A model generated the notes under the pieces. That model did no database searches and had not been told where the DNA came from. It saw only the letters and a list, made by a program, of their open reading frames with translations. DNA of 57,936 bases from Nitratiruptor sp. Its GTDB lineage: Bacteria > Campylobacterota > Campylobacteria > Campylobacterales > Nitratiruptoraceae. The DNA lies in the NCBI GenBank assembly GCA_009659925.1, contig PUXW01000002.1:1-57936 (forward strand). The letters run 5' to 3'. This document shows positions 1 to 57,936 of the stretch, in pieces. The position numbers and the translations under genes are program-made. How positions within the stretch are numbered: position 1 is the first letter of the stretch; every line of letters starts with the position of its first letter.

Positions 1-90
1 GCGGGGAGGGTGGGATTCGAACCCACGGTAGGCTCATCACCTACGCCGGTTTTCAAGACCGGTGCGTTCAACCAGCTCCGCCACCTCCCC
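1..90 (-). tRNA. tRNA-Ser (TGA), 3' end cut by window edge
   Basis: Read leftward, this folds as a class II tRNA. It has a 7-bp acceptor stem GGGGAGG/CCTCCCC, anticodon loop CTTGAAA giving anticodon TGA, a long variable arm (GTAGG...CCTAC) and a TTCGAAT T-loop. The discriminator base falls at position 2, so the CCA end lies just outside the window. It is the last of four tRNAs in a leftward cluster. Confidence 0.95.
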
Positions 91-96
91 TCTTCT

Positions 97-171
97 TGGA
101 GGCGCCACCCGGATTCGAACCGGGGATCAGGGCTTTGCAGGCCCCTGCCTTAGCCACTTGGCTATGGCGCC
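97..171 (-). tRNA. tRNA-Cys (GCA)
   Basis: Leftward cloverleaf of 75 nt with acceptor stem beginning GGCGCC and anticodon loop CTGCAAA, giving anticodon GCA. The T-loop is TTCGAAT and the 3' end is an encoded TCCA. It lies 6 nt upstream of tRNA-Ser in the same cluster. Confidence 0.96.
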
Positions 172-184
172 ATCTGCTCGGGAG

Positions 185-273
185 TGGTGCCCGAGGCCGG
201 ACTTGAACCGGCACGGAAAGAGCTTTCCGAGGGATTTTAAGTCCCTTGCGTCTACCAATTCCGCCACCCGGGC
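185..273 (-). tRNA. tRNA-Leu (TAA)
   Basis: Leftward class II tRNA of 89 nt. The acceptor stem is GCCCGGG paired with CTCGGGC, the anticodon loop CTTAAAA gives anticodon TAA, the variable arm is long (CGGAAAG...CTTTCCG) and the 3' end is an encoded ACCA. Confidence 0.95.
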
Positions 274-316
274 CAAAAAGGTTGAGTGGTGCCGTTTCAC
301 GGGGATAGACCGATTT

Positions 317-392
317 TGGAGCGGGAGACGGGATTCGAACCCGCGACCCCCACCTTGGCAAGGTGGTGCTCTAGCCCCTGAGCTACTCCCGC
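317..392 (-). tRNA. tRNA-Gly (GCC)
   Basis: Leftward tRNA of 76 nt with acceptor GCGGGAG, anticodon loop reading TTGCCAA (anticodon GCC), TTCGAAT T-loop and encoded TCCA end. It is the first gene of the Gly-Leu-Cys-Ser cluster and lies about 17 nt after a good -10 element. Confidence 0.96.
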
Positions 393-408
393 ACCAATTT
401 GGATTGAA

Positions 409-414
409 ATTATA
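409..414 (-). promoter_or_regulatory. -10 element of the tRNA cluster
   Basis: The leftward strand reads GGTTATAATTTC, an exact TATAAT. A start site about 7 nt downstream would lie about 10 nt before tRNA-Gly. No clear -35 box is seen, as is usual for Campylobacterota promoters. Confidence 0.6.
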
Positions 415-447
415 ACCAATTTTCGCCATCTTGTAAATAGTTTAGGC

Positions 448-453
448 TATAAT
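448..453 (+). promoter_or_regulatory. -10 element of ilvD
   Basis: The rightward strand reads GGCTATAATACCC, an exact TATAAT about 29 nt before the ilvD ATG. The ribosome binding site AAGGAG follows. Confidence 0.6.
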
Positions 454-481
454 ACCCAAAAGCCATTGGACAAGGAGAGCC

Positions 482-2176
482 ATGCGCAGCGACGAGATCA
501 AAAAGGGCTTCCAGCGGGCCCCCCACCGCAGTCTCCTTCGGGCCACAGGGCTCAAGGATGAGGATTTCGATAAACCCTTCATCGGGGTGGCCAACTCCTT
601 CATCGAGATCATTCCGGGCCACTACTTCCTCAACAAGTATGCCGCTATCGTCAAGGACGAGATCCGCAAAAACGGGTGCGTCCCCTTCGAGTTCAACACT
701 ATTGGCGTGGATGATGGGATCGCCATGGGGCACGATGGGATGCTCTACTCTTTGCCCAGTCGAGAAATCATCGCCAATTCCATCGAGACGGTGATGAATG
801 CCCACAAACTCGACGCCCTCATCTGCATTCCCAACTGCGACAAGATCACTCCTGGGATGATCATGGGGGCCTTGCGGGTCGATGTGCCCACCATCTTCGT
901 CAGCGGTGGGCCGATGCCAGCAGGCCACCTACCCGATGGGACCCCCATCGATCTGGCCACAGCCTTTGAAGCTGTCGGGAAGGTGGCCAAGGGGGAGATG
1001 AGCGAGGAGGAGCTCTACCAGATTGAGTGCAACGCCTGTCCCAGCGGCGGGAGCTGTTCTGGGATGTTCACTGCCAACTCGATGAATACCCTCATGGAGG
1101 CAATGGGTATTGCTCCCAAAGGAAATGGAACCATCTTGGCCCTTACACCGGAGCGAGAAGAGCTTTTGCGCCAGGCAGCAAGGCGCATCTGCGAGATCGC
1201 CAAGGATGAAAAGCTCTCTCAAGAGTACAAAATCCGCAACATCCTCAACGAGAAAGCGATTCACAACGCCTTCGTCGTCGACATGGCCATGGGGGGCAGT
1301 ACCAACACGGTCTTGCACATGATGGCTATCGCCAAGGAGGCGGGGGTCGACTTCGATCTGGCCCGGCTCAACGAAATCAGCCGCCATGTGGCCCATATCG
1401 CCAAGATCAGCCCCAGTCTCCAGACGGTCCACATGGAGGATATCCACCGGGCTGGGGGAGTGAGCGCGGTGATGAAGGAAGCGAGTAAACGCAGCGATAC
1501 GGTCCTCTACCTGGACAATCCGGTCATCGAAGGGGGTACCCTCGCCGATCGGATTGAGGATGCCAAGATCGTCGATCCTACCATTATCCACCCCATCGAC
1601 AATCCCTACAGCGAGGTGGGGGGGCTGGCCATCCTCTTTGGTAATCTGGCCGAAGAGGGGGCGGTGGTCAAGACCGCGGGGATTGATGAAAATATGCGAG
1701 AATTCACCGGCAAAGCCATCTGTTTCGATAGCCAGCAGGAGGCAATCGAGGGGATCCTGGCCGGCAAGGTCAAACCGGGCCATGTGGTGGTGATTCGCTA
1801 CGAAGGGCCCAAAGGGGGTCCTGGCATGCAGGAGATGCTGGCTCCCACCAGCCTCATCGCTGGAATGAACTTGGGGGACAAGGTGGCCCTCATCACCGAT
1901 GGACGCTTTAGCGGAGCGACCCGGGGGGCGAGTATTGGCCATGTGAGCCCTGAGGCGGCGGAAGGGGGGCTCATTGGCCTCCTTGAAGATGGGGACGAGA
2001 TCTACATCAATGTCGACACCTACACCCTGGAAGCGCGCATCGATCCAGAAGAGATCGAGCGGCGGCGCAAAACCTTCAAGCCGAAGGTCAAAGAGATCCA
2101 GGGGCGCTGGCTCCGCCAATACCGGGCCCTGGTGACCAACGCCGCCAATGGGGCCATCCTCAAGGATGAGTGCTAA
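482..2176 (+). CDS. ilvD: Dihydroxy-acid dehydratase
   Basis: The protein has 564 residues, normal for the family. It dehydrates 2,3-dihydroxy acids to 2-oxo acids in valine, leucine and isoleucine synthesis, in the cytoplasm. The family cysteines that hold the iron-sulfur cluster are visible in PNCDK (Cys119) and in the [15 protein letters not shown] block (Cys192 region). [13 protein letters not shown] near residue 75 and GGSTNT further on are also typical. The ATG follows CAAGGAGAGCC. The gene is monocistronic. Its stop overlaps by 4 nt the stop of the convergent hydrolase gene. Confidence 0.97.
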
Positions 2177-3003
2177 GGGGCTATCTCGAGGAGGCTCCAC
2201 TCTCCAGGTTGGAGGATCTGGATACGCCCATCTTCGATAGCCAGTTCTTCGATCCAGCGCAACGGTTCTTCTACCGGCTCATCCGAGAGGATGAAGGTGC
2301 CGTAGTGGTAGGGGATGAATCGCTTGGCTCTTAAGTCCAAAAAGGCCTGGTAGGCCTGCTGGGGATCCATGTGGTTTTCGGCCATGATGTGGCGGGGCTC
2401 GTAAGCGCCAATGGGGAGCAAGGCGGTGTCGATTCGACATTTCTTTCCAATATCGCGGAAGTGGTTGCTATAGGCACTATCCCCACAAAAGAAGAGCTCT
2501 TCAATTGAGAAGCTGCACCAAAGGGCCCTATTGCGATCGAAAAGGCTTCGCTGGTGCCAGTGTTTGGCTGGTAGGGCCCGGATGCGCACTCCCTCTACTT
2601 CAACCTCTTCCCACCAACCAAGTTCGATGGTCCTCCTGTGAGGGATGTAGCGGCCAAGCCCTGTGGGGGTGACAATGGGCACATTGAAGAGGGCAAGGGA
2701 GGCTAGATCGAGATGGTCGTAGTGGCCGTGGGAGATGAGGATGAGGTCGACTTGAAGGCTTTGAGGATCGAGGGGGAGGGGGATGAGCCGTTTGTGTAAG
2801 GGAATATCCCCGAAGACCGGATCGAGGAGGATCCCGACCCCTTTGATGCGTAGGTAGAAACTTGCATGGCCCAGCCAGAGGATGAAATCGCCCAGGGGTA
2901 AGCTCTTGGGATAGATCACGAAGAGATCACTCGTGTGCTGGATGCGCTTGGCCTTGAGCTTCCACAGCAGGATGTCGAGCCAGTTGACTTTTGAGGTGAG
3001 CAT
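2173..3003 (-). CDS. Metallo-beta-lactamase-fold hydrolase, NAPE-PLD-like
   Basis: The protein has 276 residues from the ATG at 3003. The metal-binding motif SHGHYDHLD sits at residues 91-99. Further metal ligands fit GDSAY and the block around [15 protein letters not shown] and PYHYGTF. That block resembles the N-acylphosphatidylethanolamine phospholipase D-like branch of the fold, but the real substrate is unknown. The ATG at 3003 has no Shine-Dalgarno, and a leftward TACAAT ends only 7 nt before it, so the mRNA could be leaderless. A longer form starting at TTG 3063 is possible but would run through that promoter. Confidence 0.8.
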
Positions 3004-3009
3004 GGGGAT

Positions 3010-3019
3010 ATTGTATAAT
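3010..3019. promoter_or_regulatory. Overlapping divergent -10 elements (hydrolase / rsgA)
   Basis: Rightward, 3014-3019 is an exact TATAAT facing rsgA. Leftward, 3015-3010 reads TACAAT facing the hydrolase gene. The two -10 boxes share two bases, as in a bidirectional promoter. The rightward start site would fall near 3026 and the leftward one near 3003. Confidence 0.5.
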
Positions 3020-3045
3020 AGTTGGCAAAAAGTGTGGAGCAAGCC

Positions 3046-3084
3046 ATGGCCAATCGATTTCAACTACAGATCCCAACCCCATGA
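3046..3084 (+). CDS. Putative 12-residue leader peptide of rsgA
   Basis: An ATG at 3046 opens a 12-codon frame reading MANRFQLQIPTP and ending in TGA at 3082-3084. It has a ribosome binding site (GGAG at 3036-3039, 6-nt spacing). Its stop overlaps the rsgA ATG as ATGA. The rsgA start itself has no purine-rich Shine-Dalgarno, so rsgA may be translated by re-initiation after this peptide. No function for the peptide is known to me. Chance occurrence cannot be excluded. Confidence 0.4.
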   Translation: MANRFQLQIPTP

Positions 3085-3956
3085 GAGCCCTCGTTACCTA
3101 CCGCAGTGCCAACAACTCCAAAGTGACCATCCCAGAAAGTGGCCAAGTCTACAATACCATCCTACGCTCCAAGGTCAAAAGGGATGGCCTTTTTGCTGGT
3201 GACTGGGTGGAAGGGGAGCTCAACCAGGACAAATTCGTCGTCGAAAGGGTGGAAGAGCGCAAGAACCTCCTCAAACGCCCCCCCGTAGCCAATGTGGACA
3301 ACGCCCTCATCGTCATGGCCGCCAAGAGTCCGGATTTTGACAACTACCTCCTGGACAACTTCTTGGCGGTCTACGCCTATTTTGGCATCGAGCCGGTCAT
3401 CCTCATCAACAAGATCGACCTCCTCCAAGATCCCAAGGAGCTTCAAAAGTGGATCGATCTCTACACCCGGGCTGGTTACAAGATCGATGCCATCAGCGCC
3501 CACCAGGATGAGGGGATCGAGCGGATCAAAGGCTACATCCAGGGGCAAATCTCCATCTTGGCTGGTCCCAGCGGGGTTGGCAAGAGTTCGATCCTCTCCA
3601 AGCTCCTTGGCATCGAGATCAAGACGGGCCATGTGAGCCAGAAACTGGGGCGGGGCCGCCATACCACCACCGCCGTTACCCTCTATCCCTTCAATCCCGG
3701 CTCCTTCGTGGCCGATACTCCAGGTTTTAGCAAGGTCGAGGCGACCTACTTCATTCCAGCCAGAGAGGTGGGGCGCTACTTTCGAGAATTTGCCAACTTC
3801 ACCTGCAAGTATCCCGATTGTACCCATACCAACGAACCTGGATGTGGGGTCAAAGAGGGGGTGCGTGCCGGGGCCATCGGGTGTGAACGGTTCAAGAGCT
3901 ACTTGAAGATCATGGGCTACTACTGGGAGGAGTTGGAGAGGATATGCTCCAAGTGA
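3081..3956 (+). CDS. rsgA: Ribosome small-subunit-dependent GTPase A
   Basis: The protein has 291 residues. RsgA helps mature the 30S subunit and hydrolyses GTP when bound to it. The GTPase motifs are circularly permuted as in the family: NKID at 110-113, then GPSGVGKSS (P-loop) at 162-170, then DTPG at 212-215. An OB-fold region precedes them. A zinc motif follows with Cys242, Cys247, His249 and Cys255. The start is the ATG overlapping the stop of the 12-codon leader. The last 37 nt overlap the convergent toxin gene. Confidence 0.95.
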   Translation: MRALVTYRSANNSKVTIPESGQVYNTILRSKVKRDGLFAGDWVEGELNQDKFVVERVEERKNLLKRPPVANVDNALIVMAAKSPDFDNYLLDNFLAVYAYFGIEPVILINKIDLLQDPKELQKWIDLYTRAGYKIDAISAHQDEGIERIKGYIQGQISILAGPSGVGKSSILSKLLGIEIKTGHVSQKLGRGRHTTTAVTLYPFNPGSFVADTPGFSKVEATYFIPAREVGRYFREFANFTCKYPDCTHTNEPGCGVKEGVRAGAIGCERFKSYLKIMGYYWEELERICSK

Positions 3957-4276
3957 AGGATTGCCCGGACCCCCTCTTCGATCTTGGCCATCTCCTCGGG
4001 CTCGACCATAGCCAGTGCCTGAATGATCCGCTCCTTGGGGAGGGAGCGGAGCTGTTCTACCATTGCATCGTGATCTTTTGCTAAACCCTCCCGTTTGGCA
4101 ATGCGAATGCGCAAGGGTTCAGATCCCTCGATGAGGTTGGTGGTGAGGGGGACGACCACCACCAGGTCGAGGATCTCGATCAGTTCACTATCGGAGAGGA
4201 TGACGGCAGGGACAGGCGGGGCCTGGTGGAGACAGGAGAAGTCTGCCAAGACGATAGCCCCTCGCTTATAGTTCAT
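3920..4276 (-). CDS. MazF/PemK-family toxin
   Basis: The protein has 118 residues counted from the ATG at 4276. It has the MazF layout: YKRGAIVLADF near the N-terminus, then PAVILSD, VVVVPLTT and REGLAKDHDAMVEQLRSL. Family members are ribosome-independent mRNA endonucleases. The start overlaps the 3' end of the antitoxin gene by 11 nt, the usual toxin-antitoxin order with antitoxin first. Its 3' end overlaps rsgA by 37 nt on the opposite strand, so the two transcripts could pair. The longer open frame upstream is the antitoxin read in another frame. Confidence 0.78.
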   Translation of the reverse strand: MNYKRGAIVLADFSCLHQAPPVPAVILSDSELIEILDLVVVVPLTTNLIEGSEPLRIRIAKREGLAKDHDAMVEQLRSLPKERIIQALAMVEPEEMAKIEEGVRAILHLEHILSNSSQ

Positions 4277-4511
4277 CTCCATGCCCTTCCAGCTTGGCAT
4301 ACTCCCGCTTGGCCGACTCCTTGATCTTCTGGGCCGCTTCCAGGAGCCGTTTGCGCTGCAAGAAGAGCTCGAACTCCTGGGCAAGGGCGGCGCCGATATA
4401 GAGCCCCAAGATTTTGTGGACCTTGCGATCTTCAATGAGGATCATGTCCCATGGTTCGATTTTGAGCAGAGATGGATGGCGCGCGATTTCCCGGACACTA
4501 AAGCGCTTCAT
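4266..4511 (-). CDS. Antitoxin partner of the MazF-like toxin, Phd/YefM-like
   Basis: The protein has 81 residues, is charged, and is probably the cytoplasmic antitoxin. The N-terminal stretch SVREIARHPSLL followed by MILIEDRKVHKILGLYIG resembles the Phd/YefM DNA-binding fold. The C-terminal half, rich in Lys and Glu, would be the toxin-binding tail. It starts at ATG 4511 after GAGGAG and overlaps the toxin gene. A 17-bp palindrome next to the promoter suggests autoregulation. The family assignment is by resemblance only. Confidence 0.65.
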   Translation of the reverse strand: MKRFSVREIARHPSLLKIEPWDMILIEDRKVHKILGLYIGAALAQEFELFLQRKRLLEAAQKIKESAKREYAKLEGHGDEL

Positions 4512-4520
4512 CGAGGCTCC

Positions 4521-4542
4521 TCTGACATGATGTCAGATTATA
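4521..4542 (-). promoter_or_regulatory. Toxin-antitoxin promoter with 17-bp palindromic operator
   Basis: The perfect odd palindrome TCTGACATGATGTCAGA occupies 4521-4537. On the leftward strand an exact TATAAT lies at 4542-4537, so the expected start site falls inside the palindrome. The antitoxin ATG is 9 nt beyond the palindrome. The -10 box also contains the TAA stop codon of the upstream FAH-family gene. Autorepression by the antitoxin is an inference. Confidence 0.65.
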
Positions 4543-5134
4543 CCACAACCCACTCATACTTGAGGATCAATCTGCCCTGGCGCCAGATTTCTCCCCGGAG
4601 CCTATCTTGACGCTCAATGGTTCCAACGCCGGCAGGAGTTCCCGTGAGGATCCAATCCCCATCTTCTAACCCAAAGATCTCCTCGGCTTGGGCCAAGATG
4701 AGGTTGGGGTCGTAGAGCATCTGCCAGGTTCCCCCCTGCTGGACAAGGGTCTCGTTGCGGTAGAGGCGAAGTTCTAGATCGCGCCAATTTTGTAGGGGGA
4801 GGAAGGGGCTGACCACGAGGGAGCCCCGAAAGGCTTTGGCCCGTTCCCATGGGAGTCCCTTGGCTTTGAGAGCCCTCTGGAGTGGGCGTAGGGTCAAATC
4901 GATTCCAAAGGCCACATGGGTGATGGCCCCCTTTTCGATGCGAAAGGCCAACTCCCCTTCATACTCGAGACCCTCTCGCCAGGAGATCTCTTGGCTCAAG
5001 GCGCTTGGGGGCTTGAGGAAGAAGACGATCTCTTCCGGCATAGGGTTGCCCAGCTCTTTGACATGATCGGCGAAGTTGCGTCCGACACAAATGATCTTGG
5101 AGGGTCGTCCTATTTGGCCAGGAGCATCGCCCAT
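4538..5134 (-). CDS. Fumarylacetoacetate hydrolase family protein
   Basis: The protein has 198 residues. It matches the single-domain YcgM-like branch of the family: KIICVGRNFADHVKELGN at the start, then FFLKPPSAL, EGELAFRIEK and WILTGTPAGVG. The acidic residues of YEGELAF usually bind the catalytic metal. Members act on acylpyruvates, oxaloacetate or related oxo acids; the substrate here is unknown. The ATG follows AAGGACGAAGCG and overlaps the end of the permease gene by 25 nt, so it is the last gene of the operon that starts at 8094. Confidence 0.85.
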   Translation of the reverse strand: MGDAPGQIGRPSKIICVGRNFADHVKELGNPMPEEIVFFLKPPSALSQEISWREGLEYEGELAFRIEKGAITHVAFGIDLTLRPLQRALKAKGLPWERAKAFRGSLVVSPFLPLQNWRDLELRLYRNETLVQQGGTWQMLYDPNLILAQAEEIFGLEDGDWILTGTPAGVGTIERQDRLRGEIWRQGRLILKYEWVVV

Positions 5135-6054
5135 CGCTTCGTCCTTTCATCGCTTTCGAGAGCCATCTTGAGGGTCATGGTCAAGGGGACAGCCAGGAAC
5201 ATTCCCACGGCTCCGAAGATCCATCCCCACAAGACGAGGGAGAAGAAGACCACCGCTGGCGAGAGGTCGAGCCCTTCCCCCATGAGTTTGGGCTCGAGAA
5301 TGTTGGAGATGGAGATGTTGATCACCAGATAGAGCCCAGCCACATAGAGTCCCATCCAAACCCCTCCACTCAGGAGGGCCATGAGGATCCCTGGAATGGC
5401 GGCGATGATGGAGCCGACCACAGGGATGAAGTTGAAGAGGAAGGCCATGATTCCCAGGACGGCCCAGTAGGGGACCTGGAAGGCCCAAAGCATCAAGGCC
5501 ACGAAGAGCCCCGTAAGCAAGGAGGTGAAGGTCTTGATGAGGAAGTACTTCTGGGTGGAGTGGAAGAACCCTTCGATATCGGCCTTGGGGGAGAGGAGGG
5601 CGATCTTGCGATAGATGTAGCGCTGTTCGAAGAGGAGGAAGCTCACCCCGATGAAGACCACCAGGAAGCCTTGGACGATGGCCCCAGCCTTGGCCAGGAG
5701 CCCTTTGGCCAGCTGGAGGAGATCGAACTCCTTGAGGAGGGCGAGATCGAATTTATATTCGTTCAGCCCCAGGCGATCGAGGAGGCTTAAAAGCTCAAAG
5801 CGGTAGTTCTGGGCATTATGGAGAAACTCCCTGGCGCTGAAGTTGACGATGTGGAACATGGTCCCAAAGAGGAGGAGAAAGAGGAGCAGAGCCACCAGGT
5901 AGCCCAGAAGGCTCGGGAGCCCTCGTTTCTCGAAAAAGCCCATGATGGGTGTGAGGATGATGGCCAGGAAGATGGAGAGGATCACATAGACCAGGACTGG
6001 AGCAAGAAACTTGAGGGCCACCAGGGCCACAAGGGTTGCGCTAAAATGGATCAT
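5110..6054 (-). CDS. AI-2E family (PerM/YdiK-like) membrane permease
   Basis: The protein has 314 residues from the ATG at 6054, which overlaps the NnrS stop as ATGA. It is hydrophobic with about seven or eight membrane segments. It has the family features: an N-terminal pair of helices around LAPVLVYVILSIFLAIILTP, a polar middle and a C-terminal block with FIPVVGSIIAAIPG and ILEPKLMGEGLDLSP. Members export small molecules or ions, and the name does not prove AI-2 transport. Confidence 0.87.
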   Translation of the reverse strand: MIHFSATLVALVALKFLAPVLVYVILSIFLAIILTPIMGFFEKRGLPSLLGYLVALLLFLLLFGTMFHIVNFSAREFLHNAQNYRFELLSLLDRLGLNEYKFDLALLKEFDLLQLAKGLLAKAGAIVQGFLVVFIGVSFLLFEQRYIYRKIALLSPKADIEGFFHSTQKYFLIKTFTSLLTGLFVALMLWAFQVPYWAVLGIMAFLFNFIPVVGSIIAAIPGILMALLSGGVWMGLYVAGLYLVINISISNILEPKLMGEGLDLSPAVVFFSLVLWGWIFGAVGMFLAVPLTMTLKMALESDERTKRWAMLLAK

Positions 6055-7220
6055 ACCCGCCTCCCAATAGCGAGAATGGCTCCATACTTGATGAACCAGG
6101 CTCCAAAGAGGAGGATCCACAAGGTGGCGCTAATGTCAAAGGCTGGAAAGGGTTTGCCCCAAGAGGCCGCCAAGGAGAAGAGGATGCGGCCAATGATGAC
6201 GACCTGGGTGAAGTGGAAGATCAAAAGCCCCCCTCGATCGACGCGTAGCTGGTTGCCGCTATGGCCCAGGACGACCCGGGTTCCAAAGCCGATGAGCATC
6301 GTGGTCAAAAAACCGAGGGCAAGCAGGTGCAACGGCAAAGCGAAGCTGTACCAGTGGAAAAAGGCTTCGAAGAACTCGATGATGCTGGCCAGGAAGAAGC
6401 CTAGGGCCAGCCAATAGAGGGCCAGATGCAAAATCCACAGCAGCGGTTCCCCGGTTCGGGGAAACCGGATGGCTAGGAGCTCCCGCAGGATCAAGAGGGC
6501 AGCAAAAAGATCGATGAGGGCAAGCATCGCGCTCCAGGTGGTAAAGGAGCGTGCCACCATGAGGAGGAAGAAGAGGAGGTGGAACCAGCGGTTGCGCTCC
6601 CACTCCATGATATGGGAGAAGAAGGGAACCATCCGGAAAGCGACGACGAAGGCGAGGAAGAGGAGGTAGAGGTAGATGCCAAAGTTCTTGGCTACCTCGT
6701 AGACTATACTCTTATCGCAACTGCAAGGGATAGCGTAAAAGAGGAAAAGGAGGTTACTGATCGCCCCAAGCCCCAGGGCGACGATGATCCAGTATTGGTC
6801 CCGTTTGGGAAGCTGGCAGGTGCGGTAGATGTCGTAGAAGGTCCTTAAAGTCATGGCGAAAGCTGCCGCCACGAAGAGGGTGGCCCCATAGAGGGCCGGA
6901 GAGAAGGCCAGGGAGGTGAGGAAGGAGATGGTTGCAAGAAGCTGGAGCAAGAAGACCATCAAGTAGCGCCTGGCCTGGATGGGAGGGGTCCCCGAGAAGC
7001 GGGGGAAGGTGGTGTAGAGGAAGCCGAAGAAGAAGTTGGTGAAGACGAGGAAGATCATGGAGTAGGCGTGGAAGAGCTTGGCCTCGTAGTGGAAGGAGCC
7101 CCGATAGAGGGGGATGAAGAGGGCCATGAAGATGATGGCGTTGGCGACGCCGAGGGTGAAGAAGGGTTGGTGGGGCTGGGAGAGGAAGTAATTCAGCCTC
7201 TTTTGATGTGCCAAGTGCAT
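6051..7220 (-). CDS. NnrS family membrane protein
   Basis: The protein has 389 residues with about twelve hydrophobic segments. NnrS proteins are haem- and copper-binding membrane proteins linked to nitric oxide tolerance in denitrifiers. Family marks seen here are FFTLGVANAIIFM near the N-terminus, the histidine in FHAYSMIF, a PFFSHIMEWERNRWFH block and HLLALGFLTTMLIGFGTRV. The ATG at 7220 is chosen because AGGAGA precedes it and the longer frame would run into the stop of the previous gene. It lies in the VIT1-NnrS-permease-FAH operon. Confidence 0.88.
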   Translation of the reverse strand: MHLAHQKRLNYFLSQPHQPFFTLGVANAIIFMALFIPLYRGSFHYEAKLFHAYSMIFLVFTNFFFGFLYTTFPRFSGTPPIQARRYLMVFLLQLLATISFLTSLAFSPALYGATLFVAAAFAMTLRTFYDIYRTCQLPKRDQYWIIVALGLGAISNLLFLFYAIPCSCDKSIVYEVAKNFGIYLYLLFLAFVVAFRMVPFFSHIMEWERNRWFHLLFFLLMVARSFTTWSAMLALIDLFAALLILRELLAIRFPRTGEPLLWILHLALYWLALGFFLASIIEFFEAFFHWYSFALPLHLLALGFLTTMLIGFGTRVVLGHSGNQLRVDRGGLLIFHFTQVVIIGRILFSLAASWGKPFPAFDISATLWILLFGAWFIKYGAILAIGRRV

Positions 7221-7230
7221 GGGAAGTCTC

Positions 7231-8094
7231 CTATATCTCGATGCCAAAGTAACGGTTGACGAGGAAGCCGATCACAAAGGAGATCGCCGCTACACCGAAG
7301 GTGATGACTACCATCTCCCGGACCCGGGGCCATAGGGCCTCGTCCCGGGCGATGGCGATGTAGAAGTTGTAGCCTACGATAGCCAGCAAGGCGTTGAGGA
7401 ACATGAAGAGGAGGGCCTCCTTGGCGGAGGGGAGGAGGAAGAAGGGGGCAACCACGAGGATAGTGGTGAAAATGTAGGAGAGTCCTGTGTAGAGGGCGTA
7501 GCGCTTCGGTTCGATCTGGGCCTCCCTTTGCTCCCGGGCTTCCAAGTAGGCGCTTCCAGCCATCGACAAAGAGGCGGCAATGCCCATGATAGTACCGGTG
7601 ATCCCCACATATTTGGCGTTGTCAAAGGCCAGGGCCACCCCGGTGAGGGTTCCGGTCAGCTCCACCAAGGCGTCGTTCATTCCGAGGACGATGGCCCCAG
7701 CGTAGGCTAGTTTGGAGTCGTGGAGCATGGCGATGAGCCGCTGCTCGTGGGAGCGCTCCTCTTCGTAGATTCTTTGAGCTTCAGGGTATTGATCCGCGAT
7801 CTGTTTGTAGAAGGCCTCCGCTTCCCGCTCCCAACGCTCCAAGAGCTTCAAGGCGAAGGAGATACCGAGGATCCGAGCCATGAGGATGAAGAGGCGCACC
7901 CGCCACCAGCGGGGTCGTAGCTCAACTCCAGTAATCTGCTTCCAGAACTGGTAGTGGCGGTACTCCTGATCGGCGATCTGGAGGAAGATCTCCCGATTTT
8001 CGATCTGGCTGCAGAGTCTGGCCATCTCCTTGTAGATCGTATAGTCGTCCAACTCCTTTTGCTGTTGGCGCAACGCCTTCTCTTGCTCTCCCAT
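7231..8094 (-). CDS. Ferritin-like / VIT1 (CCC1) fusion, predicted iron exporter
   Basis: The protein has 287 residues. Residues about 10-130 form a rubrerythrin-like four-helix domain with Glu/His pairs such as ENREIFLQIADQEYRHYQFW and EERSHEQRL. From about 135 to the end there are five membrane segments of the VIT1/CCC1 type, starting with AGAIVLGMNDALVELTGTLTG. This arrangement matches the MbfA-type membrane-bound ferritin, which senses and exports cytoplasmic iron. It is first in the operon. Its own promoter lies in the divergent region at 8115-8141. Confidence 0.9.
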   Translation of the reverse strand: MGEQEKALRQQQKELDDYTIYKEMARLCSQIENREIFLQIADQEYRHYQFWKQITGVELRPRWWRVRLFILMARILGISFALKLLERWEREAEAFYKQIADQYPEAQRIYEEERSHEQRLIAMLHDSKLAYAGAIVLGMNDALVELTGTLTGVALAFDNAKYVGITGTIMGIAASLSMAGSAYLEAREQREAQIEPKRYALYTGLSYIFTTILVVAPFFLLPSAKEALLFMFLNALLAIVGYNFYIAIARDEALWPRVREMVVITFGVAAISFVIGFLVNRYFGIEI

Positions 8095-8114
8095 AGTGCT
8101 CCTTTTTTGCGACT

Positions 8115-8141
8115 ATTATACCAGCCTTTTTGTGCTACAAT
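8115..8141. promoter_or_regulatory. Divergent promoters (VIT1 fusion / AmrS)
   Basis: Leftward, 8120-8115 reads TATAAT, 21 nt from the VIT1-fusion ATG. Rightward, 8136-8141 reads TACAAT, followed by AAAAAAGGAGG and the AmrS ATG. The two boxes are 15 bp apart and point away from each other, so the -35 regions overlap. Confidence 0.5.
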
Positions 8142-8160
8142 AGGAAAAAAGGAGGGCTCT

Positions 8161-9180
8161 ATGAGTGCCATCGCTTGGCTTTCCAAGAAACTCCCCTCCG
8201 GCAAGATCCTCTGCCAGGCCTGTGCCCATGCCTGCAAGTTGGAGGAGGGGGAGGTTGGAATTTGTGGTGTACGGAAGGTGGAGGGGGGGCAACTGCGGCT
8301 CTTGGTCTATGGCAAGGCTGCCGCTTTGAATGTCGATCCTATCGAGAAGAAGCCCCTCTACCACTTTCTGCCCGGAACCACAACCCTGAGCTTCGGGACG
8401 GTTGGATGCAACCTCAGTTGTAGCTTCTGTCAAAACTTTGAGATCAGCCAGTTCCATCGGGAGGGAGCGCCCCTTTTTGGGCGCGACCTTCCCCCCGAAA
8501 TGGCTGTCGAGCTGGCCCGCAAGTATGGGAGTCGCTCCATCTCCTACACCTACAACGAGCCGGTCGTCTGGTTCGAATACAGCTACGACACCGCCAAGCT
8601 GGCTCGAGAGGCTGGATTGCGCAATGTCTATGTGACCAGCGGCTACGAGACCAAGAAGGCAACCCAGCTCTTGAGCGAGGTGATCGATGGCATGAACATC
8701 GACTTGAAGGCTTTCAGCGACCAGTTCTACCAGAAGCTGTGTGGCGCAAGGCTCAAACCGGTTTTAGAGACCATTGAGGAGAGCTATAAACGGGGGATCT
8801 GGATCGAGATTACGACTCTCTTCATTCCCGGAGAGAATGATAGTCCCGAGGAGATGGCCCAGATCGCCTCTTTCATCGCCTCGATCGATACCGCTATTCC
8901 ATGGCATGTGAGTGGATTCTATCCAACTTACAAGATGACCGACAAGCCCCCTACTCCCCCTGAAACCCTGTTGCGCGCCTACGAAATTGGGCGCTCCGAG
9001 GGGCTCCAGTTCGTCTATGTGGGCAATTTTAACTCACCCCAGCACGAGACCACCTATTGTCCAAGCTGCGGTTTTGCTGTGATCGAGCGCAGCGGTTATC
9101 TCGGGGAGCGGGTGGTCAACCACCTCCAGCAGGGACGCTGTCCCAAGTGTGGCACCTACATCCCTGGAGTCTGGGAGTAG
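8161..9180 (+). CDS. amrS: AmrS-like radical SAM enzyme (AmmeMemoRadiSam system)
   Basis: The protein has 339 residues. The radical SAM cluster motif CNLSCSFC puts cysteines at 83, 87 and 90, with the spacing CxxxCxxC. The N-terminal CQACAHAC (Cys18, 21, 25) and a C-terminal zinc-ribbon pair (CPSCG and CPKCG) are typical of this family. The natural substrate is not established. The usual partners AMMECR1 and Memo are not in this window. The ATG at 8161 has a strong AAAGGAGG. The open frame extends further upstream, but without support. Confidence 0.88.
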   Translation: MSAIAWLSKKLPSGKILCQACAHACKLEEGEVGICGVRKVEGGQLRLLVYGKAAALNVDPIEKKPLYHFLPGTTTLSFGTVGCNLSCSFCQNFEISQFHREGAPLFGRDLPPEMAVELARKYGSRSISYTYNEPVVWFEYSYDTAKLAREAGLRNVYVTSGYETKKATQLLSEVIDGMNIDLKAFSDQFYQKLCGARLKPVLETIEESYKRGIWIEITTLFIPGENDSPEEMAQIASFIASIDTAIPWHVSGFYPTYKMTDKPPTPPETLLRAYEIGRSEGLQFVYVGNFNSPQHETTYCPSCGFAVIERSGYLGERVVNHLQQGRCPKCGTYIPGVWE

Positions 9181-9212
9181 GGGAGGCTTTCGAGGCGTCC
9201 TCTAGGATCGGG

Positions 9213-9668
9213 CTAGCGTACCTGGACGTCGATGTACCCCTTCCCGTCGCTGGCCCACATCTGGATGCGTTCACGCTCCTCTTTGCTCAACTTGGCTTCG
9301 GGATGGAGCCAGAGGTATTGGGGGAGGGGCATGGCGAGGATGACGCTGCGAAAGATTTGGGCCTTGAGCTCCTTTTGACGCTCGGGAGAATAGGATTTCC
9401 AGATCGAGAAGTTGAGGGCCTTGCGCCCCTCTTGGACATCGCGCCGGACGATCCATTTCATCGGAGCGACATCGGCATACCAGGGCCAGCGGGTCTGGTT
9501 GGAGTGGCAATCGTAGCAGCTGCGCCGTATGATGGCCATGAGATCTGGGGGAAGCTCGATCTCGAGGGAGGGATCGGTGGGGGGGTTCTCCTTGGGATAG
9601 GAGGGGATGAGCTGCATGGCTGCGAAGATAAGGGCGAGGATGGCGAGGTAGCGCAAAAAGGTGGTCAT
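9213..9668 (-). CDS. Membrane-anchored haem-binding domain protein
   Basis: The protein has 151 residues. Residues 1-24 form an N-terminal signal anchor. A single c-type haem motif CYDCH lies at 51-55, followed by SNQTRWPWYADVAP, a block typical of the small haem-binding domain family (Haem_bd). It should face the periplasm. The ATG at 9668 is preceded by AGGAG. An in-frame TTG 18 nt upstream is the alternative. Confidence 0.85.
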   Translation of the reverse strand: MTTFLRYLAILALIFAAMQLIPSYPKENPPTDPSLEIELPPDLMAIIRRSCYDCHSNQTRWPWYADVAPMKWIVRRDVQEGRKALNFSIWKSYSPERQKELKAQIFRSVILAMPLPQYLWLHPEAKLSKEERERIQMWASDGKGYIDVQVR

Positions 9669-9694
9669 CACTCTCCTTTGGTGCAATTTTTGCT

Positions 9695-9710
9695 ATCATA
9701 GGTCGATAAT
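9695..9710. promoter_or_regulatory. Divergent promoters (haem protein / secreted protein)
   Basis: Leftward, 9700-9695 reads TATGAT and gives a 5' leader of about 20 nt for the haem-binding gene. Rightward, 9705-9710 reads GATAAT, about 30 nt before the secreted-protein ATG. A leftward TATAAT at 9727-9722 is also present and could serve instead. Confidence 0.35.
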
Positions 9711-9741
9711 GAGCTGTCATAATTATACACAAGGAGCTACC

Positions 9742-10869
9742 ATGGTCAAAGGTCTACTTCTCTTCTTGCTCGCTTTGAACCTCATCGCCGCAGATCGGGT
9801 GGATGAGATCGTCTCCCAACTCAAGGCCCTCTCAGGAAAGGAGTTGGCTCCTGTGGTCCTTTTCGTCAAATATGGTCCCGATCGTTTCGACTGGCTCGCT
9901 TTGAGTCCCGATGGGAAGCTGGCGGCCAAGTTGGAGGGAATGGAGCCAGATGGATCTTTTCGCTATACCATTCTCGGGGATCCTGCCCAATATGGCCTCC
10001 ACTTCCAGATCTCCTTGAACAGGGTCGTTGTCGAGACCTTGGAAGGGGATGAGGGGTGTCCGGAGTGCATTGCTTCTTCCCAAGATCAGGATCGGGTTCA
10101 AGAGGCGACTACGGCAGTGACGACCTTCGTCGTCAATCCGACCCTCTTCCAAGGAACGACGCCGGTGCGCAGCCTCCAGCGAGGTGTTGCCCTAACCCTT
10201 CTTCCTCCCAAGGAGCTCATGCAATCCCGCCTCATCCGGGCTACCTATACCCACCCGTGTGCGGGAGGGGGCTCTATCGAGATCCGGATCAACGAGAGCC
10301 AGACGGCCGCGACCTTTCGCTACAGCTCCTGTATCACCCAGCAGGGGGTTCAGCTCGATGGAATCCTCCAGCTTGAAACCACCGATGGAGTTACATTCCA
10401 GGGAAGCTACAAGGACTTCACCGTCTCGATCTATCCCCTGGAAACCCATATCCCCTTTGCCGTCGTCTCTTATACCTACAACGACCAGGGTCTCCTAGAT
10501 CCCTTCCTCTTTCAAGCGCCAACCACCACCATCACCGATCTTGCCCAGGGCTATACTATTCAGGTCAAGGACTATACCCTCCGCATCCAGGAGCTTCCAG
10601 ACCACTCGCTGCTCTGGGTGGAAGGGGACTACCGGCCCGAGTGTAAAAGGGTCTGGAGGAAGGTGGAGACTGTTGCTCCCATCGTTCTGCCCAACGACAA
10701 CTTCTGTCCCCAGGGAGGGATGATCGAAATCGACAATCCCGAGGATGGAGGGCAGAGCCGGGTTGCCTTTACCCGGGAAGGAGGGATCGAGGTCCTGGAT
10801 CAGGAGGGGCGTGTCCTGGCTACCTATGGAAGCTGCCTCGATCTGCCCAAGGTCGATCCTTGTCCCTAA
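9742..10869 (+). CDS. Secreted protein of unknown function
   Basis: The protein has 375 residues. I do not recognise it. Residues 1-17 (VKGLLLFLLALNLIAA) form a signal peptide with a probable cut after Ala, so it should reach the periplasm or outer surface. The rest looks like beta-rich globular sequence. Cysteines occur in CPEC, HPCAGGG, YSSC, RPEC, NFCP, GSC and the terminal DPCP, suggesting disulfides. The ATG at 9742 has AAGGAG 7 nt upstream. It has a single-gene transcription unit and its stop overlaps that of the SDR gene by 4 nt. A second secreted protein (20957-22075) is similar in style but not clearly homologous. Confidence 0.75.
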   Translation: MVKGLLLFLLALNLIAADRVDEIVSQLKALSGKELAPVVLFVKYGPDRFDWLALSPDGKLAAKLEGMEPDGSFRYTILGDPAQYGLHFQISLNRVVVETLEGDEGCPECIASSQDQDRVQEATTAVTTFVVNPTLFQGTTPVRSLQRGVALTLLPPKELMQSRLIRATYTHPCAGGGSIEIRINESQTAATFRYSSCITQQGVQLDGILQLETTDGVTFQGSYKDFTVSIYPLETHIPFAVVSYTYNDQGLLDPFLFQAPTTTITDLAQGYTIQVKDYTLRIQELPDHSLLWVEGDYRPECKRVWRKVETVAPIVLPNDNFCPQGGMIEIDNPEDGGQSRVAFTREGGIEVLDQEGRVLATYGSCLDLPKVDPCP

Positions 10870-11561
10870 TCGAGGGAGCGCACGTCTAGATAGGAGCCGC
10901 TGGGATACTCCAGCAGGCGGGGGAAGATATCGATGAGGAGTCGGGCCCCCTCTTCGGGGCTGTGCCGGGGCGAGTTGGCGAGCCGTTTGACGACGGGGAA
11001 GCGCTCCGGATCTGCGTGGGTGAGGATCCACTCCATCATCGGGGTATCGATGAGCCCGGGAGCCAGGGCGCTCAGGTGGCTCTGGGGCATCTCGGCAGCG
11101 TAGAGTTTGATGAGCATGTTCAAGGCGGCTTTGGAGATGGCATAGCCATTCCATCCCCTGGCCCCACTTACGCTAGCCCCACTGCTAATGGCCACGATCT
11201 GCCTCACATTCAGCCTCTTCTTGAACCAATCGAGGATCACCTTGTTGGCCCAGACGTTCAAATCCATGACCGATTCGATCTCTCGAAGACTCACCTCATC
11301 CATATCCCGAATGGGGCCTAGCCGCCCCGCGTTCAAGATAGCCAGATCCACCTCATCCCTTTCTCCAAAGACCATCTCCAGTGCCTCTGGAATACGCTCA
11401 TGAGCGGCCAGGTCGATGGAGACGAAGTGGCAGTTCGGCCGATCTTGTAACTCTGGGGGTAGATGGCGCCCCAGAGCGTAGACCTCCTTCCCCGCGTCTA
11501 CGTACTCCTTGGCCAGGGCCTTTCCAAGGCCACTGCCAATTCCAGTAATGAAAATGCCCAT
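10866..11561 (-). CDS. Short-chain dehydrogenase/reductase
   Basis: The protein has 231 residues with the classical SDR pattern. The dinucleotide motif TGIGSGLG starts at residue 6, LNAG follows, then the catalytic Ser in ISSGAS and Tyr/Lys in YAISK. It resembles the sepiapterin reductase/benzil reductase-like group, but the substrate cannot be told. The ATG follows GGAGGTTGG. It is the last gene after ppk2 and reverse gyrase, with a 15-nt gap to ppk2. Confidence 0.88.
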   Translation of the reverse strand: MGIFITGIGSGLGKALAKEYVDAGKEVYALGRHLPPELQDRPNCHFVSIDLAAHERIPEALEMVFGERDEVDLAILNAGRLGPIRDMDEVSLREIESVMDLNVWANKVILDWFKKRLNVRQIVAISSGASVSGARGWNGYAISKAALNMLIKLYAAEMPQSHLSALAPGLIDTPMMEWILTHADPERFPVVKRLANSPRHSPEEGARLLIDIFPRLLEYPSGSYLDVRSLD

Positions 11562-11576
11562 CCAACCTCCTTTCGA

Positions 11577-12482
11577 TCAATCGAGCTGTAGGTTGCGTCG
11601 GTGGTAGCGCTGGACGATATCGGGATCGGGGATGAGGGAGACCTTGGCTTCCTCCCTGCCCTCGTAGGGAACCTGGGAGAGGACATAGCGGATCGATTCG
11701 AGCCGGGCCAGCTTCTTGTTGTTGGAATTGACGATGATCCAGGGGCTGTAGCTGGTATGGGTACGGCTGAACATCTCCTCCTTGTACTTGGTGATCTCAT
11801 CCCAGAGCTCCTGGGCCCGCAGGTCGACGGGGCTCAGTTTCCACTGCTTGAGGGGGTTGCGCATACGCTCTTGGAAGCGGCGCTTCTGGGTCTCTTTGGA
11901 GATGGAGAACCAGAACTTGATGAGGATGATCCCATCATCGATGAGGGCGTGTTCGATCTCGGGAACTTCTCGCATGAACCGCTCATATTGTTCCTGGGTG
12001 CAAAAGCCATAGACCGGTTCCACAATGGCCCGGTTGTACCAGCTGCGATCGAAGAAGGCGATTTCCCCCGGGTCCGGGAGGTGTTTGAAGTAGCGTTGGA
12101 AGTAGAATTGCCCCTTTTCCACTTCGGTTGGGGCGGGAAGGGCGACGACCCGATACTTCCTGGGGTTCAGATGCATGATGAAGCGTTTGATCGCCCCCCC
12201 TTTGCCAGCTGCATCCCGCCCTTCGAAGATGATCATGAGCCGCCTCTTCTCCTCATAGATCCAGTTTTGCATCTTGATGAGCTCGATCTGTAGGCGGGTG
12301 AGCTCCTCTTCGTACTCGATCTCCCGGAGCACTTTGGCGATGCGCTTCCTCTTGGCCAGGAGTTTGAGCCCCTTCTTGGTGCGTAGCTTTCCAATGGCCT
12401 CCTCAATGGCCTGGAGGCGCTCCAGGAGTTGGGGTTGATCGATGTGCTCCTTCAAGAAGGCCAGATCGTCACGAATTCCCAT
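11577..12482 (-). CDS. ppk2: Polyphosphate kinase 2 family protein
   Basis: The protein has 301 residues. PPK2 enzymes move phosphate between polyphosphate and nucleotides. The P-loop GRDAAGKGG is at 88-96, the second motif DRSWYNR at 145-151, and a lid region with KRRFQER follows. A charged N-terminal helical extension of about 80 residues matches one-domain PPK2 proteins. Its ATG lies 14 nt inside the end of the reverse gyrase gene, so translation is probably coupled. Whether it favours ADP/GDP or AMP cannot be told from sequence alone. Confidence 0.92.
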   Translation of the reverse strand: MGIRDDLAFLKEHIDQPQLLERLQAIEEAIGKLRTKKGLKLLAKRKRIAKVLREIEYEEELTRLQIELIKMQNWIYEEKRRLMIIFEGRDAAGKGGAIKRFIMHLNPRKYRVVALPAPTEVEKGQFYFQRYFKHLPDPGEIAFFDRSWYNRAIVEPVYGFCTQEQYERFMREVPEIEHALIDDGIILIKFWFSISKETQKRRFQERMRNPLKQWKLSPVDLRAQELWDEITKYKEEMFSRTHTSYSPWIIVNSNNKKLARLESIRYVLSQVPYEGREEAKVSLIPDPDIVQRYHRRNLQLD

Positions 12483-15400
12483 GGGTCAGCTCCTTGGTAA
12501 TCTCCCGATAGAGTCGCTCCAACTCCTCTTCCAAACTCCCCTCTCCAGCGGCGATGCGATCCATCCGCTCCTCTAGCTCCCTTGTATAGTGTTCGTTGAC
12601 GAAGCGATACATTTTGGGGTGGGCCCGGATCTCCTGGTAGACGGCAATGCCAAGCCGGCTTGCCCCAAGAGATCCCCCCCGCTCATAGATGTAGCGGCGC
12701 TCCAAGAGCTTCTCGATGGTGACTGCATAGGTCGAGGGGCGCCCGATGCCCCGGAGGCGCATGCGTTCGATGAGGCTGGCGTAGGTGTAGCGGGGGATCT
12801 TGGGCCGTTTGAGGAGCCGCTTCTCTTGGACGGGGTAACTACCTGGGGTCAATTTGCTCAAAGGTGGGGGGAGGATGAGGTCGTTGCCGTGTTGGAGGAT
12901 GGCGAGGGGAAGCTCTAGCTCCACCTCCCTGCCTTGGGCCTGGATCGTAGCGTGGACGGTGCGGATCTTGGCTGGGCGCATCTGGGAGGCGATGAAGGTG
13001 GCAAAGATGAGGTGGTAGAGTTTGAAATGGTCCCGGGTGAAGGGGAGATGGTGGAGCATGGCGAACTCTTCCAACTCGACGGGTTCCATTGGCCGGGTAG
13101 GGCGGATCGCCTCATGGGCTCCCTGGGAGGTCTCGAAAGAGCGGGGCTGGAAGTACTCTGGACCAAAACGCTGGGAGATATATTCCCGGGCGAGGGCTAT
13201 CCCGGCAGGGCTTACCCGAATCGAGTCGGTCCTGTGGTAGGTGATCACCCCCGCCTCGAAGAGTTGCTGGGCAAGCTCCATGATCTCGTGGGGCGGACGC
13301 TTAAGCTCCTTGCTCCCTTGGGCTAGCATCCTGTCGGTGGTAAAGGGGGTGTAGGTGCGCTCTTTGACGAAGTCTTGATGGAACTGGACTTCGACCCTTT
13401 GCAGCTTCTCGAAAAAGGCTGCCGCCTCCTCCCGCTGGTCGAATTGGAAGGGGATGGACTCTCCTGCGACCTGGGCCTCCACGATCCAGACTATTTGGCG
13501 CGCCTCCTCCTCACGCAAGACGATCCACTCCAGTACCGCCGTTTGGACCCGGCCGGCACTCAAATGGGGGTTGTGGAAGCGGCGCTGAAGGTAGCGGCTG
13601 ATCTCAAATCCAATCCACCGATCGGCGACCCGACGGAGGAGTTGGGCCCGGACCAGATTCTCATCCAGGCCCTGGGGTTCCTGGAGGGCTTGCTCGAAGG
13701 CTCTTGGAGTCACTTCGTGGAAAGCGGCCCGGCGGATGTGGGGGTTGAAGGGGGTGAGATTGAGACCCAGGTCGTAGCCAATCTTCTCCCCTTCCCGATC
13801 GGGATCGGTGGCGATGAAGATCTCCCCGACCTCGACTCCCAACAGCCGCAAGGTCTCAAGGATCTCCAGGCGCTCCTGGTCGATTGGCTCAAAGAGCTCG
13901 ACGAAGTGGTCCTCTTCCTTGATGACTCCGTGGAATCCCTCCTCCTTCTCCAGGTCGAAGAGGTGGCCCTTGGAGGCGGCGATAGTGAGGCTTCCCCGTT
14001 GGGTGAGGATCTCGAAGATGCGGACACCATTGTGGTGGCGTACCAGGGGTTTGCCGTAGAAGTTGGCGATGGTACGCGCCTTGTTGGGGGATTCGACGAT
14101 GACGAGGGTCGTCTTGAAGGGATCTTCAATCCCCCCTTGGGTTTGGGCGGTGCGCATCTTTTCTCGATCTGCATCGATTTCTGCCAGGATTCGATCCAAA
14201 TCGACCTGGTCTGCCGCCTTGAAGTCGATGGAGCCAAACCAGCTCAAGCGCCGTCGCAAGTTGGCAAAGGCCTTCTCGTCGTCCACCAACAAGTAGGCCA
14301 GCCCTTTGCTCAAGCCCCCGGCCCAGAGGCGGCTGGTGCGCCCACTAGCTTGGATGTAGCCGACCGCATCGGCCACCACCACATAGATTTCCCCCTCGTC
14401 GATCTGGAGGGGGAGGAAGGGATCCTTTTGGATGGAGGCTACCAGCTCGGGGGTCAAGAGGGTGGCCACTTGGGCCTTGATCTTGTCCAGGCGCTGGAGG
14501 ACTTGGGGGGCGAGGCGTTCGAGGGGGATGAAGCGGAGGGGTTGGAGGTAGTCCATGGCCTCTTGAGCCCATTGGCGCTCTTGGGGAGGAAGGGCAGGCC
14601 AGATCGCCTTGAGGAAGGTAAAGAGTGAGCGATGATCGTCTCGATCGAGCCGCAAGAGCATTCGAGGCACCCCGAGGAAGAGGGCGTAGCGGATGGTCTC
14701 AGGGGCGTCGATTCCCCGGGCCAGGGGGTTGCGGGCGCTGGCAAAACCGACGGCAACCTCTACCTCTCCCCGGCGAAAGCCCTCGATATCGAGCTCTTCG
14801 TAACTTTGGGCCCGGATGCCAGCCTCTCCCAATGCCTTCACCACCTCTTCAAGGGCCTCCTTGCCCCGATGGGGGCTTAAAAAGAGGAGTCCCCCTGGCC
14901 CAAGGCGCTTGGCGAGGGTGATGGCCCGCTCCAGGGGCTGGGTGGCCGGTTCGTAGAGGTCTTCTACATTGCGGACCGCCAGGGAGGGGCGGCCTACCTC
15001 AAACCCCAAGAGCTCTCGAAAGAGCTGGACCCGTTTGGAGCGGGGGGTTGCCGTGGCACTGGAGACGATAAGGGTGGCGTGGTGCTCCGGCAGCTGGAGG
15101 GGCTCTTCCGATCTCCCTTCCAGGCGTGCGAGGGCCTTTTCGATGAGGGTGGGATCGAATCCGGCGACGAGGAGGAGCTTGTCGATGCTACGGGCCCGTT
15201 TGATGATGGAGTCTACATCATCTACGAAGATGAGTTGGAAGACGGGGGGGATGAGGTGGTAGTTGCGGTAGAGGAAGTTGGTGGTGGTGATGAGGATCGA
15301 AAAATCGCCGGCTTCGATGCGCTCCTTGAGGAGGATCTTCTGCTTCCGGGAGGCATTACTCTCGTAAAGGAGGGGATCGCATCCCCAAGATCGCAGGCGT

Positions 15401-15783
15401 TGGGCGGCTTGGCGGGCCAGGAGGCGGGTGGGGAAGAGAAGGTAGCTCTTTTTGGGGCGCAGGAAGGTTGCCAGAACCAGCCCGAAAGTACTCTTGCCAA
15501 GGCCGGTTGGGGCTAGGAGGGCATAGGAGATACCAAGGAGGGCCCGTTTGCTCCAGGTTCGTTGGAGCTCTCGCAAAGGGGCTCCGACGAGCCTTTGGAA
15601 GAGCTCCTCGAAGGCCGCTTCCCGGCGATTGAGGTCGCAGATCTTCTGGTAGCGACTCTCGACCTGGCAGGGATCCCCTCCGTCGGGTTGGCAGCGACGA
15701 CAGAGGATCCCTTGGGCCAGCCGCTGGCTGCAAATCGTCCCTCCACAGCCGGGGCAGCTGGCGAGATAGCGCAGGTCGATCAA
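12469..15783 (-). CDS. rgy: Reverse gyrase, single polypeptide
   Basis: The protein has 1104 residues. Reverse gyrase adds positive supercoils to DNA and is found in thermophiles. An N-terminal zinc finger has Cys10, 13, 28 and 31. The helicase-like half has APTGLGKST at 91-99, VDDVDS at 187-192 and QASGRTSRL at 478-486. The topoisomerase IA half starts at VIVESPNKA (561-569), has ATDPDREGEK at 658-667, and carries the catalytic Tyr849 in GVITYHRTDS. I see no second cysteine finger in the topoisomerase half. The start is TTG at 15783, overlapping the stop of the regulator gene as TTGA; no other start is near. Confidence 0.97.
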   Translation of the reverse strand: MIDLRYLASCPGCGGTICSQRLAQGILCRRCQPDGGDPCQVESRYQKICDLNRREAAFEELFQRLVGAPLRELQRTWSKRALLGISYALLAPTGLGKSTFGLVLATFLRPKKSYLLFPTRLLARQAAQRLRSWGCDPLLYESNASRKQKILLKERIEAGDFSILITTTNFLYRNYHLIPPVFQLIFVDDVDSIIKRARSIDKLLLVAGFDPTLIEKALARLEGRSEEPLQLPEHHATLIVSSATATPRSKRVQLFRELLGFEVGRPSLAVRNVEDLYEPATQPLERAITLAKRLGPGGLLFLSPHRGKEALEEVVKALGEAGIRAQSYEELDIEGFRRGEVEVAVGFASARNPLARGIDAPETIRYALFLGVPRMLLRLDRDDHRSLFTFLKAIWPALPPQERQWAQEAMDYLQPLRFIPLERLAPQVLQRLDKIKAQVATLLTPELVASIQKDPFLPLQIDEGEIYVVVADAVGYIQASGRTSRLWAGGLSKGLAYLLVDDEKAFANLRRRLSWFGSIDFKAADQVDLDRILAEIDADREKMRTAQTQGGIEDPFKTTLVIVESPNKARTIANFYGKPLVRHHNGVRIFEILTQRGSLTIAASKGHLFDLEKEEGFHGVIKEEDHFVELFEPIDQERLEILETLRLLGVEVGEIFIATDPDREGEKIGYDLGLNLTPFNPHIRRAAFHEVTPRAFEQALQEPQGLDENLVRAQLLRRVADRWIGFEISRYLQRRFHNPHLSAGRVQTAVLEWIVLREEEARQIVWIVEAQVAGESIPFQFDQREEAAAFFEKLQRVEVQFHQDFVKERTYTPFTTDRMLAQGSKELKRPPHEIMELAQQLFEAGVITYHRTDSIRVSPAGIALAREYISQRFGPEYFQPRSFETSQGAHEAIRPTRPMEPVELEEFAMLHHLPFTRDHFKLYHLIFATFIASQMRPAKIRTVHATIQAQGREVELELPLAILQHGNDLILPPPLSKLTPGSYPVQEKRLLKRPKIPRYTYASLIERMRLRGIGRPSTYAVTIEKLLERRYIYERGGSLGASRLGIAVYQEIRAHPKMYRFVNEHYTRELEERMDRIAAGEGSLEEELERLYREITKELTHGNS

Positions 15784-16445
15784 GCCACGCCCCGCTTTTG
15801 CAGGTACTCCTTGATGGCATGGAGGAGTTTGGCCGGGGAGACGATGGGGTATTCGAGCTCCTTGGCGACCTGGGCCCCGTCGATTCCCTTGATGTCAAGG
15901 CCGGCAAGGCGCTGGGCCAGGACCTCTCCGTCTAGAAGGGGATAGCGCAATCCCTTGGTATGTTTGAGGACCTGGTAGGCCCACGGGGCGTCGCAGTGGA
16001 CATGGGAGAGGATCTCTTGGCCCATGGCTCGGCAAAACTCCAGGAGGGTTTGGGCTTCCTGCCCCTCTTTCACCAACTTGTAAGCCATTTTAGCCAGTCC
16101 TCCGGCCACATGGACCTTGAGGTGGCGCCGCTCTTGGGGGGTGAGGTCCTCGTAGTTTTCGATCTTGCGCATGGCAAGCTCTGGATCGGCCCGGAGAATG
16201 GTGCGCACCGTGTTGCGGGTGAGACCGATGAACTGGGCGATCTCCTCCTCGCTCTTGAGGTACTCCTCCCGCAGGACGATGACGAAGGCGGCCCGGGCCA
16301 GGGAGGGGAGCCAGGTGAGGGTGCGGTACTCTGCCAGCTTGCGGAGACCGCCAAGCAGATCGATCCCTTTGAAGAAGACGCGGTCGACCAACTCTTCCAA
16401 TCCGCTCTCGTCGATGGAGAGCTGTCCAGGGGTAAGCAGAATCAT
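15780..16445 (-). CDS. HTH regulator of the 'near-KaiC' type
   Basis: The protein has 221 residues. Residues about 65-85 (SEEEIAQFIGLTRNTVRTIL) are a clear helix-turn-helix. From memory, a family of probable regulators (near_KaiC_dom) is found beside KaiC-like genes in thermophiles, and this protein fits that context. The ATG at 16445 overlaps the stop of the KaiC-like gene as ATGA, and its own stop overlaps the reverse gyrase TTG. It could control the operon, but no operator was identified. Frame upstream of 16445 belongs to the neighbour. Confidence 0.75.
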   Translation of the reverse strand: MILLTPGQLSIDESGLEELVDRVFFKGIDLLGGLRKLAEYRTLTWLPSLARAAFVIVLREEYLKSEEEIAQFIGLTRNTVRTILRADPELAMRKIENYEDLTPQERRHLKVHVAGGLAKMAYKLVKEGQEAQTLLEFCRAMGQEILSHVHCDAPWAYQVLKHTKGLRYPLLDGEVLAQRLAGLDIKGIDGAQVAKELEYPIVSPAKLLHAIKEYLQKRGVA

Positions 16446-17323
16446 TGTTCCTCCTTCTTCGATGTTCCAAGGGCTGGTCCGATCCGAACCAGCCCGGTTG
16501 GGGTGATCTCCATGAAATGGGTCCGGGTGTCGTGTCCGCTCATCCGACATCCATCGATTCGAAAGAGCCGAACGATCTCCCCTATGCGGGCCCCATAGAT
16601 TCTGGCGGCGTACTGGCTGGTGATGAGTTCCTTGGCCAAGACCATCGTTCCGTCGACGATATGGCCGACTGCATAGCCTCCAGCCGCCTCGGCGCTGAGT
16701 TCTTCATGGCCGCTGCGCTTCTGGCTGACGAAGAGGGCCGTCTGGTACCACTTCTTCATGAAGTTGAAGAGGCGCCGCACGATGGCCCGGGCCATCATCT
16801 CCTTGTTCTCGAAGAGACCTGTAACCGAATCGACGATGGTAAAATCGATCTTGTACTCCTTGATGGCATAAGCCAGCGTGGAGAGGAGATCCGGTAGATT
16901 CTCCCGCAAGCTCCCATGACTGGCGGCGTCGATGAGGATGATGTTGTCCTCGAACTCCTGGAAGTCGAGGCCCATCGCTAAGGCTCTGTACTTGAGGGAG
17001 GCGGCTACGAAGTTGGCTGGGCTTTCGACGGTGATGAAGGCCACCTTTTTGCCCCGACTTGCCTGATAGACGGCAAACTGCTCCACCATGAGGCTCTTGC
17101 CCGTATCGCTGACACCTGTAATGTTGCAGACCGCATATTTGGGGATGCCTCCCAGGGGGACCTGCTGGAGTTTGCCCTCTACCTCCCGCACGGTGAAAAA
17201 GAGTTCGTCGAGTCCCTCGATGCCTGTGGGGATCCCTTGAAGCTCTGGGGCCTTCGCGATAGCCTGGCTGCCGGTAAAGATCGCCTCCTTGACAACTCGG
17301 GGCTCGTTGAAATGTTGATCCAT
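16442..17323 (-). CDS. KaiC-like RecA-superfamily ATPase
   Basis: The protein has 293 residues with one RecA/KaiC-type domain. The Walker A motif GVSDTGKS is at 70-77 and Walker B FTIVDS at 161-166. ITVESPANF after Walker A and the SQKRSGHEELSAEAAGGYAVGHIVDG block are KaiC-family in style. A family of this type restricted to thermophiles is known to me, but its function is not established. The ATG at 17323 has GGAGGTGTG directly upstream. It is the first gene of the operon leading to reverse gyrase. Confidence 0.85.
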   Translation of the reverse strand: MDQHFNEPRVVKEAIFTGSQAIAKAPELQGIPTGIEGLDELFFTVREVEGKLQQVPLGGIPKYAVCNITGVSDTGKSLMVEQFAVYQASRGKKVAFITVESPANFVAASLKYRALAMGLDFQEFEDNIILIDAASHGSLRENLPDLLSTLAYAIKEYKIDFTIVDSVTGLFENKEMMARAIVRRLFNFMKKWYQTALFVSQKRSGHEELSAEAAGGYAVGHIVDGTMVLAKELITSQYAARIYGARIGEIVRLFRIDGCRMSGHDTRTHFMEITPTGLVRIGPALGTSKKEEQ

Positions 17324-17341
17324 CACACCTCCTTTAGGGCT

Positions 17342-17347
17342 ATTGTA
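17342..17347 (-). promoter_or_regulatory. -10 element of the KaiC-like / reverse gyrase operon
   Basis: The leftward strand reads GTGCTACAATAGCCC, with TACAAT about 18 nt before the KaiC-like ATG and AAAGGAGG between them. The 150 nt between this operon and the 5-oxoprolinase stop hold no other gene that I can support. Confidence 0.5.
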
Positions 17348-17473
17348 GCACAAGGATTGGCGATCCATTGCGACTTTTGGAGCATTCGATCTTCTCTAAC
17401 GTCTAGGGGCCTCGATTTGCAGACTATGTTTGTGGCCAAGGATCTCGATCCGAGGCTCTATGCACTGCCCTTT

Positions 17474-20400
17474 TCATTGTTTGCCCCATCCGCCCCCGCC
17501 AGGGGTTTCGATCACCAAGAGATCACCCTTTTGGGCCCTGAAGCTGTTTTTGCCGCCAAGCTCAAAGACTCTGCCGCCACGCACCAGGTAGTTGCGGCCC
17601 CTAGCTCCAGGGGCCCCGCCTGCAAGTCCTCTGGGGGCTAGAGTGCGCCGCTCTGTAAGCAGACTCACCTCCACCTCATCTAAAAAGCGGTATTTGCGCA
17701 CAGCCCCATCACCACCTCTATGCTTGCCCGCTCCACCGCTGCCTCGGCGCAGGGCAAACTCCTCGATCCGGACGGGATAGCGGCGCTCGATGATCTCCAC
17801 GTCGGTGATGCGGGTGTTGGTCATGTGGGTATGGACCGCGTCGGCTCCAGGGGCTTCTGGTGTAGCTCCTGCCCCACCGCAGATGGTCTCGTAATAGCCA
17901 AACCCTTCATTTCCAAAGATCACGTTGTTCATGCACCCTTGGGAGTTGGCGGCCACGCCAAAAGCGTGGAGAATCACATCGACGATCCGCTGGCTGGTGG
18001 TCACATTCCCCCCGACGATGGCAAGCTCTGGATCCGGATCGAGAATGGTTCCCTGGGGTACCCGAAGTTCAATGGCCTCCAAGATCCCCTCGTTGAGGGG
18101 GATATCCTCTCCCAGCATCACCCGAAGGGCATAGAGCACCGCCGAGCGTACCACCGCAAGGGGGGTGTTCTGGTTGCCAAGGAGTTGGGGTGAGCTTTGG
18201 GAGAAGTCGAAGATATAGCGGCCATGCTCTTCGTAGGTACGAAGAGCAATCACGGCGCCATTGTCCAGCCTGTCCTCCCCTGCCACTGGGCCCATGGTCT
18301 GTAAAAAGGCGACTATCTTCTCTCTGCTTCGTTGCCGGATGGAATCGAAGAACCACAGGAGCTCGCGACGATCGAGTTGGAGAACTCCCTTGATTCCCTC
18401 CATGTTGGCGGCGATCTGGGCCTTGATGTCGCTGATGTTATCTTCGATCGTTCGCCCGCCGGCGGCCTGGAAGATCCTTCGCAATCCCTCTTCGTCGAAG
18501 TGTCCATCTTGAAGCACGGGAAAGGCTTGGATCACCGCCCCCTCTTCCACGAGCCATTTGGAAAAGGGGGGCATGCTCCCCGGAACCACACCACCAATGT
18601 CGGCATGATGGCCCCGACTAGCCACCCAAAAGATCGTCTCACCATCTTCGATGTAGGGGGTAACGACGGTGATGTCGGGCAGATGGGACCCCCCTTCGTA
18701 GGGGGCGTTGGTGATGTAGGTGGCATCCTCATATCCCTTAGCGATGATACTCTTAACCACGCTGCTCATGGACCCCAGGTGGACCGGGATGTGGGGGGCG
18801 TTGACGATGAGGTTGCCTTGGGCGTCGAAGATGGCACAACTAAAATCGGCCCGTTCCTTGATGTTGACGCTCTTGGCGCTGCGCTGGAGGGTCTCTCCCA
18901 TCTTCTTGGCGATGAAGGTGAGGCGGTTGGCAAGGAGGGTGCGCCGAGCCTCTTCGAGGCCGCTGCTTTGCTCCTCCCCTACTACTTCGATCTCTAGATC
19001 CCCATACTCGTTGATTCTTCCCCGGCTCTTGGCGTCCAGGAGAATGGTGGTCTCCTTGAAGAGGACCAGGGCTGGGCCGGTGATGGTGGTTCCGGCTAGG
19101 GGGTCGACGTAGAGTTGGGCCTTGGTGAACCTTCCATCGAGGAAGATAGTCCGCTCCCCTACCGGCTGGCTTGGGCCTTTGGGAATGGGGGGACGGGGAG
19201 GGGGTGCCTCCCCTTTGAAATAGGCGATCTTGACGCTTTCGATCTCCACCTCCCCTTCGGGCAAGAAACCATAGATCTGCCGATAGCGTTTGGCAAAGAG
19301 CTCTTGGTACTCTGGAACGAAGGGGATTTCCAAAGAGGTTTCGGTTCCTCTAACGCGCACCAGGAGGCTCCGCTCGATGGTATAGCCCCGGGGTACCTGG
19401 GCTTCAAGGGAAGCAAAGGCCTCTTCGAGGGAGGTGTTGAGGGTTTGGATCAGCTCTCCCCCCTCTTTGGCGTAGGCGATTCCCATGGCCGAGAGGATGC
19501 CGCCAAGGCGGGGGACCAAAACTTCCCGGATACCCAGAAGCCTAGCGACCGCTACCCCGTGTTGGCCCCCGGCTCCACCGAAGACGCACAGCCGATGGTT
19601 TTTAGGATCGTAGCCCTTCTTGATGGTCACCTCCTTGACCGCCAGGGCCATCTGTTCGTTGGCTACATCGATGAAGGCCTGAGCTACTTCTTCCACGCTT
19701 GCCCCCACTTCCCGGGCGATAGGCTCAAAGGCTCTCCTGGCCCCTTCCAGATCGAGGGGGCTTGTGCCGTCAGGACCGAAGATAGGAGGAATCGAGTCGC
19801 GATCGAGCCGCCCTGTCACCAAATTGGCGTCGGTCAGACTCAAGAAGCCTCCCCGTCCATAGCACACGGGACCAGGGTCGCTCCCACTACTCTCTGGACC
19901 CACCACGAACATTCCATTCCGCAAGAAGAGGCGGCTCCCTCCGCCTGCAGCCACCGTATGGATGTCGACCATGGGGGTGCAGATGTAGCTGCCGCCAATC
20001 TTGCCGCGATAGCGCAGTTCGATGGCTCCATCGTAGCGGCTCACATCGGTACTCGTACCCCCCATGTCGAAACCGATGAGGGGGGTACCATCGTAGTAGG
20101 CTTCCAGGGCAACGACCCCCCCGGCTGGTCCACTCAAGAGGGCGTTGGAGCCCCGAAACCCATCGATTGAGGTGAGGCGGCCATCGCTCTTGATGAAGGA
20201 GATCCGTTGGCTTTCCACTGGAAGGTTTGCAACGATGCGCTCGATATAGCGACGCAAAGGTGGCTCCAAATAGGCATCCACCACCGTCGTATCGGCCCGG
20301 TCGATGGCTTTGATGACCGGAGCGATCTGGCTGGAACGGCTGACCCGATACCCCCGCTCTTGGAGCCAGGCCGCTAACTCCTCCTCATGGCGGGGGAAGA

Positions 20401-20869
20401 TGTCGCTATGGAGCAGGACGAGGGCGACATTGGAATGCTTGGGGAGGGGAGGAAGCTCCAGGGGATCTTGGACTCTGGGCTCTCCCGAAGCCATGGTAAT
20501 TCGCTCCTTGACCCCGATCACCTCGTCGTAGAGGGGGGTTGGTTTGGTGATGGCTAGGGCGAAGAGATCCTCCCGATCTTGGTAGCGGATCTCGAGGATA
20601 TCCTCAAAACCTTGGGTGACCAGGAGGCTCACCTTAGCCCCTTTGCGCTCTAGGAGGGCATTGGTGGCTACCGTCGTTCCTAACCGGATCCACTCGATCT
20701 GGTCATATCCCGCCCCGATCTCCTGGAGCAGCTCTTGGATCCCGTGGGCATGGGGGTCGGGATAGTTTGGAGAGTGGCTTAAAACCTTCTTGGTATAGAC
20801 CCGTTTGTCGTCTACGATGGCATAGATATCGGTGAAGGTTCCACCCCGGTCGATAGCGATCTTGATCAT
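17474..20869 (-). CDS. 5-oxoprolinase / hydantoinase A-B fusion
   Basis: The protein has 1131 residues in one chain, close to full-length 5-oxoprolinase. Residues 1 to about 630 are the A (ATP-binding) part, with DRGGTFTDIYA at the start and FDMGGTSTDVSRYDG near 270. From about 640 the B part follows, with KSVNIKERADFSCAIFD and a glycine-rich C-terminus (RRGSGGAGKHRGGDGAVRKY). The enzyme opens 5-oxoproline or hydantoin rings using ATP. Which of these it uses is not certain. The ATG at 20869 has only a weak ribosome binding site. It stands alone. Confidence 0.9.
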   Translation of the reverse strand: MIKIAIDRGGTFTDIYAIVDDKRVYTKKVLSHSPNYPDPHAHGIQELLQEIGAGYDQIEWIRLGTTVATNALLERKGAKVSLLVTQGFEDILEIRYQDREDLFALAITKPTPLYDEVIGVKERITMASGEPRVQDPLELPPLPKHSNVALVLLHSDIFPRHEEELAAWLQERGYRVSRSSQIAPVIKAIDRADTTVVDAYLEPPLRRYIERIVANLPVESQRISFIKSDGRLTSIDGFRGSNALLSGPAGGVVALEAYYDGTPLIGFDMGGTSTDVSRYDGAIELRYRGKIGGSYICTPMVDIHTVAAGGGSRLFLRNGMFVVGPESSGSDPGPVCYGRGGFLSLTDANLVTGRLDRDSIPPIFGPDGTSPLDLEGARRAFEPIAREVGASVEEVAQAFIDVANEQMALAVKEVTIKKGYDPKNHRLCVFGGAGGQHGVAVARLLGIREVLVPRLGGILSAMGIAYAKEGGELIQTLNTSLEEAFASLEAQVPRGYTIERSLLVRVRGTETSLEIPFVPEYQELFAKRYRQIYGFLPEGEVEIESVKIAYFKGEAPPPRPPIPKGPSQPVGERTIFLDGRFTKAQLYVDPLAGTTITGPALVLFKETTILLDAKSRGRINEYGDLEIEVVGEEQSSGLEEARRTLLANRLTFIAKKMGETLQRSAKSVNIKERADFSCAIFDAQGNLIVNAPHIPVHLGSMSSVVKSIIAKGYEDATYITNAPYEGGSHLPDITVVTPYIEDGETIFWVASRGHHADIGGVVPGSMPPFSKWLVEEGAVIQAFPVLQDGHFDEEGLRRIFQAAGGRTIEDNISDIKAQIAANMEGIKGVLQLDRRELLWFFDSIRQRSREKIVAFLQTMGPVAGEDRLDNGAVIALRTYEEHGRYIFDFSQSSPQLLGNQNTPLAVVRSAVLYALRVMLGEDIPLNEGILEAIELRVPQGTILDPDPELAIVGGNVTTSQRIVDVILHAFGVAANSQGCMNNVIFGNEGFGYYETICGGAGATPEAPGADAVHTHMTNTRITDVEIIERRYPVRIEEFALRRGSGGAGKHRGGDGAVRKYRFLDEVEVSLLTERRTLAPRGLAGGAPGARGRNYLVRGGRVFELGGKNSFRAQKGDLLVIETPGGGGWGKQ

Positions 20870-20900
20870 CCCACTTCCTTCCAGGCGTTGCTTCCATGCA

Positions 20901-20935
20901 ATTGTAGCACTCCGCTAACCATTTTTGGATACTAT
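20901..20935. promoter_or_regulatory. Divergent promoters (oxoprolinase / secreted protein)
   Basis: Leftward, 20906-20901 reads TACAAT, about 31 nt before the oxoprolinase ATG. Rightward, 20930-20935 reads TACTAT, followed by AAAAAAGGAGG and the TTG start at 20957. Confidence 0.4.
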
Positions 20936-20956
20936 TCTTTAAAAAAGGAGGTCCAA

Positions 20957-22075
20957 TTGGCACGACTGCTGACCCTTTTCGTCCTCTTTTGGGCTCTGCT
21001 TTTTGCCCAGACTCCATCGGAGTATCCCGATCGGCTCTTGCGCTTCCTCGACGGGAAGAGTTTCCAGATCAATGGAGACTTTTACCAGTACGACTTTGAA
21101 AGGGATGGCTTCCAGCGGAACGATTGGATCTACATCGATCGAGGCTCGCAAAAGGCCTTCCGACTCCTCGGGAGGGAGCCCAGTGCCGCCAACCCCTTTG
21201 GCTGGGAACCCTTGGCAAGCCTTCCAGCCGACCTGGATCGAACCAGGCCGACGGGCCACTTCATCTTCATCGACTTCCCCCTCGATAGCCAGCTCTTCCA
21301 AAATAACGCCTTCTCCTGGCTCTATGTCTACCCAGCCAAGGAGATGGTCTTTAAACTGATGGGAGCCAGCGCCGAAGGGAACTTCGTCTACCTCGACACC
21401 AACGGGGACCAGCGTCCCGATCCGCTCCCCCTATCCTACCAGATCGACGGGGATACCATTCTTTTCAAGGCCCATGTCCAAACTGAAGCCTTCATGCCCC
21501 CAACCCGTCCCGATCTACCCCCCACCCCCTGTGAAGATCGCCTCACCACCCAGCGTCAAGGGGTCTCCTACTCGGTGCTCAGCCGCTCCAGCTACCAAGG
21601 GGAAATTGCCTACGACTGCTCTATCGCCAAGCGCTACCACTGGGTTCTTGCCCGCCCGAGCCTCACGATTGCCAATGTCCAGCTGGTCCGCAAAATCCGG
21701 ATCCACACGGCCAGCGAAGAGGTTGATGCCACCATCACCTACGACTACCGCACTGGGGAAGAGCACTTCCAGGGAAGTTACAACGGCAATGGATACGATT
21801 GTACCAGCTTCTACAAAGCGCCTCCCCTTCCAGTTGAGCTTTCCAACAATCCTGCCAGATTGGAGGAGTTCTTCAACGCCCAGTGGGCCAACAACTGTAC
21901 CGGTCAACTCCTTTCCACCACCTGTCCCGCTCAGCTCGTCGAGTGCCGCAGTGCCAATGCCATCGATACCAGCCGGCCGGGCTCCATCTCCATCCAGAAC
22001 AACTACCGTATCGAAGATATCGAGGGAAGGATCCATCGGGTCGAGACGAAGCAGCGTATCGACTTTCGCCCGTAA
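20957..22075 (+). CDS. Secreted protein of unknown function
   Basis: The protein has 372 residues. I do not recognise it. The start is TTG at 20957, because AAAGGAGG lies 5 nt upstream and translation from there gives a clean signal peptide (residues 1-17, ending FWALLFAQ). The mature part is rich in aromatic and acidic residues, for example DFERDGFQRNDWIYIDRG and YDYRTGEEHFQGSYNGNGYDC. It has seven cysteines, so disulfides are likely. It precedes uppP by 9 nt and may be co-transcribed with it. The open frame upstream of 20957 contains the promoter. Confidence 0.75.
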   Translation: MARLLTLFVLFWALLFAQTPSEYPDRLLRFLDGKSFQINGDFYQYDFERDGFQRNDWIYIDRGSQKAFRLLGREPSAANPFGWEPLASLPADLDRTRPTGHFIFIDFPLDSQLFQNNAFSWLYVYPAKEMVFKLMGASAEGNFVYLDTNGDQRPDPLPLSYQIDGDTILFKAHVQTEAFMPPTRPDLPPTPCEDRLTTQRQGVSYSVLSRSSYQGEIAYDCSIAKRYHWVLARPSLTIANVQLVRKIRIHTASEEVDATITYDYRTGEEHFQGSYNGNGYDCTSFYKAPPLPVELSNNPARLEEFFNAQWANNCTGQLLSTTCPAQLVECRSANAIDTSRPGSISIQNNYRIEDIEGRIHRVETKQRIDFRP

Positions 22076-22084
22076 AGGGGAGCC

Positions 22085-22849
22085 ATGGGGCTTTTGGAAG
22101 CTTTTATCCTCGGGGTCGTGGAGGGGGCGAGCGAATTCCTGCCCATCTCCTCCACGGGCCACATGATCCTTGTGGCGAAGTTGATGGGCCTTGAACAGGG
22201 TCCCTTCCTCAAGAGCTTCGAGATCGCCATCCAGCTCGGCTCGATCCTGGCCATCCTCTTGCTCTACTGGGAGCGTGTGGTCCGGGATATCGCCTTATGG
22301 AAGCGGATCCTCGCCGCCTTTGTGCCTACCGCTATCCTTGGACTCTTGCTCTACCACTTCATCAAGGCGCTCTTTGCCCCTCTGGTCGTTGCTATCATGC
22401 TCATCGTGGGGGGGCTTCTCTTCATCCTTATCGAACTCTTCTACCTCCCCCGCAACCCCCCTACCATCACCAAGCTCGATGGGATTGGATATAAAGAGGC
22501 GGTGATCGTTGGCCTCTTCCAGTCCCTGGCCATGATTCCAGGGACATCCCGAAGTGGAGCGACCATCATTGGAGGGCTCCTTTTGGGAATGGAGCGGAAG
22601 GTGGCTACGGAGTTTAGCTTCCTTTTGGCGATTCCAACCCTCGCCAGTGCGGCTGGGTACGATCTCCTCAAACACTATCAGGAGTTTCGGGGGGAAGATA
22701 TAGTGTTGCTGGGGGTTGGGTTCATCACCGCTTTTGTCGTGGCTTTGGGGGTGGTCCGGTGGTTTCTGGGGTTTCTCAAAGGCCACACCTTCATCCCCTT
22801 TGGCATCTATCGAATCGTCGTGGGTGGCCTCTTCCTCCTGCTCCTTTAG
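22085..22849 (+). CDS. uppP: Undecaprenyl-diphosphatase
   Basis: The protein has 254 residues and about eight membrane segments. It recycles undecaprenyl pyrophosphate for cell-wall and polysaccharide synthesis. The two family signatures are present: EGASEFLPISSTGHM at residues about 13-27 and the PGTSRSGATI block near residue 153. The ATG follows GGGGAGCC. It lies 9 nt after the secreted-protein gene. Confidence 0.95.
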   Translation: MGLLEAFILGVVEGASEFLPISSTGHMILVAKLMGLEQGPFLKSFEIAIQLGSILAILLLYWERVVRDIALWKRILAAFVPTAILGLLLYHFIKALFAPLVVAIMLIVGGLLFILIELFYLPRNPPTITKLDGIGYKEAVIVGLFQSLAMIPGTSRSGATIIGGLLLGMERKVATEFSFLLAIPTLASAAGYDLLKHYQEFRGEDIVLLGVGFITAFVVALGVVRWFLGFLKGHTFIPFGIYRIVVGGLFLLLL

Positions 22850-22867
22850 GCGGCTCCGGGAGCCGCC
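22849..22867. terminator. Hairpin between uppP and rplT
   Basis: GGCGGCTC-CGG-GAGCCGCC is a perfect 8-bp stem with a 3-nt loop, starting on the last base of the uppP stop codon. It lies between convergent genes, so it could end transcription both ways. No U-run follows on either strand, so an intrinsic terminator is not certain. Confidence 0.45.
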
Positions 22868-22873
22868 GCCACA

Positions 22874-23227
22874 CTACTGGAGCGCCTCTTTGGCCCGTTG
22901 AACCAAACTCGCAAAGGTTTGGGGCTCATTCATAGCCAAATCGGCGAGAATCTTCCGATCTAGTTCGATACCAGCCTTGTGCAATCCGTGGATGAAGCGG
23001 GAATAGCTCATATCGTTGAGGCGGCAAGCAGCGTTGATCCTCGTGATCCAGAGCTTGCGGAAATCCCGTTTACGCTGTTTGCGATCCCGGTAGGCATAAA
23101 CGAGGCTGCGTTCGATCTGCTCTTTCGCTTTGCGAAAGTGTTTCCTGCGGCCAGAGTAGAAGCCCTTGGCCATCTTGAGGATTTTTTTGTGTCGGCGTCT
23201 GCGGACAACTCCAGTCTTGACTCTCAT
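22874..23227 (-). CDS. rplT: 50S ribosomal protein L20
   Basis: The protein has 117 residues, normal for L20. It is basic at the N-terminus ([16 protein letters not shown]) and has the family block [25 protein letters not shown]20 is needed early in 50S assembly and in many bacteria represses its own operon. The ATG follows AAGGGAGT. It is co-oriented with rpmI and infC. The gap to rpmI holds no clear hairpin. Confidence 0.97.
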
Positions 23228-23300
23228 GATTACTCCCTTTACCTTTTTTTTCGAGGTGCCGCTTGAGCGGACTTGACCCTAGCTGGGTGGAGTCTTTCGC

Positions 23301-23495
23301 TTAGTAGGTTGCGATCAACTCGATAACCCGTTTCACATCCACGCGAGCTACGTAGTGGGGTGCTCGCAGCTGGCGTTTGCGCTTGGGCGATTTCTTGGTG
23401 AGGATGTGGCTGCGAAAGGCACTTCCCCGTTTGATCTTGCGCTTGGTCTTCTTGAAGCGCTTTGCAGCCCCCTTGTGGCTCTTCATTTTGGGCAT
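23301..23495 (-). CDS. rpmI: 50S ribosomal protein L35
   Basis: The protein has 64 residues from ATG 23495 ([16 protein letters not shown]), the standard L35 start and length. The frame upstream crosses the promoter and is not coding. SD AAAGGAG precedes the ATG. Confidence 0.96.
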
Positions 23496-23525
23496 AGGCG
23501 ACTCCTTTGTAGAATGTGGGGCCAC

Positions 23526-23531
23526 ATTATA
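23526..23531 (-). promoter_or_regulatory. -10 element of rpmI-rplT
   Basis: The leftward strand reads TTTGCTATAATGTGG, an exact TATAAT about 30 nt before the rpmI ATG. Between it and the infC stop (23532-23643) the transcript could form GCAGG...CCTGC and CTCCC...GGGAG stems, which may weaken read-through from infC. No U-run terminator is seen. Confidence 0.55.
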
Positions 23532-23643
23532 GCAAAAGTAGATTAAACCAAGATCAAGGATGAAAAAGAGGGCGGAGGGAAGGAGGAGGTAGCTGCAGGA
23601 TCGGCCAACCTGCCGGAAGCAAGGCCCTCCCAGAGGGGAGTTC

Positions 23644-24180
23644 CTAGTGCTTTTTCTCCTCTTTCTTGGGAACGACGAGCATATTGATGTAGCGTCCTTC
23701 CTGGTGGGGCTTTCTCTCGACGACGCCGATATCCTCGATCATAGGAACGATACGCTCCAGGACCTCCACGCCGGCTTGGGGATTGGCCATCTCGCGCCCC
23801 CGCAAGAAGACCCGAAATTTCACATGTTTCCCCTTCTCCAGAAACTCCCTGGCGTGTTTGACCTTGTAGTCGATATCGTTCTGGGCGATCTTGACCGAGA
23901 GTTTGATCTCCTTGACCTCGATCTTGCTCTGCTTCTTCTTGGCCTCTTTTTTCTTCTTCTCTTGCTGGTACTTGAACTTACCATAGTCCATGATCTTGCA
24001 CACTGGTGGGTTGGCGTTAGGCGCCACCAGGACAAGATCGAGTCCCCGCTCATAGGCAAGATCGAGGGCCTCCTGACGGGAGATAATCCCATATTGGGTC
24101 CCGTCCTCCCCTACACACCGAACCTGGGGTGCCCGGATCTCTTCGTTGAGCAGCACCCGCTCCTCTTTCTTCCTACTCAA
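23644..24180 (-). CDS. infC: Translation initiation factor IF-3
   Basis: The protein has 178 residues. The N-terminal domain begins [22 protein letters not shown]; the linker is rich in Lys ([15 protein letters not shown]), and the C-terminal domain has [29 protein letters not shown]-3 keeps the 30S subunit free and checks start codons. The start is TTG at 24180, overlapping the thrS stop as TTGA. Unusual start codons are common in infC and can serve autoregulation in other bacteria (AUU in E. coli); TTG is a weaker case. Confidence 0.96.
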
Positions 24181-26018
24181 AAGTGTCCCTCACTGAGTTG
24201 CTCCTTTATCCGATGGAAAAATTGTTGCTCATTTAAATTATACTGAATTTTTGCTCTCCTATCCCTTATGGCAAGACTCCTTTGGGCCACTTCCCGATCT
24301 CCAAGGACGACGATCAAGGGAACTTTCCGCTTTTCCGCGGTGCGGATCCGCTTGCTCAAACTCTCATTTCCGTCGAAAATTTCCGCATCGGCCCCGAGCT
24401 CTTGCAATTTGCCTTGGAGTTCTTGGGCGTAGTCGCGATGGGCCTGGCCGATGGGGATGATGATCACCTGGGTGGGGGCGAGGAAGAAGGGGAGCTCTCC
24501 GGCATAGTGTTCGATCAAGATCCCGATGAAGCGCTCGAAAGAGCCCAGAATGGCCCGATGGATCATCACGGGGCGTTTAGAGGTGTTATCGCTGTCAGTG
24601 TACTCCAGCTCGAAGCGTTCTGGAAGGTTAAAATCGACCTGGATCGTCCCACACTGCCACTTCCGTCCGATAGCGTCGGTAATCTTGATGTCGATCTTGG
24701 GACCATAGAAGGCGCCACCCCCTTCGTCGATTCCATAGAGGCGGCCACTCGCTTCGAGGGCCTCCTTGAGGGCTTGTGTGGCCACTTCCCAGATCTCGTC
24801 CGAGCCAATGGCCTTTTGGGGCTTCGTCGAGATCTCCAGTTCGTACTGGAAATCGAAGCGAGCCATGATCTCATCGACGAATTCCAAGACCTCCAACACG
24901 ACGGGGCCAATTTGATCGGGGGTGCAGAAGATGTGGGCGTCGTCCTGGGTGAACTCCCGGACCCGGAAGAGGCCGTGGAGTACCCCGCTTCGCTCGTGGC
25001 GGTGGACCACGCCATACTCGAAGTATTTGAGGGGAAGCTCCCGATAGGAGCGCTTCTTGGCCCGATAGACCATGATATGACCCAAGCAGTTCATCGGCTT
25101 GATGCCATACTCCACGCAGCTGGTGGGATCTTCGGGATTGTCGCAGATCTTGGTGAAGTACATGTTTTCCTTGTAGTTCTCGTAGTGGCCACTGCGCTTC
25201 CACAACTGGGATTTAAGGAGCTCCGGTCCTCGCACCGGTTCATATCCCCGTTTCCGGTGGGCCTCAAAGAGGAGCTGCTCCAATTTGGAGCGGAGTCGCG
25301 CCCCTTGGGGGAGCCAGATTGGTAGCCCCGCCCCGACCTCTTCGCTGAAGAGGAAGAGTTCCAACTCACTTCCAAGTTTGCGGTGGTCCCGACGCTTCGC
25401 CTCTTCGAGCATTTGAAGGTAGGCTTTGAGTCGCTCCTTGGTGGCGAAGGCGGTTCCGTAGATACGGGTGAGCATCTCCCGGGATTCGTCGCCCCCGAGG
25501 TAGGCCCCCGCTACCCGTAGGAGTTTGAAGTGTTGCAAGAATTTGGTGTTTGGCACATGGGGTCCGCGGCACAGATCCTCCCAATCCCCCTGGCGGTAGA
25601 TGGAGACCTGCTCATCTGGAATGTTCTTGAGGACCTCCTGCTTCAAATCGTCCCCTTTGAACTTCTCTATCGCCTCGGCTTTGGGGATCTCGTAGCGTTC
25701 GATGGCGAGCTTCTTCCTGGCAAGTTCATGCATCTTCTTCTCGATCTTTTTGAGATCCTCCTCGCCGATTCTCTCTCGGGTGCGTATATCGTAGTAGAAC
25801 CCCCCTTCCACCACCGGCCCGACGAAAAATTGAGCATCTGGATAGAGCTCTTTGATGGCTTGGGCCATGAGGTGGGCTGTGGAGTGGCGAATCACTTCGA
25901 GGGCGTCGTCGCTGTCGTCGGGGTAGATCTTCTGGGCTTGGTCGATGTCGATCTTGTGAGCTTGCGCCGTTTGCAAGTCGATGATGCGGCCATCCTTCTT
26001 TATGGCGATCGGTTCCAA
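24177..26018 (-). CDS. thrS: Threonyl-tRNA synthetase
   Basis: The protein has 613 residues, shorter than the E. coli enzyme (642). The usual N-terminal TGS domain is missing or reduced to about 40 residues, as in Campylobacter. The editing domain with [10 protein letters not shown] follows, then the class II core with [32 protein letters not shown] and the C-terminal anticodon-binding part. Close likeness to the Campylobacter jejuni enzyme is evident by eye. The start is TTG at 26018 after AAGGA; no in-frame ATG occurs before residue 51. Confidence 0.96.
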
Positions 26019-26049
26019 ATGGCGATCCTTCGAGGTTTTTTTGGTGTAG

Positions 26050-26055
26050 ATTATA
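26050..26055 (-). promoter_or_regulatory. -10 element of thrS-infC
   Basis: The leftward strand reads TTTGTTATAATCTAC, an exact TATAAT, giving a leader of about 25 nt to the thrS TTG. The stretch from here to the tRNA-Val end (26056-26218) holds nothing I can identify. The short leader leaves no room for a T-box. Confidence 0.6.
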
Positions 26056-26218
26056 ACAAATTGGCGGTGGTACGAAGAGGTGGTTATAGTCCAAGGAGCT
26101 TGCCCTCCATCGGTGGGCTTGGGGCAAAAGATTTGGGCTTTGAAGGTATGGGAGATGGAATTCCCGTCCGGTTGAGGTGAGTGTGGTTTGGAGATTCTAT
26201 TGGTTCAGGAGGGTTTTG

Positions 26219-26293
26219 TGGTGGTCGCGAGAGGATTCGAACCTCTGACCACTACGATGTCAACGTAGTGCTCTACCCCTGAGCTACGCGACC
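26219..26293 (-). tRNA. tRNA-Val (GAC)
   Basis: Leftward 75-nt cloverleaf with acceptor GGTCGCG/CGCGACC, anticodon loop TTGACAT (anticodon GAC), TTCGAAT T-loop and encoded ACCA end. Its first 21 nt are also the last seven codons of lspA, including the lspA stop. Confidence 0.96.
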
Positions 26294-26722
26294 TTCTTTC
26301 TTGAGATGGAAGTATACCAAAAAAAGAACGCAAAGGTCAATAACGACATCGGCGAAATTGAAGACGGCGAAGTCGAAGCCGCAGTGCCAATAGAAGTAGT
26401 CGATCACCCCACCGTGGAAGAAGCGATCGTAGAGGTTGCCCAGGGCCGCTCCCATGAGGGCCCCGGTGAGGAGGGGGTGGCGCTGGAAGGTCCCCTCCTT
26501 GAAGAGGTAGAGGCTCAAGGCGCCGATGAGTCCCAGAAGGATCCACTTGAGCCAGGGGCCTAACGAGCTCAAGAGGCTAAAAGCGACCCCCTCGTTGAGG
26601 ACATAGCCCAGGGTGATGCACTTGGAGTCGATGAAGAGACCTTGCAAGAAGAGCTCTTTGAGGGCCCGATCGATGAAGAAGATCCCGAGAGCCATAGCCC
26701 CGAAGGCGAGAAGCCACCTCAT
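26273..26722 (-). CDS. lspA: Lipoprotein signal peptidase
   Basis: The protein has 149 residues and four membrane segments. It cuts the signal peptide of diacylglyceryl prolipoproteins. The two catalytic aspartates fit [18 protein letters not shown] and [11 protein letters not shown]. The ATG at 26722 overlaps the glmM stop as ATGA. The last six residues (GRVAQG) and the TAG stop are encoded by the 5' end of the tRNA-Val gene, so RNase P cleavage of a shared transcript would remove the stop codon. Confidence 0.95.
26311..26316 (-). promoter_or_regulatory. Possible tRNA-Val promoter inside lspA
   Basis: The leftward strand reads TTTGGTATACTTCC within the lspA 3' end. TATACT would start RNA about 10 nt before the tRNA. 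It could let the tRNA be made without the lspA transcript. Evidence is limited to this one box. Confidence 0.35.
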
Positions 26723-28056
26723 CGAAGCCTCTTTTTGAAAAAGTCCACCAACTCCTCCATGCTCTCTTCGAGAACCTGCTTGTCGCTCCCTTCCAGGAGG
26801 AGGCGCAATTTATTCTCGGTTCCGCTGTAGCGGATGAGGGGGCGAAGCCCCCGTTTGGCTATCTTGGCTACCAGCTCTTTGTAGCCTGGGATCTGATCCA
26901 GGGGGATCTTCTGGGTGATATCGAGATTTTGGAGGCGTTGGGGGTAGAGTTGGAAGGGGTTGAGGACCTCGCTGGCCCGTTTGCCACTGCGCAGCATCAA
27001 GGCGGCGATTTGCAAGGCGGTGGCGATCCCATCCCCCGTTTTGGCATAATCCCCGAAGATCACATGGCCACTGGATTCCCCTCCGAAATTGAGGCCATAA
27101 CGCTGCATCTCTTCGAGAACATACTTGTCCCCCACATCGCAGCGTATGAGGCCGATCCCATGTCGCTGGAGGAAATCCTCCAGGGCCTGGTTGCTCATGA
27201 GGGTGGCTACGATCCGATCCCCTTTGAGGAGGCCCTGCTCTTTGAAGAAGAGGGCCAGGGCTCCAAGGACCTTATCCCCATCCACGATCTCCCCCCGTTC
27301 GTCCACGACAACTAGCCGATCGGCGTCTCCATCCAGGGCAAACCCGATATCGGCCCGATACTTGACTACCTCCCGGGCCAGTTGTTCGGGGTGGATTGCA
27401 CCGCAGTTGTGGTTGATGTTGAAGCCGTTTGGTTCGTTGTTGATGACGATCACCTCGGCCCCAAGCTCGCTGAAGACCGTGGGAGCCACTTTGTAGGCCG
27501 CTCCGTTGGCGGTGTCGATGACGATCCGCAGGCCACTGAGGGTGAGCTCCTTGGGAAAGGAGTTCTTGAGGTGGACGATGTAGCGTCCGATCACATCGTC
27601 GATCCGTTTCGAGGAGCCGATGGCCTTTTCTACCTTTTGGTTGGCCATGATGAGCCCCTCATCCTTGTAGATCGCTTCGATTGCCTGTTCGTCCTGGCTG
27701 CGCAGTTTGTTGCCGTGGTTGTCGAAGAACTTGATCCCGTTGTCGTAATAGGGGTTGTGGGAGGCGCTGATCATGATCCCAGCGTCGCAGCGCATATCCT
27801 CGGTCAAGAAGGCGACAGCAGGAGTGGGCATGGGGCCGATTTGAATCACATTGTACCCCACGGCAGTCAGACCGCTGACTAGGGCATTTTCGATCATGTA
27901 GCCGCTGCGACGGGTATCCTTGCCGACGATGATCTTGTTGGTCTTCGAGTGGTTGCGGAAGTAGATCCCCGCCGCCATTGCCAAGCGTAGAACCATCTGG
28001 GCTGTCAGCCCTTCTCCAGCCTTTCCCCGCACACCATCGGTTCCAAAAAGTCCCAT
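26719..28056 (-). CDS. glmM: Phosphoglucosamine mutase
   Basis: The protein has 445 residues, the usual GlmM length. It converts glucosamine-6-phosphate to glucosamine-1-phosphate for UDP-GlcNAc. Marks are [12 protein letters not shown] at the start, the active-site serine in MISASHNPY near residue 100, the metal loop DGDADR, and the C-terminal [15 protein letters not shown]. The ATG at 28056 has GGGAG 8 nt upstream; an in-frame ATG five codons earlier is less supported. It is followed by lspA. Confidence 0.96.
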
Positions 28057-28086
28057 AGAGCCAGCTCCCATCGAAAAGCTTGGGCA

Positions 28087-28092
28087 ATTATA
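28087..28092 (-). promoter_or_regulatory. -10 element of glmM-lspA
   Basis: The leftward strand reads TTTGGGTATAATTGCC, an exact TATAAT about 30 nt before the glmM ATG. Confidence 0.6.
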
Positions 28093-28165
28093 CCCAAATT
28101 AGCCAGGGAGTCGAAAGTGCCCTTAAAGGGAGTTTAAATTAAGCTCTTTTTAATCACGAATCGGA

Positions 28166-28171
28166 TATGAT
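28166..28171 (+). promoter_or_regulatory. -10 element of rpsT-prfA
   Basis: The rightward strand reads CGGATATGATTC. TATGAT lies about 35 nt before the rpsT GTG start. The region 28093-28165 between the divergent promoters is AT-rich and holds no other recognisable site. Confidence 0.4.
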
Positions 28172-28205
28172 TCAATCCAAAACTCTCTACCAAAAGGATC
28201 CAAGC

Positions 28206-28484
28206 GTGGCAAACCATAAATCTGCACTCAAGCGGGTACGCCAGACCAAGAAGCGGACCGAGCGCAACCGATTCTACAAGACCCGAATGAAGAATATGAT
28301 CCGGGCCGTCCGGGAAGCGGTTGCCGCCGGGGATCGGGAGCGGGCTATCGAGGCATTGAGAGTCGCCAACAAAAGGATCCACGAGTATGTGAGCAAGGGT
28401 ATCATCAAGAAGAACAACGCCTCCCGAAAGGTCTCCAAGCTCCATAAACTCGTGAACTCCATGGATAGCAACGAAGCCGCTTAG
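28206..28484 (+). CDS. rpsT: 30S ribosomal protein S20
   Basis: The protein has 92 residues. It starts at GTG 28206, because the S20 N-terminus is (M/V)[12 protein letters not shown] and AAAGGA lies upstream; the longer frame adds residues not found in S20. The body [19 protein letters not shown] is typical. Non-ATG starts in rpsT are also known in E. coli, where S20 controls its own translation. prfA starts 10 nt after its stop. Confidence 0.96.
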
Positions 28485-28494
28485 ACGGCAGGCC

Positions 28495-29562
28495 ATGCTC
28501 GCCGACAAACTCAAACCCTTCATCCAACGCTACGAGGAGATCAACCAGCTCCTCGCCTCCCCCGAAATCACCAACGATATCAAGAAGATGACCGAGCTCT
28601 CCAAGGAGCAATCCAGCCTCGAACCCCTGGTGCAAAAGGCCAAGGAGTACTTTGCTACCCTCCAAGCGATCCAGGAGAATCGGGAACTCCTCGAAGACGA
28701 GGAGCTAGGGGAGCTGGCCAAGGAGGAGCTCAAGGAGCTCGAACCCAAACGGGCTCAGCTCGAAGAGGAGATCAAGATCCTCCTTATCCCGAAAGATCCC
28801 AACGACGAGAAGGACATCTACCTGGAGATTCGAGCCGGCACCGGCGGGGAGGAGGCGGCCCTTTTCGCAGCCGATCTCTTTCGCACCTATGTGCGCTATG
28901 CCGAGAAGAAGGGGTGGCGGGTTGAGATCGTGAGTTCTAGTGAGAGCGATACGGGCGGGTACAAGGAGATCATCGCCCGGATCAAGGGGGAGGGAGTCTA
29001 CAGCCGCCTCAAGTATGAGGCTGGGACCCACCGGGTCCAGCGGGTTCCTCAGACCGAATCCCAAGGGCGCATCCACACCTCCGCCGTAACGGTGGCCATC
29101 ATGCCCGAGGTGGACGAGGTGGATGTCCAGATCAATCCTAACGACCTCAAGATCGACGTCTACCGCTCCAGCGGCCATGGAGGCCAATCGGTCAACACTA
29201 CCGATAGCGCCGTGCGCATCACCCACATCCCCACGGGAATCGTCGTGGCGATGCAAGATGAAAAGAGCCAGCACAAGAACAAGGAGAAGGCCCTCAAGAT
29301 CTTGCGGGCCCGGATCTACGAGAAGATGATGCGCGAGCAACAAGAGGCCCTGGCCAAGGATCGCAAGGAGCAGGTAGGCAGTGGGGATCGCAGTGAGCGG
29401 ATTCGCACCTACAACTACCCCCAGAACCGGATCACCGACCACCGCATTGGTCTTACCCTCTACAAGCTGGACGAGATCATGCAGGGTGGGGATCTGGATC
29501 AGATCATCGAGCCCCTCATCACCCACTACCAAGCCCAGAAGATCCAAGAGGCCGGATTATAG
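28495..29562 (+). CDS. prfA: Peptide chain release factor 1
   Basis: The protein has 355 residues. It ends translation at UAA and UAG. The GGQ loop is [17 protein letters not shown] near residue 227. The stop-codon recognition region lies around [22 protein letters not shown]-terminal block [18 protein letters not shown] is also typical. It follows rpsT as in other Campylobacterota. The last 6 nt overlap the convergent oxidoreductase gene. Confidence 0.97.
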
Positions 29563-30702
29563 CCGCTTCTTGTAGCCGCTGTTGACCTTGATCCGGATCC
29601 CAAGGGCGTAGAGGCGGGTGATGGCCTCCTTGATCCAGGCGGCGATTCGCCCCCGCAACCGGATCCATCCGAAGAGCTCCCCCGCCGCATACCCTCGTCC
29701 CAGGGCGACGAAGGTTCCATAGACCCGACCCCGAAAGGGAGTCTCGATCCGTCCAGCAATATGGCGGGCCACATACTCGCCGCTTTGCTCAGCGATTTGA
29801 GCAGTGGGAGGGAGGAGGTTTCCCTTGGGATCTTTGATGGCGGCACAATCCCCGATGGCGTAGATCTTTGGAGCTACCTGCAAGCAGGGATCCACCTCCA
29901 ACTGGCCCAGGCGATTCTTAGGATAGGGGAGGGTCTGGACAAAATCGGCCGCTTTGATCCCGCCGCTAAAGATGAAGAGATCATATTCGATGTGCTCTTC
30001 CTCCAGATAAACAGCCTGGTCGTCGACCCTTTGAATCGGGGAGTTCAAACGCACATCGACCCCAAGTGCTCGAAGACGCTGGAGGCTGGCCTCTTGCAAG
30101 AAGGGACTAGCTCCCGGGAGCAATCGATCGGTGGCCTCGATCAAGACCACCTCAATCAAGGAGCGCTGCCCCACCTCGCTCCCGCACTCCCTGGCCACAC
30201 TGGCAAAGTCTGCCGCCAGCTCCACGCCGCTGAGGCCCCCACCCCCCACGACGATCCGGGCCGGTTCGTGGTGGACCACCTCGTCGAAGAGGCGTTGCAA
30301 GAAGGCCCGCTTGAAGCCGAAAGCGCTGGGAAGCTCCTTGATGGAGACGCTATGCTCGCGCAGACCAGGGACTTGGGGCGGGAAGAGGTCCTGGGCCCCC
30401 ACGGCGATGACGAGGCGATCGAAGCCATAGCGCCCCCGCTCCCCTACCACCTGGTCTTCTTCGATGTACAAAGCGCGATCCTGGATGAAGCGGACATTGG
30501 GAAAGTAGGTGCAAAAGCTCTCCAGATTGAAGGTCACATCGCAGATGTTCCTGCGCCCCGAGAGGAATTCGTAGGCTTCGGTCTGGAGGTAGTGGTAGGG
30601 GTTGCGGTCCAGAAGGGTAATGGCAAAATCTCCGGAGGGGGCCAGTTTCTCGATGAGCCGGAGGCCACCGTAGCCTCCCCCCAGAACGAGGATCCTAGTC
30701 AA
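29557..30702 (-). CDS. NAD(P)/FAD-dependent oxidoreductase, type II NADH dehydrogenase-like
   Basis: The protein has 381 residues. The FAD motif [13 protein letters not shown] is at the N-terminus and the NAD(P) motif [17 protein letters not shown] is near residue 150. [11 protein letters not shown] holds the second FAD contact. The C-terminus is basic and amphipathic, suiting peripheral membrane attachment as in NDH-2. The start is TTG at 30702, which overlaps the end of the glucosaminidase gene by 8 nt; no strong ribosome binding site is seen, so the exact start is uncertain. Confidence 0.85.
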
Positions 30703-31399
30703 GATGGAGCCGGTTGGTGCGAATGATCCGGGAAACGAGTCGGGTATAGCGCCGTCCAATCTCGGAGTAGCGCTGCATTGTCATAGCCGCTTCGAGGCCG
30801 CTGAAGGGGCGTCCCTTCTTGCGGGCCATGTAACGGGCGGCCCGGAATTCCCGGTAGGCCCTGTGGCGGTTGAGGTTGAGCATGTAGGAGGCGATGGAGT
30901 CCTGGATCGAGTCGAAGATCTTGATCTTGTGCCGTTTGCCTGGACTCCTGTGTTTGGGGACAAGCCCCTTCTTGCCCCAGGTCCACTCGCCAAAGAGGTT
31001 GTTGGCCTCTCTCGCGAAGCGGCTCTTGCCCCAGCCGCTCTCTAGAGCCGCTTGGGCGAGAACCAGGGAGAGGGGGATGGTATCGATCTTGACACGATAC
31101 TCTTCCAGGTCGTAGAGATTCTTGATGCGGTACTTCTTGGCGATGGCGCCAAGGCGCTGGAGCTCCTTCGCCTCGGGGAAGGGTTGGGTGGCGAGTTTCT
31201 CGAAGAAGGCTTGGACGAAGCGTCGCTCTTCCAGAATCTTGGCGTTTTCCCGCTCAACCAAGGGGCGGAGGATATCGAAGAAGGCCCGCTTTTGGAGTTT
31301 GATGCTCTTGATTTTGTAGTACCACTGGGGAATGGTTCGATACTCGCTGGCTTGCACCAGGGTCGCAACCAGGAGGAGCATTGCTAGAATCCGTTTCAA
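30695..31399 (-). CDS. Bax-like glucosaminidase-domain protein
   Basis: The protein has 234 residues. Residues 1-17 form a signal peptide ending VQAS. The glucosaminidase fold shows LVLAQAALESGWGKSRFAREANNLFGEWTW, with the catalytic Glu in LESGWG. It should cut N-acetylglucosamine bonds in peptidoglycan in the periplasm. The start is TTG at 31399, overlapping the dapF stop as TTGA, with AAGGAG 8 nt upstream. It sits in the speE-coaE-dapF operon. Confidence 0.87.
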   Translation of the reverse strand: MKRILAMLLLVATLVQASEYRTIPQWYYKIKSIKLQKRAFFDILRPLVERENAKILEERRFVQAFFEKLATQPFPEAKELQRLGAIAKKYRIKNLYDLEEYRVKIDTIPLSLVLAQAALESGWGKSRFAREANNLFGEWTWGKKGLVPKHRSPGKRHKIKIFDSIQDSIASYMLNLNRHRAYREFRAARYMARKKGRPFSGLEAAMTMQRYSEIGRRYTRLVSRIIRTNRLHLD

Positions 31400-32154
31400 T
31401 CTGGTGACTCCTTGTAAGTGAGAAAGATTCGCTCAACCAGCCCGCGAAAAAAGAGGGTCTCGCCCTCCATCCGGATGAAGAGACGCTCTCCACTGCGAGG
31501 ATGGAGGCTCGCCGCATCTTCTACCAGTCCCTCTTGCCGGGCACGCACGAAAGCCGCCGCCATTCCGGTCCCGCAGGCGAGGGTCTCGTCTTCGACCCCC
31601 CGCTCGAAGGTCCGGAGAGCAATTGCATTTTGAGGCGATATTTTAGCAAAGTTAACATTACTATCGTATTTATTCCGCATTTTTTTAGCCAAATTTTTAT
31701 CGAACTGTTTCAAATCTTCCACAAATGTCACCAAATGGGGGACTCCCGTGTCGATGAGCCACCAGGTGTAGCCCTCCTCCTGAAAGGGGCCCTTGAGGAT
31801 CTTGTAAGGGGTTAACTGGCTTTCCACCATATTCCCTTCCACCCTGGCCCGGATCAGACCAGCCCCGGTGAGAAAGGCCATCTCCTCTGGAGCCAAACCA
31901 AAGGTAGAGGCGTAGTGGGCGGCGGCCCTGCTCCCATTCCCACACATGGCCGCTTCGCTCCCGTCGGCGTTGTAGAAGAGCCACTGGAAGTCGTACTCTT
32001 GATGGGGGAGCAGGACGATGAGCCCATCGGCACCGATTCCTGTGTGGCGGTTGCACAGATCGATGGCCAATTGGCTGTAGTTGCGCTTCGTGAAGGTGTG
32101 GAAGATGACGAAGTCGTTGCCGCTGGCCGAGTATTTAGCCAATGCCAAAGTCAT
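31396..32154 (-). CDS. dapF: Diaminopimelate epimerase
   Basis: The protein has 252 residues. It turns LL- into meso-diaminopimelate for lysine and peptidoglycan. The two catalytic cysteines are Cys71 in AAMCGNGSRAA and Cys194 in LACGTGMAAAF. SGNDF at 11-15 is also typical. The ATG at 32154 overlaps coaE by 20 nt. Confidence 0.95.
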   Translation of the reverse strand: MTLALAKYSASGNDFVIFHTFTKRNYSQLAIDLCNRHTGIGADGLIVLLPHQEYDFQWLFYNADGSEAAMCGNGSRAAAHYASTFGLAPEEMAFLTGAGLIRARVEGNMVESQLTPYKILKGPFQEEGYTWWLIDTGVPHLVTFVEDLKQFDKNLAKKMRNKYDSNVNFAKISPQNAIALRTFERGVEDETLACGTGMAAAFVRARQEGLVEDAASLHPRSGERLFIRMEGETLFFRGLVERIFLTYKESPD

Positions 32155-32737
32155 TCTTGATCCTTTCGGCGAGCTCTTCGATCTGGCGCTGGAGGTGTTT
32201 GAGATCCTTGGTATTGTCTACCACATAATCGGCTAAAACCCGCTTTTTTTCAATGTCCATCTGGGCCTCGATGCGTTGAAGAGCCTCCTGGTAGCCGAGG
32301 CCGTTGCGCTCCATGAGCCGGGTGATCTGGAGCTCCTTGGGGGCGTAGACCACCACCGACTTGGCGAAGGGGTAGTCCCCCCGTTCGAAAAAGAGGGGGA
32401 TGTCCACGAAGTAGGGGACCTTGAACCCCTCCTCTCGTGCGGCAAGTTCCAAGATACGCTCTTTGATCTTGGGATGCAGGAGTGCTTCGAGCCTTTGGCG
32501 CTGCTCTTGATCGGCAAAGACCAGCCTCCCCAGGGCCTTGCGATCGACCTTGCCATCGACGACATATCCGGGGCCAAAGAGGGTGGCGATGGCCCCGGCC
32601 TCCTGGTCTAGAATCTGGTGGGCGATGGCATCGGCGTCGATGATGCGAAAGCCAAAGAGCTTCAGGAGGCTGGCCGCGGTGCTCTTGCCGGTGGCGATGC
32701 CCCCAGTGAGGGCGATGGCGTGGGGGAAGGCTACCAT
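32135..32737 (-). CDS. coaE: Dephospho-CoA kinase
   Basis: The protein has 200 residues. It makes the last step of coenzyme A synthesis. The P-loop GGIATGKSTAA begins near residue 12, DADAIAHQIL follows, and FVDIPLFFE is the third mark. Its ATG overlaps the speE stop by 7 nt. Confidence 0.95.
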   Translation of the reverse strand: MVAFPHAIALTGGIATGKSTAASLLKLFGFRIIDADAIAHQILDQEAGAIATLFGPGYVVDGKVDRKALGRLVFADQEQRQRLEALLHPKIKERILELAAREEGFKVPYFVDIPLFFERGDYPFAKSVVVYAPKELQITRLMERNGLGYQEALQRIEAQMDIEKKRVLADYVVDNTKDLKHLQRQIEELAERIKNDFGIG

Positions 32738-33570
32738 TTGTACAGATCGCCTAACTCTTGTTTGACGTAGTTGGGCAGGACGAAGGAGGCTTTGTGGATG
32801 TCGGAGTTGTAGTAGCGCAGTCCATCGATGAGGTCGGCCCGCTGCAAGATGATATCGGCGGTGGGGTGGTAGAACTTGCTGGCGAGGATAAAATTCCAGT
32901 TACACCCGGGATACATGTACATCTCGAAGCGGTAGGGCATGACGATCTTGAAGAACTCCCCCATCACCCCCATGATCTGCTTGTGCAAGGGCATGTCGAT
33001 CCACCAGCTCTCCCCCTGGGCGACCACGAGGCCATCGTCTTTGAGGATCCGAAAGACGTTGGCGTAAAAGGTACGATTAAAGAGCCCCTCGGCAGGCCCT
33101 TCGGGGTCGGTAGAGTCCACCAGAACGATATCGTATTGTTTGGGTTGACAATTCTTGACGAACTCGATCCCATCACCGATGGTGAGATTGAGTCTGGGAT
33201 TCTCCCAATCGCCGATGTGGGGGAAGTACTCTTTGGAGATTTTCACTACCTCCTCGTCGATTTCCACCATGTCTACGTGAACCTCTGGGTGGCGCAACAC
33301 CTCCTTGGCCACGCCCCCATCTCCCCCACCGATGACCAAGACCCGCTTGGGATCTTTGTGGGTGCACATGGCCACATGGGCCATCATCTCATGGTAGATG
33401 AACTCATCCTTGTCGCAGAGCATCCCGTGGCCGTCGATGACCAATACGTTGCCAAACTCTTTGGAGCGGTAGACCTCGATCTTCTGGTACGGACTTTGGA
33501 CTTCGGCCAACTTCTCCTCGACTCTGATCGCCTGTTTAAAAAAGTCGTTGTGGGTCTCTTCAAACCACAT
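32731..33570 (-). CDS. speE: Spermidine synthase (polyamine aminopropyltransferase)
   Basis: The protein has 279 residues from ATG 33570. It moves an aminopropyl group from decarboxylated SAM to a diamine. The cofactor motif VIGGGDGGVAKE is at 80-90, and DIVLVDSTDPEGPAEGLF holds the catalytic Asp. Thermophiles often need long polyamines, and single sequences do not tell whether this enzyme prefers putrescine or agmatine. SD GGGGG is 5 nt upstream. A GTG two codons earlier is the alternative start. Confidence 0.92.
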   Translation of the reverse strand: MWFEETHNDFFKQAIRVEEKLAEVQSPYQKIEVYRSKEFGNVLVIDGHGMLCDKDEFIYHEMMAHVAMCTHKDPKRVLVIGGGDGGVAKEVLRHPEVHVDMVEIDEEVVKISKEYFPHIGDWENPRLNLTIGDGIEFVKNCQPKQYDIVLVDSTDPEGPAEGLFNRTFYANVFRILKDDGLVVAQGESWWIDMPLHKQIMGVMGEFFKIVMPYRFEMYMYPGCNWNFILASKFYHPTADIILQRADLIDGLRYYNSDIHKASFVLPNYVKQELGDLYKW

Positions 33571-33603
33571 GGTCACCCCCGAATTGAGAGATTTTTTGTC
33601 CTA

Positions 33604-33649
33604 ATTGTAGCGCAATTTAGTGGGATTTTGCTGAAATTGTCGATATAAT
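33604..33649. promoter_or_regulatory. Divergent promoters (speE operon / small membrane protein)
   Basis: Leftward, 33609-33604 reads TACAAT, 33 nt before the speE ATG. Rightward, 33644-33649 reads TATAAT, about 28 nt before the small-protein ATG with AAAGGAGG between. Confidence 0.55.
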
Positions 33650-33677
33650 TAGAGGAAAAATTGGAAAGGAGGCTCCA

Positions 33678-33899
33678 ATGTGTGGTGATCGAATGCAGCG
33701 GATCCTCATGGCGATCATGTTGGGATTGACCATGTATCTCTTCGCCTTGGGGCGAACCGATCAGACCATGTTTCAAATCGCCGTGGTTTTGCAAACCTTC
33801 ATGATCGTCATGATCTTGATCTTTGCCTTCACCAATTTCTGTCCCAGCCTCTGGTTTTTCAACAAGGTCTTTGGCAAGTGCCAGTGGGAGAAGGAGTAG
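33678..33899 (+). CDS. Small two-helix membrane protein of unknown function
   Basis: The protein has 73 residues with two membrane segments, about 8-25 and 32-52. A conserved-looking tail CPSLWFFNKVFGKCQWEKE carries two cysteines. The ATG has GGAAAGGAGG upstream and a good promoter. I recognise a family style (small inner-membrane protein with CP motif, as in DUF2892-like proteins) but not a function. Confidence 0.7.
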   Translation: MCGDRMQRILMAIMLGLTMYLFALGRTDQTMFQIAVVLQTFMIVMILIFAFTNFCPSLWFFNKVFGKCQWEKE

Positions 33900-33937
33900 G
33901 GGACTCCCCCTCTCCTAGGCGAAGAAGTGCCCCTGGA

Positions 33938-35323
33938 CTAGAAGAACCACTGGGTGGTCAACTTGTAGCGGGAGATCCGCTGGTTTCCAATCGCTTCCCC
34001 ATACCGATCCCGCTGGATAGCGAATCCTACCTTCGTGCTGTTGCCCCGTAGGTACCAATTAAACCCGAAAATTTTGGAGGTGAGGGTGTAGCCACTGGCC
34101 CCTTTGAAGCGGTTCCAGCGCTCGTAGCGGAAGAAGGGGGCCAGATAGGCCAACTCGGGCATGCAATATTCTCCGGTGAGGTACCATCCGTAGGATTCTC
34201 CCTGGACATCGGGGGCTTGGAAGAAGTCCTGGACAACGCCATCGAACTTGAAGTACTCCCCTTGCAAGAAGAGCCCGTAGTAGTGCATGGAGGCTTCGAG
34301 GTTGAGGAGTTTGTGGTCGATGGTGTAGCCGTTGTAGTGGATTTGGGGGCTCACCCAGTAGGCGGCTCCCACTTCCAGGTGTTTCCCCTGGGCGAAGTAG
34401 GTCTCGGTCCGCTTACGCTCCTCCCAGCCGTCGAAGGGAGAGAGCCAGATCTTCCCTCCGTAGAAGAAGCGTTTCTGGGTGAAGTCCCCCTCGAAGTGGT
34501 GACCCGCGGCGTCGTAGAACTTGCCAGAATGGACCCCATCCCCGATGGCCAACTGGTAGTGGATCTTCTTGCGATAATCCCCGTAGATCTGGGCGTTGGT
34601 GGCCCTGCGGTTGTGGGAGATGTATTGGGCCGCCATATCGGCGACATGGGGGCGGTCGTAGTGGATGACCCAGGCCGATTTGACCGTCTCGGTTCGGGAG
34701 ACGTCGATCTTGGCCCGGTAGAACTTGAAGTTGACCAAGGAGGTACCAAAGGGCTTTTTGATCTTCAAATAGGCGTCTCCCACCTGGAGTTTTTGCTCCC
34801 CCTTGTCCCGATAGTTGCTCTTGTCGTTGCGTAGGTCCATGGTGAAGGAGGTGTGCTTCCCGAAACCGGCCCCGATCTCGAGGCGGACCCGACGCAAGTA
34901 GCCATCTAGAAAATCGGCCTTTTCTCCCTGGTCGTAGTCGATTTCTTTGTAGCGTTCAAAGGTTCCCTGGAGGCGAACCCCAACTTTGAGGTAGGTATCT
35001 GGATCGTCGAAGGGGCGGATCTTCAAGTTGGGATGGGTTTCACGACCGAGGGGGAAGGTGGGGGAGTCGGGATTGAGGAGGGTGATGGAGCTCTTGATCC
35101 CAAGTTCACGTTCGACCTGCTGGACCACCTGTTTCCCGAGGCGTCGCTCTACCTCTTGCTCGACAAGCTCTTCTACCTCATCGACACCGATGAAGCGCCC
35201 CACTGGAATCCGTCCAGGTCCTGGCTCGGTGTAGAGGGCTCCAGTGGCGCGATCCTTGTAGAGGGTGATGGGGGCTCCGTGGAGGAAGAGGGCAAGGGAA
35301 AGGGCGATGGGAATCGATCGCAC
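33938..35323 (-). CDS. OprP/OprO-like outer-membrane porin
   Basis: The protein has 461 residues. Residues 1-16 are a signal peptide (IPIALSLALFLHGA). Residues about 40-75 look like a coiled-coil (VEELVEQEVERRLGKQVVQQVEREL). The rest alternates in the manner of a beta-barrel and ends in Phe, the usual outer-membrane signature. The block YLRRVRLEIGAGFGKHTSFTMDLR resembles the phosphate-selective porin family; phosphate preference itself is not shown. The start is GTG at 35323 after AAAGGAGTT. Confidence 0.82.
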   Translation of the reverse strand: MRSIPIALSLALFLHGAPITLYKDRATGALYTEPGPGRIPVGRFIGVDEVEELVEQEVERRLGKQVVQQVERELGIKSSITLLNPDSPTFPLGRETHPNLKIRPFDDPDTYLKVGVRLQGTFERYKEIDYDQGEKADFLDGYLRRVRLEIGAGFGKHTSFTMDLRNDKSNYRDKGEQKLQVGDAYLKIKKPFGTSLVNFKFYRAKIDVSRTETVKSAWVIHYDRPHVADMAAQYISHNRRATNAQIYGDYRKKIHYQLAIGDGVHSGKFYDAAGHHFEGDFTQKRFFYGGKIWLSPFDGWEERKRTETYFAQGKHLEVGAAYWVSPQIHYNGYTIDHKLLNLEASMHYYGLFLQGEYFKFDGVVQDFFQAPDVQGESYGWYLTGEYCMPELAYLAPFFRYERWNRFKGASGYTLTSKIFGFNWYLRGNSTKVGFAIQRDRYGEAIGNQRISRYKLTTQWFF

Positions 35324-35355
35324 GGCAACTCCTTTGGAAAAAGTTTGCAGCTATT

Positions 35356-35395
35356 ATCTCCATCGATCCTGAAAGTTGACTAAATCGATGGAGAT
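35356..35395. promoter_or_regulatory. 12-bp inverted repeat at the porin promoter
   Basis: ATCTCCATCGAT at 35356-35367 is repeated in perfect inverse at 35384-35395, with 16 nt between. On the leftward strand the downstream arm runs into GATAAT, a likely porin -10. It also lies 6 nt after the sirtuin stop. It could be an operator of the porin gene or a hairpin ending the sirtuin transcript; no U-run follows. Confidence 0.45.
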
Positions 35396-35400
35396 CGAGG

Positions 35401-36228
35401 TCAAAAAGGTGAAGATTGTAACCTTTCGTAAATGGCAGCGATGGCCTCTTTGGCCCGCAGGGGCAAGGGGATGGTGGCCCCTTCAGGTTCGGCTGGATTG
35501 ATCCGGATGAGGGGAGCTTGGAAGCGCCCTTGAATCTCTTCGTCCATCATCCGAATCGTTGGTACCCCTGTTCCGGCCCCGATCTCTACGATGACCAGGT
35601 CCCCATGGGCCCGGTTCAAGAAGCTGGCAAAGTGCTCCTCTTGCTCCCGGGCCCGCGAGTCGATCCAGGCCCAATCGCCAAACATCAAGATATTGGGGCG
35701 GGCGATGGCGTGGCAAAAGGGGCAGCGGGGAAGGGGTTCTTGGGCCTTGAAGCGCTCCATATCGATGGTCACTTGGACTTTGTCGGCGCTCCAGATGGTC
35801 TCCTGGCAGGGGGTGGTGCACTGGAGGTAGTGGATGGAGCCATGGACCTCGTAGATTTTGTGGGGGGCGTAGCCGGCCTTTTGGAAGTGGCCATCCACAT
35901 TGGAGGTGAGGACGAAGTAGTCCCGCTTTCGTCGGGCTATCTCGAGGAGTTGGAAAAAGCCTTGGTGGGGTTTGGTGGTGCGATAGAGCTGGAGCCTGTG
36001 GCCGTAGAAGGCCCAGGCTAGAGAGGGATCTTCCTGGAACCAGCGAGGGTTGGCCAGCTGGGCGAAGGAGAGCCCCAGCTTCTTGGCGATGGGGTAGGCC
36101 CGCCAAAACCCCTCTCTCCCCCGAAAGTCTGGAAGACCGCTATCGACCCCCATCCCTGCCCCTGCGCTAATAAGGAGGAAGGAGGCCTCCCGAATCGCTC
36201 TGACCGCCTCATCGAGCTCTTTGAACAT
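35401..36228 (-). CDS. SIR2-family NAD-dependent protein deacylase
   Basis: The protein has 275 residues. NAD-binding marks GAGMGVDSGLPDFRG at 22-36 and TSNVDGHFQKAG are present, with catalytic His in YEVHGSIHYLQC. A zinc site fits the pairs C..C (CTTPC) and CPFC. Sirtuins remove acyl groups from lysine using NAD. GxG motif GAGTGVP comes later. The ATG follows AAAGGAAG and the gene is divergent from a 31-residue ORF. Confidence 0.92.
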   Translation of the reverse strand: MFKELDEAVRAIREASFLLISAGAGMGVDSGLPDFRGREGFWRAYPIAKKLGLSFAQLANPRWFQEDPSLAWAFYGHRLQLYRTTKPHQGFFQLLEIARRKRDYFVLTSNVDGHFQKAGYAPHKIYEVHGSIHYLQCTTPCQETIWSADKVQVTIDMERFKAQEPLPRCPFCHAIARPNILMFGDWAWIDSRAREQEEHFASFLNRAHGDLVIVEIGAGTGVPTIRMMDEEIQGRFQAPLIRINPAEPEGATIPLPLRAKEAIAAIYERLQSSPF

Positions 36229-36241
36229 GGGCTTCCTTTGT

Positions 36242-36249
36242 GTTATAGT
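36242..36249. promoter_or_regulatory. Overlapping divergent -10 elements (sirtuin / small ORF)
   Basis: Leftward, 36247-36242 reads TATAAC; rightward, 36244-36249 reads TATAGT. They share four bases. Only 41 nt separate the two start codons, so one RNA polymerase site must serve both directions. Confidence 0.4.
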
Positions 36250-36269
36250 TGTGGAAAAAAGGAGGATTG

Positions 36270-36365
36270 ATGGGAGAGCAGATCAAGGTTGCAGCTATCA
36301 TCTTCCTCGCCCTCTCGGCCATGGTGATGTTGGGGAAGTGGCTGGCCTGGCAGCTGGCCGGCTAG
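36270..36365 (+). CDS. 31-residue single-helix membrane protein
   Basis: An ATG at 36270 opens a 31-codon frame ending in TAG. The product reads MGEQIKVAAIIFLALSAMVM then LGKWLAWQLAG, one membrane helix over about residues 6-29. AAAAAAGGAGG lies 4 nt before the ATG, as strong as any ribosome binding site in the window, and a -10 box precedes it. The stop overlaps the EI24 stop by 4 nt. I do not know a function. Confidence 0.62.
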   Translation: MGEQIKVAAIIFLALSAMVMLGKWLAWQLAG

Positions 36366-37291
36366 GCCCATTCACCGACCCCTTTGCGCTCCATCACCCA
36401 GTGGAAGTAGAGGGCCATGACGAAGAAGGGGGTGAAGAAGCTGATAATGGGGATGAAGTTGAGCAACCCGGCAAGGAGTGCCGTGGCAAAGAGGATGAGC
36501 CGCTCCTCGTGTAACTTTTCATACTCCTCCCAGGTGCAAAAGAGGGAACAAACCCCCAAAAGGGCCGACTCCTTGTAGAGCCAGGCCCAGAGGAACCAGA
36601 CCACGAGGAAGTTGGCTATCGGAATGAAGAGGAGTGGAATGGAGAGGATGGAGAGGGTGAAGAAGAGGAAGAGGTCCAATCCGAGTCTGGAGTAGGGGCG
36701 GGCCTCCATGAGGCGCGAAGGGGATTGGAAGGAGGGGTAGTGCTTTTCCAAGAGGGCCGTGAGAAAGGGCTCTCGAAAGAGGAAGACCACCAGATACTCG
36801 CTCATGAGGAAGAGGTTGTAGAAGATGTAGAGGGCCAAAAGGGTGGCGATCCCCTTGGCGACGGTCTGGAAGGGAAGGATGGTCAAGAGGTATTCGATTT
36901 GGCCGTTGATTGTGGGCCAATTGGCGAAAAAGATGAAGGTCCAGAAGAGAGCGAGGAAGAAGATGAGGGTAAAGTTGATAGCTTCAAACTTGCTCTCCTG
37001 CTTTTGGGCCAGGAAGAGGCCGCTGAAAAGGCCGATGATGAGGGCGTAGCTGATGAGAACCACCCCGAACCAGAGGAAGAAAGTGAGGATAAAGGCCCCG
37101 TTGGCCCGGACCAGAGAGAAGGGGACCCAATCGATGATCCGGGAGGTAAGGGCGACCATCGGATCCCACAAGAGCCAGCCCAGGGCGAGCCAGAGGAGAG
37201 CAACGGGGATGGCGGTGACGAGGGCGAGTTTGATGGTCTCCAGGGAGAGGATGTCCCGAACGGCTTTTATGAGGTGGCGGTTGATCTGCAT
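36362..37291 (-). CDS. EI24 (CysZ-like) membrane protein
   Basis: The protein has 309 residues with about six membrane segments. The pattern of paired helices (LVTAIPVALLWLALGWLLW near residue 22; a long amphipathic middle; a block FTLSILSIPLLFIPIANFLVVWFLWAW) fits the EI24/CysZ family, which includes sulfate transporters. Sulfate transport is not shown. The ATG lies 25 nt inside the GGDEF-EAL gene. It is last in the eleven-gene run. Confidence 0.75.
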   Translation of the reverse strand: MQINRHLIKAVRDILSLETIKLALVTAIPVALLWLALGWLLWDPMVALTSRIIDWVPFSLVRANGAFILTFFLWFGVVLISYALIIGLFSGLFLAQKQESKFEAINFTLIFFLALFWTFIFFANWPTINGQIEYLLTILPFQTVAKGIATLLALYIFYNLFLMSEYLVVFLFREPFLTALLEKHYPSFQSPSRLMEARPYSRLGLDLFLFFTLSILSIPLLFIPIANFLVVWFLWAWLYKESALLGVCSLFCTWEEYEKLHEERLILFATALLAGLLNFIPIISFFTPFFVMALYFHWVMERKGVGEWA

Positions 37292-39507
37292 TGTCGCTCC
37301 TGTGCCAAGAGGTGGTGGATCTGTTCATATTGTAGCGGCTTTGACTTAATGTATCCCTGATAGAGGTGGCAGCCCAGCCTTCGCAAGAAGGCCAGCTGGC
37401 TTGGCTCTTCCACCCCCTCGGCCACCAGTTCCAGATTGAATCCCTTGGCTATGGAGACGATGGTGTGGACCAGGGCGGCGTCGTCCCGATCGTCGGGGAG
37501 GCCCCGGATGAAGGTGCGATCGATCTTGAGGGTGGTGAAGGGGAGGTATTTGAGGTAGGAGAGGGAGGAGTAGCCGGTACCAAAGTCGTCGATAGCCAAT
37601 TGGAACCCAAGTTTGCGGAGCTCTCTCATAATTTCCCTGGCCTGCTCCTTGTTGTTGATGAAGATCGATTCGGTGATCTCCAACTCGATGGCCTCGAAGG
37701 GGATGTCGTGGAGCTTGGCCAATTTGGTGATGGTGGCGATGAAGTCGGGCTCGTTGAACTGGCGGATGGAGATGTTGATGGCGATGCGCTCCAGATCGAA
37801 GGATTCCCGGAGACGGCGAAAATCTTCGAGGGCCCGGTTGATCCCCCAAGCCCCAATTTCTAGAATTGCCCCACACTCCTCGGCGATCTGGATCATCTCT
37901 TCCACCCCGACATCCTTGAAGCGGTGGTTGTTCCAGCGTAACAGTGCCTCCAGGGCGATGGTGCGATCCTCCTGGAGGGAGACGATGGGCTGGTAGTGGA
38001 GGGTGAGCTCCCCATTTTTCACCGCATTCCGAAGGGCACTTTCAATCTCCAGGCGCCGTTTGATCCACTGATCCATCTCCTTTTGGAAAAATTGGGTGTT
38101 GTTCTTGCCCATCCGCTTGGCCTGGTACATGGCGATATCGGCAAATTTGACGATCTCGTAGGGGTCGGTGGAGGCCTCTTCCACCAGGACCACGCCGATA
38201 CTGCTGGTCAGGCGTAAAGTCAAGGGGGCGATATGGATCGGTTTGCAAATTTCCTCATGGAGTTTTTGGGCGATCTTGTGGACGATTTTAGCCGTGGTGG
38301 AGCGGTTGGGGTCGAGGTGGTCCAGAACGACGACGAACTCGTCCCCCCCCAGTCGGGCGATGAAGTCACTCCTGCGGATGGCCCGTTTGAGCCGGTTGGA
38401 GATCTCCACCAGGATCTGGTCCCCGACATGGTGGCCCAGGGAGTCGTTGATGTTCTTGAAATCGTCCAGATCGACGAAGAGGACCGCAAAACTCTCTTGC
38501 TGGGTGGCGATGCGCTGGAGGGCCTGGTGGAGGTATTCGAAGAGGGAGGAGCGGTTGGGGATCTTGGTGAGGTGGTCGTAGCGGGCTTGGTACTCGGTCT
38601 GTTGGAGGAGTTTGCGCTCTTTGGTGATGTCGCTGACAATCCCTACCGCTCCCAGGAGCCGTTTGCCCTGGATGATGGGGGAGGAGAGGAGCTTGAGGTG
38701 GCGCTCATTCAGTTCGATGTAGCGCTCCTGGCTCTCCTTGCATCCTAGATGGTCGGCAAGGGTTGCTGGAAGCTGTTTGGTCTGGGGATCGAGTTGGGTC
38801 ATCTCGAAGAAGCTCCGATTCGCGTCGATGAGGCGGTAGTCTTCGTCGTAGAAGAAGATCCCAACAGGAGAGTGTTCAAAGACCGCCTTGAGGCGCTCTT
38901 GGGTCTGGTGGGCCATGTTCTTTTCGATCAGGTATTTCTGCTTGGTGACCAGGAGTTGGAGGAATTGGCGGTGGAGCCGTTTGGCCATGGCCACCATGAA
39001 GATGTAGAAGAAGAGCAAAAGCAGGGCCAGCTCGTAAGCGTAGGTCTCTCCCTTGGTGATGAGAACCCCGGTGTAGATGAGGAGGGGAAGGCTTAAAAAG
39101 GTGAGGGCCGCTTTGAGGTAGGGAGCCAGACTCAAAGCTCCCCCCACCGTGACCCCCACATAGATGGCGGCAAGCAGGGCCAAAGGGGCCAGATCGTCGA
39201 CCCATAGGGCAAAGAGGGCAGCGAAAGACCACAAGAGGGTGGAGAGGATCAAGAGGATAAAAAAGCGCCGCTCCCATCGTTTCGGCTCTTGGATCCCCCT
39301 TTGGCGCTGGTAGAGGAGAAGATCGAGGAAACGGGCACCAGTGACCAGGAGCATGGCGATGAACCATACGAGGAGGAGGGTTGGGGAGGGCACGTAGCGT
39401 TCGTAGACTAAATAGAGGACGATGGTGCTTACGAAAAGTCCCAGGAGGGAGACTTTGAGGTTCTTGTAAACCAGATCGAGAAGCTCTTTGTTGAAATCCC
39501 GCTCCAT
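37267..39507 (-). CDS. Membrane GGDEF-EAL protein with PAS domain
   Basis: The protein has 746 residues. Residues 1 to about 185 hold around six membrane segments. A PAS domain follows at about 205-310 (VFEHSPVGIFFYDEDYRLIDAN). The diguanylate cyclase domain has an intact RLGGDEFVVVL near residue 385, with the inhibitory site RRSD five residues before GGDEF. The phosphodiesterase domain has EALLRWNN near 515 and DDFGTGYSSLSYL. Both c-di-GMP synthesis and breakdown are therefore possible. It starts 2 nt after the serS stop. Confidence 0.93.
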   Translation of the reverse strand: MERDFNKELLDLVYKNLKVSLLGLFVSTIVLYLVYERYVPSPTLLLVWFIAMLLVTGARFLDLLLYQRQRGIQEPKRWERRFFILLILSTLLWSFAALFALWVDDLAPLALLAAIYVGVTVGGALSLAPYLKAALTFLSLPLLIYTGVLITKGETYAYELALLLLFFYIFMVAMAKRLHRQFLQLLVTKQKYLIEKNMAHQTQERLKAVFEHSPVGIFFYDEDYRLIDANRSFFEMTQLDPQTKQLPATLADHLGCKESQERYIELNERHLKLLSSPIIQGKRLLGAVGIVSDITKERKLLQQTEYQARYDHLTKIPNRSSLFEYLHQALQRIATQQESFAVLFVDLDDFKNINDSLGHHVGDQILVEISNRLKRAIRRSDFIARLGGDEFVVVLDHLDPNRSTTAKIVHKIAQKLHEEICKPIHIAPLTLRLTSSIGVVLVEEASTDPYEIVKFADIAMYQAKRMGKNNTQFFQKEMDQWIKRRLEIESALRNAVKNGELTLHYQPIVSLQEDRTIALEALLRWNNHRFKDVGVEEMIQIAEECGAILEIGAWGINRALEDFRRLRESFDLERIAINISIRQFNEPDFIATITKLAKLHDIPFEAIELEITESIFINNKEQAREIMRELRKLGFQLAIDDFGTGYSSLSYLKYLPFTTLKIDRTFIRGLPDDRDDAALVHTIVSIAKGFNLELVAEGVEEPSQLAFLRRLGCHLYQGYIKSKPLQYEQIHHLLAQERQCRSTATS

Positions 39508-39509
39508 TG

Positions 39510-40754
39510 CTACATATAGGCCTCTAATGCCTTGGGAATGGCGATGGTGCCATCGCTACGCTGGTAATTTTCCATGATGGCCACGAGGGTTCGCCCAACG
39601 GCGAGACTAGAGCCGTTGAGGGTGTGGACGAGCCGGTTCCGCTTGCCGTCTTTGTAGCGGATTTTGGCCCGCCTGGCCTGAAAATCCCGGGTGTTGGAGA
39701 TGGAGCTGATCTCCCGGTAGCGCCCTTGGCCAGGGAGCCAGACCTCCAGGTCGATGGTCTTGGCCGCGCTAAATCCCAAATCCCCAGTGCACAACAAGAC
39801 TTTACGGTGGGGTAGTCCCAAGCGAACCAAGAGATCGCTGGCGCAAGCCACCATCTCTTGGAGCATCTCTTCACTCTGCTCGGGGCGGCAGATGGCTACC
39901 AGCTCGACCTTGTCAAATTGGTGCTGGCGGATGATCCCCCGCACATCCCGGCCACCGCTTCCAGCCTCTTTGCGAAAACAGGGGGTATAGGCGGTAAGGC
40001 GGATGGGATCGTCAAGGTCCGGGATGATCTCGTCTTGGTAGAGGTTGGTGAGGGGGACTTCCGCCGTGGGGATGAGGAAGAGATCTTCATCGCAGACGCG
40101 GAAGAGATCTTCTTGGAACTTGGGGAGCTGGCCGGTGCCTGTGAGGGCAGTGCTATTGGCCAGGAAGGGGAGCCACACCTCTTCAAACCCCCACTTGCGG
40201 TTGTGGTCGAGCATGAAGTTGATGAGGGCTCGCTCCAGACGGGCCGCCTCTTTTTTCAAGACGACGAATCGGCTCTTGGCGATCTTGACTCCTCTCTCGA
40301 AATCCAACCATCCAAGGGCCTCCCCCAACTCCCAGTGCTCCTTGGGCTTGAAGGAGAATCGAGGAGGTTCGAGGACCTCTTCGAGGATGAGGTTCTCCTC
40401 CTCTCCGGTCCCAAGGGGAACGTCGGGATCGGGGGGGTTGGGGATCGTGAGGGCCAGCTCGTGGAGCTGTTTTTCAAGGGCGCGGACCACCTCTTGGGCC
40501 TTGGCGATCTTGGCCTTGTTGGCCTCAAGCTGGGCCCGTAGGGGGCCAATCTCTTCCCCTTTGCGCTTTAAAAGGCCCAACTCCTTGGAGAGGCGGTTTT
40601 GGATGGATTGGAGCTCTTCGAGGTGGCGCTTTTCCTCCTTGTAGCGCTCGAAGAGCTCCTTGAGCTGGGTCAAGAGTTGGTCCGAAACCCCCTTGCTCTG
40701 AAGCCTAGGGGCCAGGGAGTCGAAGTCTCGCTCTAAAAGGCGAAGATCGATCAT
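39510..40754 (-). CDS. serS: Seryl-tRNA synthetase
   Basis: The protein has 414 residues. An N-terminal coiled-coil arm (residues about 25-105) precedes the class II core. Core marks are [46 protein letters not shown] and [19 protein letters not shown]. The ATG at 40754 has AAAGGAG upstream. The gene starts 11 nt after the amidotransferase stop. Confidence 0.97.
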
Positions 40755-40765
40755 GACGCTCCTTT

Positions 40766-41413
40766 TCACTCAATCTCGTCGACGAAGGCGCGAAAGAGGC
40801 GCCGATGGGTTCGGGAATAGGGGAGGTACTCCGGATGCCACTGGACTCCGATGAGGAAGCGCTCCTCGTGTTCGATACCTTGGATGATCCGGTTGCGATC
40901 GTAGGCATTCACCCGGAGCCCGGATCCTAGGGAGGCGATGGCCTGGTGGTGGAGGGCGTTGGCCCGGATCGAGCCGCTTTGGAGGATGGTGCGCAACTTG
41001 GTAGTAGGGAGGATCTCGATCTCGTTGAGGGGGAGGGGAGAGTTGGGATGGGGGTAGTTGAGGTCGAGATCGGTCAGATCGGGATGGAGCTTTCCCCCAA
41101 AGTAGACATTCATAAGCTGCATTCCTCGACAGATCCCAAGGACTGGAAGGTCCCGCTGGATAGCGATTTCCAGGAGTTCCAGCTCCATGCGGTCCCGCCC
41201 CTCGTTGCATATGAGGGAACCCGTGCCCCCATAGAGGTGGGGGCAGATGTCGATTCCTCCGCTGATGACGAGGGCGTCAAACTCCTTGGGACGGCGGCTC
41301 GCCTCATGGACGAAGAGGGGAGTAATCCCCTTGTAAAAGGAGAAGATGAGGCGCAAGAAGAGCCAGGCCGTACGGCTCCCCCGTTTGGAGCCGGTTATGA
41401 CAACTCTTTTACC
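40766..41413 (-). CDS. Class I glutamine amidotransferase / peptidase C26-like
   Basis: The protein has 215 residues. The nucleophile is Cys96 in [11 protein letters not shown], and His194 and Glu196 in WHPEYLP complete the triad. It resembles gamma-glutamyl-GABA hydrolases (PuuD type). Its place directly after an amidoligase gene suggests it supplies ammonia to, or removes the product of, that enzyme. The start is GTG at 41413, with GTGGAGGA upstream, 19 nt inside the amidoligase gene. Residues upstream in this frame are shadow sequence. Confidence 0.83.
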
Positions 41414-42357
41414 CACTCCTCCACCCTCTCGATCCAAAGCTCTTTCATGAACCAGTAGGGACTCTGGATGAACTCGATGTAATCGGCCCGCAGCTCTTCG
41501 AGGGCCTCCTTGTTTAAGGCTCCCCGCTCCACCAGAGTCCAGACATTGAACTCCTTGGCGATGGACCAATCCTCCTCGTCGATCTTGGAGTTGGGGAGGC
41601 GGTAGTGGAAGGTTGGACGGGGTGTGATCTTCTGTTTGGGGAGGCGTTCGAGGATATTAGGGCGCAAATAGACGAAGAGGGGGAGCATATCCAGGGCCCT
41701 GTTGCGGGTAGGATTGTAGCGGATGTAATCTTCGATAAGGCCGTCGAGATCGGGGTCGTAGTCCTGTTGGCAGATGAGCTCGATGTAGTCCTGGTCGAAG
41801 GGCTCGATGAACCAGCTCAACTTTCGGGTCAAATCGACCTGGATATACTCCTTGATCCAATCTTGCATCAGCACGAAGGCTCGAAGGAGGTCCCGGAGCT
41901 CCTTGGCTTCGTAGGTATAGGTCTCGATGTTGATGTGCATGCCGAAGGCGTAGAGAATCGAAGCGCTCGTACCCAAGGCTCCACACCGTTTGAGCTCTAT
42001 CCGGAGCTCCTCGACAAGCTCCAACTGGCTAAAAGGAATGGGTGGAGTGACGATCTCGTAGGGGACGACGATCTCGCTCAAGGAGTAGACCAGCTCTTTG
42101 AAGAGATCGGCCTCTTTGAAAAGGTAGTTCTGGTGGGAGGAGCGGAGGTAGACCGAGTCGATGTAGATGCTAAAGTCTCCAAACTTCGTCCCGACGACCC
42201 GGACCTCATATTCGTCGATCTCTTGGAGCTCCCCGCCAAAGAGCTGGACGATGATGGCTCCGCTCTCTTTGGGGCGCAGGCCGGTATATTCGATCTCAAA
42301 TCCGGCATGGCGCTCCTTCCCCCCCGGTGCTTGGGTGATGGGTGGCAGGGAGAACAT
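41395..42357 (-). CDS. Amidoligase-family protein (COOH-NH2 ligase fold)
   Basis: The protein has 320 residues. It shows the marks of the glutamine synthetase/gamma-glutamyl-cysteine ligase-like amidoligases: GFEIEY at 19-24, PYEIVTPP at 99-106 and FGMHINIE at 138-145. Such enzymes join a carboxyl to an amine with ATP; the substrates here are unknown. It starts by TGATG overlap with the 78-residue gene and overlaps the amidotransferase gene. Published comparative work on this superfamily describes amidoligase plus amidotransferase pairs in peptide-modifying systems. Confidence 0.82.
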   Translation of the reverse strand: MFSLPPITQAPGGKERHAGFEIEYTGLRPKESGAIIVQLFGGELQEIDEYEVRVVGTKFGDFSIYIDSVYLRSSHQNYLFKEADLFKELVYSLSEIVVPYEIVTPPIPFSQLELVEELRIELKRCGALGTSASILYAFGMHINIETYTYEAKELRDLLRAFVLMQDWIKEYIQVDLTRKLSWFIEPFDQDYIELICQQDYDPDLDGLIEDYIRYNPTRNRALDMLPLFVYLRPNILERLPKQKITPRPTFHYRLPNSKIDEEDWSIAKEFNVWTLVERGALNKEALEELRADYIEFIQSPYWFMKELWIERVEEWVKELS

Positions 42358-42593
42358 CAGGGCTCTTTGGGACAGCTCAGCTCGACGGCGATCCGGATAA
42401 TGCTCTCGTCACCCTCTTCGTAAGCGAAGAAGCGGTGCTTCTTGCACCAGGTGGCATTGGCGTGGTTGGCCAGACGGAGGGCTTCCCGTTCCGCCTCCTC
42501 CTTGGTCTTGAAGGTGGGCTCGAGCCAACGCTCCTTGAGGATGGGATCCTTCTTGGCACATCCACACAACTTATCCATTTCGATGCGATACAT
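42357..42593 (-). CDS. 78-residue conserved-looking protein of unknown function
   Basis: The protein has 78 residues and no membrane segment. Cysteines at 10 and 12 (KLCGCAKK), near 49 (TWCKKH) and near 74 (LSCP) could bind metal or form a redox site. The middle (KTKEEAEREALRLANHAN) is helical. The ATG at 42593 has GGGGGG 6 nt upstream and lies after a TATAAT at 42628-42623. It is coupled to the amidoligase gene by TGATG. I know no function. Confidence 0.75.
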   Translation of the reverse strand: MYRIEMDKLCGCAKKDPILKERWLEPTFKTKEEAEREALRLANHANATWCKKHRFFAYEEGDESIIRIAVELSCPKEP

Positions 42594-42594
42594 C

Positions 42595-42978
42595 TCATAC
42601 CCCCCAAATCTTTTTTGCCACTATTATACCAAGTATCGTCGCCCCGAGGCTCAGGGAGAGGTTGAAAAGGATGTTCATGAGGGCTTTGCCGATGGCTCCC
42701 TGGTCGAGCATGAGGTAGGTTTCGAGGGAGAAGGTGCTAAAGGTGGTGAGGGCTCCGAGGAAGCCAGTGATGGCGAAGGCCCGAAGCTGTGGATGGAGTC
42801 CCTCTTGAAAGGCGACAAAGAGGAGACCGATGAGAAAGCTCCCAAGGACATTGACGCTCAAGGTTCCCCAGGGGAAGAGGGAGCCGCTCATGCGCTGAAT
42901 CCAGCTGGTGAGCAGAAAGCGTCCCAGAGCCCCGAGGAACCCCCCGAGTCCAACGCCAAGGAGCAACTCCCACCTCAT
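42595..42978 (-). CDS. crcB: Fluoride exporter CrcB/Fluc
   Basis: The protein has 127 residues and four membrane segments. Family marks are GGFLGALGRFLLTSW, GTLSVNVLGSFLIGLL and GFLGALTTFSTFSLET. Fluc channels pass fluoride out of the cell as dimers. The ATG at 42978 overlaps the DUF190 stop as ATGA. No fluoride riboswitch is seen, and the gene is deep inside an operon. Confidence 0.95.
   Translation of the reverse strand: MRWELLLGVGLGGFLGALGRFLLTSWIQRMSGSLFPWGTLSVNVLGSFLIGLLFVAFQEGLHPQLRAFAITGFLGALTTFSTFSLETYLMLDQGAIGKALMNILFNLSLSLGATILGIIVAKKIWGV
42623..42628 (-). promoter_or_regulatory. Internal -10 element before the 78-residue gene
   Basis: Inside the crcB 3' end the leftward strand reads TTGGTATAATAGTG, an exact TATAAT. 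A start site near 42616 would give a 23-nt leader to the 78-residue gene. It could drive the 78-residue/amidoligase/amidotransferase/serS part of the run on its own. Confidence 0.5.
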
Positions 42979-43322
42979 GGGGCAAATCGCGGATGTTTGT
43001 AGGCGATCACCTCCACATCCTCCAGGGTGATGAGTCCCTCGTGCAAACGGGGTTCGAGCTGGTTGAGAAAGCCTCTGATCTTGGCCTCGGTGTCGATGAT
43101 CTCGATGATGATCGGGAGCTTTTGGCCCAGACTCCAGATCTCGAAGCTATGGATCTGGCTATGGGCTCCCATCCCGGCGATTCCCCTCAAAGCGGTGGCC
43201 CCGGCGAGTCCATACTCTTTGGCCAAAAGGAGGATCTCCTCCCACAAGAGCCCCTTCTCCCCCCGATCGTCACTGTCGAGATAGATACGCAGCCGTTTGC
43301 GCTCTCCGATATAGCGCTTCAT
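42975..43322 (-). CDS. DUF190 family protein
   Basis: The protein has 115 residues. It has the DUF190 pattern: RLRIYLDSDDRG, GLAGATALRGIAGMG, PIIIEIIDTEAKI and a final VEVIAYKH. The fold is PII-like. DUF190 genes are often beside crcB, as here. The ATG at 43322 overlaps the trpS stop as ATGA. A role in fluoride export control is an inference. Confidence 0.9.
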   Translation of the reverse strand: MKRYIGERKRLRIYLDSDDRGEKGLLWEEILLLAKEYGLAGATALRGIAGMGAHSQIHSFEIWSLGQKLPIIIEIIDTEAKIRGFLNQLEPRLHEGLITLEDVEVIAYKHPRFAP

Positions 43323-44308
43323 TGGGTTGCTCCCAGGACGGTGGAGTTGACCTCCTCCATCTTGGCTTGGGCCAGCTTTCTCGCCTGGGCGTTTCCTTGA
43401 GCCACCACCTCTTGGAGGAGTTTTGATCCAATGCGCTCCCTCTTTTCCCGGATAGGGGCCAGGGTCTCATCGATGGCGGCGGCGCACCACCGTTTACACT
43501 CGACGCAGCCGATCGTTCCGCTCCGACATCCCTCTTCTACTTGGGCGATGGTTGCCGGATCGCTGAAGGCCTTGTGATATCCATAGACGACGCACACCTC
43601 CGGATTGCCCGGATCGTTTTTACGGATTCGCTGGGGATCGGTCTTGGCGGCCCGCACCTTTTGCCAGATGGATTCGGGCTCTTCGTCGAGGTAGATGGCA
43701 TTCCCGTAACTCTTGCTCATCTTGCGCCCGTCGATTCCCAGAAGGCGGGGGGTTGGGCTCAAGATCTCTTGGGGCTCTTTGAAGATGGGGCGCTCCTTGC
43801 ATCCGAAGAGGTGGTGGAAACGGCGCACGATCTCCCTGGCAATTTCAAGATGGGGGCGCTGGTCCTCTCCGATTGGGACCCCCTCGGCTTCGTAGAGGAC
43901 GATATCGGCGGTCTGCAAGACGGGGTAGGTCAAGAAGCCTGCGGTGTGGATCTCCTTGTGTTTGATCTGCTCGAGCTGGTCCTTGTAGGTGGGGTTGCGC
44001 TCAAGCCAGCCGATGGGGGTGATCATGTTCAAAAGGAGGTAGAGCTCGGCGTGCTCCTTGATGGCGCTCTGGATAAAAAGGAGGCTCTTTTCTGGATCGA
44101 TCCCGACGGCCATCCATGTGCGAATGAGCTCCAAAGAGAGCTCCTCCAAGTTCAACTTCTCCTCGTAGCTGGTGGATAGAGCGTGCCAATCGGCGACGAA
44201 AAAGAGACTCTCATGCTCCTGGGCCAGTTCGAGCCACTTCTTCAAGACCCCGACATAGTGGCCGATGTGCAACTTTCCAGTTGGTCGCATTCCGCTAACA
44301 ATTCTCAT
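43319..44308 (-). CDS. trpS: Tryptophanyl-tRNA synthetase
   Basis: The protein has 329 residues, a class I enzyme. HIGH is at 14-17 (PTGKLHIGHYVG) and the KMSKS motif is GRKMSKSYGNAIY near residue 197. A CVVYGYHKAF ... CRSGTIGCVECKRWC block near 245-275 has several cysteines, which may hold zinc or an Fe-S cluster as in some thermophile enzymes. The ATG overlaps the der stop as ATGA. Confidence 0.96.
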   Translation of the reverse strand: MRIVSGMRPTGKLHIGHYVGVLKKWLELAQEHESLFFVADWHALSTSYEEKLNLEELSLELIRTWMAVGIDPEKSLLFIQSAIKEHAELYLLLNMITPIGWLERNPTYKDQLEQIKHKEIHTAGFLTYPVLQTADIVLYEAEGVPIGEDQRPHLEIAREIVRRFHHLFGCKERPIFKEPQEILSPTPRLLGIDGRKMSKSYGNAIYLDEEPESIWQKVRAAKTDPQRIRKNDPGNPEVCVVYGYHKAFSDPATIAQVEEGCRSGTIGCVECKRWCAAAIDETLAPIREKRERIGSKLLQEVVAQGNAQARKLAQAKMEEVNSTVLGATQ

Positions 44309-45687
44309 CCTTCCCCTCCCTCTTCTGTTTCACGCTCCCCACGCTTCTTGGGGTTGAGAATGACTGGGGTGCCCTCCAGGTCGAAGTGTTCTCTAAGTTG
44401 GTTGGTGAGGTAGCGCTTGTATGTGAAATGGAGGCCCTCTGGGCGGTTCATGACCAAGGAGATCTTCGGGGGCTTGGTAGCGTACTGGCTGGCATAGAGG
44501 ATCTTGACCGGTTTGCCGTGCAGAGCTGGAATCGGGTGGCGTAGCTGGGCTTCCTGGATCACCTTATTGAGCTGGGAGGTTGGGATCCACTGGCTATAGT
44601 TGCGATAGACCCGGACGATGAGGTCGTAGAGCCGATCCACCCGTTTGCGGGTCTTGGCGCTTACGGTGATGATAGGCGCGAAGGAGAGGTATTTGAAGCG
44701 ATCCCGCACCTCCTTGACCATCTCCTCGTAGGATTTTTGGGCGATATCCCACTTGTTCAAGACGATGATAGCCCCCAACTTGTAGCGGTCGATCAACCCT
44801 CCGATGCGTTCATCCTGTTCAGTGATCCCCTGGCTGGCATCGAGGACCAGGAGGGCCAGGTCGGCCCGTTCCAACATCTTCTGGGTCCGATTGAGGGCGT
44901 ATTTCTCCAATCCAACAATCTTCCCCCGGCGGCGGATTCCCGCAGTATCGACGAAGGTCAAGAGCCACTCCCCGTAGGGGATGGTCTCGTCTACGGTGTC
45001 GATGGTTGTCCCTGCCTGCTCGCTCACAATGGAGCGCTCCTCCTTCAGCAAGGCGTTCAAAAGGGAGCTCTTGCCCACATTGACCCGACCCAGGATCGCC
45101 ACATGGATCTGATGGTCTTCTTCTCCTCCCCCTTCCTCCTGGCTGGCTAGAAAGCTCTCCAGGTCGAGCTCTTCATCCTCTTCCAGTTGGAGGGTGGTCT
45201 TGGGGGGAAGTTTGGAGGCGATCCAGTCCAAGAGCTTGCCGATCTTGCGGTTGTGGCTCACTGAGATGGGGAAGATCGGATCGATGCCGAAGGAGTAGAA
45301 CTCCCAGACCCGCTCTTCGTCCCGGTCATTGTCGATCTTGTTGACCACGAGGGCCAGGGGTTTGCCTAGGCGCTGGAGCTGGTGGAGGAGCTTGCGGTCC
45401 TCCTCGTCTGGGAGCCTTTTACCATCGACCATGTAGAGGATGATGTCGGCCTCTTTGGCCGTTTCCAAGGACTTTCGGCGCACCTTGGCGAAGAGTTCAT
45501 CCCGCTCTTCCAGTCCTCCCGTATCGATGAGCTCCACCTCCCGCTCCCCGATGGAGACGACCCGTCGCTTCACGTCCCGGGTCGTCCCAGCCTCGTCGCT
45601 TACGATAGCGTCCCGCTCTCGCAAGAGCCGGTTGAAGAGGGAGCTCTTGCCCACATTGGGCTTTCCGATGATGGCTATTTTTTCCAT
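44305..45687 (-). CDS. der: Ribosome-associated GTPase Der (EngA)
   Basis: The protein has 460 residues with two GTPase domains in tandem. The first has GKPNVGKSS at 8-16, DTGG near 56 and NKID. The second has GRVNVGKSS near 200, DTAGIRRRGKI and NKWD. A C-terminal KH-like domain follows. Der is needed for 50S assembly. Its ATG lies 13 nt inside the mscS gene end. Confidence 0.97.
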   Translation of the reverse strand: MEKIAIIGKPNVGKSSLFNRLLRERDAIVSDEAGTTRDVKRRVVSIGEREVELIDTGGLEERDELFAKVRRKSLETAKEADIILYMVDGKRLPDEEDRKLLHQLQRLGKPLALVVNKIDNDRDEERVWEFYSFGIDPIFPISVSHNRKIGKLLDWIASKLPPKTTLQLEEDEELDLESFLASQEEGGGEEDHQIHVAILGRVNVGKSSLLNALLKEERSIVSEQAGTTIDTVDETIPYGEWLLTFVDTAGIRRRGKIVGLEKYALNRTQKMLERADLALLVLDASQGITEQDERIGGLIDRYKLGAIIVLNKWDIAQKSYEEMVKEVRDRFKYLSFAPIITVSAKTRKRVDRLYDLIVRVYRNYSQWIPTSQLNKVIQEAQLRHPIPALHGKPVKILYASQYATKPPKISLVMNRPEGLHFTYKRYLTNQLREHFDLEGTPVILNPKKRGERETEEGGEG

Positions 45688-47642
45688 AACTCCTCTGGTA
45701 CCTTCTCGATGTAGAGCGACTCGCTCGGGAAGGCGAAGTCACTGCCATGCCGCGCCACGATCTCCATGATCTTGAGGTTGATATCCTCCCGAATGGCGAG
45801 ATACTTGGCCCAATTGGCTGTATTGGTGAAGCAGTAGATGAAAATGCTCAGTTCACTGGCTCCAAACTCGTCGAAATAGACCAGGAGAGTCGCATTTTTC
45901 GCAATACCTGGATGGGATTGTAGCATATTTCGCAGATCCTGGACAATTGCCACCATCTGCTCTCTCGTAGTGGAGTAGACGAGGCCGATGCGCATCTTGA
46001 TCCGGCGCATGTTGCGCCGGGAGAAGTTTTCGATGGGGTTGTTGGCGATGTACTGGTTGGGGACGGTGACGAGGGACTTTTGGAAGGTGCGAATCTTGGT
46101 GGTTCGCAAGCCGATCTCCTCGACGGTTCCTTCGACACTGCCAACCTTGACCCAGTCATCGATTTTCAAGGCCCGATCGGCTAGGATCGAGAGCCCCCCA
46201 AAGAGGTTGGCCGCCGTATCCTTTGCCGCCAGGGCGAAGGCGAGACCCCCCAGTCCCAGGGAGGCGAGGAAGGCGCTGACATTGATGTCCCAGGTTTGGA
46301 GGATGGAGACCAGCCCGATGGCGAAGATGAAGATCTTCAAACTCTTGACGAAGAAGGCTCCGATCTCCCGATAGAGCTCCTTCCCAAACTTCCTGGCGAA
46401 GCGGTAGACCGTCTCATCCAGAAGCCCCACCAGGTTGTAGAAGAGCCAGAAGATGACGAAGATGACCAGGCTCTTGATGATGCGCTGGCTCGTTTCGTTC
46501 TGGAGTCCCGCGATGTCGAAGGCGAAGTAGAGTCCGATGATGATGAAGGTGAACTTGAGGGGGCCTTCGACCATCTTGATCAGCTTGTCGTCGATGGTGG
46601 TACTGGTCTTGTTGGTAAGGTGGTAGATGGAGCGGAGGATCAAGAGGGTAAAGAGGCGGCGAAAGAGCAAGAAGAGGAGGAAGACCCCCAACCCTTGGGC
46701 GAAGCGGTAGAGGGGGATTCCAAGGACGGAGTTGGCATGGAGGAAGGTGAGAAGCTCATCTTTGATGGTGAGCCAGAGGGCGTACTTGCGGCCCATGCGC
46801 AGGGTAATGGCCCGGTCCAAAAGCTCCTCCAGGCTCTCGATAAAGGCCGGATCGGCCCCCTCTTGCTCCAGGAATTGGAGGATCTCCCGCTTGATTTGGA
46901 AGACCTGTTGATCCTTTCGTTTGAGGGCCTCGAAGAATTGGGCCAGCCGCAGGGCGAGGGCTTGGCGTAGGAGCTTCTCCTTTTGGGCTTGGAGGCTGAC
47001 CAGGCGCTTGTTGACCCTGGCCAAGCGCTCCTGGCTCCCGAGGATGCGGTAACGCTCCCCTTCGATCTCATATTTGCGAATCCCTTTATCGAGGCGCTCG
47101 ATCCGTTTGAGGAGGGTCTTGTAGGCCGATGGGTCGTAGTGGAAGGTGTATCGGTCGAGGTTGGCAAGGAGCTCCTCCAGCCAGGCGGGACTTTGCCCTA
47201 TGATGGCGTCGATGTGCTTTTGGTTGCGCTCTTGCTGTTTGAAGTAGTAGGCATATTCCAAGCTCAAAGTCAAAGAGCTGTTCTCATCGACTTCTTGGAT
47301 CTCCTCTTCGATGTCCTCGAGCTGGGTTTGGAGTTTGCGATTTTCCTCCTGGAGCCGTTTGGAGTGGGTGAGGAGGTCTCCTATGGAAAGGAAGGTGTCG
47401 ATCAAAGCCTTGCCATCTTTTGGCTTGAGGCGTTTGGGATCGATGAGCTCCTCATCCCTCTGCTCTAGAGTGATGATGCGATCGACTAGGGTCTTTTGGA
47501 GACGATAGTCTGGGCGGCTCTTGTTGAGCTCCTTGGCAAGCTGGCGATAGAAGGTGAGGTTGTGCTCCTTGACGATGGTCCAGTTCAAGTCGGCTCCGTA
47601 AAGGCCGAGAGCGACGAGTAAAAGCACCACAATATGGGCCAT
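45675..47642 (-). CDS. MscS-family mechanosensitive channel with large N-terminal domain
   Basis: The protein has 655 residues. Residues 1-16 (AHIVVLLLVALGLYGAD) form a signal peptide. A periplasmic charged coiled-coil region runs to about 310. Four or more membrane helices follow, then the MscS pore and beta domain (ASLGLGGLAFALAAKDTAANLFGGL near 490; DWVKVGSVEGTVEEIGLRTTKIRTF). It should release solutes on osmotic downshock. The ATG at 47642 follows AAGGAGAGAG; upstream frame crosses the promoter. It is first in the eleven-gene run. Confidence 0.92.
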   Translation of the reverse strand: MAHIVVLLLVALGLYGADLNWTIVKEHNLTFYRQLAKELNKSRPDYRLQKTLVDRIITLEQRDEELIDPKRLKPKDGKALIDTFLSIGDLLTHSKRLQEENRKLQTQLEDIEEEIQEVDENSSLTLSLEYAYYFKQQERNQKHIDAIIGQSPAWLEELLANLDRYTFHYDPSAYKTLLKRIERLDKGIRKYEIEGERYRILGSQERLARVNKRLVSLQAQKEKLLRQALALRLAQFFEALKRKDQQVFQIKREILQFLEQEGADPAFIESLEELLDRAITLRMGRKYALWLTIKDELLTFLHANSVLGIPLYRFAQGLGVFLLFLLFRRLFTLLILRSIYHLTNKTSTTIDDKLIKMVEGPLKFTFIIIGLYFAFDIAGLQNETSQRIIKSLVIFVIFWLFYNLVGLLDETVYRFARKFGKELYREIGAFFVKSLKIFIFAIGLVSILQTWDINVSAFLASLGLGGLAFALAAKDTAANLFGGLSILADRALKIDDWVKVGSVEGTVEEIGLRTTKIRTFQKSLVTVPNQYIANNPIENFSRRNMRRIKMRIGLVYSTTREQMVAIVQDLRNMLQSHPGIAKNATLLVYFDEFGASELSIFIYCFTNTANWAKYLAIREDINLKIMEIVARHGSDFAFPSESLYIEKVPEELWKK

Positions 47643-47665
47643 CTCTCTCCTTGAGAAAGTTTTGT

Positions 47666-47675
47666 TACAATTGTA
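47666..47675. promoter_or_regulatory. Palindromic divergent -10 (mscS run / DUF3108)
   Basis: TACAATTGTA is a perfect 10-bp palindrome. It provides TACAAT rightward (47666-47671) and leftward (47675-47670). Each lies about 25-30 nt from its start codon. The two -10 boxes share two bases, so transcription can start both ways from one site. Confidence 0.55.
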
Positions 47676-47700
47676 GCAGTTCAAAGCTAAAGAGGGTATT

Positions 47701-48438
47701 ATGCGTCCGTTACTCTTTGTGCTCATCTGCACGGCGGTGCTCCTAGCTCACGAGGTCGAAGCCCTTTATAAAGTGCGCTATGGCCTCTTTGGTCGGGTGG
47801 GAATAGCCCAGGCCAAGATGGAGCAAAACGCCACCGGTTATCGAATCGTCGTAGAGGGAAAGGCCACCGGTTTGGCAGGGGTGTTGAGTGGAGGGCGGAT
47901 TGAGCGTTATGAGAGTCGTGGGCGGGTAGTCGACGGGAAGCTGGTTCCCGATTATTTCGTCAAGATCCGTCAAAATAGAAACAAGCGCTCGGTCAAAGAG
48001 TTCTTCTTCAACCACGCCAAGGGGGAGGTCACGATCACCAAGCGCAACTACAAGAAGGGAAAGCTGGTGGCCACGACCCACAGCAAGCTTCCCTACTATG
48101 CCCCCAACGATCTGCTCAGCCTCTACTTCAATATCGCCCCCACCCTCCACACCCTCCAGGGGCAACAACGCTTCTATGCGGTTGGAGGGGATCGAAACAG
48201 CGGGGCCGTCGACATCATCGCCCCTACGGGCAAGGAGTTGGCCAAGCTCAAACGGCTCCTTAAGGTGGATGGAACCTACCTCATCGCCGTCATCCACCAG
48301 AAGATCTTTGCCAGCAAGGAGGGGCGACTCTACATCGTCCTCGATTCCGATGGCATCGCCAAAAAGGCCCTTTTGAAGGATGTAATCCTCTTTGGAGACA
48401 TCGTTGGGAAGTTGGTGGAGAAAAAGGTTCATCCATAG
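47701..48438 (+). CDS. DUF3108 family periplasmic protein
   Basis: The protein has 245 residues. Residues 1-16 are a signal peptide (PLLFVLICTAVLLA). The body fits DUF3108: YKVRYGLFGRVGIAQAKM, a pair GKATGLAGVLSGGRIERYESRG and VPDYFVKIRQNRNKRSVKEFFFNH. Its function is not known. The ATG has AAGAGGG upstream. It is divergent from mscS and followed by EamA with overlap. Confidence 0.85.
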   Translation: MRPLLFVLICTAVLLAHEVEALYKVRYGLFGRVGIAQAKMEQNATGYRIVVEGKATGLAGVLSGGRIERYESRGRVVDGKLVPDYFVKIRQNRNKRSVKEFFFNHAKGEVTITKRNYKKGKLVATTHSKLPYYAPNDLLSLYFNIAPTLHTLQGQQRFYAVGGDRNSGAVDIIAPTGKELAKLKRLLKVDGTYLIAVIHQKIFASKEGRLYIVLDSDGIAKKALLKDVILFGDIVGKLVEKKVHP

Positions 48439-49309
48439 GATCGACCAGGGGGTGGCCTCGATGCTCCTGGCCTCCCTCCTTTTTGCGACAATGGGGCTCT
48501 TTGCCAAGCTCCTCTCCCAGCGTCTCCCTTCGGTGGAGATCGTCTTCTTCCGCAACCTCTTCGGCCTCGTACTGGTGGGTCTCTCCCTCTACCACGCTCC
48601 ACCCCTTCAACGGGGCGGTCGGCCTTGGCTCCTCCTCTTTCGGGGGCTCATGGGCTTTCTCGCTCTTTTGCTCTTCTTCTACACCATCGCCCATATCCCC
48701 TTGGCTGAGGCCATGACCTATTCCAAGACCTCCCCCATCTGGACGGCAATCTTTGCCACCCTCTTCCTCAAGGAGCTCCTCACTCCAATCCAGTGGCTTG
48801 CCATCGCCTTGGGATTTGGGGGGATGGTCCTCGTCACCGATCCCTTCACGACCCCCTTCGACCGGTACGACCTCTTGGGACTTCTCAGTGGCGTAGGGGC
48901 GGCTCTGGCCTATACCAGCGTCCGGGAACTGCGCTCCTATTACGATACCCGGACCATCGTCCTCTCCTTCATGACCGTTGGAACCTTAGGACCCCTCGTA
49001 CTCATGGGTCTTGCTCCCCTTTTCCATCCCCCCTGGCTCGACTTTCTCCTTGCCCCCTTCTTCCTTCCTCAAGGTATCGAGTGGCTCTTCATCTGTGCCA
49101 TGGGACTTTTGGCGACCCTGGCCCAGCTCCTCATGACCAGGGCCTATGGCCTCACCAAGGCCGGTATCGTCGGAGCGGTGAGCTATACCAATATCCTCTT
49201 CTCCCTCCTCCTGGGGCTCCTCTTCCTTGGGGAACCCCTTCCAAGCGGGCCACAATTTTTGGGTATAATCTCCATAACCGTCGGGGGTATCCTCGTAGCG
49301 CGCAAATAG
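48404..49309 (+). CDS. EamA/DMT-family transporter
   Basis: The protein has about 301 residues with ten membrane helices in two EamA repeats (LLASLLFATMGLFAKLLSQ first; GVGAALAYTSVRELRSYYD starts the second). DMT proteins export metabolites such as amino acids or nucleotide sugars. The start is uncertain. TTG at 48404 has GGAG 6 nt upstream, but GTG 48452 and ATG 48461 are possible. All overlap or abut the DUF3108 end. Confidence 0.85.
   Translation: MGSWWRKRFIHRIDQGVASMLLASLLFATMGLFAKLLSQRLPSVEIVFFRNLFGLVLVGLSLYHAPPLQRGGRPWLLLFRGLMGFLALLLFFYTIAHIPLAEAMTYSKTSPIWTAIFATLFLKELLTPIQWLAIALGFGGMVLVTDPFTTPFDRYDLLGLLSGVGAALAYTSVRELRSYYDTRTIVLSFMTVGTLGPLVLMGLAPLFHPPWLDFLLAPFFLPQGIEWLFICAMGLLATLAQLLMTRAYGLTKAGIVGAVSYTNILFSLLLGLLFLGEPLPSGPQFLGIISITVGGILVARK
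49264..49269 (+). promoter_or_regulatory. -10 element of the kdsA operon, inside the EamA gene
   Basis: TTTTTGGGTATAATCTCC holds an exact TATAAT inside the EamA 3' end. A start near 49276 leaves a leader of about 64 nt before kdsA. Confidence 0.45.
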
Positions 49310-49339
49310 GCGCCAGATCAACTATTGCAAAGGGAGACC

Positions 49340-50140
49340 ATGATTCTCATCGCAGGCCCGTGTGTCATCGAATCGAAGGAGCAGCTGGAGATCATCGCCG
49401 GTGAGCTCCGGGAACTGCGCAAGAGTAAAGAGATCGATTTTTACTTCAAGGCCAGCTTCGATAAGGCCAACCGGACCAGTTTGGAGAGCTACCGGGGACC
49501 GGGATTGGAGGCGGGACTCCAAATGCTCGCCGATATCAAGGAGCTCTTTGGCTACAAGATCCTCACCGATGTCCACGAAACCTCCCAGGTCGAAGCCGTT
49601 GCCCAGGTGGCCGATGCCATCCAGATCCCAGCCTTCCTCTGTCGCCAGACCGATCTCCTGGTGGCCGTGGCCAAGACCGGAAAGCGGATCAACATCAAGA
49701 AGGGGCAGTTCATGAACCCCGCCGACATGCGCTATAGCCTCTACAAAGTCCTCAAAACCCAAGGCGAGGAGATCGTCGACTATGAGACCAGCAAGAGGCG
49801 GGGGGTCTGGCTTACCGAGCGGGGGACCTTCTTCGGCTATGGAGATCTGGTGGTGGATTATCGCTCCTTGCCGATTATGCGCCGGTTTGCCCCAGTCATC
49901 TTCGATGCGACCCACTCGGTCCAGAAGCCGGGAGGAGCCAACGGGAAGAGCGGAGGGAATAGGGAGTTCGTCGAGCCCCTTGCCCTGGCTGCGGCAAGTG
50001 TGGGGGTCGATGGCTTCTTCTTCGAAGTGCACCACGATCCGGACAACGCCTTGAGCGATGGACCCAACATGATCACACCCGAAAAGCTCAAAGCCATTTT
50101 GGAGAAGATCTTTGCCATCAAAGAGACACTAGGAGTCTAG
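49340..50140 (+). CDS. kdsA: 3-deoxy-8-phosphooctulonate synthase
   Basis: The protein has 266 residues. It joins PEP and arabinose-5-phosphate to make KDO-8-phosphate for lipid A core, which marks a Gram-negative envelope. Family marks are IAGPCVIES at the start, [20 protein letters not shown] and [12 protein letters not shown]. The ATG at 49340 has AAGGGAG upstream. The order kdsA-ribH-nusB is a Campylobacterota arrangement. Confidence 0.97.
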
Positions 50141-50605
50141 ATGCAGCGTATCGAGGGACGATTACAGCTTACCGGCACGGAACGGGTAGCCATCATCGCC
50201 AGCCGCTTCAACCACCTCATCACCGACCGGCTCGTGGAGGGGGCTCAGGATGCCTTTTTGCGCCATGGAGGGGACGGGGAGCGTCTCGATCTCATCCTCG
50301 TTCCTGGAGCCTTCGAAATCCCCTTCGCCCTAGATCGGGTCCTGGCTGGGGGGAGATATGATGGGGTCTGCTGTTTGGGGGCTATCATCCGGGGAGCAAC
50401 CCCCCACTTCGACTATGTTGCAGCCGAAGCGACCAAGGGAATTGCCAATACGACCCTCAAGTATGCCAAGCCGGTCACCTTCGGCCTTTTGACCACCAAT
50501 ACCATCGAGCAGGCGATCGAGCGGGCCGGAACCAAAGTGGGGAACAAGGGGTTCGAGGCAATGGTCGGACTCATCGAGCTTATCGACTTGTACAGGAGCA
50601 TCTGA
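50141..50605 (+). CDS. ribH: 6,7-dimethyl-8-ribityllumazine synthase
   Basis: The protein has 154 residues. It makes the lumazine before riboflavin. Marks are [25 protein letters not shown] and [18 protein letters not shown]. The ATG comes directly after the kdsA stop codon, and its stop overlaps the nusB start as TGATG. Confidence 0.97.
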
Positions 50606-51033
50606 TGGCAACGCGACACCAGGCGAGGGAGGCGGTGGTCGGTCTCTTGTATGCTTACGACCTGGGCAACCCCGAAATTGCCAAGTTTGCCCAGGAGATT
50701 TTGGAAGAGCGCAAAATCCGAAACAAACAGCGGGCTTTCGCCCTCTCCCTCTTCACCGGCACCTTGGACAACCTTCCCAAGATTGACGAGCAGATTGAAA
50801 AGCATTTGGAGAGCTGGGAAATGGATCGCTTGGGCCATGTGGAAAAGGCGATCTTGCGTCTTGGGACCTACGAGCTTCTCTTTAGCGATTTGGACAAGGC
50901 CATTGCTATCAATGAGGCGGTGGAGCTGGCCAAGGAGCTTGGGGGTGATCAGGCGCCCAAATTCGTCAACGGGGTTTTGGACGCCATCGCCAAGGAGCAA
51001 GAGGGCGTCAAGAGGCAAGAGAAGGAGGGGTGA
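50605..51033 (+). CDS. nusB: Transcription antitermination factor NusB
   Basis: The protein has 142 residues, all helical in style. Marks are the N-terminal RHQAREAVVGLLYAYD, DRLGHVEKAILRLGTYELLF and the C-terminal AIAINEAVELAKELGGDQAPKFVNGVLD. NusB works with NusE on rRNA operons. Its stop overlaps the mqnC ATG as TGATG. Confidence 0.96.
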   Translation: MATRHQAREAVVGLLYAYDLGNPEIAKFAQEILEERKIRNKQRAFALSLFTGTLDNLPKIDEQIEKHLESWEMDRLGHVEKAILRLGTYELLFSDLDKAIAINEAVELAKELGGDQAPKFVNGVLDAIAKEQEGVKRQEKEG

Positions 51034-52124
51034 TGGAGACCCTCGCCCCTAGCCGTTCAAGTTTTTCCCCCCCTTCCAAGAGGCTCACCAAGGCCCATGC
51101 CCTCGACCTCTTGCGCAATGCCCCCCTCAAGGAGTTGGGGCAAATGGCCCTCGAGCGCAAGCGCCAACTCCATCCCAACCGTATTACCACCTTCATCGTC
51201 GATCGTAACATCAACTACACCAACATCTGCTGGGTCGATTGCCACTTTTGCGCCTTCTACCGCAAACCTGGGGACCCGGATGCCTATCTCCTCTCCTTCG
51301 AGGAGATCGACGAAAAGATCGAGGAGCTCCTGGCCATTGGGGGAACCCAGATCCTCTTCCAGGGTGGGGTCCATCCGAAGCTAGGGATCGAGTACTACGA
51401 GGCCTTGATAGAGCATATCCACACCAAATATCCCCAGATCACCATCCACGGCTTTAGCGCCGTCGAGATTGCTTACATCGCCAAGAAGAGCAATCTCTCC
51501 TACACCCAGGTCCTACGTCGCCTCCAGGCAAAGGGGCTCTCCTCCATTCCAGGAGCTGGCGCCGAGATCCTCAGCGATCGGGTTCGGGCTATCATCAGTC
51601 CCAACAAGCTTACCAGCGACCAGTGGCTCCAGATCCATGAAGCCGCCCATGAAATTGGGATGAAGAGTACTGCTACCATGATGTACGGGAGCGTTGAGAG
51701 GGATGAGGAGATCATCGAACATTGGGATCGCATCCGCGACCTCCAAGATCGCACTGGAGGTTTTCGCGCCTTCATCATGTGGAGTTTCCAGCCCAGAAAC
51801 ACCCGTTTGTGGAGGGAGGGAGTGGTGAAGTTCAAGAGTAGCCCCAACCGCTACCTCCGCTTGCTCGCTTTAAGCCGCCTCTTTTTGGACAATATTCCCA
51901 ACATCCAGTCCTCCTGGGTGACCCAAGGGAGCCATGTAGGACAGCTAGCCCTCCTCTTTGGGGCCAACGACTTGGGATCGACGATGATGGAGGAGAATGT
52001 GGTCCGGGCGGCTGGGGCGCAACATAGGATGAACCAGGCCGAGATGATCCGCCTCATCAAGGATGTGGGGGAGATTCCAGCCAAGCGGAACACCGCCTAC
52101 GAAATTCTGGAGGTCTACCAGTGA
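51033..52124 (+). CDS. mqnC: Dehypoxanthine futalosine cyclase
   Basis: The protein has 363 residues from ATG 51033. It is a radical SAM enzyme of the futalosine route to menaquinone. The cluster motif CWVDCHFC puts cysteines at 66, 70 and 73. Further marks are ILFQGGVHP, GLSSIPGAGAEIL, MKSTATMMYG and WSFQPRNT, which together favour MqnC over MqnE. GTG at 51030 is an alternative start. It follows nusB. Confidence 0.94.
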   Translation: METLAPSRSSFSPPSKRLTKAHALDLLRNAPLKELGQMALERKRQLHPNRITTFIVDRNINYTNICWVDCHFCAFYRKPGDPDAYLLSFEEIDEKIEELLAIGGTQILFQGGVHPKLGIEYYEALIEHIHTKYPQITIHGFSAVEIAYIAKKSNLSYTQVLRRLQAKGLSSIPGAGAEILSDRVRAIISPNKLTSDQWLQIHEAAHEIGMKSTATMMYGSVERDEEIIEHWDRIRDLQDRTGGFRAFIMWSFQPRNTRLWREGVVKFKSSPNRYLRLLALSRLFLDNIPNIQSSWVTQGSHVGQLALLFGANDLGSTMMEENVVRAAGAQHRMNQAEMIRLIKDVGEIPAKRNTAYEILEVYQ

Positions 52125-53404
52125 GATGGATCGTCTGGATAGGACTACTACTGCAAGGGATGCTCATGAGTGCGACCCTCCACTTTCTCGACGCCAATGG
52201 GACCAAAGTTCCGATGATCTTCGAGGAGGACCGATCTTTGCCTCTGGTCACCCTCCAACTCATCTTTCAAAAGAGTGGTTCCATTGAGGATGGTAACCGG
52301 AGTGGATTAGCCCGGCTCAGCGCCAAGATGTTGGCTCAAGGGAGCCGCAAGCTTGGAAACATCGGCTTTGCCAAGGCCCTAGAGGAGCGGGCCATCCGCT
52401 TTGGAACCCATGCTGGGGTGGAGACCCTTGTCGTGGAGATGAGTGCCCTCAAGGAGCACTTTCCCAGGGGTATCGAGCTTTTAGTCGAACTTCTTCGAGA
52501 TCCCAACTTGACCAAGGAGAGCTTGGAGCAGGTCAAGACCACCACCATCGGTGCCCTCATGCGGAAGCGGAGTGATTACGACTACATTGCCAGCGTCAAC
52601 TTGAAGCGCCTCCTCTTTGAAGGCACTCCCCTTCAAAATCCAAGTGATGGGACGCCAGAGACCATTGGGCAGATCACGCTAGAGGATATCCGCTCCTTCC
52701 TGGCTACCCACCTCGTCCAAGCCAGGGCCATCCTCCTGATCGGGGGAGATCTCGATCTCAACGAGGCTCGGAGTTTCGCCAAGAGCCTCCTAGCTCCCCT
52801 GCCTCCAGGCAGTCTCGAACCCCTTCCCTTTTACAACGCTTCCGACATCCCCAAAGAGCACCTGGAGAAAGAACCCACCCAGCAGGCCTACATCTACTTT
52901 GGCGCTCCATACTATGTCAAAATTGACGATCCCGACCTCTATAAGTCCAAAGTGGCCATGTTCATCCTGGGCTCGGGGGGCTTTGGAAGCCGTCTCATGG
53001 AAGAGATTCGGGTAAAACGGGGCCTTGCCTATTCGGCCTACTCTTTTGCCCGGGTCAACAAGAGTCACAGCTACTTCACCGGGTACTTGCAGACCAAGGT
53101 GGAGAACCAAGAGGAGGCTCGAAAGCTGGTCCAGCAGATTGTGGAAGAGTTTGTTCAAAAGGGGGCAAGCCAAGAGGAGCTGGATGCGGCCAAGCAGTTC
53201 ATTCTAGGGAGCGAGCCGTTGCGTAACGAGACCCTCTCCCAGCGGCTCTCCAGGGCCTTCAACGAGTTTTACAGCGGGCGGCCGATCGGGTATAGCCAAA
53301 AGGAGTTGGAGCAGATCCAATCCCTCACCCTCCAGGAGCTCAACCGTTTTATCAAATCCCATCCCGAAATGACCCGCTTGAGTTACTCCATCGTCACCCG
53401 ATGA
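52121..53404 (+). CDS. M16-family peptidase-like protein lacking the zinc motif
   Basis: The protein has 427 residues. An N-terminal hydrophobic segment (residues 3-17) acts as a signal or anchor. It has the M16 fold pattern, with GGDLD near 210 and SRLMEEIRVKRGLAYSAYSF in the C-terminal half. The zinc motif HxxEH expected after SGSIEDGNRSGLA (residues 52-64) is replaced by RLSAKM, so it is probably not a protease. It may pair with an active partner elsewhere. The start is GTG at 52121, overlapping the mqnC stop as GTGA. Confidence 0.87.
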   Translation: MRWIVWIGLLLQGMLMSATLHFLDANGTKVPMIFEEDRSLPLVTLQLIFQKSGSIEDGNRSGLARLSAKMLAQGSRKLGNIGFAKALEERAIRFGTHAGVETLVVEMSALKEHFPRGIELLVELLRDPNLTKESLEQVKTTTIGALMRKRSDYDYIASVNLKRLLFEGTPLQNPSDGTPETIGQITLEDIRSFLATHLVQARAILLIGGDLDLNEARSFAKSLLAPLPPGSLEPLPFYNASDIPKEHLEKEPTQQAYIYFGAPYYVKIDDPDLYKSKVAMFILGSGGFGSRLMEEIRVKRGLAYSAYSFARVNKSHSYFTGYLQTKVENQEEARKLVQQIVEEFVQKGASQEELDAAKQFILGSEPLRNETLSQRLSRAFNEFYSGRPIGYSQKELEQIQSLTLQELNRFIKSHPEMTRLSYSIVTR

Positions 53405-55188
53405 ACCTGGAGCAGGTTGGGATCTCCTCCCCTTTGGAGCTGGCGCTCCTTGCCCCCAAGGGGTATCGGGATCTCCGACTCACCCAGGAGCTCCAACCTG
53501 ATGCTAAAGAGCTCTGCCTCGATGTGACCATCATCAACCAGCTCTACCACCCCAAGCTCTACCGCCTCCGAGCCTTTGCCCACAATATCGATCGAGAAGT
53601 GGAGCTCCTCTTTTTCAAAACTACCCCCTACCACCGGACCACTTTTACTCCGGGGAGCCGTCTCTACCTTCTGGGACGCCTTGAACATGGACCAAAGATC
53701 CGGCTCCTCCAGCCCAAGAAGATCCCTTCCGATCAAGTAGGCCAAATCCTCCCTCTCTACAAAGTGGCAATGAAAAGGGGAATCTTCGAAGAGCTCAAAA
53801 GGGGCTATCTCACCTATGAGCGGCTCTTGGCTGAAGGTTTGCCCCAGGAGGTTGCCAGGGCCCTTTACACCATCCACCATCCAACCCCCTCCTTTTACCA
53901 GGCCTTCCTCGACCATGGAGGTCTCTGGGGGGAATACCTCTATGCCCTCAAATTTGCCGAAGCCCTCGCCTATTTGCGCCGTCTACAAAAGCGACGGATC
54001 CGACTCAAGGCCCTCACATCGTGCAAGGGGGATCCAACCCCCTTCATCTCTCAACTCCCCTTCCAGCTCACCAAGGACCAAGAGAGAGCGATCCAGCAAA
54101 TCCAAGAGGATCTAGCCTCTCCCATTGCCGCGAAGCGGATTATCGTCGGGGATGTTGGAAGTGGCAAGAGTGTGGTCATCTTTGCCGCAGCCTACCTCGC
54201 CTATCCCAACCGCTCCATCCTCATGGCTCCTACCACGATTCTGGCCACCCAGCTCTACCACGAGGCCCGTCGCCTCTTGCCCTCTTTTATCTCCATTGGA
54301 CTTGTCACATCCAAGAGCGACGAACAGGACCTCTCCCGTTACCACTTCATCATCGGTACCCAAGCCCTCCTCTATCGCAAACTCCCCAAGGCCTGTCTCG
54401 TTATGGTGGATGAACAGCACCGATTTGGCACGGAGCAGCGGGAGCGGCTCAAGCGGCTGGTTCAGAACAGAGATGGAGCACCCCACTTCCTCCAATTTAG
54501 TGCTACCCCAATCCCGCGGACCCAGGCGATGATTGAGAGTGCCTTGGTCGATATCACCCTCATCCAGGAGTCTCCCTTCCAGCGCAAGGTCGAGACGAGA
54601 ATCGTCTCCAGGTCTAACTTCAAAGAGCTCCTCCACCATATCTACCAGCAAATCGAGGAGGGGAACCAAGTGATCGTCGTCTATCCCTTGGTCGAAGAGG
54701 GGCGCCAGGGCGAGTACAAGTCCCTCCACGAAGCTGAGGCCTTCTGGAAGCGCCTCTTTCCAGGACGGGTTCAAGTGACCCATGGGAGGGATGGAGCCAA
54801 GGAGGAGGTGTTGGAGCGCTTCAGGAGGGAGGGGGCGATCCTCCTGACAACGACCCTCATCGAGGTTGGTATCAGTTTGCCTCGCCTTTCGACTATCGTG
54901 ATCGTCGGGGCGGAGCGTCTTGGTCTGGCTACCCTCCATCAATTGCGGGGGCGGGTAGGTCGAGATGGGCGGCCTGGATATTGCTTCCTCTATACCAACG
55001 ACCCTGCCAACAAGCGTTTGAAGGCCTTTGCAAAGATCGAGAGCGGCTTTGAGGTAGCGGAGCTCGATTTGCGTTTTCGCAAGAGTGGGGATATCCTCGA
55101 AGGAAAGGAGCAAAGTGGCAAGGCCTTCCAGTGGCTCAGCCTTGCCGAGGATGGGCCAATCGTCGAGGCGGCCCGTAAGCTAGTATAG
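53401..55188 (+). CDS. recG: ATP-dependent DNA helicase RecG
   Basis: The protein has 595 residues, shorter than the E. coli form (693) and in the style of Campylobacterota RecG. Walker A is GDVGSGKSVV near 250, Walker B is the DEQH box VDEQHRFG near 335. The C-terminal helicase part has LLTTTLIEVGISLP and LHQLRGRVGRDGRPG, a variant of the RecG motif. It restarts stalled forks. The ATG overlaps the M16 stop as ATGA, and the end overlaps hpf by 9 nt. Confidence 0.95.
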   Translation: MNLEQVGISSPLELALLAPKGYRDLRLTQELQPDAKELCLDVTIINQLYHPKLYRLRAFAHNIDREVELLFFKTTPYHRTTFTPGSRLYLLGRLEHGPKIRLLQPKKIPSDQVGQILPLYKVAMKRGIFEELKRGYLTYERLLAEGLPQEVARALYTIHHPTPSFYQAFLDHGGLWGEYLYALKFAEALAYLRRLQKRRIRLKALTSCKGDPTPFISQLPFQLTKDQERAIQQIQEDLASPIAAKRIIVGDVGSGKSVVIFAAAYLAYPNRSILMAPTTILATQLYHEARRLLPSFISIGLVTSKSDEQDLSRYHFIIGTQALLYRKLPKACLVMVDEQHRFGTEQRERLKRLVQNRDGAPHFLQFSATPIPRTQAMIESALVDITLIQESPFQRKVETRIVSRSNFKELLHHIYQQIEEGNQVIVVYPLVEEGRQGEYKSLHEAEAFWKRLFPGRVQVTHGRDGAKEEVLERFRREGAILLTTTLIEVGISLPRLSTIVIVGAERLGLATLHQLRGRVGRDGRPGYCFLYTNDPANKRLKAFAKIESGFEVAELDLRFRKSGDILEGKEQSGKAFQWLSLAEDGPIVEAARKLV

Positions 55189-55722
55189 TCCGAAGCGGCC
55201 ATCGCTTCGCTTGTACAAGACCCGAACCCGCCCATTCTTGTCTTCGAAAACGATGAAATGGCGCTGAGAAGATTTGAGGATCTCGAGGGCCTCTTCGACG
55301 CTAATGGGTTTGTCCACATCGAAAGGGGTGGGGACGATCTCGTCGGTGTAGTTGAGGGCCTCCTGGATCTCCTCTTCGATCATCGGTTCGGCCATGATCT
55401 CTTCGAGAGAGACCCCTTTGTGGCTCTTGATACGATCGGCATAGCGGCGCAGGACCTTCTTCGCCCGGGCTAGGGCCAAGTCGATAGCCGCATAGACATC
55501 CTTGTCTCGTTGAGTGATGACGACACTTCCCTTCTTGGCCACATGGATATCAAATTCGAAGAGAAAGCCTTTACGCCCGTTCCGCTCGTCGGCGGAGATG
55601 GTGGCATTGACTCCGGTGATATCGAGACCGAGCTTGAGAAGGGATTGGACCGCCTCCTCGATGTAGGATTTGATGGGTTCCGTTAGCTCGAAATTCTTGC
55701 CGTAGATGTGCAGGTAGTCCAT
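55180..55722 (-). CDS. hpf: Long-form ribosome hibernation promoting factor
   Basis: The protein has 180 residues. The N-terminal S30AE domain runs to about 100 and the C-terminal dimerisation domain (VDKPISVEEALEILKSSQRHFIVFEDK) from about 125. Long HPF joins 70S ribosomes into inactive 100S dimers in stress. The ATG has AAAGGAG upstream. The gene is convergent with recG with a 9-nt overlap. Confidence 0.94.
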   Translation of the reverse strand: MDYLHIYGKNFELTEPIKSYIEEAVQSLLKLGLDITGVNATISADERNGRKGFLFEFDIHVAKKGSVVITQRDKDVYAAIDLALARAKKVLRRYADRIKSHKGVSLEEIMAEPMIEEEIQEALNYTDEIVPTPFDVDKPISVEEALEILKSSQRHFIVFEDKNGRVRVLYKRSDGRFGLY

Positions 55723-55752
55723 GTAACTCCTTTCCCAGGGTCATTGGTGAAA

Positions 55753-55758
55753 ATTATA
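55753..55758 (-). promoter_or_regulatory. -10 element of hpf
   Basis: The leftward strand reads CTGTTATAATTTTC, an exact TATAAT directly after the stop of the pilin-like gene and about 30 nt before the hpf ATG. Confidence 0.6.
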
Positions 55759-55763
55759 ACAGA

Positions 55764-56189
55764 TTAGAGCTTCTGGAGCGAGCGGCGAACGTAGGTGACC
55801 GGAGGCAAAGTCGGATCACTGACCCGGACGATCACATCGATAATAGCCGTCGCATTGCTCTCTTGGGTTTGCAAGTCGTTTGCCAACATGGGACAACTTG
55901 CTGGAAAGTTGGCCCCGATGTAGTGGATTGAGATATTGACATCGTAAATCCTGTTGAAGCGTAAGTCGATACGCTCAATACAGTTGTCGTTGTCTGGAAT
56001 GGAGTGGGCGGAAACGGCCAACAGTGCATAGGCCGTGGCGCTCTTGGCTATGAGTTTGGCTTGGTTGTGGAGGAAGGTGTCGGTGGTCTTTTGCACCGTC
56101 GTCCCTTGGATCGAGAGAATGAGGCCGGTTAAGAGCCCCAAAGTAAGGATGAAGACAATGGTCATGACCATCGAAATTGCAGGTCTCAC
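55764..56189 (-). CDS. Minor pilin-like / type II secretion-like membrane protein
   Basis: The protein has 141 residues with one N-terminal membrane helix (MVMTIVFILTLGLLTGLILSI) after six residues. No F-T/S-L-x-E prepilin cut site is seen, as in PilX-type minor pilins. The rest is globular with two cysteines (DNCIERID and ASCPML). The start is GTG at 56189, overlapping the upstream stop as GTGA; ATG at 56171 is possible. It is the last gene of the pilin-like operon. Confidence 0.7.
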   Translation of the reverse strand: MRPAISMVMTIVFILTLGLLTGLILSIQGTTVQKTTDTFLHNQAKLIAKSATAYALLAVSAHSIPDNDNCIERIDLRFNRIYDVNISIHYIGANFPASCPMLANDLQTQESNATAIIDVIVRVSDPTLPPVTYVRRSLQKL

Positions 56190-57118
56190 CAGATCGTCCT
56201 TTCAGAGCAGGTGATGACATCGAAAGAGCCGCTCTTTTTGGAGTAGGTACACAGCTTGATGAGGATTGGGACATCCTTCTGTTTGAAGTAGAAGTTGGAA
56301 ATGTGTTCTGCGAGGAGGTATTTCTCTCCGTCCTTGTAGGTTTGAGCCTCCCAAGGGCGGTAGTTGGTGTAGAGGTAGAGCTTGTAGCTCCCATCGCTTT
56401 GCTTTTCTGGAACGAAGGCGATGGCGGTATAGGCCAGGGAGTAGAGATCGTAGGCCGTGTCGGGGAAGTCGTTGGTCACTTTGAGGGTCTGGCCATCTTG
56501 GGCGTAGACCTTGTAGACCCGAAGATTCTCATCATTGGAAGGATCCTGGTAGAGCTTCCACCCCATCGCTTCAATGATATCTACATCGGCGGGGGGAAGG
56601 TTGAAGATGAGCCCGACATTTGCCTTGCCAGCTTCGAGGGAGGCTTGGTTGTGGGAGAGGGCTTTGATGATTTCATTGGCCTTATCGAGGTTTGAACCTG
56701 GAGTATAGAGGGTTTTATCGCTCTTGCTGGTCTTAGCGTGGTAGAGATCGAGCAGACCGCTCCACCCAGGGAGCATCATCTGCTTGCCAGCGTCGTAGAT
56801 TCCCCGGCGCGCCTCTTGAGCATAGAGGATACATTCGAGGACTTTGTAGCCCCCTGTTGGATCTTGGAGGGTCGTTATGTCGTCGAAGTCGCTCCCATCG
56901 GTATCCTTGCGTTTGATGCAGGTGAAGGGGATCTTGTTTTCGAGGGTGCGCTCCATGATGTTGAGGGTCACTTCCAACTGGGTCGTCGAGTGGCTGAGGG
57001 CCTGGCTGAGGAGATACTGCTCGTAGAATTGGAAGAGTAGTTCGCTTCCGATGGCCCCGAGAATACCAATGAGAACGAGGACGAGGATGATCTCTAGGAG
57101 TGTGAATGCCCGTTTCAT
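56186..57118 (-). CDS. Prepilin-type protein (pseudopilin-like)
   Basis: The protein has 310 residues. The N-terminus KRAFTLLEIILVLVLIGILGAIG is a prepilin leader plus hydrophobic helix; the predicted cut is between Ala4 and Phe5 with Glu at +5. Most prepilins have Gly at -1, so Ala is unusual. A large globular domain of about 280 residues follows. It joins the upstream gene by TGATG. Type II secretion, type IV pilus and DNA-uptake systems are all possible homes. Confidence 0.82.
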   Translation of the reverse strand: MKRAFTLLEIILVLVLIGILGAIGSELLFQFYEQYLLSQALSHSTTQLEVTLNIMERTLENKIPFTCIKRKDTDGSDFDDITTLQDPTGGYKVLECILYAQEARRGIYDAGKQMMLPGWSGLLDLYHAKTSKSDKTLYTPGSNLDKANEIIKALSHNQASLEAGKANVGLIFNLPPADVDIIEAMGWKLYQDPSNDENLRVYKVYAQDGQTLKVTNDFPDTAYDLYSLAYTAIAFVPEKQSDGSYKLYLYTNYRPWEAQTYKDGEKYLLAEHISNFYFKQKDVPILIKLCTYSKKSGSFDVITCSERTIW

Positions 57119-57804
57119 CAGAACTCTCTCTTTGCGATGTTGAAGGAGCCAATATTTTGGACCCAGCTGTACATACGCAAAACCAGCTGGTCGTCTTGAT
57201 CGTAGACGCTCACCTCGATCATCTTCACATTGGTGAAATCCTTGGAGCTGGCACTTGGATTGAAGGAGAGCGCAATTTTACGCTGGGTATAGTCGGCCTC
57301 ATCGTCGATGTAGAAGATTTTCGAGACCACTTTCATATCCAAGAGGTAGTCGCCTTGCTGTTTACTCACTGTGTAGGAGAAGTTGTGAAAATCGTCGATA
57401 TCATCGTATTTGGCTATATCGTCTTCGTCACTTTCTGGACCTAAATCGGCCTTTCGGGTGGGATAGGTTGGGTTGTCAAAGAAGCGGCGTCCGTTGGCGA
57501 AACGGCCCCGACGATAGATGGAAGTAGCATCCGGATAGCGGTCAAATTCATCATCGTCGACCCCGTTGGTATCGAGGAGATGGGAGATGTTGTGGTCGTC
57601 GGGGTCATTTTCATCCCAGAAGTAGGTGGCGATATTGCGGTTGAGGATGTAGGCTTGGTTGACCGCCTCGACTTTCAAGATCTCGGGGACCATCTCAGTT
57701 GTAGTCCGTAAGACCATGGGCATCGCCAAGAGGGCGATCCCAAGGACGACTATGGAGACGATGAGTTCCAACAAGGAGAAAGCTCGACGATGGCTCACTT
57801 GCAC
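57118..57804 (-). CDS. Prepilin-type protein (pseudopilin-like)
   Basis: The protein has 228 residues. The N-terminus QVSHRRAFSLLELIVSIVVLGIALLAMP is a prepilin leader and helix, again with Ala before the Phe cut site. The globular part is rich in Asp (DENDPDDHN, DDDEFDRYPD, EDDIAKYDDIDD), suggesting calcium binding. The start is GTG at 57804, because AAAGGAG lies 5 nt upstream; the frame is open to the window edge, and longer forms would include a hairpin. Confidence 0.8.
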   Translation of the reverse strand: MQVSHRRAFSLLELIVSIVVLGIALLAMPMVLRTTTEMVPEILKVEAVNQAYILNRNIATYFWDENDPDDHNISHLLDTNGVDDDEFDRYPDATSIYRRGRFANGRRFFDNPTYPTRKADLGPESDEDDIAKYDDIDDFHNFSYTVSKQQGDYLLDMKVVSKIFYIDDEADYTQRKIALSFNPSASSKDFTNVKMIEVSVYDQDDQLVLRMYSWVQNIGSFNIAKREF

Positions 57805-57822
57805 GAAAACTCCTTTAAGTCG

Positions 57823-57842
57823 AAGGGCTCCGAAGAGCCCTT
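57823..57842. terminator. Hairpin upstream of the pilin-like operon
   Basis: AAGGGCTC-CGAA-GAGCCCTT is a perfect 8-bp stem. On the leftward strand the loop is TTCG, a very stable tetraloop. It lies 19 nt before the prepilin start. No U-run follows. It may end an upstream transcript or mark an RNA-processing point. The bases from 57843 to 57936 hold open frames ending in stops at 57848 and 57873 leftward, so the tail of another gene may enter here, but I cannot tell which frame is used. Confidence 0.4.
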
Positions 57843-57936
57843 GAATCTTACCACGCACTGCGAGTATTGGTTTTAGAGGATCCTTCGATGGGAGAGGTGG
57901 ATCCTTTGGTACCGATACCTGTCCAGATACCAGTTC

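Follow-up and report, generated by a model that had tools for sequence, protein, structure and literature searches.

A conserved KaiC–HTH–reverse gyrase block in Nitratiruptor relatives and its probable link to a Crp/Fnr-type stress regulon

In thermophilic vent relatives of Nitratiruptor, the gene for reverse gyrase (rgy), an enzyme with which thermophiles protect their DNA, lies in a conserved block behind the genes of a KaiC-domain ATPase and a helix-turn-helix (HTH) protein, and the promoter in front of this block carries a dyad that recurs upstream of chaperone genes. We consider it reasonably probable that the block as a whole is a single transcription unit under a Crp/Fnr activator that it would share with the chaperones. 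The individual parts are ordinary; what we had not met before is the conservation of the block and, still more, the apparent inclusion of this block in a chaperone regulon of Crp/Fnr type. Our literature search found no paper describing the KaiC–HTH–rgy block or its regulon, nor one on a Crp/Fnr regulon with chaperone, yfdX, redox and reverse gyrase targets.

Results

The window, that is, the whole stretch of 57,936 nucleotides analysed here, comes from a Campylobacterota genome of 1.44 Mb in 20 contigs, whose nearest named relatives in our trees are Nitratiruptor-type vent genomes. Five genes follow one another on its reverse strand. The first encodes a KaiC-domain ATPase of the thermo_KaiC_2 family (16442–17323; 293 aa, Walker A GVSDTGKS), which has a single KaiC domain and scores 450 bits against TIGR03878 (cut-off 232), and the second an HTH protein with a near_KaiC_dom (15780–16445; 221 aa), which directly neighbours KaiC and reaches 126 bits against TIGR03879 (cut-off 65). 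Judging by profile and motifs, the third gene, rgy (12469–15783; 1104 aa, TTG start), is a member of the reverse gyrase family: it scores 1043 bits over 1095 residues against TIGR01054 (cut-off 472), its N-terminal half combines a zinc finger with a helicase, its C-terminal half is a topoisomerase IA with the catalytic Tyr, and the motifs CPGCG...CRRC (zinc finger), APTGLGKS, DDVD and YHRTDS are all present. Polyphosphate kinase 2 (PPK2, 11577–12482) follows with 351 bits against TIGR03707 (cut-off 302) and with GRDAAGKGG and DRSWYNRA in its translation, and a short-chain dehydrogenase (SDR, 10866–11561; adh_short, 86 bits) closes the series. KaiC and HTH overlap by 4 nt (ATGA), HTH and rgy by 4 nt (TTGA) and rgy and PPK2 by 14 nt, while a 15-nt gap separates PPK2 from SDR. 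The original prediction of five leftward genes, with such overlaps between the first four, is thus borne out by coordinates and family profiles.

The same prediction placed one promoter in front of KaiC, and a direct reading of the region agrees with it. The KaiC gene starts with the ATG at 17323, preceded on the reverse strand by a good ribosome binding site (AAAGGAGG, 17328–17335) and by a -10 element TACAAT with an extended TG (TGCTACAAT, 17342–17347). A longer KaiC frame from 17368 is unlikely, since its start would precede the -10. A simple sigma-70 consensus scan called nothing in this region because the promoter is devoid of a -35 box. Upstream, a hyuAB-like 5-oxoprolinase/hydantoinase fusion gene (17474–20869, reverse strand, assigned by Pfam) stops 150 nt before KaiC, and read-through from it into the block is possible. 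The candidate operator, a 16-bp dyad (TGCTCCAAAAGTCGCA, 17369–17384, reverse strand), stands 21 bp upstream of the -10, with its centre at about -41.5 from the inferred start, and agrees with the regulon motif TGCNACTNNAGTNGCA at 10 of 12 positions. A dyad together with a spaced -10 occurs in the 58-kb window only at KaiC (0.05 expected from shuffles).

This arrangement is largely conserved. Of the 17 orthologous promoters compared, 14, that of the window among them, have a 16-bp TGCNACTNNAGTNGCA-like dyad 21–22 bp upstream of the -10, counting the site of locus L017, which was read by eye (-10 TAAGAT), and the -10 itself is TTTGCTATAAT-like and in the same place in nearly all family members. 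No recognisable dyad was seen in L049, which is the locus most closely related to that of the window, in L059 or in L043, nor is one present in Persephonella promoters or upstream of KaiC–HTH in other phyla.

Since the gene order recurs in related genomes, it is not due to chance. Among 249 Campylobacterota genomes, TIGR03878 KaiC is found in 10 and a true reverse gyrase in 13, and every KaiC genome has rgy (Fisher p ~1e-15, uncorrected for kinship or thermophily) as well as the HTH gene. The window family was scanned in seven genomes; KaiC, HTH and rgy stand side by side in all six that have them, and the seventh, G053, has none of the three. A wider scan, across 84,980 species genomes, yielded 80 named loci, with the KaiC–HTH–rgy order in 11 more named Campylobacterota loci, 17 in total with the window, and in five Persephonella-type loci (Aquificota); in L068, rgy is divergent from KaiC across a short gap. 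Some reverse gyrase gene is encoded in 45 of the 50 named KaiC genomes. Within Aquificota (101 genomes), 87 have both KaiC and rgy, 4 KaiC only, 6 rgy only and 4 neither, which places rgy in 87 of 91 KaiC-bearing genomes; the two genes are adjacent in 9 of the 87. The pairing of KaiC with HTH extends to Aquificota, even where the genes are unlinked; because of this co-occurrence, the two proteins probably work together as functional partners.

Other neighbours of the pair are diverse. In the Nautiliaceae-type sister family, KaiC–HTH lies beside pyruvate kinase, with rgy elsewhere in the genome, and three genomes of this type have rgy without KaiC or HTH. KaiC–HTH precedes SMC in seven Thermodesulfobacteriota loci, GAPDH in Thermocrinis and an EAL/GGDEF protein in Hydrogenobaculum, with others elsewhere, and KaiC without an adjoining HTH precedes PurH in some Aquificales. 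A plasmid search returned reverse gyrase on 16 Thermus plasmids, none with a TIGR03878-family KaiC, and one KaiC on a Thermomicrobium plasmid with no reverse gyrase nearby. The window genes resemble the TIGR03878/TIGR03879 pair of thermophiles, to which NCBIfam gives no function, in exceeding the curated cut-offs and in lying side by side, which also holds for most genomes that carry both; elsewhere, however, other genes follow, whereas the window pair is joined by overlaps to reverse gyrase.

The history of the locus separates this core from the remaining two genes. In G053, hyuAB is followed directly by SDR and then by a radical-SAM gene, with KaiC, HTH and rgy all absent, so that the hyuAB-like gene forms the left border of an insertion site. 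KaiC–HTH–rgy, with or without PPK2, therefore appears to behave as one block inserted, or kept, at the hyuAB/SDR border, and the state of G053 may stem either from loss of the block or from its gain by the others. Because SDR directly follows hyuAB there without the block, it falls outside the core, and by this comparison it occupied the site earlier than the block or without connection to it. PPK2, in turn, does not occur in the blocks of L047 and L059, and G029 and G036 have no close orthologue of it. Of the five-gene module originally predicted, KaiC–HTH–rgy stands as a conserved and recurring order, but the empty site of G053 and the optional PPK2 rule out a conserved unit of all five. By gene order, then, the conserved, operon-like unit is KaiC–HTH–rgy, with PPK2 an optional member and SDR a bystander.

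In the Nautiliaceae-type sister family, the orthologues of PPK2 and SDR lie at scattered places, which comes close to the scattering of the same genes that the original prediction had named as evidence against a module. In the rgy, KaiC and HTH trees, Nitratiruptor-type and Persephonella-type blocks form separate clades, and relatives whose genes are not adjacent group near the Persephonella type; adjacency must therefore have changed at least twice. Both rgy and HTH of L068 are of Thermodesulfobacterial type, a partial agreement. The gene trees disagree, however, for L086 (Caldimicrobium) and for L085 and L110 (Aquificaceae), and we therefore do not propose a strict transfer of KaiC–HTH together with rgy.

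The dyad extends well beyond KaiC. The initial motif was drawn by eye from KaiC promoters and then tried on other genes, from which the refined pattern was derived; a first scan for dyad plus spaced -10 in the seven family genomes returned dnaK in two genomes and yfdX in the window's own. The refined motif TGCNACTNNAGTNGCA was then scanned with at most one mismatch, with the reversed motif as control, in the seven family genomes and two Nautiliaceae genomes. The family gave 77 matches versus 20 for the control (p ~2e-9), and the two Nautiliaceae genomes showed no enrichment (2 versus 6 and 0 versus 3). A -10 follows at exactly 21 bp in 27 of 55 distinct sites and at 22 bp in 5, with 1.1 expected per spacing (Poisson p ~3e-28 for 21 bp), a fixed spacing across many promoters such as a Crp/Fnr class II regulon should show. 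In the window's genome alone, the raw count does not exceed the control (5 versus 8), although each of the five dyad sites there is followed by a -10 at a distance of 21 or 22 bp. Judged by sequence, the targets comprise dnaK in five genomes, the window's own included, clpB in two, rhodanese in four, and peroxiredoxin, a BFD-type ferredoxin, DUF505 and a radical-SAM gene, along with yfdX beside a Crp/Fnr gene in six genomes and a second yfdX in the window's genome. Reverse gyrase of Nitratiruptor relatives is thus probably a member of a Crp/Fnr-type heat or oxidative stress regulon that includes chaperones.

A 16-bp dyad with 5-6-5 arms centred at -41.5 is the geometry of a Crp/Fnr class II activator. 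In this regard, a Crp/Fnr-family gene (cNMP_binding, HTH_Crp_2; G000:C11:5726-6400) lies beside yfdX, and in six genomes its end coincides with the yfdX dyad site. It has an orthologue in all seven family genomes, while none was found in six Nautiliaceae genomes. Since this protein adjoins the yfdX site and occurs throughout the family in which the motif is enriched, G053 included, it is the likely binder of the dyad, although another Crp/Fnr paralogue could fill this place. The AlphaFold model of the HTH protein (pLDDT 82.7) has a helix-turn-helix-like region. Foldseek against PDB returned nothing under E 0.001, and the best VIA-align Z was 5.3, at noise level, with weak and generic HTH-like matches (ParB, DeoR, sigma region 4), in comparisons that bore chiefly on the N-terminal half; as a consequence, no fold family was assigned.

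Discussion

These findings allow us to propose a model in which KaiC, HTH and rgy, with PPK2 in the window, would be transcribed as one unit between hyuAB and SDR. The Crp/Fnr protein encoded beside yfdX would bind the dyad at the class II position of the KaiC promoter and act likewise at the dnaK, clpB, yfdX, peroxiredoxin and rhodanese promoters, and heat or redox stress would raise reverse gyrase together with the chaperones. Translational coupling at the ATGA and TTGA overlaps may ensure that KaiC, HTH and reverse gyrase are made together. Known Crp/Fnr class II regulons, those of Crp and Fnr, are alike in the 16-bp dyad near -41.5, the extended -10 and a regulator with the cNMP_binding/HTH_Crp_2 architecture of our candidate; they differ in their targets, which here are chaperones, yfdX, redox proteins and reverse gyrase.

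A different route to regulation had been predicted, in which KaiC senses energy or temperature while the HTH protein binds upstream of 17347, controls its own operon from there and in this way sets supercoiling. The same prediction gave PPK2 a possible role in nucleotide supply. The steady company of the two genes in Campylobacterota (10 of 10 KaiC genomes) and Aquificota, linked or not, and the helix-turn-helix-like region of the predicted structure would suit such a role. The dyad, however, precedes many genes genome-wide, persists in G053 where the near-KaiC HTH is absent and is missing upstream of KaiC–HTH in other phyla, whereas G040, the one HTH-bearing Nautiliaceae genome scanned, shows neither enrichment nor a match. 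The HTH protein is therefore disfavoured as the binder upstream of 17347, and we regard this account as improbable; the predicted link to heat does find support, but in the promoter site common to dnaK and clpB and not in KaiC or HTH. The classic heat-shock genes among the targets could also point to a repressor, given that HspR and HrcA repress such genes in Helicobacter. A dyad bound by an HrcA/HspR-like protein is nevertheless hard to reconcile with class II geometry (16 bp, 5-6-5 arms, centre at -41.5, extended -10) and with a Crp/Fnr gene adjoining one of the sites; the dyad, moreover, is not known to fit the CIRCE or the HAIR element, which we count against a repressor. We find this alternative similarly doubtful and retain the Crp/Fnr activator.

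As to KaiC and HTH themselves, they may be a self-contained pair that settles by various housekeeping genes, with an adjacency to rgy that is neutral and was inherited in two lineages. Their positions before pyruvate kinase (Nautiliaceae), GAPDH (Thermocrinis) and SMC (Thermodesulfobacteriota), that of KaiC alone before PurH, and the rarity of adjacency in Aquificota (9 of 87 genomes with both genes) are consistent with this notion. It accounts less well for an adjacency that runs throughout the Nitratiruptor-type clade, has arisen or been kept at least twice and has a third, divergent case in L068, and for the near-constant presence of rgy in KaiC genomes (10 of 10 in Campylobacterota, 45 of 50 named, 87 of 91 in Aquificota). 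We lean against neutral placement, while granting it appreciable weight. KaiC and HTH probably act as an accessory pair, one an ATPase and the other a DNA-binding protein, in thermophiles that have reverse gyrase. A further step would make them a pair dedicated to high-temperature chromosome topology, switched on in Nitratiruptor relatives with the chaperones by the Crp/Fnr activator; the co-occurrence with rgy, the place in the rgy operon in two phyla and the place beside SMC in a third suggest this reading, which we nonetheless consider rather unlikely.

A link between reverse gyrase and heat has precedent in Nautilia profundicola, also a vent member of the Campylobacterota, where reverse gyrase mRNA rises more than 100-fold at 65 C (PMC2628731). 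Nautiliaceae differ from the window family in that rgy is unlinked to KaiC–HTH and that neither the Crp/Fnr orthologue nor motif enrichment was found in the genomes scanned. For Nitratiruptor SB155-2 under Cd/Cu, RNA-seq showed dnaK and grpE to be raised, and neither KaiC nor reverse gyrase is among the 27 shared genes listed (PMC10092412); metal stress alone may thus not switch on the whole set. YfdX is part of a heat-resistance locus of Enterobacteriaceae. The common feature with this transmissible locus is the presence of YfdX-domain proteins, which are likely co-regulated here; unlike in the transmissible locus, yfdX is chromosomal and beside the Crp/Fnr gene, with no mobile island seen.

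For reverse gyrase, the enzyme that typifies hyperthermophiles, the KaiC–HTH–rgy block offers two testable partners, and the operator common with dnaK and clpB offers a regulator that can be tested in Campylobacterota amenable to cultivation. If the model is true, DNA protection and protein quality control would constitute one stress regulon in Nitratiruptor relatives, run by a Crp/Fnr-type activator and not by the usual heat-shock repressors.

The 16-bp regulon dyad, a candidate binding site for a Crp/Fnr-family protein, lies 21 bp from a TATGAT element at the gene of a small 88-aa protein (MKELKDFDQKVQIEYPTIWRYKV...) in three genomes (loci L202, L212 and L227). It also sits between the two genes of a conserved pair (L204:2636-4400; L179, L181, L182, L183 and L184), one encoding a regulator of the Crp/Fnr family and the other a YfdX protein that is secreted. 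In the window, no such site was seen before the VIT1/rubrerythrin-like (7231-8094) and radical-SAM (7954-9180) genes (7231-9180 together); sites do occur near their relatives in genomes G031, G036 and G013.

In the Aquificota genomes G361, G377, G358 and G374, the reverse gyrase reading frames reach 1424-1688 aa and the profile match is divided by a gap of about 500-1300 bases, for which inteins are a possible reading.

With regard to the KaiC-HTH pair, in Nautiliaceae-type loci (L022, L023, L024 and L025) it shares a 1-4 nt overlap with pyruvate kinase, with a DAHP synthase gene located upstream. In Thermodesulfobacteriota, an SMC chromosome-condensation gene stands immediately 3' of KaiC-HTH on the same strand (L104:8848-13046), an order found likewise at L076, L091, L093, L095, L100 and L106. 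Like reverse gyrase, SMC is a DNA-topology gene.
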